Below the pieces are notes generated by a model. That model was given only the letters and a program-made list of their open reading frames with translations, did not search any database and had not been told where the DNA came from. The position numbers and the translations under genes were made by a program. Source: Bacteroidia bacterium (lineage in GTDB: Bacteria; Bacteroidota; Bacteroidia; Chitinophagales; UBA2359). From it: a DNA stretch of 64,000 bases. Shown here in pieces: positions 1 through 64,000 of the stretch. How positions within the stretch are numbered: the first letter of the stretch is position 1; each line of letters starts with the position of its first letter. Where the stretch lies: positions 1 through 64,000 of the forward strand of contig JAUHXA010000033.1 of NCBI GenBank assembly GCA_030427245.1, in the 5' to 3' direction.

Positions 1-470
1 TCCCCTTGATTGTAGCGGGAGGAAGTCCGACTTTTCCTGTTCATGCCGAGAATCCAAATGTGGAATTGAGTCCGGGAACGTATGTTTTTTGGGATGCGGG
101 ATATGGCGGAGCGTTTCCCGATATGAATTTTGAGCCTGCTGCCTTGGTGGTGACTCGCATTATCAGCGTTTTGGACGAAAATCGGGTGTGTGTAGATTTG
201 GGGCATAAATCCATCGCTTCCGAAAACCCACTTCACAATCGAGTGCGTTTTCTGAACTTTCAGGTCGAAAAATATTTGGTACACAGTGAAGAACATTTGG
301 TATTGCAGTCGCCCGATGCCCAAACTGCAAAGGTCGGGGATGTCTTGTATGGTGTGCCTTATCATATTTGTCCAACGGTGGCATTGCACGAAGAAGCGGC
401 AATAGTAGAGGATGGAGAGGTGACAGAGTTTTGGAAAGTGGTGGCAAGGAAGCGGAGACTTACTATTTAA
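1..470 (+). CDS. D-threonine aldolase / D-serine dehydratase-like protein, C-terminal part (5' truncated by window)
   Basis: The reading frame is open from the window edge, so only about 155 C-terminal residues are present. The sequence ends in the beta-domain typical of fold-type III PLP enzymes of the D-threonine aldolase family. It has ELSPGTYVFWDAGY, a DLGHKSI stretch, SEEHLVL and, close to the end, PYHICPTVALHE. In this family the His-x-Cys/Asp pair of that last motif binds the divalent metal, and PLP is held by the missing N-terminal TIM barrel. The family cleaves or dehydrates D-beta-hydroxy amino acids. Substrate cannot be decided from this half. The stop at 468-470 is followed at once by a heptamer tandem repeat. 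Confidence 0.8.
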   Translation, partial: PLIVAGGSPTFPVHAENPNVELSPGTYVFWDAGYGGAFPDMNFEPAALVVTRIISVLDENRVCVDLGHKSIASENPLHNRVRFLNFQVEKYLVHSEEHLVLQSPDAQTAKVGDVLYGVPYHICPTVALHEEAAIVEDGEVTEFWKVVARKRRLTI

Positions 471-473
471 TGT

Positions 474-558
474 TTGGAGGCAGGAGGCAGGAGGCAGGAA
501 GCAGGAGGCAGGAAGCAGGAAGCAGGAAGCAGGAAGCAGGAAGCAGGAAGCAGGAAGT
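474..558. repeat. Heptamer tandem repeat (CAGGAAG/CAGGAGG)
   Basis: About 12 head-to-tail 7-bp units, CAGGAGG changing to CAGGAAG, begin within a few bases of the stop codon of the upstream gene and end before the DMT transporter. The same heptamer in reverse complement (CTTCCTG/TTCCTAC) lies behind the gene ending at 7414. No coding role is likely. Confidence 0.9.
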
Positions 559-609
559 AAGATGAGCATAATTTGGATTTCTCACCTCTCAACTCCCAAA
601 ATCTAATGT

Positions 610-1470
610 ATGAATTCACAAAAAGGAAAAGACATTCTTCTGCTCAATTTGGCGATGCTGTTTATCAGTACTTCGGGCGTTTTGGGGCGGTATATAGAGA
701 TGTCGCCCACAATCACCATTTTTTGGCGGGCAGCTTTCGCCACTCTCTTACTTGTACTGGTATGTCTTGGGCAGCGAATCCGTTTGTTTGAAGACTTGAA
801 AGGAAATGTTGGGATTTTCTTTTTGGGCGGTTTTCTGATGATGGTGCATTGGGTCGCTTACTTTTATGCCCTTCAATGGTCGAATGTCGCTATTGGGATG
901 CTCTCCATTTTCACCTATCCTGTCATTACCTCGATTCTCGAACCCTTACTATTGGGCACAAAATTCCAGAAAATTCACCTACTCTTGGGCATATTGACCT
1001 TGACAGGTATCTATTTTTTGGTGCCAGATGTCGCTATTTCCAACGAAAACTTCAAAGCAGTTGGTTTGGGTGTTTTATCTGCTTTGAGCTATGCTTTGAG
1101 GAATATTCTCATGAAAGAACCCATACAAAAACACAATGGCAGTAAGCTAATGTTTTTCCAAACACTGACCGCAGCCTTGGTTTTACTTCCTTTTGCAGCC
1201 CTTCAAGGTTTTGGAGACATTGCAGCCTATTGGAAATCTATTTTATTTTTGGCATTGTTTACCACCGTCATAGGACACACCTTATTTTTGATGAGTTTCA
1301 GGCGATTTTCCATCACTTCTGCCAGCATCATGAGTTGCACACAGCCCATCTATGGAATTCTTTTGGGAGTCGTTTTTTTGGGAGAATATCCCGAGTGGAC
1401 GACTTATATTGGAGGGTCGTTGATTTTATTGTCGGTTGTGATAGAGAGTTATATGTTGAAGAGTGATTAA
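610..1470 (+). CDS. DMT-superfamily (EamA-type) transporter
   Basis: The 286-residue product is almost entirely hydrophobic, with about ten predicted membrane helices arranged as two EamA repeats (roughly residues 1-140 and 150-284). This is the usual size and layout of drug/metabolite transporters that export metabolites or amino acids across the inner membrane. The second repeat contains SALSYALRNILMKEP and the C-terminal part FRRFSITSASIMSCTQP, placed as in typical family members. An upstream ATG at 607 is out of frame. The ATG at 610 directly precedes the MNSQKGKDILLLNLAMLF start, which fits a short cytoplasmic N-terminus followed by helix 1. The substrate cannot be predicted. Confidence 0.85.
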   Translation: MNSQKGKDILLLNLAMLFISTSGVLGRYIEMSPTITIFWRAAFATLLLVLVCLGQRIRLFEDLKGNVGIFFLGGFLMMVHWVAYFYALQWSNVAIGMLSIFTYPVITSILEPLLLGTKFQKIHLLLGILTLTGIYFLVPDVAISNENFKAVGLGVLSALSYALRNILMKEPIQKHNGSKLMFFQTLTAALVLLPFAALQGFGDIAAYWKSILFLALFTTVIGHTLFLMSFRRFSITSASIMSCTQPIYGILLGVVFLGEYPEWTTYIGGSLILLSVVIESYMLKSD

Positions 1471-1599
1471 CCGAAGAACATTTCCATCATTGCTGGTAAT
1501 TGTAACACGACCTCCATCTCCACTTGCAGTATTAAAAAAAATCTGTCTGTTCGGAAAACACCCCTCATAAGATAAATTGGTAAGATTCCTGTCGTTTTC
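1471..1599 (-). pseudogene. Possible relic of a coding sequence (43 open codons, no start)
   Basis: On the minus strand, between the transporter stop and the 119-bp element, 43 codons are open and read like protein: ..NLSYEGCFPNRQIFFNTA followed by SGDGGRVTITSNDGNV. The open frame starts after a TAA at 1600-1602, has no ATG, and runs on for 14 codons into the transporter antisense. Gly/Asp/Thr-rich text of this kind resembles beta-strand-rich secreted proteins. It may be the leftover of a gene lost around the nearby element, or chance. Confidence 0.25.
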
Positions 1600-1609
1600 T
1601 TATCTTAGT

Positions 1610-1728
1610 AAAAAAGAAAAAATAACTCATCGACCAATATTCCCCTTTTGAAAAGCCTGCCCCGATTTCTCGGTGGGGGATGGGGTATGTTAGCAAAAGA
1701 AAACGAGGAGTTATTTTTTTACCCTTAC
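1610..1728. mobile_element. 119-bp MITE-like inverted-repeat element, copy 1
   Basis: The element runs from AAAAAAGAAAAAATAACTC to GAGTTATTTTTTTACCCTTAC. The 16-bp arms AAAAAATAACTCATCG and CGAGGAGTTATTTTTT pair with one mismatch. Inside is a GC-rich hairpin (CCCCGATTTCTCGGTGGGG). It is flanked by TTAGT (1605-1609) and TTAGC (1729-1733), a near-perfect 5-bp duplication. It has no coding capacity. Copies 2 and 3 have the same 119-bp length. Confidence 0.8.
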
Positions 1729-1763
1729 TTAGCTATGAAAAACCCATCTAAAACAATTGATAA

Positions 1764-4202
1764 ATGAACTACAAAACACCTCCCTTTTTACTCCTTGTCC
1801 TACTCCTCTCCTTCAATGCTTGTCAATCCCCCAACAAGTCAAACCTGCAAGTAGAAGCCACAGAAACCCTCTCTCAAAAAATCAAAGAGGCTCCTCTACT
1901 AAAAGGCAAAAAAGAATATTTGGCTTCACCTTATGTCACAGCAGGCGACCGAGTCTATATGGTAGGACATCAAAACGGAAGCTTTCCCGATATGGGTTGG
2001 CACGTCAAGGGCGAAATGGGCGGAATTTGGAATCATCCGATAAAGCTGATGGATGGCTTCACCATTAAAGTCACCGATACAGCAACCGAGCAATCTGCTT
2101 GCCTCGACCAAGCCAAAAGCTTTGTAAACCACCCTTTTGCCAATGCTCATTTCTTTGAGCCGAAAGAATTGGGATTGAAGATTTCACGCTTTCAGTTTGT
2201 ACCTGATGAAAAAGAGGGGGTTGTGGTAGAGTTGGTCATCGAAAACAATCAAGCCAAAGAGCGCACCCTTCAATTGGACTTCAATGGGATGGTAGATTTA
2301 CGCCCCGTTTGGTTGGGAGAACGCACGGATATGGTTGACGCTTCGGATTTTGTGATGTGGGACAAAAAAGCCAATGCAGTTGTCGCCAATGACAGTTTGA
2401 ACGATTGGTATGCCGTTTTTGGGTCGGATAGACCAACCGACAAACATCACTTTGGCGGTTCTACTTGCAATCAGCCCCGACTCGGCAAAGGTGTAGATGC
2501 CAATTTGAGGCATGTAGTCGAGATGGAAGGAGGCGGAAAAGAGGTGATTCGCTATTTTATCACAGGCTCCAGCCAAAGTCAACAAGCAGCAATGGTTACG
2601 CTGCAAGACCTTCGCCAAAACTATGTTTCCTATCTGAAATCCAAACAAGAACGCTATCAACAAATGGCAAACACTTCAAAGCTGACCATTCCCGACAAAG
2701 ACATTCAAGAAGCGTTTGAATGGGTGAAATACAATACAGATTGGTTGGTGCGAACTGTTCCCGAATTTGGAACAGGACTTGGGGCAGGCATTGACGATTA
2801 TCCGTGGTGGTTTGGTTGCGACAATACCTATTCGCTGCAAGGCGTTTTGGCGATTGGTCGTCCAGAATTGGTCAAATCTAATTTAAAATTGCTCTATGAT
2901 TTTTCGGTCAAAACCAATGGGGAAACAGGACGAGTCGTTCATGAAGTTTCTACCAATGGAGCAGTTTACAATCCTGGAAATCTCAACGAAACACCGCATT
3001 TCACTTCAATGGTTTGGAAGGCCTATGAATGGACAGGTTCGGAGGATATTTTGAAAGACTACTACCCTTTCTGCAAAAAGGGAATGAATTGGCTATTGGA
3101 GGAAAACGACAAAGATAAAAACCTCTTACCCGATGGTGCAGGAATGATGGAAATCCACGGTTTGCACAGCGAAATGATTGATGTGGCAGTTTATACGCAG
3201 CAGGGTTTTGCAGATTTGGCAAAGATGGCTACTGCAATGGGAGAAATTGGTTTTGCATCTGAATGTAAGGCAAAAGCAGACCAATTGAAGGAGAAAATCA
3301 ACACCGATTTTTGGGCAGAAGACTTCCATTCTTACGCCGATTTTATCAGCACTCCAAAAGAGGCTATGCACTTGATTGATGATGCCATTGTGCGTGCCGA
3401 TACGCTCAACAAACCGTGGGCAGTGGAAGAATTGAAGGACACAAAAGCAAAAATTGCAGCTTACCCTCCCAATGAAAAACGAGGCTTTGTGGTGCATCAC
3501 AATTGGGTGGTCAATACACCAATGGAAATGGGCATTGCAGATACAGACAAGGCACTTCAAGCCTTAGAAACGGGAAGTCGTTTTGTGAATCCGTTTGGAG
3601 TCTTTGTCACAGGCATTGACCGAGACGAAAGTGCCGAAACAGAAGAAGGTTCTTTTGCAGCCGACAAAAAGATTTTTTCTTATACAGGTGCGGTGATGAC
3701 CTTGCCGACTGGCGTACAGGCGATTGCAGAGGCAAATTATGGACGACCTGATGAATCTTTGAAGTATTTGAAGCGGATGGTCAAGAGTTTTGGCTATGCT
3801 TTGCCAGGTTCGATGTATGAGGTTTCGCCCGACTTTGGGATGATGGTTCAGGAATGGAATGTGTATGCTTTGGCCGCGCCAATTGTTCGGAATTACTTTG
3901 GTATTCAACCTGAGGCATATCATCAACGTATTGTAATTGCGCCTGAAATGCCTTCTGATTGGAAGGAGGCCAAATTGGAGCAGGTCCCTGTTGGAGAAAA
4001 TTCTGTCAGCATTGAAAAAACAACTAATGACGGCAAAACGTCCTTCAAATTGACTCAAAGCCAAAAGGATTGGGAATTGGAGTTTCGATTTCCTGCTACT
4101 GCAAAGGAGGTGAAGGTGAATGGTGAAATGGTGGAAGTGAAACGGGTAGGTGAGAAAGCGGTTTTGAAGTTGAAAGGGAAAGAGAATGTGGTGGATTTTT
4201 GA
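1764..4202 (+). CDS. Secreted lipoprotein six-hairpin glycosidase (glycogen-debranching/GH63-like)
   Basis: The 812-residue product starts with a lipoprotein signal peptide (hydrophobic stretch, then LSFNAC with Cys20), so it is probably anchored in the outer membrane or periplasm. Residues about 50-290 form a beta-rich N-terminal domain. Residues about 310-750 look like an (alpha/alpha)6 barrel of the amylo-alpha-1,6-glucosidase/GH63-like clan, with motifs such as DDYPWWFGCDNTYSLQG, GMNWLLE and VHHNWVVNTPMEMG, and a TEEGSF acidic motif. A small beta-sandwich (about 735-812) closes the chain. Such enzymes hydrolyse alpha-glucosidic or related linkages in oligosaccharides. No SusC/SusD or other polysaccharide-utilisation genes are next to it. 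The exact GH family and substrate are not decided. Confidence 0.7.
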   Translation: MNYKTPPFLLLVLLLSFNACQSPNKSNLQVEATETLSQKIKEAPLLKGKKEYLASPYVTAGDRVYMVGHQNGSFPDMGWHVKGEMGGIWNHPIKLMDGFTIKVTDTATEQSACLDQAKSFVNHPFANAHFFEPKELGLKISRFQFVPDEKEGVVVELVIENNQAKERTLQLDFNGMVDLRPVWLGERTDMVDASDFVMWDKKANAVVANDSLNDWYAVFGSDRPTDKHHFGGSTCNQPRLGKGVDANLRHVVEMEGGGKEVIRYFITGSSQSQQAAMVTLQDLRQNYVSYLKSKQERYQQMANTSKLTIPDKDIQEAFEWVKYNTDWLVRTVPEFGTGLGAGIDDYPWWFGCDNTYSLQGVLAIGRPELVKSNLKLLYDFSVKTNGETGRVVHEVSTNGAVYNPGNLNETPHFTSMVWKAYEWTGSEDILKDYYPFCKKGMNWLLEENDKDKNLLPDGAGMMEIHGLHSEMIDVAVYTQQGFADLAKMATAMGEIGFASECKAKADQLKEKINTDFWAEDFHSYADFISTPKEAMHLIDDAIVRADTLNKPWAVEELKDTKAKIAAYPPNEKRGFVVHHNWVVNTPMEMGIADTDKALQALETGSRFVNPFGVFVTGIDRDESAETEEGSFAADKKIFSYTGAVMTLPTGVQAIAEANYGRPDESLKYLKRMVKSFGYALPGSMYEVSPDFGMMVQEWNVYALAAPIVRNYFGIQPEAYHQRIVIAPEMPSDWKEAKLEQVPVGENSVSIEKTTNDGKTSFKLTQSQKDWELEFRFPATAKEVKVNGEMVEVKRVGEKAVLKLKGKENVVDF

Positions 4203-4263
4203 GCCTCGGTATCAAGTTTTTCTAATTTGGTTTTTTATTTTGTATCCTAACCCCAAAAAAAAA

Positions 4264-4306
4264 TGCCGTTGAGACTTTGTATAAACAAACTCCTCAACGA
4301 CATAAA
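4264..4306. terminator. Hairpin between the glycosidase and the macro-domain gene
   Basis: GCCGTTGAG and CTCAACGAC pair around a loop of about 20 bases, with an A-run upstream and weak U-tracts on either side. It lies in the convergent gap and could terminate transcription from the left gene. Confidence 0.45.
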
Positions 4307-4374
4307 TTCCAGAAAAACAACTAATGCGAAATCATTCGAATACTTTGTCTTGTACCAAAATGAATGGTATTTTC

Positions 4375-4869
4375 TTATACCAATTCTGTTTCTTCTGCCT
4401 TTACATCTTTGGCATAGACTGTATAGAGATAAATAGGAATATCCAAGTCGGATAAACGTTCATAAATCAAAGGGCTGACTTTTTCCCAATCTAATCCGCC
4501 AACGCCAGTAGCCAATCGTGGCAATGCCAAACTCGTGATGTTTTCTTCTGTCACCATTTTTGCTAATTCTTTCAAAGCATTGTTGACATTGTGTAAGGTG
4601 GCTTTGCCTGGATGCCCTTTAGAGCCTTTTGCGGGTTCTTGGGTGAGCAAATTAAAAATTCTAACGCCACCAACACCTCCCCACATCCAGACTTTCCCAG
4701 GGTTGGGATGCTCTAAACGACAATAGTGTCGAAAGTCCTTAGCCATAGCGGGATAGTTCTTTCTAAGGCTTAGAGCAAGTCCGTTATCAAAATGGTCGTT
4801 TGGAGCTACTCCATGTGCAATAGCTTGTGTTTCTGTAAGTAAAATATCCCCCGTTACTTCTTTAATCAT
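4375..4869 (-). CDS. Macro-domain protein (ADP-ribose-binding, Appr-1''-p/TARG1-like)
   Basis: The single-domain 164-residue protein fits a macro domain. It has an N-terminal VTGDILLTETQAIAHGVA strand-loop, a GHPGKATLHNVNNALKEL helix and the ALPRLATGVGGLDWEKV loop that contacts the ADP-ribose phosphates. Macro domains bind ADP-ribose or remove it from proteins or nucleic acids. The form with an early Asp and the LPRLATGVGGLDW loop resembles TARG1/DarG-like enzymes that reverse ADP-ribosylation. No DarT-like toxin or other ADP-ribosyltransferase lies beside it, so a toxin-antitoxin role is not supported here. The gene stands alone, convergent with the glycosidase. Confidence 0.85.
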   Translation of the reverse strand: MIKEVTGDILLTETQAIAHGVAPNDHFDNGLALSLRKNYPAMAKDFRHYCRLEHPNPGKVWMWGGVGGVRIFNLLTQEPAKGSKGHPGKATLHNVNNALKELAKMVTEENITSLALPRLATGVGGLDWEKVSPLIYERLSDLDIPIYLYTVYAKDVKAEETELV

Positions 4870-5053
4870 GGTTATTTATTTTCGTTAATAGAATCCCTGT
4901 TTAGGAAGAAATGAGCCAAGAGGGAGGTAAAAAGATTGAGAACCAAAGTGTAATCCTTCAATATTTTCGCCTTTCGCATCCTTGCTCTCCTCCAAAATCA
5001 AGCGTTATTTATACTTGCAAAGTAAGCCTCAGGAAGGTATTGGGAAATGATGA

Positions 5054-5728
5054 ATGTTTGCCCTTGGAGTGATTGTTGTCATAAAGGAAAAAAAGGTGTA
5101 TGAACAAAATACCTCAGACTCAACGCTCCTCTCTCCCTCTTCTTCCCAATTAAGACATTTGCTTCGAAATCCTTCTATTTGGTTGGTTTTGATTGCCTAC
5201 TACGCTCTCCAAATGAGTGGCGGCGTGGCATGGGCATATATCGAATTGATTGGAGAAGCAAAAATGCTGTCTGAAAACTTCATCGCTTACACCCTTTCAC
5301 TTGGCAATTTGTTGGTAATTCCTTTTGCACTGGCGGTATATTGGATAAATGACAAAAAAGGATTGGCAATTCCGATTTTTGGCGGCTTAGCGGTTTTCAT
5401 GGTAAGTATGTTGACCCTCTATTTCACCTTCAATGCGTGGGCATACAGCATCAGCACCATTTTTTATCTTGGCATCTGGTCTTTTATCATGGCCTTTTAC
5501 CAAAGTATTCAGGCACAATACGACCCTCAAGGGAAAATCATTGCTTTGGGCGCATTCATCAACATGATGGGACAGGCTACGGGTCCTGCTTTGGCAGCTA
5601 TATTTTTGGGAAATCAGCCTTATGTGAATGTCATTGGTTTGGCGTTTGTAGGATTGGTGGTGAGTTTTGTGTGCATCAGTCCGAGCGTTTTGGCATTGGA
5701 GCGAAAGAAATTGCAGGAATCAAAATAA
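5054..5728 (+). pseudogene. 5'-truncated MFS transporter (C-terminal half only)
   Basis: The 224 residues contain the last few residues of one membrane helix, a charged central loop (IKEKKVYEQN), and then six clear hydrophobic helices ending in a short basic tail. This is the pattern of the C-terminal six-helix bundle of a major facilitator protein (usual length about 400). An in-frame TGA lies directly before the first ATG, and no matching N-terminal half is found in the preceding 180 bp, so the gene appears to have lost its first half by deletion. A TATACTTG promoter-like site lies about 35 bp upstream, so the remnant might still be transcribed. A functional half-transporter is possible but less likely. 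Confidence 0.65.
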
Positions 5729-5950
5729 AAATTACCACGAAAATGTTAATTTTAGTCCTCCTTAGTTTGGACACGAGAAGTGAAAACAGAGAGGCGAGAC
5801 ACAACAACCTGATGATTAACAGTTTGATTTTATAGACGAGATTCATAAAATTCTGTTTTTCTACAAGCTGAAATCTCACTTCACACATCTCTCATCTAAG
5901 CTTAATTACCCCTTCAATCAAACATATTCTAACCAATCCTTTTTTGATTC

Positions 5951-7414
5951 ATGTTCAAGTTATTTGGTATTATTTTTTTGATGTTAGTCGCTTTGTACTT
6001 GGTTTTGCTGATTCCAAGCAAAGCCCCTGACGTGCCTGTATTGGCAGACAAACAACCTTTTGTGTGGAATCAAGACAGCGTTTGGGAATCATTGGAGCAG
6101 GAATTTATTGCAGCCAAACAAATAGACTGTTTGGAAAACATATCAAAAATTGACACTGCGATTGCAGCGATTCACCAATTTTTGAACCAAATCGAACAAG
6201 ATACCCTTCCGCCTGAGGCCACACAATTTGCCCTTTTGGAGCGACAGTTTTTCCAGTTAGGGCCACAGATTGGAGCGTGCGAAGAACGTTTGTCGGCCTA
6301 TATGCAGCTTTTCAGCAAAATCCGAAGAGTAGTCAAACGCCAATCTATTCATTGGGATATGAAATCGGGTAAAGCTCGCAATACAATTTACCGACTCTTG
6401 TATGGTGGTCGTGCAGGCATTGAGGAATTGATACTTCAAGCCAAAGCCGAAAATATTCCTGCAATGCTCATCGGAAACAATGAACCGTCTCAAACTCCTT
6501 CGATTGATGTTTTGGGAGTAAAAGTACACAGCGGAGATATGTTGGTATCGAGAGGAGGCGCACCTACTTCTGCCCTGATTTCGAGAGGAAACGACTATCC
6601 GGGTAATTTTTCGCACGTTTCGCTAATTCATGTAGACGAAAATTCGGGTAAGGCTTCGATTGTTGAATCGTGGATTGAGAAAGGGGTATTTGTCAATGAG
6701 TTTGAAAGTTATCTAAACGACAAAAAGCTGCGAATGATGATTTTGCGTCCTCGTGCAAATTTACCCACCCTTCAAAAAAATCCTATGTTGCCGCATGAAG
6801 CAGTGGATAGTGCCAAGCGAATTGTCGAATCCAAGCATATTCCCTATGATTTTGCGATGAACTACAAAGACCCTTCAAAGCAATTTTGTGCCGAAGTAGT
6901 TTCTTCTGCTTATAGCAATTTTGGAATAGACCTTTGGATGGGCATTTCAAGCATTTCTTCTCCAGGTCTTGCCAGATGGCTTTCGATGATGGGCGTGGAA
7001 TTTTTCGAAACGCACGAACCTTCTGACTTGGAATATGACCCTCAATTGACCGTAGTGGCAGAATGGCGGGGACTCGAAACACTCTATCAAGATCATCTCG
7101 ATAATGCAGTGATTGACATCATGTTGGAAGGTGCTGAAGCGGGTGAAGGATTGCCCTACAATTGGTACGAATTACCTTTTGGGCGTTTGGCAAAAGGATA
7201 TAGCATGGTGTTGAATTGGATGGGTAAAGAAGGCCCTGTTCCTGAAGGTATGAGTGCAACGACTGCGATGCGTGTCCGAAAATTTATCAAAACACATCAC
7301 GGATTCAGAGATGTCTTGAAAGAAAAGGTCAAGGCTTATGAGGCCGAAAACGGTTATCGTCCACCTTATTGGGATTTGGTGAGTTTGGCGAGAAAAGTCA
7401 AAGCAGAAGAATAA
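5951..7414 (+). CDS. YiiX/YebB-like permuted NlpC/P60 cysteine hydrolase, membrane-anchored
   Basis: The 487-residue product begins with one hydrophobic anchor (FGIIFLMLVALYLVLLIP) and a helical region (about 40-180). Residues about 190-340 match the circularly permuted papain-like YiiX/NlpC-P60 group. The His of GNFSHVSLIHVD (about residue 221) comes before the Cys of KQFCAEVVSSAY (about 313), the reverse of the normal order. Family members cleave amide bonds in peptidoglycan peptides or lipids; the true substrate is unknown. The start gives a short cytoplasmic N-terminus and then the anchor. A heptamer repeat begins just after the stop, and the next gene converges. Confidence 0.75.
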   Translation: MFKLFGIIFLMLVALYLVLLIPSKAPDVPVLADKQPFVWNQDSVWESLEQEFIAAKQIDCLENISKIDTAIAAIHQFLNQIEQDTLPPEATQFALLERQFFQLGPQIGACEERLSAYMQLFSKIRRVVKRQSIHWDMKSGKARNTIYRLLYGGRAGIEELILQAKAENIPAMLIGNNEPSQTPSIDVLGVKVHSGDMLVSRGGAPTSALISRGNDYPGNFSHVSLIHVDENSGKASIVESWIEKGVFVNEFESYLNDKKLRMMILRPRANLPTLQKNPMLPHEAVDSAKRIVESKHIPYDFAMNYKDPSKQFCAEVVSSAYSNFGIDLWMGISSISSPGLARWLSMMGVEFFETHEPSDLEYDPQLTVVAEWRGLETLYQDHLDNAVIDIMLEGAEAGEGLPYNWYELPFGRLAKGYSMVLNWMGKEGPVPEGMSATTAMRVRKFIKTHHGFRDVLKEKVKAYEAENGYRPPYWDLVSLARKVKAEE

Positions 7415-7420
7415 GGTAAA

Positions 7421-7520
7421 TTCCTGATTCCTGATTCCTGCTTCCTACTTCCTGCTTCCTACTTCCTGCTTCCTACTTCCTGCTTCCTACTTCCTGCTTC
7501 CTGCTTCCTACTTCCTACTT
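7421..7520. repeat. Heptamer tandem repeat (TTCCTGC/TTCCTAC)
   Basis: About 14 units of 7 bp, alternating TTCCTGC and TTCCTAC, fill the gap between two convergent genes. The unit is the reverse complement of the repeat at 474-558. Unit variants are interspersed, consistent with slippage and unequal exchange. Confidence 0.9.
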
Positions 7521-7532
7521 CTCCCCAAAAAA

Positions 7533-8825
7533 CTATATCGCTTCGGGAATCACGCTATCATGTGGATCCTTTTCGGGGAAATCCAACTCCTCTACCAACT
7601 GGGCTTCAATTTCAGGTGTGATAATATGCTCAATGGCCTCCGCATCGTGATGCACATGGTCGGCTGCAAGATGCAAATATTGGCTCAAATACAACTCCCA
7701 CAGGCGATGCAATCGCACTACTCTCTGTGCCAAGGCTTTTCCTTTTTCGGTCAAAAGCCACTCCTCTCCTACCCCATCTTTGTGTTGAAGTAAATCTTTG
7801 GCAATCAAACGGCGAATCCCTTCCTTCAATCTGCGATTAGACATGTTTCTTCTCGACTGCAAATCAGCAATTTTTCGGCTTTCAAAAAACGCATCTTCTT
7901 GTTCTCCCAGATGGTAAAAAATCTTCAAAACGTTCTCTTCCAATATCTTCGAATTGTTTTTTCGCATGGAGAAATACCGAGACAAAACACCTCTTTTTGG
8001 GGCTGCCAACATCGAAAAAATAGCAATGACCGACAAAACCACTACTATCCAAGGTCCTGTAGGCATAGATGCACCCTGATAGGAAATAAATGCACCAAAA
8101 ATTCCTGCAATTGCTCCGAAAACAGCCGCCAAAAACACCATTTTTGGCAGTTTGTCTGTCCAATACCGAGCAGCAGCAGCAGGAGTAATCAACATTGCCG
8201 CCATCAAAACCACGCCTACTGCTTGAATTCCTACGGCGACTCCCAATACAGTTATTGAAGCCAAAGCAATTTCTATGAATCGAACAGGTAAACCGATGGA
8301 TTCGGCAAAATGTAGGTCGAAGGCAACTAAGGTAAACTCCTTAAAAAACAAAATCACAACCCCTATCAAAATTATACTCAAACCCCCAAATACCCACAAA
8401 TCAGCTCCTACCATTGCAGCCGCTTTGCCAAACAAAAATTTGTCTAATCCCGACTGTGCTGCATTTCCCGACTGCTGTATGATGGTCAACAGCAATATCC
8501 CGATGCCAAAGAAAACTGAAAGCGTCAGGCCTATGGCTGCATCTGCTTTGATGCGTGAATATTTGGTAATGGTGTCAATAACAACCAATGACAACCAACC
8601 TGTTAGCACTGCCCCGCCCAACAAGATCAAAGGATGTTTTATGCCCGTCAACATGAATGCCAAACAAACCCCTGGCAATACCGAATGGGCTACGGCGTCT
8701 CCTAAAAGCGCACGTTTTCGGAGGAAAGTGAAACAACCTACTACGCCTGTACTCGCTCCTAACAATACCATTCCCAATACGACGTATCGCACATTTGGAT
8801 CGGCTAAAGAGAAGAATTCTAACAT
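7533..8825 (-). CDS. Metal ABC transporter permease fused to a DtxR/MntR-type repressor domain
   Basis: The 430-residue product has two parts. Residues 1 to about 275 form a multi-helix ABC-3 family permease (ALLGDAVAHSVLPG near the start, AVGVVLMAAMLITPAAAARY later) for Mn, Zn or Fe uptake. Residues about 290-430 are a cytoplasmic DtxR-like repressor: a winged helix (SNRRLKEGIRRLIAKDLL, WLLTEKGKALAQRVVRLHRL) followed by the metal-binding/dimer helix with HHDAEAIEHI and a final FPEKDPHDSVIP. The same arrangement is known in chlamydial YtgCR, where the repressor part is released by proteolysis. The ATG at 8825 starts directly at the first permease segment; 36 upstream in-frame codons do not look like transporter. 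It is the last gene of a three-gene operon with an operator-like palindrome in front (10755-10776). Confidence 0.88.
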   Translation of the reverse strand: MLEFFSLADPNVRYVVLGMVLLGASTGVVGCFTFLRKRALLGDAVAHSVLPGVCLAFMLTGIKHPLILLGGAVLTGWLSLVVIDTITKYSRIKADAAIGLTLSVFFGIGILLLTIIQQSGNAAQSGLDKFLFGKAAAMVGADLWVFGGLSIILIGVVILFFKEFTLVAFDLHFAESIGLPVRFIEIALASITVLGVAVGIQAVGVVLMAAMLITPAAAARYWTDKLPKMVFLAAVFGAIAGIFGAFISYQGASMPTGPWIVVVLSVIAIFSMLAAPKRGVLSRYFSMRKNNSKILEENVLKIFYHLGEQEDAFFESRKIADLQSRRNMSNRRLKEGIRRLIAKDLLQHKDGVGEEWLLTEKGKALAQRVVRLHRLWELYLSQYLHLAADHVHHDAEAIEHIITPEIEAQLVEELDFPEKDPHDSVIPEAI

Positions 8826-8874
8826 TTCTACTGATTCTTTGGATGCTGTTGATGCTTTGTAGATACAAAAATGG

Positions 8875-9660
8875 TTATTCACGTACAGGAAACTCCTTCT
8901 CCTGCAATAAATCTCCCATTTGCGAAAGTACACTCAATTTTCCACCATAGGTTTGCTGCAATAATTTGGGATTGAAAATCTGCAATTTAGGACCAGAAGC
9001 CACCAAACGAGTATTTAGTAAAATGATCCAATCGAAATATTCATACGCCGACTGTAAATCGTGGTGAACCACCAAAATCGTTTTCCCATCGTCTCGCATT
9101 TCCGATAACAATTCCAAAATTGCACTCTCTGTCGTTGCATCAATTCCTGCAAAGGGTTCGTCCATAAAATACAACTCTGCTTGCTGCGCCAATGACCTCG
9201 CCAAAAACACTCGTTGCTGCTGTCCGCCAGACAATTGTGCTATCTGACGATCTGCAAAACCTTCCATTCGCACTTGCTTCAAACAATCCATAGCCAAAGT
9301 TTTGTCGGATTTGGTGAGCCAACGAAACAAACCTCGTCTTCGGTAACAGCCCATCAGTACCACATCCAATGCACTTGCAGGAAAATCCCAGTCCACAGAT
9401 TCCCTTTGTGGAACATAACTCACCTTGTCTCTGACACTGTTCAAGTCTTGACCAAACAATTTGGCATAGCCGCTACTCAATGGAATCAAACCCATTATGG
9501 CCTTGATCAAGGTCGACTTCCCTGCTCCATTGGGGCCAATGATGCCCACTAGCTTGCCTTTGGGAATACTGAAATCAACATTCCACAAAGCAGGTTTTTT
9601 GTTGTACGCAACGGTTAAGTTGTGAACTTCTAATATGGGATTCTCTACTTGGGTAATCAT
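8875..9660 (-). CDS. Metal (Mn/Zn/Fe) ABC transporter ATP-binding protein
   Basis: The 261-residue protein has the complete ABC ATPase motif set: Walker A GPNGAGKST, Q-loop YVPQRESVDWDFP, signature LSGGQQQR, Walker B LYFMDEP and the switch His in VVHHDL. The YVPQRESVDWDFP loop is characteristic of the TroB/MntB/ZnuC group of metal importers. It energises the fused permease encoded 49 bp downstream and pairs with the binding protein encoded upstream. The start at 9660 follows a 62-bp gap after the binding-protein stop, so the three genes are probably co-transcribed. Confidence 0.93.
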   Translation of the reverse strand: MITQVENPILEVHNLTVAYNKKPALWNVDFSIPKGKLVGIIGPNGAGKSTLIKAIMGLIPLSSGYAKLFGQDLNSVRDKVSYVPQRESVDWDFPASALDVVLMGCYRRRGLFRWLTKSDKTLAMDCLKQVRMEGFADRQIAQLSGGQQQRVFLARSLAQQAELYFMDEPFAGIDATTESAILELLSEMRDDGKTILVVHHDLQSAYEYFDWIILLNTRLVASGPKLQIFNPKLLQQTYGGKLSVLSQMGDLLQEKEFPVRE

Positions 9661-9722
9661 GTTTAACTAAATTGATGCTTGATAGAAGCAGTTGATTCTT
9701 TGGTTTCCATTGAGGCTTGATG

Positions 9723-10676
9723 TTACTTCAAAGCCTCAACTATTGTCTTTACATTGTATTTCACCATCCCAATATAGCTGCCTTCTTCCGTACCTTCTGC
9801 TCCCATTGCATCCGAGAACAAAGTACCTCCAATAGCAACTTCATGTCCACGTTTTTTGCAGCCTTCCACAACCGCCTCCAAAGGTTTTGAAGCCACAGAA
9901 CTTTCTACAAAAATAGCTTTGATTTTTCGACTGACAATCAAATCCACCATTTGTGTCACATCCTTCAATCCGAATTCCGTAACAGTTGAAATTCCCTGCA
10001 ATCCCTTCACTTCCATCCGATACGTTTTGCCAAAATAACCAAAAGCATCGTGCGAAGTAATCAACAAACGCTGATTTACGGGAATAGTTTGCAAATCTTC
10101 TTTTACTTCCTTCTGTAACATTGCCAACTGCACCAAATAAATTTTAGTGTTGTTTTCATAATCTTTGGCATTGGTTGGATCTATTTGCTGCATTGTTTCG
10201 CCAATGTGCTTCACCGCTTCTATCCAAAGTGGCACACTGAACCAAATATGGGGATCATAGGTTTTGGAGGATTCATTCGTACCGCCATCAAAGGTAACAA
10301 TCAATTGTTTTTTCTCTATCACATCCCCAATGGCAATTACCTTCTTTTGTTTCGCCATTTTCTCAAAAACATCCTGCATTTTGCCTTCTAAGTGTAGGCC
10401 ATTGTAAAAAATGATGTCGGCATTCATCAATTTTTGGAGGTCGCCCTGAGTAGCTTTGTACAGATGTGGATCTACTCCTGGTCCCATTAGACCTTCCACA
10501 TTTGCTTTGTCGCCTACTATTTGCTTCACCGCATCTTTTATCATGCCCGTAGTTGTGACGATGTTCCATTTTTTATCCTTTTTTTCGATGGAAGTAGACT
10601 CTTCTCCTCCATTGCAGCCCGCTAATAAAATAACAAACATCATCAGCAAAATATTCACATACCTCAATTTCTTCAT
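9723..10676 (-). CDS. Metal ABC transporter substrate-binding lipoprotein (cluster A-I, TroA-like)
   Basis: The 317-residue protein has a lipobox (VILLAGC) after a short signal peptide and the cluster A-I fold. The expected metal ligands are seen as His in GVDPHLYKA, His in YDPHIWFS, a Glu/His-containing segment around ITSHDAFGYFG and an acidic residue near the C-terminus. Such proteins deliver Mn(II), Zn(II) or Fe to the permease. There is no long His-rich loop of the kind common in ZnuA, which slightly favours manganese or iron. The ATG at 10676 gives a classic KKLRYVN signal peptide; an in-frame ATG nine codons upstream would add a polar leader and is not preferred. Confidence 0.9.
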   Translation of the reverse strand: MKKLRYVNILLMMFVILLAGCNGGEESTSIEKKDKKWNIVTTTGMIKDAVKQIVGDKANVEGLMGPGVDPHLYKATQGDLQKLMNADIIFYNGLHLEGKMQDVFEKMAKQKKVIAIGDVIEKKQLIVTFDGGTNESSKTYDPHIWFSVPLWIEAVKHIGETMQQIDPTNAKDYENNTKIYLVQLAMLQKEVKEDLQTIPVNQRLLITSHDAFGYFGKTYRMEVKGLQGISTVTEFGLKDVTQMVDLIVSRKIKAIFVESSVASKPLEAVVEGCKKRGHEVAIGGTLFSDAMGAEGTEEGSYIGMVKYNVKTIVEALK

Positions 10677-10719
10677 TTTATTTTGATTCGTTTTACAATC
10701 CATTTAATAAATGTTAAGA

Positions 10720-10750
10720 CAAAGGTAAAAGTTTTTAAAGTCTAATCAAA
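10720..10750 (-). promoter_or_regulatory. Bacteroidota-type promoter of the metal ABC operon
   Basis: On the minus strand, TTTG (10747-10750) is followed by a 19-base spacer and TAccTTTG (10720-10727). This is an exact match to the -33/-7 consensus of the phylum at the expected spacing. The -7 box lies about 45 bp upstream of the binding-protein ATG. Confidence 0.75.
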
Positions 10751-10754
10751 TTTA

Positions 10755-10776
10755 TTTTTTAGCCTAATCTAAAAAA
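10755..10776. promoter_or_regulatory. Putative DtxR/MntR-family operator
   Basis: TTTTTTAGCCTAATCTAAAAAA is an inverted repeat built from TTTAG/CTAAA half-sites, as in known MntR/DtxR boxes. It lies 4 bp upstream of the -33 box of the metal operon. A repressor bound here could block that promoter; the repressor domain fused to the operon's own permease is the obvious candidate. Confidence 0.65.
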
Positions 10777-11027
10777 TGTTCTTGAGTTTGTGAGTATTAC
10801 GCCAACGATTCTGATTCTCGCTTACCTTTTGGTGGCATCAAGAAGTCGGCTTATAGCATTAAAGAGTTTGTGAATACCAAAACGATTGTAATCAAATAAA
10901 AATACCAAACCATGACAAAAGCCTTGGTTGGTCATGGCACTTTTCAGCAAATGACAGCGTTAGATACACATACTCATGTTAACATTCCTTAACAGCACAC
11001 TCTTTCAACTTCAAAATTTTCCTGATT
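10777..11027. other. Divergent intergenic region with a small hairpin
   Basis: No gene is seen. CCATGAC (10912-10918) and GTCATGG (10932-10938) form a perfect 7-bp stem with a 13-base loop. Nothing else is recognised before the OmpA-family gene. Confidence 0.4.
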
Positions 11028-13127
11028 ATGCAAAAACTCCTCGTCTATCTATTGCTATTCGTATGCTGCAATGCTGCAATAGCCCAAACCGTCCATCACC
11101 AAACAAGCGTTTATTTCGACAAAGACAAAGCAGAATTGACCCTTGAAGCTCAAAATACCTTGACTTCAACGCTTCAATCTCTTATGGATTTGGAAACTTA
11201 TTCTGTCAAAATTGAAGCACATACAGATGATGATGGCTCATTGACCTACAATCAGTTGTTGAGTGAAAAACGAGCCGATGCGGTGTATGAATTCTTAATT
11301 CTTCAAGGGCTGACTATCCAAGACCTTCAAATCGTGGCAAAAGGGGAAACCAATCCCGCTTTCAGCAACCAAACCGAAACTGGACAACAGCAAAACAGAC
11401 GAGTTGATGTGTTTTTTGTATCCAAATCAGCAGAATTGCAGGCAAAAAAACCTGTTCAACCCAATATCGAAACCTTTGAGGATTTGATGCGATTGACTAC
11501 GACCAATACCCTGCAATCCTTCCCAATTCGTAGCGACCGAGAACAAAAAATTGAAGGTCGAAAAGGTACAAAATTGACCATTCCGCCGAATGCTTTTGTT
11601 TTGGAGGATGGCAGTGAACTGCCCACTAATGCAAGGGTTGAAGTGGAATTGCAGGAAGCGCTGAATCTGGAGGATATGTTGTTGAATAATTTGAGTACAA
11701 AGAGTGGAGAACAGTTTTTGGAGACAGGCGGAATGGTGATGATTGAAGCCAATTATCAGGGACAGAAATTGCAATTGAAGTCCGATAAGAATATTGAAGT
11801 GATGGTGCCTAAAAATGACATTGCAGTTGAAAAACAAAAGGATATGGAATTATTTTATGGAGTAGCACAAGAAGATGGTGAGGCTTCAATGGATTGGAAG
11901 CCTACAAACGAGAAGGTTAAAACGACTCCGCCACATCCGAAGGTGGAGATTGATTGGACGGAATTGGAGGATTTTAAAGCAAGCAAATTTCCTGCTCTAA
12001 CTTTGGCAGAAATTGTTCCGATTCCCAAAAAACTTGCCTCTCCTAAAAAACCTTACCGACCTAATTTGCCTCGCAAACCTCAAAAAGAGAGGTATAGGTA
12101 CAAACCTTCGGCTCTGGAGAAGGTAGTATATAGCCGAAAAAAGATAGACGAATTGAGCGAACAGAAATTCCAAGAGGCAATGACGAAATATGAAAAACGA
12201 AAAGCGGAATACGATATAAAACTGGAAGAGTATCAGAAAAAAGAGAAAACTTATGCGACTGCATTGATTAAATACAACAAACAAAATGAAGAAATTAAAA
12301 GTATTTGTTATCAGAACATTGCAAACATTCAGGTCTATAGAGAAAGAATCGGAGCTTATAACGATTTCCTCAATTCACTAGCAATTATTAACAATCTAAA
12401 AAAACATATTAAAAATAAAGGAATCCGAGGAATTTCACCTTCAAATATATACTTCTTATCTTTTCAAAGATACAATGACCGACCCACTACTTTTGAGTTT
12501 GATATCATTGAACTTATCGCAACCACCTTGAACCTACCAAGGTCAGAAGCCAAAAGCTTGTGGGAGGAACGTCGCACGAATGAGAATTTCAAATTTTTCT
12601 ATCCGTATTTGTCTAAAACAAGAGAAAATACGGACAAGCCTGATTACCTCAAACCTGTGAACGACCTTTTAGCTTCTCTTGATAGCAAATACTACAAAAA
12701 GAAAGAAGAAATGGGATTGTTCTCTAATCAGGATTTTAACTATTTCGCTACCTCTATCAGTCAAATGGGTTGGATAAACATCGATAGATGGCTCAAAGAA
12801 CAAGAAAGACAACAGGTTTTTGTCTTAGCAGAAAAGGATGAAAACACCCGATTTTTTGCCATCAGCCACAAGTTCAACAGTTGTCTATCAGTCGGACAAA
12901 AAGCGGTGAATGGCATGATGCAAATAAGTTTACCTGTTGGCGAAGAATTCACCATTGTAGGAATGAGAATTGAAGAAGGTAAATTTTTCTCGGCAGATAA
13001 GAGCTTTATAGTCAGCAAAAAAGACCTCAAAGTGCCTTTGGATTTCCAACAAAAAACGCTGGCAGATTTGAAGAAAAGGATTCGAGATATTGAAGGGAAA
13101 CGAACTATTTCGGCACCAACTCCCTAA
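11028..13127 (+). CDS. OmpA-family protein with long C-terminal coiled region
   Basis: The 699-residue product has a signal peptide ending at about residue 19 (NAAIAQ). A peptidoglycan-binding OmpA domain follows directly (about 25-140), with VYFDKDKAEL, IEAHTDDDGS, LSEKRADAV and QQQNRRVDVFF. This domain is usually C-terminal; here it is N-terminal and followed by over 550 residues: a beta-rich segment with KGTKLTIPPNAF (about 180-310), a Lys/Tyr/Pro-rich linker, a coiled coil (about 365-440) and a globular end. The protein probably links the wall to something in the periplasm or on the surface. Its last 23 bp overlap the convergent esterase gene. Confidence 0.75.
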   Translation: MQKLLVYLLLFVCCNAAIAQTVHHQTSVYFDKDKAELTLEAQNTLTSTLQSLMDLETYSVKIEAHTDDDGSLTYNQLLSEKRADAVYEFLILQGLTIQDLQIVAKGETNPAFSNQTETGQQQNRRVDVFFVSKSAELQAKKPVQPNIETFEDLMRLTTTNTLQSFPIRSDREQKIEGRKGTKLTIPPNAFVLEDGSELPTNARVEVELQEALNLEDMLLNNLSTKSGEQFLETGGMVMIEANYQGQKLQLKSDKNIEVMVPKNDIAVEKQKDMELFYGVAQEDGEASMDWKPTNEKVKTTPPHPKVEIDWTELEDFKASKFPALTLAEIVPIPKKLASPKKPYRPNLPRKPQKERYRYKPSALEKVVYSRKKIDELSEQKFQEAMTKYEKRKAEYDIKLEEYQKKEKTYATALIKYNKQNEEIKSICYQNIANIQVYRERIGAYNDFLNSLAIINNLKKHIKNKGIRGISPSNIYFLSFQRYNDRPTTFEFDIIELIATTLNLPRSEAKSLWEERRTNENFKFFYPYLSKTRENTDKPDYLKPVNDLLASLDSKYYKKKEEMGLFSNQDFNYFATSISQMGWINIDRWLKEQERQQVFVLAEKDENTRFFAISHKFNSCLSVGQKAVNGMMQISLPVGEEFTIVGMRIEEGKFFSADKSFIVSKKDLKVPLDFQQKTLADLKKRIRDIEGKRTISAPTP

Positions 13128-14487
13128 ATTTTTTCATCCCTCGAATCGCATCAAAACCCTGATCTTTCTCCAAATAATCCCAATTTTCAAAGCCGTTTTC
13201 GATGGCTTGTTCCATAGTTTTGATTGCTTTTTTGGGACTATTGAGGCGGACATAGAGTTTTGACAAGACATAAAAAGGGGCAGGTTGATCGGCTTGAAAA
13301 TGCGTCCAAATTTCCAAGTATTTTCGAGCCAATTCGAGCTCTACGGACATTGCTTCTGGATGGCTGTTTTGATTGTGTTGAATATAGGCATTGCGCCAAG
13401 CGAAATCCATCACCCTTTCAGCCATCCATTTTTCTTCCACATTTGCCCCTTCTTCCATAAGCTTCTGCAACTGTCGAACTTCTCGTTTCCACCAAGCCGC
13501 ATTTTTCAGCGTTGAATCTCCCTTGTAAGGTGATAAACCTATGGCCTTGAATTCATCCAAAAATTTCTTTTGCCATTGCGCCTCTTTTTCCAAAGCCAAT
13601 CGGCGATTTTCGAGGCGAGTTTTTACGGTTTCCGCTCCCTTCAACCTTTGCAGCTCTGCTTGAAAAGTCTCTGTTTCCTTCCATCCTTCCAAAGTCTGCA
13701 CCAAAATTTGGTAAACCTCGTATTTTTCAAAATCATCGTCGGTATGGTCAATGATGTTTTGATGGACTTCAATGAAATCACGAACAGTTTCTTCCTTCAA
13801 TTCCGTCTTTTTCACTTTCATTTTCTGCAATTCCAACCACTGTAAAGCCCTTTCAACTGTCGCTGTATCTGCCCATTGATGTCCTCCTTCAAACACCATC
13901 AACTCTTCTCGAAATTTGTGTTTTTGTAGATTCTTCTCCAATTTCTGCATTTCCAAAAAATTCATATCCCTATTTCCGACCAAACCCATATACAAAAAAT
14001 CGTAGTGCTTATCGGGAAGTATGGGACTTGGAAAGCCTGCTCCACAAGCGATTACTCCAGCTACTACCTCCGATTCCATCGCAAACTGTGCGGCTACTCT
14101 CGCTCCTCCCGAAAAACCTGCCATGTAAATTCGCTTTGGGTCAATCGAAAACTGGTCGCTTACATCCTTTGAAACCGCATTGAAGGCTTCAATGATGGGC
14201 TCTATCCGACCATTGCGAGAATTGTAAGAACATACCAAAATGTACCCATATTTTTCGGCTGCCTTTTGAAAAACTTCTACGCCTAACTTTGCTCTTGCTG
14301 CAGGTTCGAAGATGTATAGAATTGGTGAAGGTTGGTTTTTATTGTAGTTAGAAGGAAGGAAAAGGGCGTAAGTTTGACTGGTATCGGCACTGCAATATAC
14401 GGTTTCGATAAGTTCACCTTTGGGATGGTTTTGGGCGATTGTAGTAAGCGCTTGCAGCAGGAGAAAAAAGACCATGATTTTTTTCAT
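13105..14487 (-). CDS. Secreted alpha/beta-hydrolase (PHB-depolymerase/esterase-like) with helical C-terminus
   Basis: The 460-residue protein has a signal peptide (KKIMVFFLLLQALTTIAQ). Residues about 25-220 form an alpha/beta-hydrolase domain with the nucleophile elbow GFSGGAR and a late His in VFEGGHQW. The fold and the YIFEPAARAKLG and ICGAGFPSP segments resemble esterases of the feruloyl-esterase/PHB-depolymerase type. The rest (about 235-460) is helical and ends in a TPR-like repeat (ARKYLEIWTHFQAD, LSKLYVRLNSPKKAIKTMEQAIENG). An in-frame ATG three codons upstream is possible. The substrate is unknown. The stop lies inside the 3' end of the OmpA-family gene. Confidence 0.72.
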   Translation of the reverse strand: MKKIMVFFLLLQALTTIAQNHPKGELIETVYCSADTSQTYALFLPSNYNKNQPSPILYIFEPAARAKLGVEVFQKAAEKYGYILVCSYNSRNGRIEPIIEAFNAVSKDVSDQFSIDPKRIYMAGFSGGARVAAQFAMESEVVAGVIACGAGFPSPILPDKHYDFLYMGLVGNRDMNFLEMQKLEKNLQKHKFREELMVFEGGHQWADTATVERALQWLELQKMKVKKTELKEETVRDFIEVHQNIIDHTDDDFEKYEVYQILVQTLEGWKETETFQAELQRLKGAETVKTRLENRRLALEKEAQWQKKFLDEFKAIGLSPYKGDSTLKNAAWWKREVRQLQKLMEEGANVEEKWMAERVMDFAWRNAYIQHNQNSHPEAMSVELELARKYLEIWTHFQADQPAPFYVLSKLYVRLNSPKKAIKTMEQAIENGFENWDYLEKDQGFDAIRGMKKFRELVPK

Positions 14488-14589
14488 AGCAGACACATTT
14501 TTAGCCTTAGAAAAAGGTGGATTGCAGACCTTTGAAATGGTAATTTTTGAATAGAGGCTTTTATGACTCCTGAATGTAAGAAAAAGAAA

Positions 14590-14648
14590 ATACGCTTCAA
14601 AACAAGTTTACAATTTTGTTATTATAAACAACTGATTTTGAAGCGTAT
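14590..14648. terminator. Long hairpin downstream of the baeRF gene
   Basis: ATACGCTTCAAAA (14590-14602) and TTTTGAAGCGTAT (14636-14648) pair perfectly over 13 bp, with a further GTTTA/TAAAC pairing inside. It follows the minus-strand gene that ends at 14699 and probably terminates it. Confidence 0.6.
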
Positions 14649-14698
14649 CATTTAATTTATTCCTAATATGACTTACTAGCCACTCTTTCCTTGAACTA

Positions 14699-15868
14699 TT
14701 AGTATCTAAGTATGGCACAAGCTTTTGTGTCTTCAGAAGGCATTTCTTCTTCTTCCAACAAGTAGACTTTTCCACCATTTTCTATGCACTGTATGGTCGC
14801 AAAATTCAGTAAATCTGCCTTTTCTTTTACATTTTCACTGGAATCATCATACTGAGTAGTTTTTTGTGTAGTATGGTCAAACTCTCCCCAGCAGTGTGCT
14901 TTTTTATTCAAAAACAGCGTATCTACTCGGCCATTTACAGAAGCCTTCAATACCTCTTCCAAAGCAGTCGCGCCTAAATCGGTATGTGCAATTTCACCAA
15001 ACCGACTGATGTTTTCTTTTTTAGAGACTTCAAAAATATCACTCATTTCGGCCCATGCTTTTTCGTGTAGAGTGACAATTCCTTCATTTTGAAGATTACC
15101 GCTTATGTGTCTGTCTTCCACTAAAAAATTATAAGTAGATACTGAGCGATACATAGGAATCAAATAATCTACACCTCCCAAAAGTAAAGGCACTTTCTCA
15201 TCGTGCAAGAGTTTTTCTATGCCATCGTTTATCAATCTAAAAAACTTTTCTATGTCTATTGAATGTTCTGATTTGTAACCTCCCTGACCGTGGAAAATAG
15301 GACTGTCATTAGATCCACCACTATGTGCCTGCAAGGTAGTAGAATGATGTTCTTCGGGTAGTGCATCTTTGATATTTCGTGGTATAACATCACTTATTTC
15401 AATTTCGGTGATACTGTATTGCATACATTCAAATAGTCGAACATGCTGCTGATTCAAATCCAATAAAAAAAATCTGTCCGACTCTTTAGTAAATGAAACG
15501 AGTGGCTTGATATGGAATTGTGAATTGATGTAATATCTACCTTCAAACTTGATGGGTATTTTGTAATATTTGAAATAATCTTTTGTCAAGAAAATAGCCA
15601 ACCCATCAGACTGATCCAACCAAAATGCGTGGTCTTCATATAGGTCTATAACAGGCTGCAAAAGATTTTGAACTTCAGAATGGTTTAAATCATACTCACT
15701 TAGATTATCTTTGATATCTAAAACAATGTTTTTTAACTTCAGAGCATCTTTTCCATTCCAAGTTTCTTGACCTGCTCGGTGAGTAGGGGTATATATGGAA
15801 ATTAATGGATAGTCAGTGTTATTGGAGTAATGGGCAAGTTCAATAAAATCTTTTTTGTTAAACAACAT
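14699..15868 (-). CDS. baeRF-family protein (bacterial archaeo-eukaryotic release-factor-like)
   Basis: The 389-residue protein matches the eRF1-related baeRF group found in many bacteria. The N-terminal region has YPLISIYTPTHRAGQE, the middle DRFFLLDLNQQHVRLFE, and the C-terminal Rossmann-like part has VPLLLGGVDYLIPMYR and GRVDTLFLNKKAHCWG. Members are thought to act on ribosomes or tRNA, perhaps in rescue or defence against translation stress; this is inferred from fold only. The ATG at 15868 is chosen because conserved family sequence begins just after it; the 56 codons upstream in frame are not protein-like for this family. It lies 119 bp behind dnaG on the same strand. Confidence 0.75.
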   Translation of the reverse strand: MLFNKKDFIELAHYSNNTDYPLISIYTPTHRAGQETWNGKDALKLKNIVLDIKDNLSEYDLNHSEVQNLLQPVIDLYEDHAFWLDQSDGLAIFLTKDYFKYYKIPIKFEGRYYINSQFHIKPLVSFTKESDRFFLLDLNQQHVRLFECMQYSITEIEISDVIPRNIKDALPEEHHSTTLQAHSGGSNDSPIFHGQGGYKSEHSIDIEKFFRLINDGIEKLLHDEKVPLLLGGVDYLIPMYRSVSTYNFLVEDRHISGNLQNEGIVTLHEKAWAEMSDIFEVSKKENISRFGEIAHTDLGATALEEVLKASVNGRVDTLFLNKKAHCWGEFDHTTQKTTQYDDSSENVKEKADLLNFATIQCIENGGKVYLLEEEEMPSEDTKACAILRY

Positions 15869-15987
15869 ATAGTAAGGTTTTTTGATTAAAGAATAAATGA
15901 TATGTGATTTAAACGAGTTTTTTTCAAAAATGTTTATTTCACTTATACACATTCTCCTATTCAAAATATACCATTGACTGCAAATAA

Positions 15988-17910
15988 TCAGCGTACTATC
16001 ACCGTTTTTCGTTCTGTTGCCAATTCCCTTTGCCACTCCATCAGGGTCATGTAAGTCTCTTGAAATTCTTTAATTTCCTCCTCACTCTTGGCGTTTTGAA
16101 GCTCCTGCAAACACTCGTCCATCAAACGCTTGACTTGTGCCATCTTGAAGGCATTCAGCGAACTATACACATCTGCCTTGAAACGCATGGTTTTTGGGGT
16201 GATAAAAATGTTGTGCTTTTTTTCCCAATTTTCACTTAATTCTTGGGCATGAATCAAGGTGACAGCCGTTTTACTCACTGTATCATCCTCATGAGCAATG
16301 AAAAAATCTGCATCCAAAAGTTTTCCTTCCTCCAAATGTAATTTGTAGAGATTCACGATTTGTTGGTGAACAGGTAAATCTAAGGTCAATTCCTCAATTT
16401 CGCTGATAATGTATGCGCCCACAGGCACTTCTAACTCCAATTCATGTTTGCCAAACTCCAACAAAACTCGCACCAATGCCTTTTCTTGATTGATGTAGAG
16501 GTAGTTTTTATCTTCCCTTGCATCCGACTCTTTCTCCATTATCTGTTCCACCTCCACAATGTCCATTCCCATATTAGGCACATCGGGTGCTCGCTCCTGT
16601 TGCTTTTTGAGTTGTCCCCATTTGAGCTTATTCGTTTCGTTGATGATGATTTGCTCGCTGAGGTCTAAGAGATTGCTACACTCTTTGATATACAAAGCCC
16701 GCTTGATGGGGTCGGGAATTTTGGCGAGTGTTTGGATAATGTCTCGAACGAGCGCCGTTTTCTTCACAGGGTCGTCTTTGGCTTCTTCGAGCAAAAGATT
16801 GGTTTTGAAGAAAATAAAATCTTTTGCATTTTCTGCAATGTATTCTTCAAAGCCCGTTCTGCCCTGCTGTTGTACAAAAGAATCGGGGTCTTCTCCATCG
16901 GGCAATACCACAACTTTGACATTCAATCCCTGCTCCAAAATCATGTCTGTGCCTCGAATCGCCGCCTTCAATCCCGCCGCATCCCCATCGTATAGCATTG
17001 TGATATTGGGTGTGTATCGTTTGACCAAGCGTATTTGTTCTTCGGTCAAGGATGTTCCCGACGAAGCGACTACATTTTCGATGCCTGCTTGATGGAGCGA
17101 AATTACATCTGTATAACCCTCGACCATAAAACATTCGTCTTGCTGACGGATGGCTCGTTTGGCGAAATACATGCCGTAGAGAATGAAACTTTTATGGTAA
17201 ATTTCGGTTTCGGGAGAATTGATGTATTTCGGAATCTTCTTGTCTTTCTTCAAGGTTCGACCTGCAAAGGCAATCACCTTACCAGACAAATTGAAGATGG
17301 GGAACTGTACTCTGGCCCGGAAAAAATCGTAATCTCGACCATTTTTATTTCTCGCCAAGCCCAGTTTTTGAAGGTATTCGACCTTGTAACCCTTTGCAGT
17401 GGCTTCCTTAAAAAGCGCGTCGTACTGCTCCAAGCTGTAACCCAATTGGAATTTTTTGATGGTTTCTTCTCGAAATCCTCTTTCTCGAAAGTAACTTAAT
17501 CCAATACTTTTTCCTTCGTCGGTTTCAAAAAGGTTTTTTTGATAATAATGACTGGCAAACTCATTGACAATAAACAAGCTGTCTCGCTCTTGTTTTTCTT
17601 CAATGGCTTCTTCTGTATTGACTTCTTCTATTTCGATGTTGTAGCGTTTGGCGAGAAATCGGAGGGCTTCGGGATAGGACATGTTTTCGTGTTCCATCAC
17701 AAATTTGGCGGAGTTGCCTGCATTGCCGCAGCCGAAACACTTGTAAATGCCCTTTGCAGGAGAAACCGAAAAAGAGGGCGTTTTTTCGTTGTGAAATGGA
17801 CAATTCGCCACATAGTTTGCCCCTCGCTTTTTGAGGGTGACAAATTCACCTACGACTTCTTGGATTTGAGCCGCATCCATTATTTTGGCAACTGTTTGTG
17901 GAGGTATCAT
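15988..17910 (-). CDS. dnaG: DNA primase
   Basis: The 640-residue protein makes RNA primers at the replication fork. The N-terminal CHC2 zinc finger is complete (Cys37, His40, Cys58, Cys61). The catalytic core follows (about 120-245), and then the TOPRIM domain has the acidic motifs VEGYTDVISLH and LYDGDAAGLKA. The C-terminal 200 residues form the helicase-interaction region and are more divergent. Length is normal. The start MIPPQTVAKIMDAAQIQEVV matches the family. baeRF lies downstream; the upstream neighbour, an Rpn-type nuclease gene, stops 63 bp before the start. Confidence 0.97.
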   Translation of the reverse strand: MIPPQTVAKIMDAAQIQEVVGEFVTLKKRGANYVANCPFHNEKTPSFSVSPAKGIYKCFGCGNAGNSAKFVMEHENMSYPEALRFLAKRYNIEIEEVNTEEAIEEKQERDSLFIVNEFASHYYQKNLFETDEGKSIGLSYFRERGFREETIKKFQLGYSLEQYDALFKEATAKGYKVEYLQKLGLARNKNGRDYDFFRARVQFPIFNLSGKVIAFAGRTLKKDKKIPKYINSPETEIYHKSFILYGMYFAKRAIRQQDECFMVEGYTDVISLHQAGIENVVASSGTSLTEEQIRLVKRYTPNITMLYDGDAAGLKAAIRGTDMILEQGLNVKVVVLPDGEDPDSFVQQQGRTGFEEYIAENAKDFIFFKTNLLLEEAKDDPVKKTALVRDIIQTLAKIPDPIKRALYIKECSNLLDLSEQIIINETNKLKWGQLKKQQERAPDVPNMGMDIVEVEQIMEKESDAREDKNYLYINQEKALVRVLLEFGKHELELEVPVGAYIISEIEELTLDLPVHQQIVNLYKLHLEEGKLLDADFFIAHEDDTVSKTAVTLIHAQELSENWEKKHNIFITPKTMRFKADVYSSLNAFKMAQVKRLMDECLQELQNAKSEEEIKEFQETYMTLMEWQRELATERKTVIVR

Positions 17911-17973
17911 GATTGGATAAGCAGAAGTTAAAATGAAAGTAAGGCAAATTCAAAATTAAACAATACTTTTTTG

Positions 17974-18813
17974 CTACAAGCCTTCAATTTCCTTTTCACT
18001 CAGACCTGTATGCTCTGCAATAAGAGAAATAGGCATGCCTGATTGTTTCAAACTAAGTGCCACTTTTTTGATACCTTCGTCCATACCTTCTTCCTTTGAA
18101 GTATCTACCACATTTTTAATATCCCGATAGTATTTTAAACTGCTTTGATAAGCTTCTCTGTCTTCCAAGGTAAACTTGGCAATTTCGGCAGCTTCAAACA
18201 GTTTTTTAAAAATTCTCGACTGTAACGCTTTTGGGCGATTTTGAAGTTCTGCTAAATGTCGAAAAACAAACAACCACTTATCAAAATGAGTCTCTAATTC
18301 ATTTTCTTTTTTTCTAAATTTAGGCAGTTCTATATAGATAAACTTCAATTTGTCATAAAATACTACTCCATCTTGATTCTTCAATTCTACATAGTGTACC
18401 ATGTTGGAGTCTGCATAATGATCATCAAATATAAAGTCCAAAATACTAATGGTATAAACGGCTGTTAGTTGAAAATTCCAATCTCCTCTTTTGGCTTGTT
18501 GTTGAACAGGGAAGGTGGAATAATAAATACTTCGGTCTTTGAAGTGGGCTTGCTTGGCTTTTTGAACCTCAACAATAAACTTCTCTCCAGTGACACTTTC
18601 ACAGTAAATATCAAAAATGGCTTTTCTATCCAAAAGCGTCTCTCCTAAATGCTCATTTTGAGTGTAGGTTAAATTTTTGATGGTATGCCGTTGAGGTAAA
18701 AATAGATTCAAGAAATCTATCAACAAATCTTTATTTGGCTCACTTCCAAATAATTTCTTGAAACCAAAATCGGTTAGGGGATTAACATATTTATCGGGAA
18801 AAGTAATGCTCAT
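17974..18813 (-). CDS. Rpn-family PD-(D/E)XK nuclease / putative transposase
   Basis: The 279-residue protein starts with YVNPLTDFGFKKLFG, the hallmark of the Rpn/PD-(D/E)XK transposase-like family. The nuclease core is visible as DRKAIFDIYCESVTGEKFIVEVQK, with D and E-x-Q as metal and catalytic residues. YYSTFPVQQQAKRGDWNFQL follows, and the C-terminus carries a small helical segment (EEGMDEGIKKVALSLKQSG). Relatives are DNA endonucleases that promote RecA-independent recombination. These genes often occur in many copies and near mobile DNA. A 142-bp inverted-repeat element lies 80 bp upstream. Confidence 0.88.
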   Translation of the reverse strand: MSITFPDKYVNPLTDFGFKKLFGSEPNKDLLIDFLNLFLPQRHTIKNLTYTQNEHLGETLLDRKAIFDIYCESVTGEKFIVEVQKAKQAHFKDRSIYYSTFPVQQQAKRGDWNFQLTAVYTISILDFIFDDHYADSNMVHYVELKNQDGVVFYDKLKFIYIELPKFRKKENELETHFDKWLFVFRHLAELQNRPKALQSRIFKKLFEAAEIAKFTLEDREAYQSSLKYYRDIKNVVDTSKEEGMDEGIKKVALSLKQSGMPISLIAEHTGLSEKEIEGL

Positions 18814-18892
18814 TGTTTATCCTGTTTTGCGGCTATGCAATATAGTACATTCCCAATTCAAACAGTTAATTTGACCAATAAGTTTCTTTTTT

Positions 18893-19034
18893 GGTTCTTT
18901 GAAGAAAAAGTTGATTTTAGACTTTTGAAGTTTTTCTTTTTGAAAAGGAAGTGCTTATTTCACAGTCCTTCAATTTTTTTTACTCTAAACTTCAAAAGTC
19001 TTTTTCTTGTTACCAATCAAATTTTCAAAGAACC
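18893..19034. repeat. 142-bp long inverted repeat (IR-A)
   Basis: Outer arms GGTTCTTTGAA (18893-18903) and TTCAAAGAACC (19024-19034) are perfect. Inner arms AGACTTTTGAAGTTT (18919-18933) and AAACTTCAAAAGTCT (18987-19001) are also perfect. Possible flanking direct repeats are TCTTTTT, but these are low-complexity. The inner arm with its flanks is shared with 38859-38929. It could be a MITE or a bidirectional terminator. Confidence 0.75.
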
Positions 19035-19042
19035 TCTTTTTC

Positions 19043-20275
19043 TTACTCCAAATCTGCCCGCCTCCAAATTCGGCTTTTCTGCAAAAAAGCATACTGACCT
19101 GTCACCTTCAATTCGCCCGAAGGCAGAAGTTTTAGCTTACCATCTACTTCCATTTGCCTATTGATTAAAAAGAGTTTGCCGTTTTTCCAACTATCTCCAC
19201 CCACATATTCAAAATCACGTAGTAACCATACTTCTGACACTCCTTTTTCAGCTTGAGCAGTTTCTATTTTTGACTGGTGTTCAGGATTCAAAGCACGAAC
19301 CAACTTGCCTTGCCATTTTTGGTTGGCATCTTGGTAAATTTCTATAATTCCATCCCCTATTTCACCCTTTGCCATCCATTGACCTGCAATATTGGCGTTG
19401 GGAGTGGGCTGCAAAGAAGGGGAATGATTGCTAGAGAAAGATAGACAAGCCATGCTGGCAGTAATTAACAACACAGGCAGTACATATTTTGCTTTTGAAG
19501 TAGCTTGTTTTGCTCCAAAACGCCTATTTTGAATTTCGTCAAAGGTTTTTTCGTAGCGAGGGTTTTCAGTTCCCATCAGTCTGTCCCAAAAACGAAAATA
19601 CAAACCGTAACTTCCGTGATATTCTTTGTGGTGTAAGTTGTGGTAAACCGAAGTGTTGAGAATCGAATACAGGAAGGAATGTCGAAACCAAGAAGGTACG
19701 ATTTCGTAGCCTAAATGTCCGTAAACATTGATGGCAAAGCTTAACAAACCAAAGATAATCAGCGCAATGGGATGCAATGGAATTACCAACACCAGTACAA
19801 AAAGAATGGCGTTTTCTAAGACTGCTTCCAAAACGTCGAAAGAATAGGCTGCAAAAGGAGAAGGGTTGACGGATTGGTGGTGAACTCGATGTACATAACG
19901 GTATAAAAATTTTGTGTGCATGGCTCGGTGCATCCAATAAAAATAGGTGTCATGGATAACCAAACTTAGCACAACGCTCAAAGGTATCCACCAAACGGGG
20001 AACATCGTTATGTCTGCATAGATCTGCGTAAAATTTCTAAAAGGGGTGAACAATACCAAGCCTACAATGAAGGCAGTTATCAGCAGTGTAACGGATGAAT
20101 GTTTGATTTCATTGAGGAAACTTTTGGCTCGTTCAGCCTTGGCTTGTATTTTGTTTTTTTGGAAACGTTTGCTGAAAAATACATAAAAAATTAAGAAGGG
20201 AATTCCTGCAAATAATAGGTAGCGAAAACTTGAAGTAAGCAATAGTAAGGATGCTTTTTGAATGAACTCTGTCAT
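19043..20275 (-). CDS. Sterol desaturase / fatty-acid hydroxylase fused to DUF2147
   Basis: The 410-residue protein has an integral-membrane N-terminal two thirds with the three His clusters of the di-iron fatty-acid hydroxylase superfamily: HDTYFYWMHRAMH, HRVHHQ and HNLHHKE. These enzymes hydroxylate or desaturate lipids, sterols or carotenoids. After residue about 280, one more hydrophobic segment (VLPVLLITASMACLSF) leads to a DUF2147 domain (about 298-408) with GQWMAKGEIGDGIIEIYQD and WKNGKLFLINRQ, a small periplasmic lipocalin-like barrel. DUF2147 is usually a separate secreted protein. The fusion may place a lipid-binding domain next to a membrane enzyme. There is no frameshift; both parts are one frame. 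Confidence 0.85.
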   Translation of the reverse strand: MTEFIQKASLLLLTSSFRYLLFAGIPFLIFYVFFSKRFQKNKIQAKAERAKSFLNEIKHSSVTLLITAFIVGLVLFTPFRNFTQIYADITMFPVWWIPLSVVLSLVIHDTYFYWMHRAMHTKFLYRYVHRVHHQSVNPSPFAAYSFDVLEAVLENAILFVLVLVIPLHPIALIIFGLLSFAINVYGHLGYEIVPSWFRHSFLYSILNTSVYHNLHHKEYHGSYGLYFRFWDRLMGTENPRYEKTFDEIQNRRFGAKQATSKAKYVLPVLLITASMACLSFSSNHSPSLQPTPNANIAGQWMAKGEIGDGIIEIYQDANQKWQGKLVRALNPEHQSKIETAQAEKGVSEVWLLRDFEYVGGDSWKNGKLFLINRQMEVDGKLKLLPSGELKVTGQYAFLQKSRIWRRADLE

Positions 20276-20482
20276 AGGGTTTGTTTTTTGAAAATTGAAA
20301 AAATGTTTTGATTATCAATGTCAAAAAAAACAATTTTAAGAGACACAAGAAAAAATTTTCTATCAAAATCAACTATTTTTCAACAACCGTAGTTTCTGCC
20401 ATTTGTTGAAGGATTAGGGCTGTTGGTAGAATGTGGGTTCTGCGGAGCGGCTTGCAGTTGTGATTGACAACCAATAACTTTC

Positions 20483-21199
20483 TTAGCTAAAATATTCAAA
20501 CACCTGACTTCGATAACTCCTCCCAATCGGGATTTCTACAGAGTTAACTTCCAACATATTGCCCACTATTGCATCCACTTTCAATAGCGAAACGATGTAG
20601 GATTTGTGAATACGCATGAACTGGTGTGGCGTTAAGACTTGCTCCATGTTTTTCATGGTCGAATGGGTGATGATTCGCTTTCCTTGAGTGGTGTAAATGC
20701 TGACGTATTCTTTCAATCCCTCGACGTATAAAATATCTTCAAAGCGGACTTTTAAGTTTTTGTAGTCTGCCTTTACCATGAAATAGTCTTTTTTCATAGC
20801 GGGCTTTTTTTCGTGAAAGTTGGAAACAGACTCTTGCTGATTTTGAAGAGAGAATAAGCTTTCTGCTTTGTTGATGGCTTTGACAAAACGCTCAAATGGA
20901 ATGGGTTTTAGCAAATAATCCAACACATTGAGTTCGTATCCTTCAATGGCATATTCGGAATAAGCTGTCGAAAATATCACCATTGGAGGATGTCTGAGGG
21001 TTTTGAGAAGGTCTAAACCCGTCAGGTCGGGCATTTGAATATCTAAAAACAGCAAGTCCACCTCTTGAGTTCGCAATATTTCGAGGGCTTGTAGTCCATT
21101 TCTGCATTTGCCCACCAATTGAAGAGAAGGAATCTTGGTGATGTAAGATTCTAACAATTGAAGCGCAAGGTATTCATCATCAACGATTAAACATTTCAT
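20483..21199 (-). CDS. LytTR-type response regulator
   Basis: The 238-residue protein has a receiver domain (1 to about 120) with Asp7/Asp8, phospho-acceptor Asp53 in LLFLDIQMP and the conserved Lys in LDYLLKPIPF. A LytTR DNA-binding domain follows (about 138-238), with VKADYKNLKVRFEDILYVEG and FMRIHKSYIVSL. It is encoded 21 bp after the sensor kinase, so the two form one operon and a cognate pair. LytTR regulators bind direct repeats near promoters; the target genes are not evident here. Confidence 0.95.
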   Translation of the reverse strand: MKCLIVDDEYLALQLLESYITKIPSLQLVGKCRNGLQALEILRTQEVDLLFLDIQMPDLTGLDLLKTLRHPPMVIFSTAYSEYAIEGYELNVLDYLLKPIPFERFVKAINKAESLFSLQNQQESVSNFHEKKPAMKKDYFMVKADYKNLKVRFEDILYVEGLKEYVSIYTTQGKRIITHSTMKNMEQVLTPHQFMRIHKSYIVSLLKVDAIVGNMLEVNSVEIPIGRSYRSQVFEYFS

Positions 21200-21220
21200 T
21201 GTGGGTTAGGGCTTTGAAGG

Positions 21221-22252
21221 TTAAAAATATATTTTGATGGCAGCATGAAATTCTTTTTCTGCTGTTTGACTCAAGGTCTTGAATTCGTATCGTTCGGGAT
21301 ACAGCAATTGCAGGCGTTTTTCGATGTTTTCCAAACCAATTCCTCCTTGCTTATCTTTTTGTTTTGGGGTAGAAGGAAGACTGTTTTGGATGGTGTAGTG
21401 TAGAAATTTTGGATTGATTTTCAGCTTACAATGTACCCATCCATTAGGATCATCACCAATATTTCCGTGTTTGAAGCTATTTTCCAATAAAGGCACAAGT
21501 AGCATAGGTTCTATTTTTATGCCCTGTGGATTCCCTTCTACTTCAAAGGTAATTGTCTGTTCATCAGGTGTTTTCAACCTTTGAAGTTCAATATAATTTT
21601 GAAGATATTGAATTTCTTTTTGCAGGTCAACTTTGGATTGATTGCTGTCGTAGAGCATATAGCGCATGAGTTCTGACAATTTCATAATCATCAAAGTCGC
21701 CTTTTCGGATTTCATGTAAGAAAGCGTGTAAATATTGTTGAGCGTATTGAATAGAAAATGAGGGTTAATCTGGGCTTTTAGAAACTTCAATTCTGCCTCC
21801 AAGTGCTGATTCTCCAGTTGTTGTCGCAACTGTATGTTTTTGTAGTACATGCTTGTAAACTTGAACAAACTACTGATAATCAACACAACCACAAAAGAAA
21901 GCAATACGACGGTATAGTGCATATTCGAAAAGATCGCCTTGTTTTCGGGAATAATTGGCGTGATGCTTTCCAAGAGCAAACTATCTACGTAAACTCTTAT
22001 CAGTGTCAATATTAACACCATTGTAGTCAAAATCGTAAAATATTGAATGTATTTTTTTTGAAAAAAGTACGTTGTCAGCAGATAGTAAAAATTGAAATAG
22101 ACAATTCCTGCCATACTCAATATCGTAAAGACATTTCGCAAAAGCATCTGCTGAAAATCTCCCGAACCTGTATATGCAAAGCTCATCCAAAACAATATGA
22201 TAAGCCAAATCAACACATTGAGTCCTATTAGACTGTACTTATTATTGGTCAT
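21221..22252 (-). CDS. LytS-type sensor histidine kinase
   Basis: The 343-residue protein has about four N-terminal membrane helices (10-150) with little extracellular material. A short coiled linker leads to the His_kinase domain with the phospho-acceptor in LKAQINPHFLFNTLNNIY and an ATPase region containing LVPLLENSFKHGN and GGIGLENIEKRLQLLYP. The design matches LytS/YehU-like kinases, which pair with LytTR regulators. The signal is unknown; the membrane region itself may sense it. It is the first gene of the two-gene operon. Confidence 0.93.
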   Translation of the reverse strand: MTNNKYSLIGLNVLIWLIILFWMSFAYTGSGDFQQMLLRNVFTILSMAGIVYFNFYYLLTTYFFQKKYIQYFTILTTMVLILTLIRVYVDSLLLESITPIIPENKAIFSNMHYTVVLLSFVVVLIISSLFKFTSMYYKNIQLRQQLENQHLEAELKFLKAQINPHFLFNTLNNIYTLSYMKSEKATLMIMKLSELMRYMLYDSNQSKVDLQKEIQYLQNYIELQRLKTPDEQTITFEVEGNPQGIKIEPMLLVPLLENSFKHGNIGDDPNGWVHCKLKINPKFLHYTIQNSLPSTPKQKDKQGGIGLENIEKRLQLLYPERYEFKTLSQTAEKEFHAAIKIYF

Positions 22253-22724
22253 TGTTTTTTTTGTAAGGCAAGGTAATGGTTTTTAGTTGATTGTGCCAAT
22301 TCTTTCTACCAACAACGCTTTTCGGAATACCACCTACTTATTTCCTTCAATTAGTTGTAATAAGGTGCTTTTAATGTACAAAAAGTCAAACCAAAAACAA
22401 GAATAGAAAGAGTAAAATTAACTGATAATCAACTTACTGCAAATTTATTTTTGTTAAAATGGACCATTAAAATAACTTAGTTGGTTGAAATATATTTACC
22501 TCTCGTCGAATAAATTAGCGCCCCTTCTATTCTCGCCCTAAATTTGCCAACGAGATGAACACAAAGTATCATCTGTTTATTTTCATTTTTAACCATTGCT
22601 TTGGGCAAAAGAAGCGAGAACACAGAGAGAGGTCAGATACAAACACTTGCTAATTTCTCATTAAATACAAAATTCCTCTTCTCAAATCGCTGCTCGATCA
22701 TCTAAAGCTTAAACCTCATTTATC
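22253..22724. other. 472-bp divergent intergenic region
   Basis: No gene or strong structure is seen. It must hold promoters for the kinase (leftwards) and for the secreted protein at 22725. A stretch around 22609-22650 (GAAGCGAGAACACAGAGAG) loosely resembles 5775-5800 (GAAGTGAAAACAGAGAGG), also in front of an exported protein; this may be chance. Confidence 0.3.
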
Positions 22725-23618
22725 ATGAATATTTTCAAATTCAAATCTTTCTTATTCGCTTTTATTCTTTGTATGACTTTTAACTGCAATGCTGTACAGG
22801 CACAAGGCAAATTCAAAAATAGCGAAAAAGCCAAAATGCTCAAAGAAAAGCTAATGGACCGCAAAAACCAAGTACAAACTCAGGTAAGTTCTATAGACCC
22901 TGTACAAGTCGAAGCACAAATCGAAGCCAAATTTGAGGAAGTAATGGCAATGATCGAAGAAGTACAAGCCAATATTCATCAAAAAGCGGATGATTACATG
23001 GCGAACAACTGTGCGGATGTGACACATACCGAAGGCAGTAAAACGGTTTTGATAGATTTTGGCTCAAGTCCTTGTGTTGGTTCTGATGGTAGAACACGAA
23101 GTGGAAACATTCAGCTTCAATATATGGGCAGTGAACGAACTCCAAATGAAGAAATCACAGTTAGCTTCAACAACTATTTTACCAACGGTTATGGTCTAAA
23201 TGGGATTTTGAAGTACAAAACTATTGGGCGCAATTCGGACAATCAGTTGAATTTCAGCGTGACAATCCACAATGGTGTACTAACTCAACCTACAGGAGAA
23301 ACCGCTACTTTTGAAGCAAATCTCCTGAAAACTTGGGTGAATGGAGAAGATACCGACAATCCTCTTGATGATGTATTTCAAACCACTGGAAATACATCTG
23401 GATCGCTTTTCGATGGAACTGATTTTTCTTCACAAACGACTGTTCCTCTAAAATATAAATTGGCTTGTGCAATGCAAGGGAATATCTATGCAGTGAGTGG
23501 CACTCGAAGTTTGGAAATTGGTGAGGATAACTACAGTATTTCCTACGGTGCAGGGAACTGCGACAAAAAGGCAACAGTAACCATCAATGGAACCAGTCAA
23601 AAGATAGATCTTTGGTAG
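22725..23618 (+). CDS. Secreted protein of unknown function
   Basis: The 297-residue product has a signal peptide ending near AVQAQ (about residue 27). A charged helical segment (about 30-90, KAKMLKEKLMDRKNQ) comes next, followed by a beta-rich domain (95-297) with CADVTHTEGSKTVLIDFG, SGNIQLQYMG and ending in GNCDKKATVTINGTSQ. Four Cys residues in the mature part could form disulfides. I do not recognise the family. A strong hairpin terminator follows about 70 bp after the stop. Confidence 0.75.
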   Translation: MNIFKFKSFLFAFILCMTFNCNAVQAQGKFKNSEKAKMLKEKLMDRKNQVQTQVSSIDPVQVEAQIEAKFEEVMAMIEEVQANIHQKADDYMANNCADVTHTEGSKTVLIDFGSSPCVGSDGRTRSGNIQLQYMGSERTPNEEITVSFNNYFTNGYGLNGILKYKTIGRNSDNQLNFSVTIHNGVLTQPTGETATFEANLLKTWVNGEDTDNPLDDVFQTTGNTSGSLFDGTDFSSQTTVPLKYKLACAMQGNIYAVSGTRSLEIGEDNYSISYGAGNCDKKATVTINGTSQKIDLW

Positions 23619-23686
23619 TCGTGTTTATTCAAGAAAAGACGGAGTAAAACCATAATTTTTGGTAGTGTAATGAATTATTCAAGGAG

Positions 23687-23717
23687 TGCAAGTTTCTATT
23701 GAGACTTGCATTTTTTT
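23687..23717 (+). terminator. Rho-independent terminator
   Basis: TGCAAGTTTCT and AGACTTGCA pair around a short loop and are followed by seven Ts. It ends the transcript of the secreted protein at 22725-23618. Confidence 0.75.
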
Positions 23718-23850
23718 GTTGTTAGGTATATTTGGCATAATGCTTGTGACTTTAGTATCAATCAACCGTATTTTGTACAAAACAAACGCAAAATTATAAA
23801 ACTCATGGTTTCATAGAAACTTACTTCACTAAAATAAATAAACTCACACA

Positions 23851-24285
23851 ATGAATTCACACACACACCCTCTAGCAATTCTATGCCTACTCCTTCTTTG
23901 TACCTGCTTATTTTCCAACAACTCTTACAACACTTCTATGCTCTACTTGACACTCCCTTTCTGCAATACTGCAGAGGCAAGTTTGGGCGGTCAGCAGATG
24001 GAAAAACAAGGCAATGTATTTATTGCAGAAGGCATAACCCCAGGGACTTACCTACTAAAGGTAAGCCAAAAACAACGCTTTGAACCCTCTGTCGTGACCA
24101 ATTCCGATTCTTATGAGGTAATTTTGTATTATGGTTATATCACTATCGCTCCAAAAAAAGTCATTGTTGCGAAAGTGGATTCCAGTCAACATTTGAGAAT
24201 CCTCGGTGAACGCAGCACCAAAACAGTTTCTATTACGAATTCACCCTGCTTTCGAGCTGACGCTTGTCTGCTTCGGGATAGCTGA
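23851..24285 (+). CDS. Small exported protein, T9SS-sorting/FnIII-like fragment or hypothetical
   Basis: The 144-residue product has an N-terminal hydrophobic signal (LAILCLLLLCTCLF), with a Cys that could serve as a lipobox. The mature part is short and beta-rich (FIAEGITPGTYLLKVSQKQRF, YEVILYYGYITIAP). The TPGTYLLKV strand resembles the last repeats of surface-sorting domains, but the match is weak. The final 53 bp overlap the 3' end of the convergent HD-domain gene, so the true C-terminus could be spurious. Function unknown. Confidence 0.5.
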   Translation: MNSHTHPLAILCLLLLCTCLFSNNSYNTSMLYLTLPFCNTAEASLGGQQMEKQGNVFIAEGITPGTYLLKVSQKQRFEPSVVTNSDSYEVILYYGYITIAPKKVIVAKVDSSQHLRILGERSTKTVSITNSPCFRADACLLRDS

Positions 24286-26389
24286 TTCGGATGTGGTAGA
24301 GGCTCTTCAATTGTTTTTTGAAGACCTTTTTGATTTGATTGATGTCTTTGAAGCTTAAATCGCAATTAACAAATTGATTCTGTTGTATTTTCCCATCAAT
24401 GATTTTATCTACCAATCGGTGAATGTCTTCTTCTGTGGGGTTTTTTAATCCTCTTGAAGCCGCTTCAATCGAATCCGACATCATTACCACCGCTGTTTCT
24501 CGCGAATAAGGGAGTGGTCCAGGATAACGAAACAGCTTTTCGTCCACTTCTTTTTTGGGATTTTCCTTGATCCACATTTGGTAAAAATATTCGGTACGGG
24601 TCGTGCCGTGATGGGTTCGGATAAAGTCAATAATGATGTTGGGCAGATTGTTCTTCTTTGCCAATTCGATGCCATGTACCACGTGATCAATGATGATTTC
24701 GGCACTGTCCAAATAGCTTAGGCTGTCGTGTGGATTGATGGCAGTTTTTTGGTTCTCAATAAAATAGATGGGGCGGCGTATTTTGCCGATGTCGTGGTAG
24801 AGTGCGCCGACTTTAGCGAGCAAGGCATTGGCGTTGATTTCCATTGCAGCTGCTTCTGCTAAGTTTGATACTTGCAGTGAATGCCAAAAAGTACCCGGAG
24901 CTTTTTTTGAAAGGTCTTTCAGCAAAGGTTTGTTCAGGTCTCCCAATTCGACCAATGTAATGTCCGACAAAAAGCCAAAGATTTTTTCAAAAATAGGAAT
25001 CAATGGAAATGCCAAAAGGGTCAGAAAAGCATTGATAACCAACCATCCAAAAATATTCCAGGGAATACTCTCAAAAGAACCTTCTTGAACGAGTGATATG
25101 CCCAGAAAACCAAGCGAATAGGTGACAAATATCAAGGCGGTCGAAATGAAAAAGTGAGACCAATAGTAGGTCTGTACATTGTATAAAATAGCGACCAACC
25201 CTGCTACAAAATGTAAAAACAAAAACTCAAAACCCAAAGGAACTAAGAATCCACTCAGCAACACTATCACAATATGCACATACAGTGCCATCCGATTGCC
25301 AAAGAAGGTCTTGATGATGATGGGAATGATGCAATAGGGCAGAAAATAGAGGTTAAGGACACTCAATGAACCCGACTGCAAATCAATGGAAATTTTGACG
25401 AAATAGAGAAAGAGGATGATTGAAACCAAAATAAAGGTCAATTCGTACAGGCTGCTATAAGCACTTTTTTCAAAGCTCTGCATGAATAGTACAAAAATAA
25501 AAATGACAATGGCCGTAATGATGAAATATCCCAAATCAATGCTATGCCTCTCTACAAAAGATTGACTTTTGTCTTCTTTGCTTTGGGTATTGTAGGCTTC
25601 CTGCAAGGTCTTCAATTTTTGGAAGGTCTTGTAGGGGGCATCTGCCGTAACCTTTGCACCTTTGGCGACTATCACTTCTCCTTGCTCAACAAAACCTTCT
25701 GTATCAGAGACTTCTTCATATCTATCCTTGATAATTTTGTCGGTAGTTGTCTCATCAAAGGTAACATTGGGCTGCAAACTGCTGCACAATAATTGAGGTA
25801 GAAACTCCAATTTTTCATCTTCGAATTCTTTGATTTCGTTTTGAATATAGCGACATGCGTCGGGCTGAGTATAAAAATCGCTCACAGTTGTAATATTGGC
25901 GTAATTTCCCGCCAAAACATTGATGATTCCAGTACTGTCTATCGGTTCTTTGTAATGTTCTTCGAGCTTCAAAATTCCTTTGCGATATACATCTTCAAAA
26001 ATGTCTTTGGCTATTTTTACATATTTAGTTGAGTCGTGTTTAACGTTTTTTAACAATGAATCTTCTTTTGACAACAATAAATATCTATTTAAGGCCTTCA
26101 CAAACTGTTGTGTAGAAACCTCTGACATGTTTTCTTCAAAGTTGTAGTAGGGATGTAAATTACCCAAGACTCGTTTTTTTTCTGCCTTTACACTATCTTC
26201 TAACTTGTTGATAGTGAAAGAAAAAGGGGCATATAGGTTGTCGTATTTCCAAGGTTTGTTGAGGGCAAAGTCGTAATTGAAGTAATTTCGAGGAAACAAC
26301 ATAGAGATTCCGATGATTGCTAAGAGTACAATCACGTATTTACCAATGATTAAGTGCTTGTTTATTATAAAAGAAGTGATGTTTTTCAC
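24233..26389 (-). CDS. PgpH-like 7TM-HD cyclic-dinucleotide phosphodiesterase
   Basis: The 718-residue protein has one N-terminal membrane helix, a large extracytoplasmic domain (about 45-285, 7TMR-HDED type), seven membrane helices (about 295-480) and a cytoplasmic HD domain. Metal-binding motifs are LYHDIGKIRRP, a later VVHGIELAKKNNLP, IRTHHGTTRTEYFY and MSDSIEAASR. Proteins of this design (PgpH) hydrolyse cyclic di-AMP. The extracellular domain probably senses an envelope signal. No diadenylate cyclase gene is in the window. Full length and intact. Confidence 0.93.
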   Translation of the reverse strand: MKNITSFIINKHLIIGKYVIVLLAIIGISMLFPRNYFNYDFALNKPWKYDNLYAPFSFTINKLEDSVKAEKKRVLGNLHPYYNFEENMSEVSTQQFVKALNRYLLLSKEDSLLKNVKHDSTKYVKIAKDIFEDVYRKGILKLEEHYKEPIDSTGIINVLAGNYANITTVSDFYTQPDACRYIQNEIKEFEDEKLEFLPQLLCSSLQPNVTFDETTTDKIIKDRYEEVSDTEGFVEQGEVIVAKGAKVTADAPYKTFQKLKTLQEAYNTQSKEDKSQSFVERHSIDLGYFIITAIVIFIFVLFMQSFEKSAYSSLYELTFILVSIILFLYFVKISIDLQSGSLSVLNLYFLPYCIIPIIIKTFFGNRMALYVHIVIVLLSGFLVPLGFEFLFLHFVAGLVAILYNVQTYYWSHFFISTALIFVTYSLGFLGISLVQEGSFESIPWNIFGWLVINAFLTLLAFPLIPIFEKIFGFLSDITLVELGDLNKPLLKDLSKKAPGTFWHSLQVSNLAEAAAMEINANALLAKVGALYHDIGKIRRPIYFIENQKTAINPHDSLSYLDSAEIIIDHVVHGIELAKKNNLPNIIIDFIRTHHGTTRTEYFYQMWIKENPKKEVDEKLFRYPGPLPYSRETAVVMMSDSIEAASRGLKNPTEEDIHRLVDKIIDGKIQQNQFVNCDLSFKDINQIKKVFKKQLKSLYHIRISYPEADKRQLESRVNS

Positions 26390-26518
26390 TGAGTTCTTTT
26401 TTGGTTTTGAAGTGAATCTTAAACAAAAATTGTTTTAAAAAGTCTCTAGGGATATACTATATTGTTCCTAAAAAACGTACTTGTCTAAATAAAAAGTTTT
26501 CAAAAATAAGTTTTAAGT

Positions 26519-27553
26519 ATGAAAAAAGTAGTGATTTTCGCTTTATTATGTTTACCTATTTTATTATTTGCCCAAATTGAAGAAAAAATTAGCCCTGAAA
26601 ATTTAGCTTCCTTAAAAAAACAAGAACTCGAACTGAAGGAGATTTTCTCCAAAATGGTCAAAGCTCCTTATGATTCTATCAAGGCACAAGAAGTGGCGGA
26701 TTCTCGTGATCCTGTTGCCTTGCGTTCACTGGTCAATTACAACGACTCTATCCGATTGGTGTATTGCCAACAGTTCATCCCCGCTTTGGTACAAACACTA
26801 AAAACCCCCAATTCTTTCCATTATCCTTTCGATTCCTTAAAAAATGTCTCTATACTGAAACCTGCGGATAAATCTTTTCGGATTTTCACTTGGACTGTTC
26901 CATTGCTTGCCTCGAGCACCTATCGCTATTATGGTGCGATTCAGATGAATTCGAAGGAACTCAAGCTGATAGGTTTGGACGATAAATCCGCAAATGCAGG
27001 AGAAGCAGAAGATAAAGTGTTGGAGCCTTCTAATTGGTTTGGTACTTTGTACTATAGTATCAAACAGGTTTCACATGCGGGTAAAAACTACTACATGCTT
27101 TTTGGTTGGGATGGCAACAATGAAAGAAGTGATGTAAAGGTACTGGATGTATTGCATTTTGATGAAGAGGGAAAGGCTTTATTTGGTGCGCCTATTATTG
27201 AAGTGGTGAGAGAAGGAGAAGAATTGGCGGTGAAGCACCGTTTCGTTATGGAGTTTCAAGATAAAGCTATTGTGAATTTGAATTACGATCCTTCTCAAAA
27301 CAAAATCATTTACGACCATTTAGAGCCGAAAGACGAAAAGTCAAGAGGTCATTACTTCGACTACATTCCCGATGGCACCTATGAGGGATTGCAGTTTGTA
27401 GATGGAATGTGGAAGTATGAAGCCAAGGTGTATCACGAGGTTTTACAGACTGCACCTGTTCCGAAGCCTTTGTTTAAAACGAATACTGGAAAAAAGAGTA
27501 AGAGTAACAAGAAGAAAAAAAGGAGAAACAAGAAGAAGAAACGCAAAAACTAA
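26519..27553 (+). CDS. Secreted protein with Lys/Arg-rich tail, unknown function
   Basis: The 344-residue product has a signal peptide (KKVVIFALLCLPILLFAQ). A helical N-terminal region (about 25-90) leads to a beta-rich core with FRIFTWTVPLLASSTYRYYG, YYMLFGWDGNN and DYIPDGTYEGLQFVDGMW. The last 25 residues are almost only Lys, Arg, Asn and Ser (KKSKSNKKKKRRNKK), perhaps for contact with acidic polymers or nucleic acid. It looks like a conserved single-copy Bacteroidota protein, but I cannot name its job. A perfect terminator hairpin follows directly. Confidence 0.78.
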   Translation: MKKVVIFALLCLPILLFAQIEEKISPENLASLKKQELELKEIFSKMVKAPYDSIKAQEVADSRDPVALRSLVNYNDSIRLVYCQQFIPALVQTLKTPNSFHYPFDSLKNVSILKPADKSFRIFTWTVPLLASSTYRYYGAIQMNSKELKLIGLDDKSANAGEAEDKVLEPSNWFGTLYYSIKQVSHAGKNYYMLFGWDGNNERSDVKVLDVLHFDEEGKALFGAPIIEVVREGEELAVKHRFVMEFQDKAIVNLNYDPSQNKIIYDHLEPKDEKSRGHYFDYIPDGTYEGLQFVDGMWKYEAKVYHEVLQTAPVPKPLFKTNTGKKSKSNKKKKRRNKKKKRKN

Positions 27554-27564
27554 AATTAAAAAAC

Positions 27565-27600
27565 GGGCAAGTTTCTATATGAAACTTGCCCTTTACTTTT
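27565..27600 (+). terminator. Rho-independent terminator
   Basis: GGGCAAGTTTC and GAAACTTGCCC form a perfect 11-bp stem with a five-base loop, followed by a T-rich tract. It lies 11 bp after the stop of the gene at 26519-27553 and faces the convergent atpC. Confidence 0.85.
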
Positions 27601-27626
27601 ATTATTGAAGGAAAAAAATCGGTTAA

Positions 27627-27884
27627 TTACTCCGCTTTCTTCGCCCCTTCTGTCAATACAATAATGTGATTGTTCAATACTTCTACAAAACCTGCTTTGA
27701 TATTCCATGTGAGAGAAGTACCATTTGTTGCACCATTCAATCGCAAAGCACCATTTTGCAGTGCTGCAATCAAAGGAGCGTGATTGTTCAATATTTCAAA
27801 AGAACCTCCCACACCTGGTAGTTGAACCCCACTTGCTTCGCCCTCATAAACCAATTTGTCGGGCGTTAATATTTCTACATTCAT
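27627..27884 (-). CDS. atpC: F-type ATP synthase epsilon subunit (short form)
   Basis: The 85-residue protein covers only the N-terminal beta-sandwich of the epsilon subunit (MNVEILTPDKLVYEGEA, GSFEILNNHAPLIAALQ, AGFVEVLNNHIIVLTE). The C-terminal two-helix domain that inhibits the rotor in Escherichia coli (about 139 residues in total) is absent. Short epsilons of this kind are normal in Bacteroidota. It follows atpD by 93 bp on the same strand. The other ATP synthase genes are not in the window, as is usual for the phylum. Confidence 0.95.
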   Translation of the reverse strand: MNVEILTPDKLVYEGEASGVQLPGVGGSFEILNNHAPLIAALQNGALRLNGATNGTSLTWNIKAGFVEVLNNHIIVLTEGAKKAE

Positions 27885-27897
27885 CTGATTTTTTATT

Positions 27898-27966
27898 TAG
27901 TGATTAGTGACTGGTAATTAGTGATGGGTGATTGGAATAATACAAATCACGAGTCACCAATCACCA
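27898..27966. repeat. Degenerate AGTGATT repeat with hairpin between atpD and atpC
   Basis: Several decayed units (TTAGTGATTAGTGACTGG, TTAGTGATGGGTGATTGG) are followed by inverted text. GGTGATTGG (27927-27935) and CCAATCACC (27957-27965) pair perfectly. It could reduce atpC expression relative to atpD or protect the 3' end of atpD mRNA. Confidence 0.6.
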
Positions 27967-27977
27967 ATATCTAAATT

Positions 27978-29816
<1,839 letters not shown>

Positions 29817-31880
29817 ATGAAGAAAATTACCAATATCTTACTAATCATTACTTGCCTATTAATGAGTGCAGAAGTAGCTTTTGCTCAATCTAATACTCTC
29901 AAAAAAGCAAATGATTTTTTTGAACAAGCTGAATACAGTAAATCAATAGAACTTTATGAAAAAGTTCTAAAGAAAAATGAAAGTGACAAAATAGCATTGG
30001 AGCAGATGGCTCATGCTTATCGCTTGATGAATCGCCTCGAAGAAGCGGAGCAATGGTATCAAAAAGCCATGATTTTTAACAGCAATAATCCATTGTTGAA
30101 ATTCCATTATGCTCAAACATTGATGACCAATGGAAAATATTTGGAAGCTGCTCAATATTTTGAAGAGTATGCCCAAAAAGTTCCGTATGACTCTCGAGGA
30201 AAAAGATTTGCAGAATCTTGTCGCAATATGAGCAATCAACAGCAAGATGCTTATATGTATCAATTGCAGAAAATTGCTTTCAATTCTCCTGCCTCCGATT
30301 TGAATCCTTCCTTTTACAATAATGGAATCTTATTTACCAATACTCAAGGAAGTCAAACAAATGTCTATTATACTCAAATGAGTAATCAACGCTTGATGAC
30401 TCCGAGTACATTTACAGGAATCAATCCCGACCATTTTACTGAAGGAGCTTTTTCTTTCAATAAAGCAGGTAATAAGGTGTACTTCTCCAGAAATGTTGGG
30501 AGAGAAAATGCCACCAGCCTTGTTCATCTAAAAATGTATGAAGCCGATTTGGTAAATGGGACATTTACCAACGTACAAGAGTTTTCCTTCAATAGCAATT
30601 TCTATTCTGTGGGTTATCCTTCTATTGCAGAAAATGGTCGAACCCTTTATTTTGCATCTGATATGCCTGGCGGATATGGAGGAAACGATTTGTATGTAAG
30701 CTATTACGAAAACGGTGCTTGGTCTAATCCTAAAAACTTAGGTAGCACCATCAATACCGAAGGAGACGAACAACAACCTTTTGTTCACCCCAACGGCTCT
30801 CTTTATTATACTTCAAATGGATTGGGAGGATTAGGAGGTTTTGACGTATTTGGTGCAACTACCATCAACAGCACCAAATGGAAAGTAGAAAACGTAGGCG
30901 CTCCTATCAACAGTTCAAGCGATGACTTTGGATTGATTTTATCAGGTGATTTTAGCTTGGGGTATTTCTCCTCCAATCGAAAAGGAGGAATAGGCAATTT
31001 TGACCTTTACCAAATAACCATTAATGAAGCCAAAGCTGCAGAAATGATGGCAAAAGCTACGGAACAATCTTCACTACATACTTTCCAGACCAACTATCTA
31101 AAGTCTAAAAACAAGGCTGAAAAAACAGCTGTGTACAGTAAATCGTTTTCTACCAAAGGTTTTTTCCTTCAAAAAGACCTAAAACTGGTACTTGTAGGAA
31201 TTGTCTTGAACAATGAAACCAAGGAACCTATTGAAGGAGCATTGGTTGTATTGGAAGATTTGGTTTCGTCGACCAAACAAGAGTTTATTACACAAAATGA
31301 CGGAAACTTCTACTTCAAGCTAGAAGCCGAAAGACAATACAAACTATCTAAGATGAATGAAAATGGGGTTGCAGAGTCTTTCAAAAATCTTTCTACCATC
31401 AATAAAGATGAAACACAAATCATCCATGCTATATTAGAAGGTTCTTCTGCAAATAAAGTAGTCAGACAAACGAATGAGAGTTCGTCTATTCAACAAGCCT
31501 TTGACCCCAATCCTGCAAATCCGAATACTGATACTGATACTTTCAAAACAAACGACTCTGTTGAACGCAGCATGAGTAGTACTTACAGCAATGGTTCGTA
31601 TTCAGATAGCCAACTTTACTTCAAAATTCAAATTGGAGCGTTCAGACAAAAATTGGACTATAATTCTAGCTTTTTGAATAAGGTAAAAGGAGAGGTTGAT
31701 ACAGAAAAAACACGCAATGGAATGATTCGTTATGTGATTGGAAAATTTGATAAGTTTGGAGATGCCGAACAATTTAGAATTCGACTCCTTCGCCAAGGTT
31801 ATACCAAAGCATTCGTAGCAGCCTACATCAACAATGTCCGCTTGGATATGCCCGTAGAAGAAGTGCTTCAACGCTACTAA
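29817..31880 (+). CDS. PorE-like periplasmic scaffold: TPR, WD40-like propeller, CRD and SPOR domain
   Basis: The 687-residue protein has a signal peptide (MKKITNILLIITCLLMSAEVA) and TPRs (about 28-140, SIELYEKVLKKNESDKIALE). A PD40-type beta-propeller follows (about 150-405) with repeats such as RTLYFASDMPGGYGGNDLY and GYFSSNRKGGIGNFDLY. A carboxypeptidase-regulatory-like domain (about 460-545) contains GIVLNNETKEPIEGALV and DGNFYFKLE. A SPOR domain (about 615-687) starts at YFKIQIGAF. The first three parts match PorE of the type IX secretion system, which normally ends in an OmpA domain. Here SPOR, which binds glycan strands lacking stem peptides, replaces it. The protein probably links an outer-membrane machine to the wall. 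A terminator follows. Confidence 0.85.
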   Translation: MKKITNILLIITCLLMSAEVAFAQSNTLKKANDFFEQAEYSKSIELYEKVLKKNESDKIALEQMAHAYRLMNRLEEAEQWYQKAMIFNSNNPLLKFHYAQTLMTNGKYLEAAQYFEEYAQKVPYDSRGKRFAESCRNMSNQQQDAYMYQLQKIAFNSPASDLNPSFYNNGILFTNTQGSQTNVYYTQMSNQRLMTPSTFTGINPDHFTEGAFSFNKAGNKVYFSRNVGRENATSLVHLKMYEADLVNGTFTNVQEFSFNSNFYSVGYPSIAENGRTLYFASDMPGGYGGNDLYVSYYENGAWSNPKNLGSTINTEGDEQQPFVHPNGSLYYTSNGLGGLGGFDVFGATTINSTKWKVENVGAPINSSSDDFGLILSGDFSLGYFSSNRKGGIGNFDLYQITINEAKAAEMMAKATEQSSLHTFQTNYLKSKNKAEKTAVYSKSFSTKGFFLQKDLKLVLVGIVLNNETKEPIEGALVVLEDLVSSTKQEFITQNDGNFYFKLEAERQYKLSKMNENGVAESFKNLSTINKDETQIIHAILEGSSANKVVRQTNESSSIQQAFDPNPANPNTDTDTFKTNDSVERSMSSTYSNGSYSDSQLYFKIQIGAFRQKLDYNSSFLNKVKGEVDTEKTRNGMIRYVIGKFDKFGDAEQFRIRLLRQGYTKAFVAAYINNVRLDMPVEEVLQRY

Positions 31881-31900
31881 TATTCAACAAAACCTGATAT

Positions 31901-31943
31901 AAAAAAAGACTGTTATCTCTTGTTAGATAACAGTCTTTTTTTT
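31901..31943. terminator. Bidirectional rho-independent terminator
   Basis: AAAAAAAGACTGTTATCT and AGATAACAGTCTTTTTTTT form a long stem with a five- to six-base loop. It lies between the convergent PorE-like and Hsp20 genes and can serve both. Confidence 0.88.
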
Positions 31944-31959
31944 ATACTGACACTTCTGC

Positions 31960-32397
31960 CTAAAAAATATCTATTTTATGACCATCACTTTCCCTCGCTT
32001 CCTCTTTTTTGAGCAGGGTAATCTCCAATATACCATTCTCGTAAGCAGCACTAATCAGAGCAGGATCTACCGATTCTGGAATACCAAATGCACGTTTGAA
32101 GGAATGATAACTAAATTCCTGTTGTACATACTTCAATCCTTGCTGTTCGGCAGTCAAAGCTTTTTCAACTCCAACCATCAACGCTCCATCTTTGATGCTT
32201 AATTGAAAATCTTTTTTTTCCATCCCAGGAGCGGCCACCATGACAACAAATCGGTCTCCCTTTTCTACAATATTGATAGCAGGAGCTTTTGTACCAATAT
32301 CAGCCGAAGACAGTGAACCTACCAAACCTTCGATTTCTTTGCCCAAATTACCTGCAATGTCTGTTATAAAATCTGTTCCTTTTTTAAAAAAATCCAT
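31960..32397 (-). CDS. Hsp20-type small heat-shock protein
   Basis: The 145-residue protein has a short variable N-terminus and an alpha-crystallin domain (about 45-140): INIVEKGDRFVVMVAAPGMEKKDFQLSI is followed by the family signature AAYENGILEITLLKKEE. Such proteins hold unfolding proteins in the cytoplasm for refolding by DnaK/ClpB. ATG 32397 is preferred because it starts MDFFKKGTDF; nine extra codons upstream are also open. A heat-inducible promoter could not be identified. Confidence 0.9.
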   Translation of the reverse strand: MDFFKKGTDFITDIAGNLGKEIEGLVGSLSSADIGTKAPAINIVEKGDRFVVMVAAPGMEKKDFQLSIKDGALMVGVEKALTAEQQGLKYVQQEFSYHSFKRAFGIPESVDPALISAAYENGILEITLLKKEEARESDGHKIDIF

Positions 32398-32584
32398 TTC
32401 ACTGGTTTTAATATTGTTAAACAAAAAATACCATTCAACTTATTAAGATAAAATCACTTCAAATAGTTCTCAAATATTGAAGGAAAATATTTTTTTAGAA
32501 TTTAGAACAGGAGAATTGAAAACAAAAAAACAGGACGCAAACTATTTAATTTCTATATAAATTCTGACAGACAAGCAGTTAAGT
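32398..32584. other. AT-rich spacer upstream of Hsp20
   Basis: No gene is seen. It carries the leftward Hsp20 promoter (not resolved) and ends in the TAAGT target site of the 119-bp element, copy 2. Confidence 0.35.
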
Positions 32585-32703
32585 AAAAAAGAAAAAATAA
32601 CTTCCCGACCGATATTCCCCTTTTGAAAAGCCTGCCCCGATTTCTCGGTGGGGGTTGGGGTATGTTAGCAAAAGAAAACGGGGAGTTATTTTTTTACCGT
32701 TAC
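32585..32703. mobile_element. 119-bp MITE-like inverted-repeat element, copy 2
   Basis: Same ends and length as copy 1, flanked by a perfect 5-bp duplication TAAGT (32580-32584 and 32704-32708). The arms differ from copy 1 (AAAAAATAACTTCCCG and CGGGGAGTTATTTTTT), but one T-A pair is replaced by C-G and one A.G mismatch by C-G, so the stem is kept. Orientation is as in the other copies. Confidence 0.85.
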
Positions 32704-32898
32704 TAAGTCTGCTTATCTACATCTTATTTTTATCTTCCCATGTATTCAAGCCTTCCAAATCAGACTAAAATTTAACTTATCATGGCATGAAATTTGCAAA
32801 ATTCACTTCATACGGATACCTTATCAATAAGGTTTCAAAAACAGAGCATTATTTTGAAGAATTTTACATTCTTTCCATACACCAGACGACAACACACC

Positions 32899-33645
32899 AT
32901 GAAAAAACTGCTTTACATCATCACCGCCCTTATTCTATTCAGTTCATGTGAAAAAAATACGATTTCACCTGATGAAAACCCACTTTTGAGTGAGCGACAA
33001 AACTGCGAACAATCTGATTTGGTAAAAAATATCTATGCTGCTGATGCTGCAAAGTTGGCAGTAGAATTGATGAAGCACGACGAAATCAATATTTCAAATA
33101 TTCAAATTCCTGTTGAATATTATCAACAAGCAATGGATGCCCTAATGGTTGTTTACAATGCCAAAGACATCGAAGCCCGTGATTTGGTCATTGACACCTA
33201 CAATATTCACACCTTGCCAAGTCCCAGCCGCTTCATGGTCAGCCTCAATACTGCTTACCCTTGGACGAGCAATTGGATACACGGAAATCCCAAAACAGGC
33301 AATGATACTGTTGACCAACTATTGCAGAATAATAACATTAAAGTAGTGGAATATTTCAACTTTATCAAAACCGTTGTTTTAGAAGTCCAATCCCCTATCA
33401 ATACTGCTGCTTTGTTGAATACCTTGACCAGCATTGGCGGTATCGAACGTGTAGAATATGAACAAACTTCTGGGGATGGAAACGATATTGAAGTTCGCGT
33501 TTTTGAAGACTATTTGGAAATGACTTATAGCCTAGGGTATGGCGACTGTCCATCTGGCTGTCGGTTCAGAACTTACTGGCAATTCAAAGTTTACCCCGAT
33601 TGCAGCATTGAATATGTTGGTGAATTTGGTGACCCAGCACCTTAA
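32899..33645 (+). CDS. Lipoprotein of unknown function
   Basis: The 248-residue product has a lipoprotein signal (KKLLYIITALILFSSC). A helical segment follows (KLAVELMKHDEINISNIQIPVEYY, about 45-85), then an alternating region with LPSPSRFMVSLNTAYPW and an inhibitor-I9-like ferredoxin fold around VVLEVQSPINTAALLNTL, and a Cys pair near the end (YGDCPSGCRFRTYW). The ATG at 32899 is chosen because the signal peptide begins there; 35 codons upstream are open but not signal-like. A promoter-like TTTG is upstream. I do not recognise the family. Confidence 0.72.
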   Translation: MKKLLYIITALILFSSCEKNTISPDENPLLSERQNCEQSDLVKNIYAADAAKLAVELMKHDEINISNIQIPVEYYQQAMDALMVVYNAKDIEARDLVIDTYNIHTLPSPSRFMVSLNTAYPWTSNWIHGNPKTGNDTVDQLLQNNNIKVVEYFNFIKTVVLEVQSPINTAALLNTLTSIGGIERVEYEQTSGDGNDIEVRVFEDYLEMTYSLGYGDCPSGCRFRTYWQFKVYPDCSIEYVGEFGDPAP

Positions 33646-33647
33646 TA

Positions 33648-33743
33648 GAGACCGTTTTACTGTGAAATAATCGCTTCGCCGTAAGACATAAGACCGCTCG
33701 GCTGTGAGAAACGAGAGATACAATACTCACAGCGAAACGGTCT
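33648..33743. repeat. Inverted/direct repeat of GACCGTTTCGCTGTGA units
   Basis: GACCGTTTTACTGTGA (33649-33664) and TCACAGCGAAACGGTC (33727-33742) are inverted and match at 14 of 16 positions. A third related unit, GACCGCTCGGCTGTGA, lies between them in direct orientation. It sits between convergent genes and may act as a terminator or be a palindromic repeat element. Confidence 0.65.
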
Positions 33744-33762
33744 TGCCTCTTACTTTCTACTT

Positions 33763-35700
33763 CTAATAGGCAAACTCCCACACCGTTTTGTAGCTTTCAA
33801 TCATCTCTGCATACTCCAAAAATTGCTTGTAAAAATCGTTTTGGGCAATCGTAGCACTATCGCCCACGACCACCAGTTTTTTCTTTGCACGGGTCATCGC
33901 CACATTCATTCGGCGAATGTCCTTCAAAAAACCAATCTCCCCATCGGGATTGCTCCGCACCAAACTGATGCCAATTACATCCCTCTCCTGTCCCTGAAAA
34001 CCATCTACGGTTTTCACCGAAATATTTTTTTGGTATTTCTCCAATAATGGATAATCGCTCAATTGGTCGGTCAAAAACTCCACCTGTGCCATATAAGGCG
34101 AAATAATTCCAACACTCACCGCCTGCACTTCTTCCATCGGCAAAGCCACTTCCATCTGCTCATACAATTGGTGAATGTACTTCAACAACAAGTGAGCCTC
34201 TTGCGGATTGTACTTACTCAAGCTGCTGGACTTCACCACCTCCTCATAACCACTTCCAGCCGTATCAATAAAGTCCAAAGGCTTCTGAAGTAAAAAAGCC
34301 TCTGCAGAATTAGACAAAACATGGTGTCGCACACTTTCAGCAGCTTTGAGGCGATTCTGGTAAAACACATCACTCGAAAAATCCATAATGCGTTCATTCA
34401 TTCGGTATTGCGTTTCGAGCATCTCCCCTATCTTCAATCGCTTCACACACTTCTCAAACAATGACACATCAAAATCTCCTCTTTTTGCCTCCAATGACTT
34501 GACCGTTGGCGGCAACTGAAAATGGTCTCCTGCAAAAACTACTCGTTTGGCTCGGCTAATCGGAATCCAAGTAGCAGGTTCGAGAGCTTGCCCTGCTTCG
34601 TCAATAAAAACCGTATCATACAACTGAAAGCGCAACATCGCCTGAGCTGAACCCACCAAAGTAGCCGTAATCACCTCTGCTTTTTGCAGCACATTGTTCA
34701 ATATGTATTTTTCAATATTTCGAGCTTCGTAAAACATGTCCTTCGCCTCCTTCAATGCGTTTCGCCGAGCTTCTCTATCTTCCGCATTGAAAGTTCGCTT
34801 GTACTTCAATGCCTTCTGCTTCAATTTGTGGGCATCTTTTCGGAGTTGTTTCATGCGCTTGTAGTCGGGATGTGACTCCACCCTTGCGTCAAAAGTATGC
34901 TCCCAAAGGCTTTGGTCCACCCTTGCAGGATGTCCCATTCGGACGACATGAATCCCATATTCCACCAGTTTTTCAGTAAGCAAATCTACCGCCGTATTGC
35001 TCGGTGCAGCCACCAATATTTGACTCTGTTCGTGCATACTGTGGCGAATCGCTCGTATCAAAGTCGTCGTTTTGCCTGTACCCGGAGGACCATGCACAAT
35101 CGCTACATCTCTCGCTGAGGTGATGTGCGAAACGGCTTTGTTTTGGGATTCGTTGAGTTCGGGGAAGTTGATTTGGTAAGTCAGTTTTTCGAAATAGGGC
35201 TTTTGGTAGCCCAAAATAATTTCCCGCAGTTCTGCCAATCTGTCGTCTTTGGCAACCAATAGGCGATTGAGGGCATATTCCATTTCCTTGTAAGTTGTTT
35301 CGTCATAGAGCAAATCCAAACCCAAATTGCCATCGTCTATCCAATCAGGCAGTGAATCAGTTTTGATAACCAATTGAAGGTCGTTTCTCCTCACCCGCTT
35401 GATGACTCCCTCCAACATTTTGTCTCGCCTTCCCTCTGCATTGTTGATAAACAATGCCGCACTTTGCCCTTGACTGAATTTGTGTCCACCTTCTCCTTTG
35501 GTTCGCTCAATGTCCAAAATCAACTGCTCTCCAATGCCGATTTCTTCGTGCGTAATCACCACAGGATGCCAAGTGATTCCCTTCGCCCGCCTTTCCTCCA
35601 ATGATACATTGTCCAATATCTCCTGACTCCTTCTTACTTCCTCTGCTCGCTCCAGACGTATCATTCGGAGCAGGTGATTGATTTCGGTTTTGCTGTTCAT
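33763..35700 (-). CDS. SF1 DNA/RNA helicase (IGHMBP2/Upf1-like)
   Basis: The 645-residue helicase has all SF1B motifs: motif I VHGPPGTGKTTTLIRAI, Ia LVAAPSNTAVDLLTEKL, II VFIDEAGQALEPATW, III VFAGDHFQLPPT, V VKTVDGFQGQERDVIGIS and VI NVAMTRAKKKLVVVGD. The N-terminal 180 residues form a beta-barrel-containing region as in IGHMBP2-like proteins. It unwinds DNA or RNA 5'-3'. The start MNSKTEINHLLRMIRLE at 35700 matches relatives; 24 further in-frame codons upstream reach into the 169-bp repeat. It is a general housekeeping type rather than a Cas helicase, though it is the nearest gene to the CRISPR locus on that side. Confidence 0.93.
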   Translation of the reverse strand: MNSKTEINHLLRMIRLERAEEVRRSQEILDNVSLEERRAKGITWHPVVITHEEIGIGEQLILDIERTKGEGGHKFSQGQSAALFINNAEGRRDKMLEGVIKRVRRNDLQLVIKTDSLPDWIDDGNLGLDLLYDETTYKEMEYALNRLLVAKDDRLAELREIILGYQKPYFEKLTYQINFPELNESQNKAVSHITSARDVAIVHGPPGTGKTTTLIRAIRHSMHEQSQILVAAPSNTAVDLLTEKLVEYGIHVVRMGHPARVDQSLWEHTFDARVESHPDYKRMKQLRKDAHKLKQKALKYKRTFNAEDREARRNALKEAKDMFYEARNIEKYILNNVLQKAEVITATLVGSAQAMLRFQLYDTVFIDEAGQALEPATWIPISRAKRVVFAGDHFQLPPTVKSLEAKRGDFDVSLFEKCVKRLKIGEMLETQYRMNERIMDFSSDVFYQNRLKAAESVRHHVLSNSAEAFLLQKPLDFIDTAGSGYEEVVKSSSLSKYNPQEAHLLLKYIHQLYEQMEVALPMEEVQAVSVGIISPYMAQVEFLTDQLSDYPLLEKYQKNISVKTVDGFQGQERDVIGISLVRSNPDGEIGFLKDIRRMNVAMTRAKKKLVVVGDSATIAQNDFYKQFLEYAEMIESYKTVWEFAY

Positions 35701-35749
35701 TTGTGTTTTTTGTTGGATTGAAGGGCAAATATAGTTCAACTTTTTAGTG

Positions 35750-36484
35750 AAACTCCCGAGAAATCGGGACAAGTTTTGACAACGGTTGAAAACCTTGTCA
35801 ACAGTTGAATGGCATTTTTGAACGAAGAGGTGGAGAGACGCAGAGCTTTTCTTTTTGTGTATTTGTCATTCCGTAGGAATCTCGTTGGGTAGATACTCTA
35901 AATTGGGAAAATGGGCAGAAACTCCCGAGAAATCGAGACAAGTTTTGACAACGGTTGAAAACCTTGTCAACAGTTGAATGGCATTTTTGAACGAAGAGGT
36001 AGAGAGACACAGAGTTTTCCTTTTTGTGTATTTGTCATTCCGTAGGAATCTCGTTGGGTAGGTACTCTAAATTGGGAAAACGGGCAGAAACTCCCGAGAA
36101 ATCGAGACAAGTTTTGACAACGGTTGAAAACCTTGTCAACAGTTGAATGGCATTTTTGAACGAAGAGGTGGAGAGACACAGAGTTTTCCTTTTTGTGTAT
36201 TTGTCATTCCGTAGGAATCTCGTTGGGTAGATACTCTAAATTGGGAAAATGGGCAGAAACTCCCGAGAAATCGAGACAAGTTTTGACAACGGTTGAAAAC
36301 CTTGTCAACAGTTGAATGGCATTTTTGAATGTAGAGACGGAGAGATGCAGAGTTTTCCTTTTTGTGTATTTGTCATTCCGTAGGAATCTCGTTGGGTAGA
36401 TACTCTAAATTGGGAAAATGGGCAGAAACTCCCGAGAAATCGGGACAAGTTTTGACAACGGTTGAAAACCTTGTCAACAGTTGA
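35750..36484. repeat. 169-bp tandem repeat, 4.35 copies
   Basis: Units start at 35750, 35919, 36088 and 36257, with a partial one at 36426. Each contains a hairpin CCCGAGAAATCGGG (reduced to TCGAG in the inner units), a second imperfect stem TTGACAACGGTT / AACCTTGTCAA and the text TTTGTCATTCCGTAGGAATC. Unit length is exactly 169 each time, and 169 is not a multiple of three, so the short minus-strand frames seen across units are not genes. Confidence 0.93.
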
Positions 36485-36542
36485 ACGAACACCTTCATTT
36501 GAAACAACAACCTCACTAAAAAATGCCCTACTAACTGTTACC

Positions 36543-36591
36543 AAAAAAATACCCCCATCTTTCTACCTGAAAAATGGGGGTATTTTTTTAA
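36543..36591. terminator. Strong bidirectional terminator between tandem repeat and CRISPR array
   Basis: AAAAAAATACCCCCAT and ATGGGGGTATTTTTTT form a perfect stem with flanking A- and T-runs. A minus-strand CRISPR transcript from the inferred leader on the right would end here, just past the oldest repeat. Confidence 0.88.
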
Positions 36592-36669
36592 CCTTATAGT
36601 CACTTGAATCAAATAATTATACGTAGAGACGCTTTATTGAAGCATCCTTAAATTCTTGATTCTTCAACA

Positions 36670-38185
36670 ATCACAGTCCTACCTCTACTTAGCTATGGTT
36701 CTGACTAACCACTTTACTGATGGCAAAACAAATAAATGGGTCGCAGTCCTACCTCTACTTAGCTATGGCTCTGACTTTTCGACTCTATTTCAATGGTGTT
36801 GCATATGTGTCGCAGTCCTACCTCTACTTAGCTATGGCTCTGACTCCTATCAAAATCAAAACTGGCGACAACTCTGACTGTCGCAGTCCTACCTCTACTT
36901 AGCTATGGCTCTGACCGGTCTAAATAATTTCTCTATGGCCCAAAATATGGTCGCAGTCCTACCTCTACTTAGCTATGGCTCTGACCGGATTTCGCAGGGA
37001 GACACTTTTTCATAAAATGTCGCAGTCCTACCTCTACTTAGCTATGGCTCTGACACAGTATTTAATTTTTTGCAATGGCGTTTCGCAATGTCGCAGTCCT
37101 ACCTCTACTTAGCTATGGCTCTGACTTAAAACACAAAAAATTCTTTACCATGCAGCACTGTCGCAGTCCTACCTCTACTTAGCTATGGCTCTGACTTAAA
37201 AAACTATTGCTTTTTATCATCTTCAGCCTAGTCGCAGTCCTACCTCTACTTAGCTATGGCTCTGACGTAATGAAAATAGATGGCGATGATGGTGATGAAA
37301 TGTCGCAGTCCTACCTCTACTTAGCTATGGCTCTGACATCTCAAAAAACAAGGCATAACGATTATTGAGGACTGTCGCAGTCCTACCTCTACTTAGCTAT
37401 GGCTCTGACTATTGTGATGCTCCTCTCAAATCAGACCGATATAGTCGCAGTCCTACCTCTACTTAGCTATGGCTCTGACACCATACAAAACTGAAGACAA
37501 CAACTATTTCAAAATGTCGCAGTCCTACCTCTACTTAGCTATGGCTCTGACCGAGACAGGGTTCAGGGTGAAGACCCAATGTTGTGTCGCAGTCCTACCT
37601 CTACTTAGCTATGGCTCTGACTACTTAAATATTAGTGCCTTATGAAAAATTCAAATTGTCGCAGTCCTACCTCTACTTAGCTATGGCTCTGACTTTAAAC
37701 CTTTTAATTTTTTTAAATGAGCAACCGAGTCGCAGTCCTACCTCTACTTAGCTATGGCTCTGACTTGATTATGAATTAGAAATTGAAGAACCAAAAGTGT
37801 CGCAGTCCTACCTCTACTTAGCTATGGCTCTGACAATACCAAAGATGGATGATTTTCACCGTCTAAGATGTCGCAGTCCTACCTCTACTTAGCTATGGCT
37901 CTGACTTTACCCCAAAGACCGATTTAGATTGTCTTAACTGGTCGCAGTCCTACCTCTACTTAGCTATGGCTCTGACAATAAGTATAATTATGAGTTATCA
38001 AGCTCACATGTCGCAGTCCTACCTCTACTTAGCTATGGCTCTGACAAAAACGATAAAGTATGGTAACATTAGAAGAAATGTCGCAGTCCTACCTCTACTT
38101 AGCTATGGCTCTGACATTATCAAATTTTTTTAAGAATTATGTTGAAAGTGTCGCAGTCCTACCTCTACTTAGCTATGGCTCTGAC
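36670..38185 (-). CRISPR. CRISPR array: 22 repeats of 36 bp, 21 spacers of 33-36 bp, no cas genes in window
   Basis: Repeats start at 36670, 36740, 36809, 36880, 36950, 37019, 37090 and so on to 38150. On the + strand each begins GTCGCAGTCCTACCTCTA and ends CTTAGCTATGGCTCTGAC. Twenty-one copies are identical. The first (36670-36705) has three changes (positions 1, 4 and 28), which marks the old, leader-distal end. The leader should therefore lie right of 38185 and transcription run leftwards to the terminator at 36543-36591. Spacers are all different and vary from 33 to 36 bp, more like type I/III than the constant 30 bp of most type II or VI arrays in this phylum. No cas1, cas2 or effector gene lies within 25 kb right or 36 kb left. 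Subtype is not assigned. Confidence 0.97.
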
Positions 38186-38470
38186 CCTGCACCTCTCTTA
38201 TCTTCTTCAAATTCAGTCAGATACAGCGATTTTTCTGTAATTTAACAAACGGCTTTTTTCCCTTTGCGTTTCAAAGCACCATTGTTATGTGCAGGCAAAA
38301 TAGTCAAGCTTTTCATTAAATATTTTTTATCTTAAAGCGTAAATACAAACATATAAAAACAAAAACTCCTAATAAAACAGTGATAGTCAAAAAGAAGTAC
38401 AGCACGAATAAACACTTACTATACAATTGCTCTAATTCAAACAAACAAGTGTGGAATTAACTTTATAAGT
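38186..38470 (-). promoter_or_regulatory. Inferred CRISPR leader with candidate promoter
   Basis: AT-rich sequence abuts the conserved end of the array. A minus-strand -7 box TATGTTTG (38346-38353) points to the array. GTCAGATACAGCGA at 38216-38229 partly resembles the reverse complement of the repeat start. The assignment rests on repeat decay at the other end. Confidence 0.5.
38242..38316 (-). CDS. Possible 24-residue peptide in the CRISPR leader
   Basis: An ATG at 38316 opens a short frame (MKSLTILPAHNNGALKRKGK, then KAVC and a stop), basic at the C-terminus. It lies 30 bp behind the candidate -7 box and 56 bp before the last repeat. There is no clear ribosome site. It could be a leader peptide, the remnant of a gene, or chance. 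Confidence 0.25.
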   Translation of the reverse strand: MKSLTILPAHNNGALKRKGKKAVC

Positions 38471-38837
38471 AACATTATGATTAATCAATTTTACTTTCCC
38501 TTTAAGCCTTGTATAGTAAGGCTTGAGCCGACCCCCTCAATATTTATTTTTCAACAAAACAAAAAGATTAATCAAAAAATAAAGATTGAATTAAAAGGGC
38601 TAAAAAAGATGAAAACAAGGTTTATTAAAACTCGTTTTGAGTGCAATAAACCCCAAACTTTAAACAAATAACATATAAAACAGAAATCATTTATTTTTCT
38701 AAAAACGACTTCTTGCCACGAGTGCTACCTTTAGTGCGGTGTGGCGGTTATGGTTGTTATAGCTTATCTTCTGATAAGCTCTTTGTTGCGATTGTTTAGT
38801 GGCGATGTCAAAGAACGATGGCATTTTCTATATGATC

Positions 38838-38853
38838 AAAAAATAACTCCTCG
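38838..38853. repeat. Solitary arm of the 119-bp element
   Basis: AAAAAATAACTCCTCG is identical to the 16-bp right arm (reverse complement) of copies 1 and 3. No partner arm is found nearby, so it could be a solo end left by deletion or recombination. Confidence 0.45.
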
Positions 38854-38858
38854 ATTTA

Positions 38859-38929
38859 GACTTTTGAAGTTTTGCTTCAAAGATTTTCGATTAAAATCAA
38901 TCCTTTTTGAAGGGAGAATTTCAAAAGTC
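38859..38929. repeat. Inverted repeat IR-B, related to the 18.9-kb element
   Basis: GACTTTTGAA (38859-38868) and TTCAAAAGTC (38920-38929) are perfect arms. The left arm with flanks, TTTAGACTTTTGAAGTTTT, is identical over 19 bp to the inner arm at 18917. Confidence 0.55.
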
Positions 38930-39113
38930 CTTATTCTTTGTATTTTTAGTTTCACCCAAATATAAGCATATTTTGAATAGTTAAGGTCAAATACGAGTCA
39001 GTTTCTACCCAAAAAGCCATCCTCTTTCCTAAACATCCCGTTAATAAGTTCGTTTTATAGGGAATACTTTAAAGTTATTTACACCTCCCTAACCTCTAAA
39101 TAATTGCAACTCT

Positions 39114-40367
39114 ATGGACTACAATGACTTTATGATTATAGGTATCTCTATCGGTTTGGGTTTACTGATAGGATTGCAGCGAGAACACGTAGACAAAAAA
39201 ATTGCAGGGATTCGCACTTTTACCCTTATCAGTATATTCGGCACTATTTCGGGATTTTTAGCACGAGAATTTGAAAGTGTGTGGATTGTAGGATTAAATG
39301 GGCTTTGTCTTGCCGTATTGATAGGAATGGTAAATATATTGAAGACCAGAGAAGAAAATCCAGATCCAGGTCAAACCACCGAAATTGCCATGCTGCTTGT
39401 GTTTGCTTTGGGAGCCTATTTGGTTTTTGGGAGCAAATTGTTGATTGTCGGTGTTGGAACAGTCACTGCTGTTTTGTTGCATTTCAAAGATACAATTGAA
39501 GATTTTGTAGATACCTTAGATGGTAAGGATATGAAAGCCATCATGCAGTTTGCAGCCATTAGTCTCATCATTTTACCCATTCTACCCGACCAAACTTTCG
39601 GTCCTTATGATGTCTTGAACGCACGAGAAATATGGCTGATGGTGGTGTTGATTGTCGGCATTGGATTGGTGGGATATTTTTTGTTTCAATGGTTGAGTAA
39701 GGAAGCGGGCACGATTACCAACGGCATTTTGGGCGGTTTGATTTCCAGTACAGCCACTACTTTTACCTTTGCGGGACTGACCAAAGATGCCCCTAAAACG
39801 GGTAAGCTGGCGGCCTTTGTGATTGTAACGGCATCGGCGATTGCTTTCATGCGGGTTTTGGTAGAAGTTGCAGTAGTTGCCCCGAATTATTTGTGGCAAA
39901 TTGCCCCTCCGATGTTAGGTATGTTTGTATTTATGATAGCTATTTGTGTGGCTTTGTATTTCTACAACAACGAAGAAAGTGATGAGGAGATACCAAGTCC
40001 CGACAATCCTGCCCAACTAAAAGGGGCATTGATATTTGGCTTTTTGTATGCCGTTGTTTTGTTGGCAGTGGCAGCGTCTAAGGACTATTTCGGTGAAAGT
40101 GGCTTGTATATTGTGTCTATTATCAGTGGTTTGACCGATATGGATGCCATTACTCTCTCCCTCTCCAAAATGGTGAATTCCCAAAACATCGAAGCTGATC
40201 AAGGTTGGCGATTGATTCTTCTTGCAGGCTTATCCAATCTGGCCTTCAAAGGTGGAGTTGTCTTTACAGTGGGCAATAAAAATCTTAAAAAATACATTGG
40301 TATTGCTTTTGGCCTCTGCATTGTGGTTGGATTATTGGCGATTTTTTTGTGGCCCAAAGCAGGATGA
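39114..40367 (+). CDS. MgtC/SapB-DUF4010 family membrane protein
   Basis: The 417-residue polytopic protein has an N-terminal MgtC/SapB-like domain (about 1-140) with the marker GLLIGLQREHVDKKIAGIRTF. A second membrane domain (about 180-417, DUF4010) has GGLISSTATTFTFAGL and SGLTDMDAITLSLS. About eleven helices are visible. Members are linked to Mg2+ homeostasis or ion channel-like activity, but the reaction is unproven. The stop codon is followed without gap by an 8/9-bp tandem repeat. Confidence 0.87.
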   Translation: MDYNDFMIIGISIGLGLLIGLQREHVDKKIAGIRTFTLISIFGTISGFLAREFESVWIVGLNGLCLAVLIGMVNILKTREENPDPGQTTEIAMLLVFALGAYLVFGSKLLIVGVGTVTAVLLHFKDTIEDFVDTLDGKDMKAIMQFAAISLIILPILPDQTFGPYDVLNAREIWLMVVLIVGIGLVGYFLFQWLSKEAGTITNGILGGLISSTATTFTFAGLTKDAPKTGKLAAFVIVTASAIAFMRVLVEVAVVAPNYLWQIAPPMLGMFVFMIAICVALYFYNNEESDEEIPSPDNPAQLKGALIFGFLYAVVLLAVAASKDYFGESGLYIVSIISGLTDMDAITLSLSKMVNSQNIEADQGWRLILLAGLSNLAFKGGVVFTVGNKNLKKYIGIAFGLCIVVGLLAIFLWPKAG

Positions 40368-40594
40368 TGCTTTGGATGCTTGGATGCTTGGATGCTTTGG
40401 ATGCTTTGGATGCTTTGGATGCTTTGGATGCTTTGGATGATTGGATGCTTTGGATGCTTTGGATGCTTTGGATGCTTTGGATGATTGGATGCTTGGATGC
40501 TTGGATGATTGGATGCTTTGGATGATTGGATGCTTTGGATGCTTTGGATGATTGGATGCTTTGGATGCTTTGGATGCTTTGGATGATTGGATGA
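40363..40594. repeat. 8/9-bp tandem repeat (GGATGCTTT / GGATGCTT / GGATGATT)
   Basis: About 26 units of mixed 8 and 9 bp overlap the stop codon of the upstream gene and fill the convergent gap. Unit mixture changes phase repeatedly, so no long frame runs through it. Confidence 0.92.
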
Positions 40595-40689
40595 GTTGCG
40601 TATTCGAGCCTGCTGACTTAAAGATGTTAATTTATCGGCCTTTCGCCCGTATCGCCGAATGAGTTCGGTACTATTTTGAACTCTAAATC

Positions 40690-42210
40690 CTAGCCCTTCA
40701 ACCGATTCATCCCTGCTTTCGCCTGTTGGTCAATGCTGTCTTTGTATTCGTGGTTTTTGAAGCGAAGACACTTTTTGAAGTACAGCATAGCTGTTTCTTT
40801 TTCATTCTGACGTTCATAGAGTTTCGCCAATTGCAGAGAAGCTTTGGGTGCAAAGAAATGACCTCCGCCCAACTCTTGGTCTTTTTCGATGGTTTTTTTG
40901 TAGTATTCAACAGCCTTGTTATTCTGCCCTAAGCCCTCGTAGATTCTACCAAAACGGTAATCACATTCCAATCGTTCGGCAGGTGTTTTGTAGTCTTGCA
41001 GGCTGTTGGATTGTAGAACCGTCAAAGCCTTTTGAAAATATCCTCCATCAAACAGTAATCGCCCCTTCAACAAAGTTGGATTGGGTACAGTGCCTTCTAC
41101 TGCTTCTTTATAAGCTTGTTTGTCGGGGTCGGCCCATTTGCTGCCCTTGGTTTTGCAGAACTCCATGTACTTTCCATAAGCGGCTTCGTCTTTGTTGATT
41201 ACCAAAGCATGCCAAGCCAATTTTTGATAGGCTTCTTTGATAAAATGTTTTCCATTGAAGTTATTGACAAATCGCTTTAAATATACATCTGCATCCGCAT
41301 CCAAACGGTTGATTTTCATAGTTCCCAACAGAAAATCGAGTAAATAAAAATCAATGTATTCATTGCCTTTTGGGCGATTTGTTAGGAGTTTTATTGCATA
41401 ATCATTGTGTCCTGTGCGGAACGCTAATTGTGCGGCGACCAATGTATTGAGTAGATTGGTTTGGGTAGGAAGCTTTTGGGCCACTTGCCATGCTTGCTCG
41501 GTTTTGGTGTCGATATAAATCAGAAAAAAGGAGTGCAAGAGTTTGGTTTCTTCATAAAAGAGGCGGTTATTTTTGGCGGAATATTGAAGGTAAGATTGAA
41601 TTTCGCCCATGCCTTGTGCAATCGTTCCGTGCATACCCAAAATTTTCATGCCCCACTGATAGTTGTCGGGAACGGTGCCGACCATTGCATGTAAAATACC
41701 GAGTGATTTATTGTTGGGAGCAAAATCGGGAAACTTTTTTTGGTTGGCTTCGAGCAGTTTGTATGCTCTGCGAATCTCCCAAACGGCTTTAAAATATTGA
41801 GCAAATTTGATGCGGGCAAATGCCCATTGAAGGTTGACTTCTGCTTGACTAAACAAATAATAGGGAGAGCTTTCATCGCCTTCTGCCAATAAGTCCAAGC
41901 GTTTGTCCTTATTGTCAATTCGTGCGTCTAATTCGGCTTCTTCTTCGGTGATGAAAACGGTAAAAAAATCAATGTAATTCTCTATTAAAACAGGAATGAG
42001 GTTGTGGGGATTTGTTGTTTTTTCTTGCTCCAACAACCTCTTTCCTTCTTGCAGTCGAAGGCTGAATATTTCTTCGTATGCTTGCTGACATCGGGAATTG
42101 AAGTCAAAAGTTTGGGCTATACTTTGGAAAAATGGAAAGGTGAGTAACAATAAAATATAGCTGAACTTTTGTATAGTTATCGGATACCTTAGTTTATACG
42201 AAAAAATCAT
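40690..42210 (-). CDS. Secreted TPR protein
   Basis: The 506-residue product has a hydrophobic signal segment (FSYILLLLTFPFFQSIAQ) and is otherwise helical. TPR-like units include FSLRLQEGKRLLEQEKTTNP, CDYRFGRIYEGLGQNNKAVE and LAKLYERQNEKETAMLYFKK near the end. Such proteins are periplasmic scaffolds; partners are unknown. The start at 42210 gives a basic N-region and the signal; further in-frame ATGs (42243, 42351) would overlap the upstream zinc-ribbon gene. It follows that gene on the same strand by 59 bp and may share its transcript. Confidence 0.78.
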   Translation of the reverse strand: MIFSYKLRYPITIQKFSYILLLLTFPFFQSIAQTFDFNSRCQQAYEEIFSLRLQEGKRLLEQEKTTNPHNLIPVLIENYIDFFTVFITEEEAELDARIDNKDKRLDLLAEGDESSPYYLFSQAEVNLQWAFARIKFAQYFKAVWEIRRAYKLLEANQKKFPDFAPNNKSLGILHAMVGTVPDNYQWGMKILGMHGTIAQGMGEIQSYLQYSAKNNRLFYEETKLLHSFFLIYIDTKTEQAWQVAQKLPTQTNLLNTLVAAQLAFRTGHNDYAIKLLTNRPKGNEYIDFYLLDFLLGTMKINRLDADADVYLKRFVNNFNGKHFIKEAYQKLAWHALVINKDEAAYGKYMEFCKTKGSKWADPDKQAYKEAVEGTVPNPTLLKGRLLFDGGYFQKALTVLQSNSLQDYKTPAERLECDYRFGRIYEGLGQNNKAVEYYKKTIEKDQELGGGHFFAPKASLQLAKLYERQNEKETAMLYFKKCLRFKNHEYKDSIDQQAKAGMNRLKG

Positions 42211-42269
42211 GTTTTGATAATTTTGGATTAAAATTTTAAACATTTTAGGTATCCGATACCTGAACTGTG

Positions 42270-43049
42270 TTATTTCAACATCTTCGCCACATTTTCCTCT
42301 ACTTCCATTTGAATTTCCGCATCTATCAATATACGGCTGCAATGTTCGCAAAGGATGATTTTTTTGTGGTGTTGAACTTCCAATTGACGTTGAGGAGGAA
42401 TCTTACCAAAACAACCGCCACAAGCATCACGTTCTACCATGACTACCCCCAAACCATTTCTATATGCATTTCGGGTGCGCTTGTAAGCTTTCAACAATCG
42501 ATCTTCCACATTCTTTTCCGCCACTTTAGACTTCTTCAACAAAGCTTGTTCCTCTTTCTCCGTTTCAGCGGTGATGACTTCCAGTTCTTTCTTCTTGATT
42601 TCTAAGTCCTTCAACTTCGAATCACGTCTGTCTTCTGACTCATGAAGATATGTTTCATGACTTTCGATTTGTCTTTGAGCATCTCGCATCTTCTTGTTTG
42701 CCAACTGAATAGAAAGACGCTGCATTTCCAACTCCTTGTTCAAAGCATCAAACTCTCGATTGTTTTTCACATTCAAAAGTTGTTTGTCGTACTTCTCAAT
42801 TAAGGCTTCGCTTTCTTTTACACCCGCTTGATTTTGACTAATAAAGCTGTTGATGTCCGCAATCTCTTTGTTGATTTTACTAATTCGCTTATCCAAACCA
42901 GCAATTTCATCTTCCAAATCTTCAACTTCAATAGGCAATTCTCCTCTTAAAACTCTAATTTCATCTGTTTTAGAATCAATCAATTGCAAAGTATAAAGCC
43001 CAATTAATTTGTCTTTTACAGGGTTCGCTTCACTAATAACTTTTGACAT
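42270..43049 (-). CDS. Coiled-coil C4 zinc-ribbon protein (DUF164-like)
   Basis: The 259-residue protein is a long antiparallel coiled coil (about 25-185, rich in EIAGLDKRISKINKEIADIN patterns) followed by a zinc ribbon with two Cys pairs, ACGGCFGKIP and LCEHCSRIL. The design matches the widespread zf-RING_7/DUF164 family, proposed to bind nucleic acids or act in translation or division. The reaction is unknown. The gene follows the Nif3-like gene by 26 bp, a pairing seen in many bacteria, which suggests a shared function. Confidence 0.88.
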   Translation of the reverse strand: MSKVISEANPVKDKLIGLYTLQLIDSKTDEIRVLRGELPIEVEDLEDEIAGLDKRISKINKEIADINSFISQNQAGVKESEALIEKYDKQLLNVKNNREFDALNKELEMQRLSIQLANKKMRDAQRQIESHETYLHESEDRRDSKLKDLEIKKKELEVITAETEKEEQALLKKSKVAEKNVEDRLLKAYKRTRNAYRNGLGVVMVERDACGGCFGKIPPQRQLEVQHHKKIILCEHCSRILIDAEIQMEVEENVAKMLK

Positions 43050-43075
43050 ATTTGTAATTTATATTTTTTAGCTCT

Positions 43076-44149
43076 TTAGATAAAATATTTGACAGGATTG
43101 GTATTAGTATTCGATAAAACAGCCGCAAAGTTACTAAATTTTTTCTGTAATAGTTCCTGAAACAGCTCCATTGTAAATTGTTCGCTTTCATAATGACCAA
43201 TGTCGGCTATCACTATTTTTCCCTCGGCATCAAAAAACTGGTGATACTTGTAATCCGCTGTTACAAACACATCTGCGCCTTTTGCTATTGCAGTAGAGAG
43301 CAAGAAACTTCCCGCCCCTCCACAGACTGCCACTTTTCTCACCTTCTTTCGGCGTAAAGGGGTATGTCTAACACAAGGCGTTTGCATATTGTTTTTCAGA
43401 GTTTTCAAAAATTCTTTCTCATTGACGGCTTCCGACAATTCTCCTATCATACCCGACCCAACTTGCTGATAACGATTGCCCAACGAAACAATGGTATAAC
43501 TCGGTTTTGGCTGAGGATGTGTTTGGTGAATAGCTCTCAAAACCCGTCCTTCAATTGGTGCTGCATAAATCGCCTCGATTTTGATTTCGCCTTGCTGTGC
43601 TTGCTGCGACAATTCAGCGTTTTCAAAAGTACTGACTCCCAACACATTGAAACTCGTATTGTCGAAATCTCCCACATACCCTACGCCAACATTAAATAGA
43701 GCTTGCCGCAAAATATCTGCTTGTGCCAATGGACACAGGACACTAATTTGCTTCAACAGGTCTTTTTTAGGAGCAAGTATTTCACAGTTTTGCAAACCCA
43801 ATTTTTGAGCTATTTTGGCATTTACTCCCTGTCGAACATTGTCGAGATTGGTATGTGCTGCATATATCGCAATGTCGTTTTTGATGGCTTTGATGATGGT
43901 GCGTTCCACATAGTTCTTGCCAGTGAATTTTTTCAGTCCACCAAATACAATGGGATGATGGGCAATAATCAAATTGCAGCCTTCTTCAATGGCTTCATCC
44001 ACAACAGATTCGATAGAATCCAAACACAAAAGTGCTTTCTCACAGACTGCATCGGGATTGCCGACTATCAAGCCTGCATTATCATAACTTTCTTGATAGG
44101 CTAAGGGAGCAATGGTTTCGAGGTATTGTGTGATGTCTTTGATTTTCAT
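43076..44149 (-). CDS. Nif3-like dinuclear metal centre protein
   Basis: The 357-residue protein belongs to the Nif3/YbgI family, which forms a toroidal hexamer with a two-metal site. Metal-binding stretches are visible: LIIAHHPIVFGGLK, YAAHTNLDN and the C-terminal IADIGHYESEQFT. Between the two conserved halves an inserted PII/CutA1-like domain (about 125-235) is present, as in longer bacterial members. Annotated as GTP cyclohydrolase 1 type 2 in databases, but its reaction is not settled. First gene of a unit with the zinc-ribbon gene. Confidence 0.92.
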   Translation of the reverse strand: MKIKDITQYLETIAPLAYQESYDNAGLIVGNPDAVCEKALLCLDSIESVVDEAIEEGCNLIIAHHPIVFGGLKKFTGKNYVERTIIKAIKNDIAIYAAHTNLDNVRQGVNAKIAQKLGLQNCEILAPKKDLLKQISVLCPLAQADILRQALFNVGVGYVGDFDNTSFNVLGVSTFENAELSQQAQQGEIKIEAIYAAPIEGRVLRAIHQTHPQPKPSYTIVSLGNRYQQVGSGMIGELSEAVNEKEFLKTLKNNMQTPCVRHTPLRRKKVRKVAVCGGAGSFLLSTAIAKGADVFVTADYKYHQFFDAEGKIVIADIGHYESEQFTMELFQELLQKKFSNFAAVLSNTNTNPVKYFI

Positions 44150-44372
44150 AGTATAGAATATAAAATAAAAACGATGGAATATTACGATAACAAAAATACA
44201 CTTTTTACCAATGACAATAGAATTATAAAAGTAGTGTTTTTGAAGATGGACGCTTTAATAAGCTTTATTTCGGCCAAGTATCTGACCTTTCTGTTTTCGT
44301 CAATAAAACAAACCTACTTTATAGACAGTTAAGATGATAGTTTTTGATTTTAAAAAAGATATACACTACAAT

Positions 44373-45965
44373 ATGAAAAATAATTTTGTTTTTTTCCTTT
44401 TCGTCTGCCTCCTCTCCTCCTCTTTTATTTTTACTTCCATCCATGCTCAAAACATTGCTGATAATGTAGAAGTTACTTGGGGAAATCAACACAAAGAAAA
44501 ATCTGGTTCGTTTATCACCGAAGTCATTGGCATTGACGACGAACAAATCTATGTGCTTCGATATCGCAGACCGATGGGCGGATTGGCAATGCTTCAAAAT
44601 GCTCCTGAATTTTTGATTGAAGCTTATGATAAAAAAGGGAACTTCAAATCCAATCGAGAAATTCCGAATAGGTATGATAAGATGCGAATGGAATTTGAGT
44701 TTGTCATTTACTTCAACAATCGCTTGCTGCTTTTTACCTCCAATTACGATCGTTCTGACAAAACCAATGTTTTGTATATGCACGAAATTGACAAGCGCAC
44801 TTTGTCTGTAAAAGGCAAACCTCAGCAAGTCGCTTTTGCAAAAGGGAGAAGTCAAGGAAACACAGGCGATTTTGCCTATAAGTTGTCCTTCAATCGCAAA
44901 CAATTGGTGATTGTAGACTTTGCAGCTTATAAGCGCAAGGAGCAAGATGAGTTTGGCGCACAAGTGTTTGACAAAGACATGAACCTACTTTGGCGAAAAG
45001 ATATGAAAGTGCCTTATCAGGATCATTTGTTCGACATTGAAGGATATGAAGTTGATAATCAGGGCAATTTTTACCTACTTGCAGTCGTCTATGAAGGTCG
45101 TGCAGTCAAAAAACGAGGTGGAAAAGCGAACTATGAATATTCAATTTGGTCTTATACCGACAAGGGCAACAATACGAAAGAATACAAAATGGGCTTAGGC
45201 GATTCTTTCATTACCGATATGACCTTTAGGGTTTCCAATACTGGAGAAATTGTTTGTGCAGGTTTTTACTCGCCCAAAAGCACCTATCGAATCAGTGGCA
45301 CTTTCTACCAAAAAATCAATCCACAAACAACCGAAGTTGAACTGCAAACCAACAAAGCATTTGACACCCAGTTTTTAGCTGAATTTATGTCGGACAAGAA
45401 AGCGGAAAAAGGCAAAGGTTTGTATCGTTTTGACTTGGACAACATGATTTTGAGAAGTGATGGGGGGGCGATTTTGATGGCAGAACAGTTTTATATAGAC
45501 GAGCGAACTACGACTTCAAGAGTGGGTTACAGAAATGAAACCCAAACCGATTATTACTACTACTACAACGACATCATTGTCGTGAATATAGCTCCAACGG
45601 GTGAAACTGAATGGGCAACTAAAGTCCCAAAATACCAAGTGACGAGCAACGATGGCGGACATTTCTCCTCCTACTCTTATATGCTCAAAGGAAGCAATAT
45701 TCACTTGATTTACAACGACAATCCTAAAAACTTGTTTCCCTCCAATGGAAGTCAACGTACTTATTCCTTCAATGGCAAAAAATCAGTGGTGACCTTGGCT
45801 ACTTTATCAGCAGACGGGCACCTCAAACGCTCTCTTTTGTTTAGCAATCGAGACGAACGCATTATCACCCGCCCCAAAGCTTGTGAACAAATGTCAATAG
45901 ACCAAATGGTGGTTTGTGGCGAGTGGGGTCGAAGGGCAAAAGTGGGGATATTAACTTTCGAATAA
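44373..45965 (+). CDS. Secreted beta-propeller-like protein, unknown function
   Basis: The 530-residue product has a signal peptide (FVFFLFVCLLSSSFIFTSIHAQ). The mature part consists of repeated beta-rich blocks (VIGIDDEQIYVLRYRRPMGG, KGNFKSNREIPNR, YEVDNQGNFYLLAVVYEG) that suggest a propeller. A Tyr run (DYYYYYNDI) is notable at about residue 403. An ATG 13 codons upstream would place charged residues before the signal and is not preferred. I cannot name the family. The next gene begins about 35 bp after the stop. Confidence 0.75.
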   Translation: MKNNFVFFLFVCLLSSSFIFTSIHAQNIADNVEVTWGNQHKEKSGSFITEVIGIDDEQIYVLRYRRPMGGLAMLQNAPEFLIEAYDKKGNFKSNREIPNRYDKMRMEFEFVIYFNNRLLLFTSNYDRSDKTNVLYMHEIDKRTLSVKGKPQQVAFAKGRSQGNTGDFAYKLSFNRKQLVIVDFAAYKRKEQDEFGAQVFDKDMNLLWRKDMKVPYQDHLFDIEGYEVDNQGNFYLLAVVYEGRAVKKRGGKANYEYSIWSYTDKGNNTKEYKMGLGDSFITDMTFRVSNTGEIVCAGFYSPKSTYRISGTFYQKINPQTTEVELQTNKAFDTQFLAEFMSDKKAEKGKGLYRFDLDNMILRSDGGAILMAEQFYIDERTTTSRVGYRNETQTDYYYYYNDIIVVNIAPTGETEWATKVPKYQVTSNDGGHFSSYSYMLKGSNIHLIYNDNPKNLFPSNGSQRTYSFNGKKSVVTLATLSADGHLKRSLLFSNRDERIITRPKACEQMSIDQMVVCGEWGRRAKVGILTFE

Positions 45966-46000
45966 AGAAAGTCTTATCTTGCAGCCAAATTCTGTAATAC

Positions 46001-47521
46001 ATGATTGAATCGATATTAGCCAATAAGAAAGCATTTTTCTTATTGGCTATTTATGTCCTTATTTTGGGCTTGGTGCGGGTTTTATTATCAGATGGTATTG
46101 AAATTGATGAAGCAGAACAATCTTACCTTTCTCAGTGGTTTTTGTGGGGTTATGATATCCAACCTCCGCTTTATACTTGGATGACCATTGCCTTGATTGA
46201 AGTATTGGGCAATCATCATTGGGTTTATGTTTTGCTTAGAATGTGTCTATTTTTCCTGAGCTATTGGGGACTTTTTCTGCTTTTCAGTCGTTTGAGCCAA
46301 AACAAAAAAATAGGATGGGCAGCTGTAGTTTTTTCCTTATTCCTACCTCAGTTTTCTACTGAATCACTTCGTCATACACATACCGTTTTGGTGACAATGG
46401 CAAGTATTTGGACTTTGGTTTGCATCGAAAGAATTTGGAAGAAGCCCGATTTGAAGTATTACATTCTGCTTGGTTTCACCCTATCCATAGGTATTCTGTC
46501 CAAATACAACTTTCTGATTTTTATGTCCAGTATTGGGGCAACCTTACTTTTGATACCTAAAGGCAGACATTTATTGTTTACCTGGAAAACACCTGTGACT
46601 TTCCTTATTGTTCTTTTATTCATCAGACCTCATTTTATTTGGGTTTGGGAACACGTGTGGGAATTGTCTAGTGGAGTAAGGTCTGATTTGGGTTCTACCG
46701 ATGCTGCAACATTGCCTTCTTCATGGGCTGCTAAAATGATGGGTTTGGGTGTTTTGTGGATCAATCTGTTGTCCTTTTTGTCTGCCTTCTTAGTCGTTTT
46801 TGTGGTAAGTCATGCCCATCGCTTCAAATCAGCCTTTCAAAATACAAGTGAATGGACGAGATTTTTTGAATACTTTTTTTTGTTGGTCATGGGTCAATTC
46901 ATTCTGATGGTTGTCCTCTTCAATGCTACTATTTTTCACGAAAGATGGATGCAGCCCTTTTTTGTGTTTTTTCCAGGCTACTGTTTGCTGAAGTTCTACC
47001 CTTATTCTTTGCCTCTGAAAAAGTGGAAAAGCTTTCAGAGATTGGGTTATTTGGCAGTTTTGGTAATTCTGACAATTGTTGTGGCTCGTATTGCGATAGT
47101 ACCGATTTTCCTTCAAAAAACGATTCGCCTCAATTTGCCTCACAAAGAATTTTGTAAAAGTTTACAATCGACTGTAAAAGAAAAAGAGATTGACCTTATT
47201 CTCACCGATGATGTTTTGCTGGGCGGTTATCTCAATCAAACATTCCCTGAAATACCTGTGGTGGTACAAGAACCCAAATACAAGCTTGTAAATAGCCATG
47301 AACATGGTGAAAATAAGAACGCCCTATTGATTTGGACCTGGTCTTGGAGGGTTTCCTCAAATTACAAACCTCCAAAAGTCCCTCTTCCTCTTCAATCCCT
47401 ACTGAATACTCACAACAAAGAACCCGCTATAAGCAATATCCAAACCTTCAACTTTGAATACACGCCCTCCAAAAAAGCGTCTTATCGTTATTACCTCTTG
47501 CAGGATTTCAACTATCGTTAA
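46001..47521 (+). CDS. GT39-like membrane glycosyltransferase (paralogue 1)
   Basis: The 506-residue polytopic protein matches the ArnT/PMT superfamily. The first external loop has the catalytic acidic pair in IDEAEQSYLSQWFLWGYD followed by QPPLYTW. SLRHTHTVLV and the conserved GILSKYNFLIF follow. These enzymes transfer sugar from a polyprenyl-phosphate donor to lipids, glycans or proteins on the outer face of the inner membrane. A C-terminal soluble part (about 390-506) is variable. It is a close paralogue of the gene at 47683; copy 3 of the 119-bp element separates them. Confidence 0.87.
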   Translation: MIESILANKKAFFLLAIYVLILGLVRVLLSDGIEIDEAEQSYLSQWFLWGYDIQPPLYTWMTIALIEVLGNHHWVYVLLRMCLFFLSYWGLFLLFSRLSQNKKIGWAAVVFSLFLPQFSTESLRHTHTVLVTMASIWTLVCIERIWKKPDLKYYILLGFTLSIGILSKYNFLIFMSSIGATLLLIPKGRHLLFTWKTPVTFLIVLLFIRPHFIWVWEHVWELSSGVRSDLGSTDAATLPSSWAAKMMGLGVLWINLLSFLSAFLVVFVVSHAHRFKSAFQNTSEWTRFFEYFFLLVMGQFILMVVLFNATIFHERWMQPFFVFFPGYCLLKFYPYSLPLKKWKSFQRLGYLAVLVILTIVVARIAIVPIFLQKTIRLNLPHKEFCKSLQSTVKEKEIDLILTDDVLLGGYLNQTFPEIPVVVQEPKYKLVNSHEHGENKNALLIWTWSWRVSSNYKPPKVPLPLQSLLNTHNKEPAISNIQTFNFEYTPSKKASYRYYLLQDFNYR

Positions 47522-47529
47522 ATCTTAGC

Positions 47530-47648
47530 AAAAAAGAAAAAATAACTCATCGACCAATATTCCCCTTTTGAAAAGCCTGCCCCGATTTCTCGGTGGGGGA
47601 TGGGGTATGTTAGCAAAAGAAAACGAGGAGTTATTTTTTTACCCTTAC
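47530..47648. mobile_element. 119-bp MITE-like inverted-repeat element, copy 3
   Basis: Identical in arms and length to copy 1, with a perfect 5-bp duplication TTAGC (47525-47529 and 47649-47653). It lies 8 bp after the stop of the first glycosyltransferase gene and before its paralogue. Confidence 0.88.
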
Positions 47649-47682
47649 TTAGCAAAAAGAAATATCTTGCAACCAAATTAGA

Positions 47683-49197
47683 ATGTCTTTTCCTATGTTT
47701 AAACTGCAAAGAACTCCTAATAAGATTTTTTTCTTACTCACACTGTATGTTCTTTTATTGGGCTTAGCGAGGGTATTATTATCGGATGGCATTGAAGTAG
47801 ATGAAGCAGAGCAGTCTTATTTATCTCAATGGCTTTTATGGGGTTACAATATTCAACCGCCACTTTATACTTGGATGTATATAGGTGTGAGTGAGGTTTT
47901 AGGTAATCATTATTGGGTGCAGGTATTTTTTCGGATGTTTTTGCTCCTATTGAGTTATTATGGCATTTTTTGCATTTTCAGTCGGATAAGTAAAAAGGTA
48001 GAAGTTGGAGTTGCAGCCACAGTTTTCTGTCTTTTCCTATTGCAGTTCTCAACCGAATCTTTGCGGCAAACGCATACGGTATTGGTGACAGTAGCAGGGA
48101 TTTGGAGCATTTGGTGTTTGATTCAAATCAAAGAAAATCCCAAATTGAAGTATTACATTCTGTTTGGTTTCACATTGGCAGCAGGCATTCTATCAAAATA
48201 CAATTTTTTGTTTTTCATTTCAAGCCTTTGTCTTGCCGTTTTTATGCTTCCCAAATGGCGAAAGATTCTATTCTCTTGGAAATCGCTGGTCACTGCCATC
48301 ATTGTGACAGTCCTTATCAGCCCTCACCTTTGGTGGGTTTATCAACATTTAGACGCTTTGACCACCGACACTGCCGCACGGATGAGTTCGCAAGGCGATG
48401 ATTTGGGAACTTTGGCTCTAACAGCAAAAGGCTTGTGGGTTTTGATTAGTAATATGTTGGCTTTCTTATCCGTTTTTTTGATAATATTTGTGCTTTTTCA
48501 CTTAAATGATTGGAGGGAAAATGGTTATTTAGGCTTTCGCAATGAATGGATTGTCTTCTTTGAATACTTCTTTCTATTCTCTTTCCTTCAATTCGTAGCG
48601 ATTGTCCTCCTATCCGACTCCACCATTTTTCCTCAAAGATGGATACAACCCTTTTTCATCTTTTTCCCAGGTTATTGCTTTTTGAAATTTTACCCCGACA
48701 CTATTCCTACCAAACGACTGCAATGGTTCAAACGAATCGGCTATTTTGCTGCAAGCGTTACGATTATAGTGGTCATTGCTCGTACAGCTATTCTGCCAAT
48801 GATGAAAAACCCCATTTGGCTGAACAAACCACACACACAATTTTGTGAGGACATCAACTCTGTATTAGAAAAGAATCAAATTGAAGTAATCGTAACCGAC
48901 CATATTCTATTGGCAGGTTATTTTAGAATGAGTGAACCCAATAAAAAGGTCATTAACCTTGATTCCAAATATACTCTTGTTAGTCAATACGATAAGACGG
49001 CCAATATTCTATTCATTTGGTCTTGGGCTTGGGTAGAAGGTGTCGAAGATGGAGTGGCAAAAGGAAAAACACCTAAATTGATAAACAACGAATTACAACA
49101 GCAAACAAAAACTCTTATTGAAGCCGATATGCTCACCTACGATTACCACTACTGCCCTTCAAAAAAATGCTCTTACGACTATGTAATCAGTCCATGA
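47683..49197 (+). CDS. GT39-like membrane glycosyltransferase (paralogue 2)
   Basis: The 504-residue protein parallels its neighbour over the full length: VDEAEQSYLSQWLLWGYN, QPPLYTW, FSTESLRQTHTVLV and GILSKYNFLFF are all kept. The acidic pair and the QPP loop are intact, so it should be active. Differences grow toward the C-terminus, where substrate choice usually lies. The pair most likely arose by tandem duplication and diverged. The start MSFPMFKLQRTPNK gives a basic N-terminus; the second ATG (codon 5) is also possible. Confidence 0.87.
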   Translation: MSFPMFKLQRTPNKIFFLLTLYVLLLGLARVLLSDGIEVDEAEQSYLSQWLLWGYNIQPPLYTWMYIGVSEVLGNHYWVQVFFRMFLLLLSYYGIFCIFSRISKKVEVGVAATVFCLFLLQFSTESLRQTHTVLVTVAGIWSIWCLIQIKENPKLKYYILFGFTLAAGILSKYNFLFFISSLCLAVFMLPKWRKILFSWKSLVTAIIVTVLISPHLWWVYQHLDALTTDTAARMSSQGDDLGTLALTAKGLWVLISNMLAFLSVFLIIFVLFHLNDWRENGYLGFRNEWIVFFEYFFLFSFLQFVAIVLLSDSTIFPQRWIQPFFIFFPGYCFLKFYPDTIPTKRLQWFKRIGYFAASVTIIVVIARTAILPMMKNPIWLNKPHTQFCEDINSVLEKNQIEVIVTDHILLAGYFRMSEPNKKVINLDSKYTLVSQYDKTANILFIWSWAWVEGVEDGVAKGKTPKLINNELQQQTKTLIEADMLTYDYHYCPSKKCSYDYVISP

Positions 49198-49278
49198 AAA
49201 TAAGGTCATTTTACCATCTCCAGAAACTTTCGCTATCTTAGCGTTATCAATCAAAATCACCTCTAAAACAACACTACT

Positions 49279-50877
49279 ATGCCTATTAGAATGGAAAAAG
49301 ACGAGCCAGATAAGTCTCGTCAACCCCAAAACAACAAAGACGACCAACAAAATCGTCAAGACCCTCAAAATCCCCAAACCAACAAAGACAGACAAACTCC
49401 CACAGGAACAAATCCACTTTTGAAGTTGCTTCCTTTTTTGATATTGTTTTTGTTTAGAAATTCTAAATGGTTTGTTCCCATACTCATTTTAGTTGCAGCC
49501 TGGTATTTCTTTTTTGGAGGAGATGCTTTTATGTCCAGTGAAAACAGTAGCAACCCTTTCAGTATGGGCTGTTCGATGGAAGAAGAAGTATTTGACAAAG
49601 CGGAAGTGTTTACTCCTTTGGCGGCAGGCTCCTTCAATACAATGCCTGCTTCAACATCCCTTTTGAAGTACTGCCCCAAGCGAGAAAATCAAGGTCGGCA
49701 AGGTTCATGTGTAGGTTGGTCAAGTGCTTATGCTGCAAGAACAATTTTGTACAGTCGAGCCACGGGAAAGAATCCCAATGAGGTGCGATTCAGTCCATCT
49801 TACCTCTACAATCAAATAGCTTTGCCTGGTTGTCAAGGTTCTTACATACAATATGCAATGGAGGCCATGAAAAAAAGAGGCTTGGTTCCTCTCAAAGATT
49901 TTGGCTACGATCCGAGTACTTGCAGTGTTGCGCCTCGTCCCGAACACCATCAGCTTGCTCAAAACTACCGAATCAAAGGCTTCAACCGTCTGACTTTGGA
50001 CGGCAACAATTACAAAGTGGATATGGCAGCCATCAAACAAAATTTGGCTCAAGGCGCACCTGTGGTGATTGGAATGAAAGTCGGACAAAGTTTTATGCAA
50101 GGAATGAGAGGTAGAGAAGTTTGGCAGCCAACTCGTCAAGATTTTAGTGGTGCAGGGCTTGGAGGTCACGCTATGTGTGTGATTGGTTACGATGATAAAA
50201 AATATGGTGGGGCTTTCCAAATCATGAACAGTTGGGGGCAGCAGTGGGGCAGAGATGGCATCGGCTGGGTGCGTTATCCTGATTTTGATGGCTTCGTTTT
50301 GGAGGCTTATGGACTTTACCCAGAAGGACTTGCAGAAAACAAAGAGGTTTTCAGCAGCACCAAATTAGCGGTTGAATTTGGCTTGGTCGACATTGAAAGT
50401 GGAGAATTCATTGCTTTGAGAGAAAAAGGCGATCGTGTATTTCAAAGCCAAAGGCCAATTGCAGTAGGCGATAAGTTCAAAATTGCAGTTGCCAACAATA
50501 TAGAATGCAATGTGTATGTGTTTGGTCAAGAAACGGATGGAAGCAGCTATGTCTTGTTTCCTTATACACACAAACATTCTGCCTATTGCGGCATTACAGG
50601 CACTCGTTTGTTCCCCAAAGACTATTCGATGAAAGCTGACGAAATCGGCAATAAAGATTATATGGCAGTTGTGGTAAGCAAAGAACCTATTGACTACCAA
50701 CAAATCAATGCTCGAATGTCACAAAGTCGTCAAACTACCTATGCTGCAAAGCTTAAGGAGGCACTTGGACCGACCCAAATTACAGACGTAGATTTTGCAG
50801 CCGACCAAACGATTGGTTTCATTTGTGAGACAAAAGGGAAAAATACAGTAGGTGTGGTCATAGAGATTGATAAGTAG
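49279..50877 (+). CDS. Membrane-anchored C1A (papain-like) peptidase with DUF4384 domain
   Basis: The 532-residue protein begins with an Asn/Gln/Asp-rich cytoplasmic tail (about 1-48) and one membrane helix (about 50-78). A papain-like domain follows (about 120-350) with Cys in GRQGSCVGWSSAYA, His in GGHAMCVIGYDD and Asn in QIMNSWGQQWG, so the triad is complete. The oxyanion Gln is in the first motif. After it, a DUF4384 domain (about 365-480) contains FKIAVANNIECNVYVFGQE and YVLFPYTHKHSAY. DUF4384 occurs in bacterial signalling proteins beside peptidases and kinases. There is no classical propeptide. Substrate unknown. Confidence 0.87.
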   Translation: MPIRMEKDEPDKSRQPQNNKDDQQNRQDPQNPQTNKDRQTPTGTNPLLKLLPFLILFLFRNSKWFVPILILVAAWYFFFGGDAFMSSENSSNPFSMGCSMEEEVFDKAEVFTPLAAGSFNTMPASTSLLKYCPKRENQGRQGSCVGWSSAYAARTILYSRATGKNPNEVRFSPSYLYNQIALPGCQGSYIQYAMEAMKKRGLVPLKDFGYDPSTCSVAPRPEHHQLAQNYRIKGFNRLTLDGNNYKVDMAAIKQNLAQGAPVVIGMKVGQSFMQGMRGREVWQPTRQDFSGAGLGGHAMCVIGYDDKKYGGAFQIMNSWGQQWGRDGIGWVRYPDFDGFVLEAYGLYPEGLAENKEVFSSTKLAVEFGLVDIESGEFIALREKGDRVFQSQRPIAVGDKFKIAVANNIECNVYVFGQETDGSSYVLFPYTHKHSAYCGITGTRLFPKDYSMKADEIGNKDYMAVVVSKEPIDYQQINARMSQSRQTTYAAKLKEALGPTQITDVDFAADQTIGFICETKGKNTVGVVIEIDK

Positions 50878-50900
50878 TGTATAGGAATCAAAGTTTTGTT

Positions 50901-50908
50901 TATCTTTG
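50901..50908 (+). promoter_or_regulatory. Candidate -7 box of the DUF349 gene
   Basis: TATCTTTG fits the TAnnTTTG consensus and lies 51 bp before the ATG at 50959. No TTTG is at the expected -33 position. Confidence 0.45.
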
Positions 50909-50958
50909 CAAGCCTGTGTTTATTATTTACACCATACGATAATTAAAGTTTATCACTA

Positions 50959-52725
50959 ATGAAAGATGCGGTTATAGCCAAATTAGAGGCACTGTTACAA
51001 GAAGATAATATTGCTAAAATCCGTAATGAGGTTCGTGAACTTCGGGATGAATTCAATGAATTGAGACGTAAAATGCGCCAAGAAGCGTTTGAACTATTCA
51101 AAGAAGCTGACAAAGAACGACGAGAGCAAGCAAAGGAGAAGGACAAGGATGCAGAAGTAGAAAATGTACGGTTTGAAATGCCAGAAGATCCTTTGGATGA
51201 ACAGTTCAACGCCCTATATACGACATTTAAGGAGCGATTGACAGCTTACAGAGCTCAAAAAGAGCAGGAAAAAGCTGAAAAAATAAAACAAAAGGCGGCT
51301 ATCGTAGAGGAATTGAAGTCCTTCGCTGGGAATGTGGGTGACAATATTGCAGCAGCTTTTGACCGATTCAATGCGCTGCAAGAAAAGTGGAAAGAAATTG
51401 GCAAAATAGGCAACGACGATAAATACAAAGAGGTAAAAATGGAATACAGTCACCAATGTGATTTGTTTTTCCATAACATCAATATGATGAAGGAGATGCG
51501 AGAGGAAGACCTTCAAAGAAATTTGGTGGCAAAAACCGAAATCCTTGAGAAATTGAAAGCTTTGATTCCATTGGAGAATATCCGCACAATGGAATCCGAA
51601 TTGAAAAAACTTCAAAAGGCCTTCAATGAAGTTGGTCAAGTTCCTTTTGATGTAAAGGACAAGATTTACCAAGAATTCAGAGAAATCGGAGATGCAGTCT
51701 ATGCCAAGGTTCAGGAATTTTACGATGCTCGAAGAGGTGAACAACGAGAAAACCTGAAGAAAAAAATCGCTCTTTGTGAAGAAGTACACCAAATTGCTCA
51801 AGAAACAGCGAATCTTACCAAGCCTTTTGAATGGCAAGAAATCACCAAAAAGGTACTGGAGCTTCAAAAAAGTTGGAAGTCGGTTGGTTACTCAGAAGAA
51901 AACGAGAAAGTATGGGATATTTTCCGCAATGCTTGCGATGCCTTTTTTGCTAGAAAAAAAGACTTTTTCCGTGAATTGGATCAAGGTAGAGAAAAAAACA
52001 AGGTGGCAAAGCTAGCTTTGATTGAAAAAGCAGAAGCAGAACAACACAATACCGATTGGCGAACTACAACCGATTTTTTCATCAAACTTCAAAAAGAATG
52101 GAAAGCTATCGGTTCTGCGCCTCGAAGTGAGGAGAACAAATTGTGGGAACGTTTTAGGGCGGCTTGTGATGTTTTCTTTGATGCGAAAAAAGCACATTTC
52201 GCAACGGCTGAGGAAAAAGAGGCAGAAAACCTGGTAGCTAAAAAAGCGCTGATAGAACGAATCAAAGCTTTTGAGTTGGGAGAAGATGTGGAGCAAAACT
52301 TTGAAGCATTGAAAGCTTTCTCAAAAGAGTTTAGCGAAATTGGTTATGTGCCAATGAAGGACAAAGATAGCATCTATGCAGAGTACAAGGCAGCTCTGGA
52401 TACAAAGTATGGTGAATTGAAGATGGATCGAAATGAAAAGAACAAGCTTCGATTGGAAGGTGAAATGGAGGCTTTGATGGATGGACAGGATGCCGATCGT
52501 AAAATTGACGATGAACGCCGCAAAATCCGTAGCCGCTTAGACGAACTGCAAACGGAAATCGCTCAATACGAAAATAATTTGGGCTTCTTCAAATCAAATG
52601 CGAAAAAGAACAAACCAAATCCATTCTTGAAACAAGTTGAAGATAAATTGAAGGTTCTTCGTGCGGAAATGAACGAACAACGGACAAGGTTGAGAATGTT
52701 GCCAAAGCCTGAGAAGGCGGAATAA
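50959..52725 (+). CDS. DUF349-repeat coiled-coil protein
   Basis: The 588-residue protein consists of charged helices, with several DUF349 units marked by Phe/Trp at fixed spacing: LQEKWKEIGKIGNDDKYKEV, LQKSWKSVGYSEENEKVWDI, LQKEWKAIGSAPRSEENKLW and FSEIGYVPMKDKDSIYAEYK. DUF349 is a helical repeat of unknown role, present in many Bacteroidota and Actinobacteria. No signal peptide or membrane segment is seen, so it is probably cytoplasmic. The last 60 residues are basic (SNAKKNKPNPFLKQVEDKLK). A strong terminator follows. Confidence 0.9.
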   Translation: MKDAVIAKLEALLQEDNIAKIRNEVRELRDEFNELRRKMRQEAFELFKEADKERREQAKEKDKDAEVENVRFEMPEDPLDEQFNALYTTFKERLTAYRAQKEQEKAEKIKQKAAIVEELKSFAGNVGDNIAAAFDRFNALQEKWKEIGKIGNDDKYKEVKMEYSHQCDLFFHNINMMKEMREEDLQRNLVAKTEILEKLKALIPLENIRTMESELKKLQKAFNEVGQVPFDVKDKIYQEFREIGDAVYAKVQEFYDARRGEQRENLKKKIALCEEVHQIAQETANLTKPFEWQEITKKVLELQKSWKSVGYSEENEKVWDIFRNACDAFFARKKDFFRELDQGREKNKVAKLALIEKAEAEQHNTDWRTTTDFFIKLQKEWKAIGSAPRSEENKLWERFRAACDVFFDAKKAHFATAEEKEAENLVAKKALIERIKAFELGEDVEQNFEALKAFSKEFSEIGYVPMKDKDSIYAEYKAALDTKYGELKMDRNEKNKLRLEGEMEALMDGQDADRKIDDERRKIRSRLDELQTEIAQYENNLGFFKSNAKKNKPNPFLKQVEDKLKVLRAEMNEQRTRLRMLPKPEKAE

Positions 52726-52752
52726 ATGTTTAGATTTCAATCTCATAATTCA

Positions 52753-52792
52753 AACGCTGTAAGTTTCATTAAAACTTACAGCGTTTTTTTTT
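52753..52792. terminator. Rho-independent terminator
   Basis: AACGCTGTAAGTTT and AAACTTACAGCGTT pair perfectly with a six-base loop and a T-run. It serves the DUF349 gene; its T-run overlaps the end of the convergent PrsW-like gene. Confidence 0.88.
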
Positions 52793-53618
52793 ACAAAATT
52801 TCTTCTGCCCCATCAATCACAGGAGGAACTTGTGGTATATCAGAATCCTCATTTTCCACCAAAAATTCATTCTCGTTCAATCGATCTGGATGAAAAGGAG
52901 ACGCATCTTGATGCAATGCAATGGCTTTTTGTGAAAATTGGATAGAGAAAAAGAGTACAATAAATGCCATAATGCCTAATATTTCAAAACGTTCTTGCAT
53001 CAAAAAGAAATCATAAGCACCATGCGCCATGACTGCCCAAAACAAACCTTTGGCAAGTAGTTTATTTTTGTTTTTAAAATCAAATTTTGCCATTCCGACA
53101 TAATAGCCCATAATCACCCCAAAAGCAGCATGAGCAGGAACTGCTGTAAACATTCTCAAAATACCTACTGCTAAACCACCTTGTATAACATAAATGATGT
53201 TTTCGAAGGCAGCAAACCCCATTCCAACCATCACTGCATAGACGATGCCATCAAAAGGTTCGTTAAAATCTGGTTTGCGAAATAAATATCCCCTCAAAAA
53301 GATGAATTTTGCCAATTCTTCTGATAAAGCAACAATAATAAAGGCATAAATTGCAGTAGTGCCTATATTCTGCGATGTTCCATACCCCAAAGATTCTCCC
53401 AATGCACCTCCCATAAGTGCGGGAATAATACTCACAATTCCTAACAAAAATGCAATTGCCAACAATCCTGTGGGTTCACGTTCGTATTCGTCTTTGGTAT
53501 AGATAAACCAAATGATTGCAATAGCAGGGGCAAGTGCGATAGCCAACAATCCTAAAGTCATAAGCAATTCGTATAATTGAAAGTCGGTGATAGAAATGGG
53601 TGTAAGTGGATACATCAT
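52791..53618 (-). CDS. PrsW-family intramembrane protease
   Basis: The 275-residue protein has about eight membrane helices and the PrsW signature residues: ALSEELAKFIFLR (Glu-Glu), a GFAAFENIIYVIQGG helix, PAHAAFGVIMGYY and MAHGAYDFFLMQ (His). PrsW-type glutamic proteases cut membrane anti-sigma factors or act as CAAX-like proteases. No anti-sigma gene is adjacent, so the substrate is unknown. The C-terminal tail is acidic and cytoplasmic. MMYPLTPIS is the start; MYPLTPIS is also possible. Confidence 0.88.
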   Translation of the reverse strand: MMYPLTPISITDFQLYELLMTLGLLAIALAPAIAIIWFIYTKDEYEREPTGLLAIAFLLGIVSIIPALMGGALGESLGYGTSQNIGTTAIYAFIIVALSEELAKFIFLRGYLFRKPDFNEPFDGIVYAVMVGMGFAAFENIIYVIQGGLAVGILRMFTAVPAHAAFGVIMGYYVGMAKFDFKNKNKLLAKGLFWAVMAHGAYDFFLMQERFEILGIMAFIVLFFSIQFSQKAIALHQDASPFHPDRLNENEFLVENEDSDIPQVPPVIDGAEEIL

Positions 53619-53692
53619 ATAGGTGGTAGCTGCTTAACCATTGCAACGTTATAACCCATTGATGTAGTTCCAAAGAAAGAACAAATATAAAT

Positions 53693-53740
53693 AAAAAAAG
53701 CACCTTTGGTTGTTTTGGGCAACAACCAAAGGTGCTTTTA
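53693..53740. terminator. Strong hairpin terminator
   Basis: AAAAAAAGCACCTTTGGTTG and AACCAAAGGTGCTTTT form a stem of over 17 bp with a short loop. It follows the CRD protein on the minus strand and precedes the PrsW-like gene. Confidence 0.88.
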
Positions 53741-53789
53741 AATCAAAAAGATTTAGGTATATGGATTTAACTATCTGCTCTAATTGAGT

Positions 53790-54164
53790 TTACAAATCTT
53801 CTGCTGCAACGATAAGTGTATCATTGATAATTTGCATAGCATCATTATCAAGGGTAGAAAGAGTTTTGGTGTAAATCAATTCACCTTTTTCATTTCTAAC
53901 CGATACAGTGTAAAGACGTTCAGGAGCCAATTTGAAGTAAAAATTACCATCTCCGAAAGTAGCGAATTCTGCTACTGAGTTGGTATGATTGTCTTTCAAT
54001 TCGACAACTGCGCCTTCTACTGGGTACTCATTGAGATCATCAACGACTACGCCAATTAGCACAAGATTATACTCACTGGGATTATTGGCTGTGATACTTG
54101 TCATAGTAAACAAAACCAACAATGCTGCTGAGAGGGTGGATTTAAGGATTGAAAATAATTTCAT
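53790..54164 (-). CDS. Free-standing secreted carboxypeptidase-regulatory-like domain (CRD) protein
   Basis: The 124-residue product has a signal peptide (ILKSTLSAALLVLFTMTSITA) and then only one CRD-like beta-sandwich: YNLVLIGVVVDDLNEYPVEG, AVVELKDNHT, GDGNFYFKLAPERLYTVSV, LSTLDNDAMQIINDT. It aligns directly with the CRD of the PorE-like protein at 29817 (LVLVGIVLNNETKEPIEGAL, NDGNFYFKLEAERQYKLS, LSTINKDETQII). Such domains often mediate protein contact in the periplasm. It could be a companion or competitor of that larger protein. It has its own terminator and a long upstream region. Confidence 0.78.
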   Translation of the reverse strand: MKLFSILKSTLSAALLVLFTMTSITANNPSEYNLVLIGVVVDDLNEYPVEGAVVELKDNHTNSVAEFATFGDGNFYFKLAPERLYTVSVRNEKGELIYTKTLSTLDNDAMQIINDTLIVAAEDL

Positions 54165-54747
54165 GGCACTAAGAATTTTAAAAGCTACTGAAAAAATGTT
54201 AATAGAACGAATGGGCTTTTAAAATAAGATGGGCTAAGTAAAGGTAAGTAGGTTGGATTTGAGTTTAGTCAAATGTTGGCTACTTTTTCAAAGTGGGTGG
54301 GCTTTCTGTATTTGTCATTATATTGTCAAAAAGCATGCCAACGTAGTTATAACGGAAAGGTTACGTTTTTAGTTCCCTTTTTTTCAAAAAAATGACTTAT
54401 CAGTATTTTGAGTGTCTTAAAAAATAGACACCTTCCACTTCTTTATTACATAATTAGCTCAAATAATGTGGTTTTAGATACTAAAGACAGTTTCGGGAAA
54501 TTAAAGTGTCTTGCCTTTCGTCCTGTTGCTTAAAATGAGGTCAAAAAATAGCTTTAAATGAAATTCTATTAACAAATGCTTAAGGTCTAAAATTCAAATT
54601 ATAGTTTAACAAGAGTCAAATAATATACCAATACACTTCAAAGGTCGGTGCTTGTAGGCAAATTAGCAGAACTAAAGGAATCAATAGGGATATATTAGGA
54701 GTGAAAGGGAATATTATGGGGGTTAATTCATTGAGTCCTGATGTTTA
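54165..54747. other. 583-bp intergenic region, no gene seen
   Basis: AT-rich with stops in all frames. One short hairpin, GTGTCT (54412-54417) with AGACAC (54426-54431), is visible. It must carry the leftward promoter of the CRD protein and the 3' region of the gene ending at 54748. No RNA gene is recognised. Confidence 0.45.
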
Positions 54748-56034
54748 TTATTTATTCACTACTTCAACACTTGAAGTAGTGATGATTAAGTTTTTGCCAG
54801 ATTTGGAAATATTCAACAATTCTTCATTGATAGGTTCACTATAAATATGCAATTCATCTAAGTAGTCGGTAAATTCTATTTTCCATTTTGTACCATATCC
54901 TATCTCAAATAATTGGTAGTCGTTCCAATCCAGTTCTACAGAGGTATATTTTTGCGTTGTGTTAACCAGCTGTTTTTCTACCTCATATTCAATGTGAAAA
55001 TTGATTTTTCCACTTACCCCCACAGGATTGTAAACAGTCTCTACCGTAAAGCAGACTCCTTTACTTGTCTTGTGTTTGTAATACGACCAATCTCTGTTTT
55101 TTTTCCCATCCGACCATTCAACTATCAGCTTTGCAGACTCATATAAGACCTCCTCTTTATCATTTTGTGGGATATAGTAGTTTTCAGAGATGTACTTATT
55201 TGAAGAATGTTGAACAAAAGTCCTAGTCTTAAGAGTTTCTTTTTTATTGACTTCTGAAGTCTGCTGATAGGTCAAGTAGATACTACCTGGACTGCTGGGC
55301 AGCAAATTGAAGGGAAGTGTATAACGGACTTTTCGGGAAAGCAAAGTATCCTCTGATTTTTGAGGAACTGCCAGATCCAAATTTAAATAGAACATCCCCA
55401 TTTTTTTACGGTAAGCTGTAAAGTATTCCAAAGGAAGTTGAAAACGTATCAAGTCGGATTTCTTCTCCAGAGGCATAATCGTTACTATACTGTTTCGGTA
55501 AGAGGTAATTCCCTGATTCGATAGGCTCGGAATAGAAGTAGTCAATACGATAGAGGCATGAAAATCTTCTTCTTGTACATCTATAAAATTTCCTTGCAGA
55601 TTAATATCCACAGATTTGCCAACCAATAATAATTTAAACGGAAAAACTTTTTCAATATTGGGCAATTTTGTATCTCTGCGTTTGTAAAAAGATAATTCTG
55701 AAATCTGACGTTTTATATCTTCTGAATCTAAAAAAAAACGCCCGCTATATTGATTGACAATATCATTTAAAGAAACCAATATAGACAATACGTCTACAGG
55801 AGTCTCCCCTATTTCTTCATCTAAGTAATTCATCAGATTCACCTTTGCATTGCCCAACGCTAATGCAAGCGGCATGACCAACTCCATTTGTTGATTTCTC
55901 AAGTTTTCTTTTGTCACCTTTGAAGTAAGCTGATCAATAAAAGACTCTACTGATACATTTGAAGGAATTTGTGCTGAAACATCTACAGAATAGAGACAAA
56001 AAGATAAGCTGATGTATAGTAAGAGTCTTTTCAT
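54748..56034 (-). CDS. Secreted protein of unknown function
   Basis: The 428-residue product has a signal peptide (KRLLLYISLSFCLYSVDVSAQ), a helical first part (about 25-120) and a beta-rich rest with FPFKLLLVGKSVDINLQGNF, MFYLNLDLAVPQ and DYQLFEIGYGTKWKIEF. No known domain is recognised. The start at 56034 is supported by the signal peptide; the 24 codons upstream are in an AT-rich stretch divergent from coaX. It is divergent from the coaX cluster and separated by 80 bp. Confidence 0.72.
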   Translation of the reverse strand: MKRLLLYISLSFCLYSVDVSAQIPSNVSVESFIDQLTSKVTKENLRNQQMELVMPLALALGNAKVNLMNYLDEEIGETPVDVLSILVSLNDIVNQYSGRFFLDSEDIKRQISELSFYKRRDTKLPNIEKVFPFKLLLVGKSVDINLQGNFIDVQEEDFHASIVLTTSIPSLSNQGITSYRNSIVTIMPLEKKSDLIRFQLPLEYFTAYRKKMGMFYLNLDLAVPQKSEDTLLSRKVRYTLPFNLLPSSPGSIYLTYQQTSEVNKKETLKTRTFVQHSSNKYISENYYIPQNDKEEVLYESAKLIVEWSDGKKNRDWSYYKHKTSKGVCFTVETVYNPVGVSGKINFHIEYEVEKQLVNTTQKYTSVELDWNDYQLFEIGYGTKWKIEFTDYLDELHIYSEPINEELLNISKSGKNLIITTSSVEVVNK

Positions 56035-56044
56035 TAAACAATGA

Positions 56045-56073
56045 TTTGTATTTTTACGTAAATATAGTCTTTG
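56045..56073 (+). promoter_or_regulatory. Candidate promoter of the coaX cluster
   Basis: TTTG (56045-56048) is followed after 16 bp by TAGTCTTTG (56065-56073), a near match to the -33/-7 pattern, 42 bp before the coaX ATG. Confidence 0.4.
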
Positions 56074-56114
56074 CTTTTTATTTTTCAAAAATACTTTCTG
56101 AACCAAACTGTTTC

Positions 56115-56876
56115 ATGAAAAAAAATGCACCTATTGCTGCAAAACTTTGCCTTGATTTGGGGAATACTCGAATCAAGGCAGCCGTATTTGAAGGAAATGA
56201 ACTGGTTTTTCTTCAAACTTATAATAAACTAAGTTCTGAACAATTAATAAATTTAGTGAGTCAACAACATATAACGCACAGTATCATATCATCAGTTCGC
56301 AATCACCCTTCCTACTTCAATGAAGTATTGCAAAAAGAATCCAAAACTTTTATTGAATTGTCACATCTGACCCCAATTCCAATTCAAAACAACTATGCAA
56401 CTCCTCACACACTCGGAAAAGACCGTTTGGCGGCCGTTGTAGGAGCAATAACTCTGCATCCACATAACCCTGTATTAGTGATAGATGCAGGCACCTGCAT
56501 TACCTTCGATTTTATTGATGCACAACATACTTATCAAGGAGGCAGCATTTCGATGGGAATTGAGATGCGTTTTCGAGCCTTAAATACTTTCACCGATCAG
56601 CTACCTCTCATCGAAAGACAGCCCATAGGCAACCTAATTGGCAATGATACTCGTCAATCCATTTTGAATGGAGTCATTGGCGGCACAATTGCAGAACTAG
56701 ACGGATTCATCGGACACTATTGCAGCCAATATCCAGCGCTTATTGTACTAATTACGGGCGGAGATGCTCGTTTCTTTGAAAGTAAGCTGAAAAGTAAGAT
56801 ATTTGCACGCCCAAATTTGGTGCTGCTTGGACTGAATAAAATCCTTGATTATAATGTTGCAGAAGATTCGAAATAG
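56115..56876 (+). CDS. coaX: Type III pantothenate kinase
   Basis: The 253-residue enzyme phosphorylates pantothenate in the first step of coenzyme A synthesis and belongs to the ASKHA fold. The ATP phosphate motif LDLGNTRIKAAVF is at the N-terminus. GKDRLAAVVGA and the catalytic-Asp motif VIDAGTCITFDFI follow, with GGSISMGIEMRFRAL in the middle. The ATG at 56115 gives a short tail before the motif; 23 codons upstream are open but hydrophobic and overlap the promoter region. It overlaps the next gene by 23 bp, so the cluster is translationally linked. This order (coaX, OMP, TPR, lptC) recurs in Bacteroidota. Confidence 0.95.
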   Translation: MKKNAPIAAKLCLDLGNTRIKAAVFEGNELVFLQTYNKLSSEQLINLVSQQHITHSIISSVRNHPSYFNEVLQKESKTFIELSHLTPIPIQNNYATPHTLGKDRLAAVVGAITLHPHNPVLVIDAGTCITFDFIDAQHTYQGGSISMGIEMRFRALNTFTDQLPLIERQPIGNLIGNDTRQSILNGVIGGTIAELDGFIGHYCSQYPALIVLITGGDARFFESKLKSKIFARPNLVLLGLNKILDYNVAEDSK

Positions 56877-58182
56877 TTTGTTAATTGCGTCCTTTATTTT
56901 ATTGGCCTTTCCTTCAATTGGTTACGCACAAATAGATGTAGAAAATGCCAACTCCCCCTATTCCAGTATCGGAATAGGAAATGTTCCCAATTCGGGGTTT
57001 GCCATGAATCGCTCGTTGGGCGGTATCACAACAGCCTTCATTTCTCCCGTCAATATCAATTACCACAACCCCGCATCTTATGCCTCTATAAGGTTGACTA
57101 CCTTAGAAACAGCTCTTGACGCTAAAAATAGTTGGCTCAAACAAAACGAACTAGCACAGTCTTCAGGTGATGCTTCTCTGGGTTATGCAGCATTGGCTTT
57201 TCCTGTTAGCAATTACGGTGGCTTGAGTGTAGGTATTTTGCCTTTTAGTAAGACTCATTACGACGTAACAGAAACGGTTGACAACGAACTCTTAGGAGGC
57301 ACACAAGATTATCGTTTCATCGGTGATGGTCAGACCCACCAATTCTATTTAGGCACTGCCTTCAAAGTCCGCTTCAACAAAACCCAAGTTTCTATTGGAG
57401 CAAATGGAGCCTTCTTATTTGGCGCACTTAGCAAGGAAGTTCGAGTAAATTTCCCTGAATTGACCAATGCTTTTACCACTCGACGAACAGAAACCTTAAA
57501 CTTTCGTGGTTTTACTTGGAATACAGGATTGCTAATCACCCAACCTTTGAAAGGAGATGAAAGTTTTGTTACTATTGGCTTGAGTGCTCGTCCAAAAATA
57601 GGAACACATGCTGAACGGGATATTGTTTGGGATAGAATTGTAGAAAGCAACAATTTGGTGGCCGTTGTAGACACCCTTAAGCTTACAGGCGTAATAGATG
57701 GGGATATTGACCTACCTTCTTTGTTTAGTGTTGGAGTCATGTATTCTAATAAAAACAGCTTCTTGATTGGTGCAGACATCAGCTTTGAAAATTGGGAAGA
57801 TTTTAGAGATTTTGGAGAAGCCAACACAGCTATGGTCAATGCTACAAAATTTTCATTGGGAGTAGGTTTTGTTCCTTCACCCAAAAATTTAGGACGTTCT
57901 TTTGGAGATTACTTTAGTAGGGTTCACTACCGATTTGGAGGACGCTACAATACTGGCAACCTCATGATAGAAGGCAATCGCATCACAGAATTTGCAGTCA
58001 CAACAGGTTTAGGCTTGCCTCTCAGAAGAAGCGCTGTTGGAAGTAGTGGTACATTAAACCTTTCATTTGAAGTGGGTCAAAGAGGAAGTATAGATAATAA
58101 TCTAATTCGTGAAACCTTTTTAAACACTACAATTGGCATATCCCTAAACGATATTTGGTTTATAAAACGAAAGTTCAACTAA
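56854..58182 (+). CDS. Outer-membrane beta-barrel protein (OmpP1/FadL- or PorV-like)
   Basis: The 442-residue product has a signal peptide (SLLIASFILLAFPSIGYAQ) and alternating beta-strands to the end, with a C-terminal Phe-containing strand (SLNDIWFIKRKFN). Segments such as NSPYSSIGIGNVPNSGFAMN, HNPASYASIR and GIGLEN-like turns resemble barrels of the FadL/PorV group. The gene lies between coaX and a TPR gene, the usual place of an outer-membrane protein in this conserved cluster. Its cargo is not known. ATG 56854 is used; it lies inside coaX. Confidence 0.8.
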   Translation: MLQKIRNSLLIASFILLAFPSIGYAQIDVENANSPYSSIGIGNVPNSGFAMNRSLGGITTAFISPVNINYHNPASYASIRLTTLETALDAKNSWLKQNELAQSSGDASLGYAALAFPVSNYGGLSVGILPFSKTHYDVTETVDNELLGGTQDYRFIGDGQTHQFYLGTAFKVRFNKTQVSIGANGAFLFGALSKEVRVNFPELTNAFTTRRTETLNFRGFTWNTGLLITQPLKGDESFVTIGLSARPKIGTHAERDIVWDRIVESNNLVAVVDTLKLTGVIDGDIDLPSLFSVGVMYSNKNSFLIGADISFENWEDFRDFGEANTAMVNATKFSLGVGFVPSPKNLGRSFGDYFSRVHYRFGGRYNTGNLMIEGNRITEFAVTTGLGLPLRRSAVGSSGTLNLSFEVGQRGSIDNNLIRETFLNTTIGISLNDIWFIKRKFN

Positions 58183-58395
58183 ACTTTCTTGACATAAAAA
58201 TGTCCAAATAATACCCTTCAACACTTAACAAGTCACAATTTTTAGTGTTATCTTTACACTCTTATGACTCTGCTCATAGCAAACCCTGCTCATTTTTATT
58301 GAAAGCCTAACTTAGTTTACCCCTAATCATCAAGTATTCTTTTATTAAGAACACAATCATTCTATATAATCATCAAATTAAAAAACAGAGGACCT

Positions 58396-59952
58396 ATGCA
58401 AAGAATCATGCAAGTCAAATGGATAATGTTATTAGCTATCGTATTGGTAGGACTGACCAGTACAGACTGTTTTGCTCAAAAAAAGAAAAAGAAAAAAAGC
58501 AAAAACAAAACAGAAAAAGTAGAAAAGAAAACTACTCCCGAACAGACCCTAGATACATCTGAATCGGATGCTTTACTATCAGAAGATGGTGATTTGTGGG
58601 GTCCAGATAGTGCTGCAACGGTAAGAAACTACTCCTTGTATCGTGAGTTTTTCAAACAAAAGTCTTATGATGATGCGCTTCCTTATTGGAGAGAAGTAAT
58701 CAAAAATGCACCTGCGGCCAGAAAAACACCTTACTTGGACGGAGAAGATATGTATATAGCTAAGCTAGAAGCCCTATATACAACTGTGTGCAAGGATGGC
58801 ACAGAGTTGGAAGGCTGGAAACGAAGCAGTGAATGTAGAGACAATGATGGCTTTCAAGAATACAAAATAGCTGATCAAGCAAAGGCAGATGCTTACATGG
58901 ATTCGATTGACCAACTATACAGCAAACGAATTGAGCATTTTGGTGAAGAAGGCTATATTTGGGCTTTGCGTTCTCGTTTATTGAACAACTATAAGCCTGA
59001 TATGGAAGATAGTATCTACCAATTGCGTGCAAAATCTATTGAGATTGATGCTGAGAGTGCTATGTACGACATTGTTTACTATCAATACAAAGATGTGGTA
59101 AACATGTTCAAAGACAAAAAAATTGATGCGGACAAATTCAACGAACTATACGATGAATTATACGGCATCATGGAACACAATGCAGAGAACCACGAGGAAG
59201 AAAGAATTGCCGAGCAGTATGCTAAGTATGGTGAAAAAATGGAAGACTGGAGAGAGAGATACGAAGAAGCAATGGATACCAAAAGAGCCAATGCTGCAAC
59301 GGATTGCCCGACTGTAAAAGAAGTTTGGGGTGGAAAATATAGAGAGAATCCAAATGACATGAAAATGGTCAAAACGGTTTATTCTAAATTGAAGAGAAGC
59401 AGATGTACCAGCGATCCTTTGTTTATGGAATTGATGCTCAAAATGTATGAGTTAGAACCTAAAGGTTCACTTGCGAGATACATTGCAGTTCAATACCAAA
59501 AGAAAAAGGACTACGAGACTGCTATGACTTGGTACAAAAAATCATTGGACACAGAAACGGACATCACCAAAAATGCCTCTACTTATTTGAAGTTGGCTAA
59601 AATGGAGCAAATCAAAGGAAATTATTCTCAAGCTCGTAACTATGCTCGAGATGCTGCTAAAATGCGTGCAGGTTGGGGAGATCCTTATATCTTGATTGGT
59701 AACTTGTATGCGAGTAGTGTGAATAAAGTAAGCGATGGCTTGGGTGGACGTTCTGTATATTGGGCGGCTGTTGATATGTATGCCAAAGCCAAAGAAATTG
59801 ACCCTGCAGCGGCTTCTGAAGCTCAACAAAAAATCAATAAATTTGCAGGTGCATTTCCTAGCAAAGAAGATGTATTCTTGAAATTACAAAAATCTCCTGG
59901 TTCATCTTTTGTAGTTGGTGGTTGGATTCAACAACGTACAACAATCAGATAA
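58396..59952 (+). CDS. Secreted TPR protein of the coaX-lptC cluster
   Basis: The 518-residue product has a signal peptide (MLLAIVLVGLTSTDCFAQ), a Lys-rich linker (KKKKKKSKNKTEKVEK) and helical repeats. TPR-like units include LYREFFKQKSYDDALPYW, VQYQKKKDYETAMTWYKK and KLAKMEQIKGNYSQARNYA. It is probably a periplasmic scaffold. Its place between an outer-membrane barrel and lptC suggests a link to envelope biogenesis. A terminator follows the stop. Confidence 0.82.
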   Translation: MQRIMQVKWIMLLAIVLVGLTSTDCFAQKKKKKKSKNKTEKVEKKTTPEQTLDTSESDALLSEDGDLWGPDSAATVRNYSLYREFFKQKSYDDALPYWREVIKNAPAARKTPYLDGEDMYIAKLEALYTTVCKDGTELEGWKRSSECRDNDGFQEYKIADQAKADAYMDSIDQLYSKRIEHFGEEGYIWALRSRLLNNYKPDMEDSIYQLRAKSIEIDAESAMYDIVYYQYKDVVNMFKDKKIDADKFNELYDELYGIMEHNAENHEEERIAEQYAKYGEKMEDWRERYEEAMDTKRANAATDCPTVKEVWGGKYRENPNDMKMVKTVYSKLKRSRCTSDPLFMELMLKMYELEPKGSLARYIAVQYQKKKDYETAMTWYKKSLDTETDITKNASTYLKLAKMEQIKGNYSQARNYARDAAKMRAGWGDPYILIGNLYASSVNKVSDGLGGRSVYWAAVDMYAKAKEIDPAAASEAQQKINKFAGAFPSKEDVFLKLQKSPGSSFVVGGWIQQRTTIR

Positions 59953-59987
59953 TTTAGTAATTATTGACTACTAATTGGTCATAGACG

Positions 59988-60024
59988 AAAGCACAGATAT
60001 TACCTTCAATGTCTGTGCTTTTTT
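59988..60024 (+). terminator. Rho-independent terminator
   Basis: AAAGCACAGATATT and AATGTCTGTGCTTT pair with a short loop and are followed by a T-run. It separates the TPR gene from lptC, so lptC probably has its own promoter. Confidence 0.8.
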
Positions 60025-60156
60025 ATTTGTATTTGCCAACTAAAAGAGCCATAATTGCGTTTTTTTAACACGGCTAATCAACAACATTTGTGATTCATCA
60101 GATGAAGGCATCTATCTATGAAACCTTCAATCAATGAATAAGAAAAACATATTTTT

Positions 60157-60717
60157 ATGCCCTTCAAACCTTCACTTCAAATCCATAAAACCCTTCAATA
60201 CCTCATTATCAGCCTCTTGTTTGTGGGCTGCCAAAACAGTATAGAAGAAATCAACGACCTGACTGAACAAATGCAACCCGATGTGGAAACGGTTTGTGAT
60301 GTTGAAATCCTATACAGTGAAGAAGGTAAAATGCGAGTACAATTGGAAGGGCCTCTCCTACTACGCCACAAAACCAAAGAACCTTTTACGGAGTTTCCTG
60401 GGGGAGTGACTGTCACTTTTTTTGAACAATCACTGAAACCTACCAGTAAACTAACTGCGAAATACGCCATTCGCCGAGAAAAAGACAGTGAAACCGTAGT
60501 ACGAGACAGCGTGATTTGGTACAATATTTATAAAAAAGAACAGCTCGAAACGGAGGAGTTGATATGGAACGAAAAAACCAATAAGATTTCTTCAGACAAG
60601 TTTGTAAAAATCACTACCGAAACGGAAAGCATTTTTGGCGAAGGTTTTGAAGCCGACCAAAATTTCACCTCCTACAAAATCAAAAAAATTCATGGGCAAG
60701 TCCGAATCAAAAAATGA
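60157..60717 (+). CDS. lptC: LPS-export ABC transporter periplasmic protein LptC
   Basis: The 186-residue protein has a lipoprotein-type signal (YLIISLLFVGC) and an LptC beta-jellyroll. Strands include VETVCDVEILYSEEGKMRVQ, EFPGGVTVTFFEQ, LTAKYAIRREKDSETVVR and the late FGEGFEADQNFTSYKI, which is typical of the family. It carries lipopolysaccharide from LptBFG toward LptA. The lipoprotein form is common in Bacteroidota. It overlaps the following GT4 gene by 26 bp, which suggests translational coupling. Confidence 0.88.
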   Translation: MPFKPSLQIHKTLQYLIISLLFVGCQNSIEEINDLTEQMQPDVETVCDVEILYSEEGKMRVQLEGPLLLRHKTKEPFTEFPGGVTVTFFEQSLKPTSKLTAKYAIRREKDSETVVRDSVIWYNIYKKEQLETEELIWNEKTNKISSDKFVKITTETESIFGEGFEADQNFTSYKIKKIHGQVRIKK

Positions 60718-61846
60718 TAACAAAGTCATCGGAGTAAATGCCCGTTTCCTCCTCAAAGACTTGGAAGGCATTGGTAGGTTCACCGCCGAAATATTGAAGC
60801 GCATCACCACCCAACATCCCGATTATCAATTCGTTTTCTTTTTTGATCGCCCTTACGAAAAAAAATATTTGTTCTCCGACAACATTATTCCCGTTGTCCT
60901 CTCTCCACCTGCAAGGCATCCTTTTTTATGGTATATATGGTTTGAATGGGCGATTGTACGAGCATTGAAACAATACAAAGCCGATGTATTTTTGACCACA
61001 GATGGATATGCTTCCTTACGGACCAATGTACCGACTGTATTGGTAATACACGACCTTGCTTTTGAGCATTTTCCCGAACAAATCCCCTTTCTACCCTGTC
61101 GTTTTTTGCAGCACTTCTCCCCAAAATATGCCCAAAAAGCGAAGCGCATTTGCACTGTTTCGCAATACAGCAAACAGGATTTGGTAGAACGATATGGCAT
61201 CTCTCCGTCAAAAATTTCCGTCACCTCCAATGCTGCAAGTCCTATTTTTCAGCCCATTGAAAATGAGAAAAGAAAAAAAGCCATCCAACTGCAATATGCT
61301 AACGGAGAAGAATATTTTCTTTTTGTAGGAGCGATTCATCCTCGAAAAAACTTATCAAACTTACTTTCTGCTTTTGAAGACTTCAAAACAAAAACCAACG
61401 CTCCTACCCTCCTCCTCATTGCAGGAAGAAAAGCTTGGAACAGTGATAAGGCATTGGAAGTCTATGAAAATATGACATTTCAACAGGATGTTATTTTTCT
61501 TGGCAGATTGGACTTGTCGGTGCTGATTGAAGTAATCGGCTCGGCTTTGGCACTTACCTTTCCTTCTGTTTTTGAAGGTTTTGGACTTCCGATATTGGAA
61601 GCGATGCACTGTGATGTTCCTGTTATTACCTCTCGTGTTTCTTCGATGCCCGAAGTAGCAGGAGAGGCTGCTTTGTTGGTGAATCCTTTTGAAGTAGAAA
61701 GCATTGCCGCAGCTCTATGTCAAATGTATGAACAGCCCAAACTCCGTCAAAAATTGATTGAAAAAGGGCGATTGCAACGTTTAAAATTCAGTTGGCAACA
61801 TAGTGCGGATGAATTGTGGAGGCAAATTTTGAAGGTCAATAGATAA
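60692..61846 (+). CDS. GT4 family glycosyltransferase
   Basis: The 384-residue enzyme has the GT-B fold. The N-terminal Rossmann domain starts at VIGVNARFLLKDLEGIGRFT with a Gly-rich loop. The acceptor side contains PTVLVIHDLAFEHFPEQIPF and ICTVSQYSKQDLVERYG. The C-terminal nucleotide-sugar domain has FVGAIHPRKNLSNLL, the E-x7-E motif in ALTFPSVFEGFGLPILEAM, and VITSRVSSMPEVAGEAAL. It transfers a sugar from an activated donor, perhaps to LPS or another surface glycan. ATG 60692 lies inside lptC and fits the conserved N-terminus. Acceptor unknown. Confidence 0.93.
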   Translation: MGKSESKNDNKVIGVNARFLLKDLEGIGRFTAEILKRITTQHPDYQFVFFFDRPYEKKYLFSDNIIPVVLSPPARHPFLWYIWFEWAIVRALKQYKADVFLTTDGYASLRTNVPTVLVIHDLAFEHFPEQIPFLPCRFLQHFSPKYAQKAKRICTVSQYSKQDLVERYGISPSKISVTSNAASPIFQPIENEKRKKAIQLQYANGEEYFLFVGAIHPRKNLSNLLSAFEDFKTKTNAPTLLLIAGRKAWNSDKALEVYENMTFQQDVIFLGRLDLSVLIEVIGSALALTFPSVFEGFGLPILEAMHCDVPVITSRVSSMPEVAGEAALLVNPFEVESIAAALCQMYEQPKLRQKLIEKGRLQRLKFSWQHSADELWRQILKVNR

Positions 61847-62071
61847 TATTTTTAAAAAAAACTTTGAAAAACTTGGTTAGTTAGAACATGATGTGATTGA
61901 CTTTCTTAGAAGATACTTTGCTCCTGTCAAGAGAATCACACTCATGACATCCTAAAAATAGGTCCCATTGAATTGAACTACCCGATTAAACACTTCCTTT
62001 TTATTGAAGTCTAAGAGTAATACCTATGCTTCCCTCCCACTTTTTATCATTTCTTCAAAAATTGAAATTGT

Positions 62072-62665
62072 ATGAAACAATTTATTGGTTTACTATCGTT
62101 TATCGCTTTGATGACATTGGGACAGGCTACGCTATTTGCACAAGGGCAACCGCATTGGGTCTTGGAAAAAAAGGCAAAAAAAGAGGCTTACAAAAAGGAC
62201 TATAAAGAAGACAAGGACTACTACAAAGAAAAAATGAAAGCACACAAAGAGGTACACAAAAAACATAATCACAAACACCACAATGGGCAACAGGCTAAAG
62301 ATGTTCGTCAGGTTCGTAAATGGGATAAGTCCAAAGGAAAAAGCCGAGGAACAGGTGAATACGGACGAGGTAGAAAATGCGGCAATGAGGGTTCTTATGG
62401 TCAAGGTGGCACAGATAGGACAAATAGAGGAACAAATACGAACAGAGAAATCGAAAATCGAAGAGGAAATACCAATACGACTACTCCCTATCCAAGAACA
62501 ACTTCCCCTACAAATGAAAAGGTGAAAGTTGTAACCAAACCCACAACTCCTACTAGCACCAAACCCAGAATGATTGTCCGTCCTCAACCGACGACCACAC
62601 CTACTACGACTCCAACTACCTCTCCTACCGATGGCGGATTGAAGGGTAGAAGGGCTTTTAATTAA
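62072..62665 (+). CDS. Small secreted basic protein, His/Lys- and Thr/Pro-rich
   Basis: The 197-residue product has a signal peptide (FIGLLSFIALMTLGQATLFAQ). The mature protein has a Lys/Tyr/Asp-rich repeat-like part (KKDYKEDKDYYKEKMKAHKE), a His cluster (HKKHNHKHHN), a Gly/Arg/Asn-rich part and a Thr/Pro tail (PTTTPTTTPTTSPTDGG). Low complexity throughout; it is probably disordered. The His cluster could bind metal. No family is recognised. A terminator follows. Confidence 0.6.
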   Translation: MKQFIGLLSFIALMTLGQATLFAQGQPHWVLEKKAKKEAYKKDYKEDKDYYKEKMKAHKEVHKKHNHKHHNGQQAKDVRQVRKWDKSKGKSRGTGEYGRGRKCGNEGSYGQGGTDRTNRGTNTNREIENRRGNTNTTTPYPRTTSPTNEKVKVVTKPTTPTSTKPRMIVRPQPTTTPTTTPTTSPTDGGLKGRRAFN

Positions 62666-62731
62666 ATCAACACCAAAATTCAAATTCAAGGAATATACTA
62701 AACAGTAGAAGCAATTGAACTTGAACCAAAA

Positions 62732-62779
62732 GAAGGCTAAATTTTCTTCAAAATAGAAGAAGATTTAGCCTTTTTATAT
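62732..62779 (+). terminator. Hairpin terminator
   Basis: AAGGCTAAATTTTCTTC and GAAGAAGATTTAGCCTT form a long stem with a T-run after it, about 70 bp behind the gene at 62072-62665. Confidence 0.8.
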
Positions 62780-62923
62780 TTTACAAAATGGTAAAAATCT
62801 AAATTTAGCAGGCTCTTTGTCACCAACCGACTACAAACTAACGGCTCGCTTATTCTGCAATTGCAGCATTATTGCTAATTTTGTGGCATCCAAAAGAAAA
62901 ATTATTGCGTTTTACCACTTATT

Positions 62924-63020
62924 AAAAAAGAAAAAATAACTCATCGACCAATATTCCCCTTTTGAAAGGGGATGGGGTATGTTAGCAAAAGAAAACGAAG
63001 AGTTATTTTTTTACCCTTAC
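62924..63020. mobile_element. 119-bp MITE-like element, copy 4 (97 bp, internal deletion)
   Basis: The same ends as the other copies, but 22 bp of the central hairpin are missing, so the middle reads CCCCTTTTGAAAGGGG. Flanks are TTATT and TTAGA, so the duplication is only partly kept. One right-arm base differs (CGAAGAG). Confidence 0.8.
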
Positions 63021-63058
63021 TTAGAAAATTACTTGTTTCCAAACACTAAAAAAGATAT

Positions 63059-63538
63059 ATGTTGACATATAAAAAAATAATCATTGCCGTTGTCGTTGCC
63101 TGTCTGGGATTTGTTGCTGCTTGTGAAGTAGATGTTCCAAGTGTACCCGTGAGTAGTGCCGAGCAAATTCAAGCCTATTTGACAGCAAACAATTTATCAA
63201 CTGTTGCCCAAGAAACCGAATCGGGCTTGCACTACATCATTGAAGAAGAAGGTGTTGGTCCTCATCCGACTACTTCTTCTGTCGTAACAGTTCATTATCG
63301 AGGTACTTTGGCGGACGGAACTGTTTTTGATTCTTCTTATGAGCGTGGACAGCCTTCTTCTTTCGGCTTAGGCTCGGTGATTTCGGGATGGAGTGAAGGG
63401 ATGTTGCTTTTCAAAAGAGGAGGAAGCGGCAAGCTCATTATTCCCTATGAGTTGGCTTATGGAAGTTCGGGCAATGGTGACATTCCTCCCAATACCATCA
63501 TCATTTTTGACATAGAGTTGTTCGACTTTTCCAAATAA
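63059..63538 (+). CDS. FKBP-type peptidyl-prolyl isomerase lipoprotein
   Basis: The 159-residue protein has a lipoprotein signal (IIIAVVVACLGFVAAC). The FKBP domain (about 62-158) is complete, with VTVHYRGTLADGTVFDSSYE, GWSEGMLLFKRGGSGKLIIP, YELAYGSSG and the C-terminal IIIFDIELFDF. It speeds Xaa-Pro isomerisation of exported proteins in the periplasm or outer-membrane face. Between signal and domain lies a short helical linker (AEQIQAYLTANNL). The catalytic aromatic pocket residues Tyr, Phe and Trp are present. The 119-bp element, copy 4, ends 38 bp upstream. Confidence 0.95.
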   Translation: MLTYKKIIIAVVVACLGFVAACEVDVPSVPVSSAEQIQAYLTANNLSTVAQETESGLHYIIEEEGVGPHPTTSSVVTVHYRGTLADGTVFDSSYERGQPSSFGLGSVISGWSEGMLLFKRGGSGKLIIPYELAYGSSGNGDIPPNTIIIFDIELFDFSK

Positions 63539-63614
63539 ACTGTTACTACCTTTGTTGAACTAATCAAGTATTTATTAGACACGTATACTGTATTTCTGTA
63601 AAAAAAAATGACAG

Positions 63615-64000
63615 ATGAAAGACACTTTAAAAAGACTATTTAAACCTTTTATTAAAAATAATTTAACCTGGAAACTGTTAAAACCTTTTGCTTCGTTAGG
63701 TAGTTTTATGAAGTATGAGCGAACAGTTATTGAGAGTAAAGGTGTTTTCGACCATTTATTTAATGATTCAATAGTACAAAATGGTCCCTTCAAAAACATG
63801 GCTTATCCTTCCTTGAATTTTAAAGCAGATTTATTTTATCCCAAATTGATTGGGAGTTACGAAAGTGAGATTCAAAGTCATGTAGATAAATTGTGTAAAC
63901 AGAACTATTCAGAAATCATAAATATTGGTTGTGCAGAGGGCTATTATGCTGTGGGTATGGCAATGAGAATGTCCAATACTAAAGTTTATGCTTATGATAT
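63615..64000 (+). CDS. SAM-dependent methyltransferase, N-terminal part (3' cut by window)
   Basis: An open frame starts at ATG 63615 and runs off the window (128 codons seen). A basic N-terminus (MKDTLKRLFKPFIKNNLTWK) leads to a helical region. The Rossmann motif I, INIGCAEGYYAVGMAMR, is followed by VYAYDI, as in class I methyltransferases. An ATG seven bases upstream is out of frame. The substrate cannot be decided from the N-terminal part. Confidence 0.8.
   Translation, partial: MKDTLKRLFKPFIKNNLTWKLLKPFASLGSFMKYERTVIESKGVFDHLFNDSIVQNGPFKNMAYPSLNFKADLFYPKLIGSYESEIQSHVDKLCKQNYSEIINIGCAEGYYAVGMAMRMSNTKVYAYD

Follow-up and report, generated by a model that had tools for sequence, protein, structure and literature searches.

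The permease of a metal ABC importer operon in a 64,000-nucleotide stretch of Bacteroidia DNA (the window, meaning the whole stretch that was analysed) carries a C-terminal DtxR-like module whose metal site is conserved and whose recognition helix is not, and the same genome encodes a complete, separate MntR. The module has probably given up DNA reading, the genes are probably controlled by the separate repressor protein, and it is more likely that the pump senses the metal of the cell through the module. The combined account, in which MntR represses the operon at its operator and the fused module lets the transporter sense cytosolic metal, is in our judgement just likelier to be right than wrong.

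By the gene calls of the window and Pfam profiles, the minus-strand operon (10703–7533) reads SBP, ATPase, permease (Table 1). The three genes stand together in one gene row, the trait of a PsaBC-type importer, and under the combined account the product would be a Mn/Fe-type ABC importer. A first-pass annotation of this DNA had described a three-gene metal ABC operon ending in a YtgCR-like permease fusion; matches to PF01297, PF00005 and PF00950 bear out the operon, and PF00950 followed by PF02742 in a single chain bears out the fusion architecture. In the ORF list the permease begins at GTG 8933, within the ATPase gene; a start at ATG 8825 is more likely.

Table 1 Features of the operon in the window. 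Positions are those of the window; residues are those of the 430-aa fusion.
Feature	Position	Strand	Basis or remark
Promoter TTTG-N19-TACCTTTG	10720..10750	-	pattern match
Palindrome, core TTTAG-N6-CTAAA at 10758-10773	10755..10776	.	likely MntR operator, predicted
Metal-binding lipoprotein SBP, ZnuA/MntC type	9723..10703	-	PF01297, E 2.8e-79
Importer ABC ATPase, 261 aa	8875..9660	-	PF00005, E 3.7e-30
ABC-3 permease with DtxR-type winged helix and metal-binding/dimerisation domain, 430 aa	7533..8825	-	Pfam, AlphaFold, fold search
Permease domain, residues 12-273	8007..8792	-	PF00950, E 2.6e-63
Junction, residues 276-301	7923..8000	-	predicted helix 280-310; constant length in 132/134 fusions
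Winged-helix part, residues 296-358	7752..7940	-	no PF01325 match; recognition-helix letters vary in relatives
Metal-binding and dimerisation domain, residues 359-428	7542..7751	-	PF02742, E 1.9e-23

In an AlphaFold model of the fusion (mean pLDDT 91), the full DtxR fold is preserved. A fold search matched the DtxR-like part, residues 289-430, to 1p92 (Z 17.8, rmsd 2.2 over 136 residues) and to a second DtxR-family structure, 8pw0 (Z 17.7, rmsd 2.3 over 133 residues); the PsaB-like part was matched to 7kyp_F (Z 36.0, rmsd 3.1 over 282 residues, 35% identity). Prediction of the C-terminal module by itself, with no alignment, yielded a low-quality model (pLDDT 57) that was set aside.

The metal site, whose ligand positions we take to correspond to those of DtxR, is strongly conserved. 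H373, E377, H392, E399 and H400 do not vary, and E396 hardly varies, in 23 full-length fusions among the matches listed for 296 genomes drawn evenly from the phylum. In a wider table of 134 fused domains, in which a few misread rows remain and the counts for the E83-equivalent (E) and the H79-equivalent (H or Y) are set by construction through the motif rule, the equivalent of E399 is E in 131 and that of H400 is H in 130, and 131 have N, H or D at the ligand position of the first helix. The 134 domains have 132 distinct C-termini (L059 and L129 are one gene reached twice, and so are L156 and L183, both in G296).

The junction between permease and module is 25 residues long in 132 of these 134 fusions, which come from several phyla, and keeps a gap-free register by an ungapped register count; the winged-helix stretch behind it ranges from 45 to 100. 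The junction forms part of a single helix in the model. The first-pass annotation had suggested that the repressor domain may have to be released from the membrane; such release may occur, but a helical junction of fixed length speaks against a linker that is flexible and open to cleavage. In 16 of 88 fusion loci the module is present on both paired permeases, as would be expected if modules pair within one transporter.

The winged helix, which had been assigned to the module from the outset, holds up as a predicted fold and through the whole-length MntR model NF047407, which aligns to the fusion from residue 296, but not as a domain match: PF01325, the Pfam DtxR DNA-binding domain, had no match in the window fusion at E up to 1, and at E up to 0.01 it matched 0/23 of the fusions among the matches listed, against 22/22 MntRs as the control. 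Across 37 fusion–MntR pairs (666 species pairs; one genome enters twice owing to such duplicates, the window's own pair was assembled by hand because its mntR lies on another contig, and at L107 the MntR was picked by hand out of two), the identity of the recognition helix between species was 27.5% in the fusions vs 60.5% in MntR, and that of the metal domain 63.3% vs 66.6%. Loss of the DNA-contact residues, which the first-pass annotation had named as an outcome that would speak against its repressor, has come close: the recognition helix is not conserved, but the fold is kept.

Against the sensor reading, selection continues to constrain the winged helix (dN over whole-gene dS has a median of 0.15 in 7 pairs, against 0.07 for the MntR HTH in 8 pairs; the pairs are few and several are close to saturation), and whole-length repressor sequences still align across it. 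The main counter-evidence comes from Chlamydiota, where the winged helix of the fusions is almost as variable as in Bacteroidota and yet DNA binding, cleavage from the permease and repression are reported for YtgR (PMC5599777, PMC6504234); the DtxR fold is likewise intact. Weak conservation of the winged helix is thus compatible with DNA binding.

The separate MntR of this genome (220 aa, contig C140) contains PF01325, PF02742 and FeoA. A separate PF02742 protein was found in 21/23 Bacteroidota fusion genomes (fusions among the matches listed), of which 16 were checked for PF01325 and the other five were assigned by PF02742 and frame length; none was found in the remaining 2/23, which counts against the combined account. 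The order mntR-SBP-ABC-fusion-permease2 on one strand occurs in 31/47 scored fusion loci.

Directly upstream of the window operon, both elements proposed earlier are present: the promoter (10750-10720), which we take to be Bacteroidota-type and whose pattern has 5 matches in the window vs 0.83 expected, and the operator-like palindrome, which reads TTTTTTAGCCTAATCTAAAAAA on the plus strand with 9/11 positions paired. Its core, TTTAG-N6-CTAAA, has a single exact match in the window, where 0.16 are expected, and is present in 16/100 shuffles. Genome-wide, neither this core (27 sites vs 50 for the reversed control) nor a wider DtxR-box pattern (95 sites vs 242 for the control) is enriched, and the gene context of 16 of the 27 sites, viewed by eye, revealed no further clear metal gene. 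The full box was not found at the genome's two Nramp genes (best 8 and 7 of 10), at its own mntR (7 of 10) or at the second permease on contig C141 (8 of 10). The palindrome draws its weight from its position and from relatives.

Conservation of the palindrome among relatives, suggested earlier as a check, was found: 9-10 of 10 core letters stand upstream of 40/60 operons of the Bacteroidota set, against 2.0 expected from shuffles and 1/59 in coding controls. This box test took in 116 loci, of which 100 were scored and 16 dropped for want of a usable SBP or upstream stretch; the Bacteroidota set, used also for the helix identity pairs, contains one Balneolales record (L111), and the named relative loci are the 80 best of the scan, a choice that favours sequences close to this protein. 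Within the set, the pattern is present at 32/39 loci with mntR and 8/21 without, and at 32/47 operons with the fusion and 8/13 without the metal domain; its absence from 7/39 mntR-bearing loci, and from the window genome's own mntR, counts against the MntR reading. It was seen at 1/19 chlamydial operons, all 19 of which carry the fusion, and at 7 of 40 loci from other phyla (0.7 expected), including 3 of the 26 with the fusion. The contrast between Bacteroidota and Chlamydiota is confounded with phylum, and the chlamydial sample is 19 operons. The operon had been called self-contained, with its own repressor; this claim is poorly supported, given the separate MntR and a palindrome that also precedes operons without the metal domain.

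Under the favoured account, the cell's MntR would repress the operon at the TTTAG-N6-CTAAA operator adjoining the promoter, binding being inferred from the protein and the site. A helix of fixed length would join the end of the permease to the first helix of the DtxR fold, so that metal binding and pairing of modules in the cytosol could shift the geometry of permease or ATPase, and high cytosolic metal would slow uptake (trans-inhibition). The winged helix would be retained as a structural connector and not as a DNA reader, and the module, coupled rigidly to the permease, would sense cytosolic metal and throttle the importer. Against this counts the partner permease, which has no module in most Bacteroidota and would leave a heterodimer with one only.

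An autorepressor of the YtgCR type, in which the module, whether released by proteolysis or still attached to the permease, would bind the palindrome with metal and repress its own operon, is unlikely here. Its architecture is that of chlamydial YtgCR, the DtxR fold is complete in the model, the palindrome adjoins the promoter, cleavage and iron-dependent DNA binding of YtgR are reported, and ytgC is listed as a Waddlia transcription factor in PMC4989314; set against these are the separate MntR, the operator at operons without the metal domain, an operator that is conserved where the recognition helix is not, and a junction that is a fixed helix.

Somewhat more doubtful still is a metal acceptor or assembly domain, which would bind imported metal or join subunits or transporters with no feedback on activity. 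Conservation of the metal ligands would suit it, as would the dimerisation fold of PF02742 and the class X relatives, which lack the metal domain and keep the tail in the same register in 12/13 permease-1 proteins, so that part of the module appears useful without sensing; the fixed-length junction exceeds the need of a loose acceptor. Very improbable is docking of soluble MntR at the membrane, with the fused domain pairing with it and linking transporter state to repression: fusion and MntR both have PF02742 with matching ligand positions, but of 50 chlamydial genomes 45 have PF02742 once (3 have it twice, and in 2 it was not detected), and in every case the best match falls within an open frame of 413-474 codons, which indicates that the module is of use even where there is no MntR.

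More tentatively, and with somewhat less than even confidence, we suggest that the DtxR-like permease tail across Bacteroidota, Planctomycetota, Verrucomicrobiota, Chlamydiota and others serves primarily as a metal gauge coupled rigidly to the transporter, so that the pump contains a DtxR dimer of its own and the repressor's sensor has become a feedback brake, and that YtgR-like repressor use is secondary or lineage-limited. A lineage with a separate repressor at hand, whose fused copy strongly conserves the metal sensor only, allows a clean test of whether the fused module reads DNA or gates the pump. Should it gate the pump, a DtxR fold would here regulate an ABC importer, and there would be reason to re-examine the chlamydial model. 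That model, in a chlamydial review, treats permease-DtxR fusions as a route from transporter to repressor, possibly in many phyla (PMC5599777), and such fusions were reported earlier from 11 phyla; literature searches for fusions outside Chlamydia or for trans-inhibition by a DtxR domain, judged by titles and abstract openings, turned up nothing of the kind beyond the chlamydial papers.

Compared with chlamydial YtgCR, the window fusion has the same domain order, junction length, operon partners and metal-site motif (HRLWE...VH..AE..EH). In Chlamydiota, however, the fusion is usually the sole PF02742 protein, whereas an intact MntR coexists with it here; being the sole DtxR protein is a trait of most sampled Chlamydiota (45/50) and not the definition of the YtgCR family. 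For YtgCR, cleavage and repression have been reported (PMC5599777), whereas the operator pattern of Bacteroidota occurs also without the metal domain. With the DtxR/MntR/SloR repressors (DR2539, SloR, IdeR, DtxR) the fusion has in common the fold over residues 289-430 and the metal ligands; unlike them, it is without PF01325, its recognition helix is not conserved, it is membrane-anchored, and it lacks FeoA/SH3. Its permease part is like that of PsaBC-type manganese ABC importers, and the matched PsaB chains (258-290 residues) end where the module starts. No regulatory C-terminal domain was found on the window ATPase (261 aa, ATPase-type family matches only). With MetNI and ModABC only the proposed logic is common, a cytosolic dimeric ligand-binding domain that stops the importer, as described in PMC10710835; there the regulatory domain sits on the ATPase and has other folds, whereas the module of the window is on the permease and DtxR-like.

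The first-pass annotation had described a three-gene metal ABC operon ending in a permease-DtxR fusion, with a promoter and a palindrome ahead of its first gene; all of these elements are present (see table). The promoter is of what we take to be the Bacteroidota type.

Fusion operon and its upstream elements
Feature	Position	Strand	Remark
Lipoprotein SBP	9723-10703	minus	
ABC ATPase	8875-9660	minus	
ABC-3 permease	7533-8825	minus	430 residues, last 140 DtxR-like
Promoter TTTG-N19-TACCTTTG	10750-10720	minus	upstream of operon
Palindrome core TTTAG-N6-CTAAA	10758-10773		seven bases upstream of promoter

The description of the operon as self-contained, with its own repressor, is not supported. 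In the genome concerned (7.58 Mb, 187 contigs) PF02742 occurs at two places. One is the window fusion; the other is a protein of 220 residues, encoded on contig C140, which combines PF01325, PF02742, and FeoA and is thus a complete MntR/DtxR. The sample of the phylum comprised 296 genomes, and among the matches listed at least 23 of them carry a full-length fusion. Of those 23 fusion genomes, 21 also encode an unfused, MntR-sized PF02742 protein (16 covered by the PF01325 check, the other five resting on PF02742 and size). In two Bacteroidota genomes (G204 and G220, fusion loci L060 and L062) the fusion is the sole PF02742 protein; no SBP or ATPase was found in the flanking DNA examined. A second permease lies on contig C141 and is nearest to permease 2 of relatives. 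As the row mntR-SBP-ABC-fusion-permease2 is found in 31/47 scored fusion loci, and mntR and the second permease lie elsewhere here, the locus here appears to be a common five-gene set in split form.

Conserved palindromes were sought at the same position in relatives, as proposed in the first-pass annotation. The best TTTAG-N6-CTAAA match was scored between -250 and +60 bases relative to where the first operon gene starts; shuffled sequence and coding stretches served as controls. In the Bacteroidota set (which includes one Balneolales record) 9–10 of 10 operator letters were matched at 40/60 loci (2.0 expected; 1/59 coding controls). The pattern is present at 32/39 loci with mntR and 8/21 without, and at 32/47 loci with the fusion and 8/13 loci of class X, in which both permeases are tailed and the metal domain is missing. 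The operator thus tracks mntR in the locus more than the fused metal domain, and goes with MntR rather than with that domain, partly confounded with phylogeny. In other phyla it was found at 7/40 loci vs. 0.7 expected (3/26 with the fusion); one of 19 chlamydial operons reaches nine letters (one further row, a planctomycete, was left out), the fusion being present in all 19 fetched. The best match at the genome's own mntR gene is 7/10, with no full box, and none was found upstream of its two Nramp-type transporter genes (C31:156642-157718; C57:13776-14846).

Fusion and MntR were compared in 37 pairs (666 species pairs, mean identity). The metal domain is similarly conserved in both (63.3% in the fusion, 66.6% in MntR), the winged helix is not (29.2% vs. 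48.5%), nor is the recognition-helix stretch (27.5% vs. 60.5%); PF01325 matches 0/23 fusions vs. 22/22 MntRs. A conserved operator is hard to reconcile with an unconserved fused reader and easy with a conserved MntR helix, and the palindrome very probably serves transcription control by the separate MntR, which would bind there.

Residues 359–428 of the fused tail match PF02742, a metal-binding/dimerisation domain, and PF01325 is absent from the window fusion even at E up to 1. The NF047407 repressor model aligns from residue 296 through the winged-helix part, and the SloR sequence also aligns through this part, so that it is homologous to the DtxR winged helix, though drifted. Median dN over whole-gene dS is 0.15 (7 pairs) for the fused winged helix and 0.07 (8 pairs) for the MntR HTH; the former is not decaying. 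The unconserved recognition helix comes close to the loss of winged-helix DNA-contact residues that the first-pass annotation named as an argument against a fused repressor, although the predicted fold is kept and the winged helix remains homologous and constrained. Three of 23 fusions (L064, L065, L066; genomes G037, G158, G064) run on into a FeoA domain, giving a permease with a three-domain DtxR, and their winged helix is less degenerate by eye.

At positions which we take to correspond to the known DtxR metal ligands, H373, E377, H392, E399, and H400 are invariant across 23 fusions, and H373, E377, E399, and H400 across 35. Among 134 fused domains, the equivalent of E399 is E in 131 and that of H400 is H in 130. 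At the H392 equivalent 108 domains have H and 24 have D, and at the ligand position of the first helix 131 carry N, H, or D; in the other-phyla group, the H392 position is D in 24/45.

In an AlphaFold model of the fusion (35 sequences; mean pLDDT 91), a single predicted helix, residues 280–310, connects the permease end with the first helix (helix 1) of the DtxR fold. The permease part resembles PsaB (7kyp_F; Z 36.0; 282 residues at rmsd 3.1). The tail resembles both DtxR (1p92; Z 17.8; 136 residues at rmsd 2.2) and DR2539, a manganese repressor (8pw0; Z 17.7; 133 residues at rmsd 2.3). The P276-K301 distance is 25 in 132/134 fusions and 24 in two (25 in 55/57 of the Bacteroidota set, 45/45 in other phyla, 32/32 in Chlamydiota), with the helix-1 motif at constant offset in an ungapped reading; the winged-helix stretch that follows varies from 45 to 100. 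Such a fixed register across phyla fits the need of a rigid mechanical link and is unexpected for a cleavage linker. It is also kept in 12/13 class X permease-1 proteins; this class (L067-L079, 13 Bacteroidota loci) has tandem permease tails of >70 residues, their winged-helix nature judged by eye.

Both permeases are fused in 16/88 fusion loci (L131, L133-L136, L139, L147-L149, L152, L155, L159, L165, L167, L168, L174), from planctomycetes, two Latescibacterota, one Omnitrophota, one Kiritimatiellae, and one Verrucomicrobia, which suggests that two modules meet within one transporter. Most Bacteroidota have one module-bearing permease. Modules could pair there only in a permease homodimer or between two transporters, which is a weakness of the pairing idea.

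Our best guess, to which as a whole we give a slight preference, is that the fused module is a metal brake of the importer. The separate MntR would repress the operon at the palindrome, the module would bind metal and pair with a second module, and the rigid helical junction would pass its state to the permease, braking import. MetNI and ModABC provide a precedent for this logic (PMC10710835, whose main text does not contain the word DtxR).

Orthologous fusions were reported in 11 phyla in a 2012 study, according to a review (PMC5599777), so the architecture is not new. PF02742 is found in 48/50 chlamydial genomes (single copy in 45), the best match always within an open frame of 413–474 codons. 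At equal metal-domain divergence, winged-helix identity in Chlamydiota, Bacteroidota, and MntR is 25.0%, 26.2%, and 39.0% (metal domains 50–60% identical) and 36.1%, 33.0%, and 53.7% (70–80%); the chlamydial winged helix is thus nearly as variable as that of Bacteroidota fusions and more variable than that of MntR. In three chlamydial genomes (L199, L200, L206) it is short, with K301 and H373 separated by 45, 45, and 54 residues, and the metal-domain motif is intact. Yet C. trachomatis YtgR is described, in PMC5599777 and PMC6504234, as cleaved, binding its own promoter with Fe(II), and repressing. Either such variable wings still bind DNA, which would weaken the metal-brake reading, or the role shared by these modules is not DNA binding.
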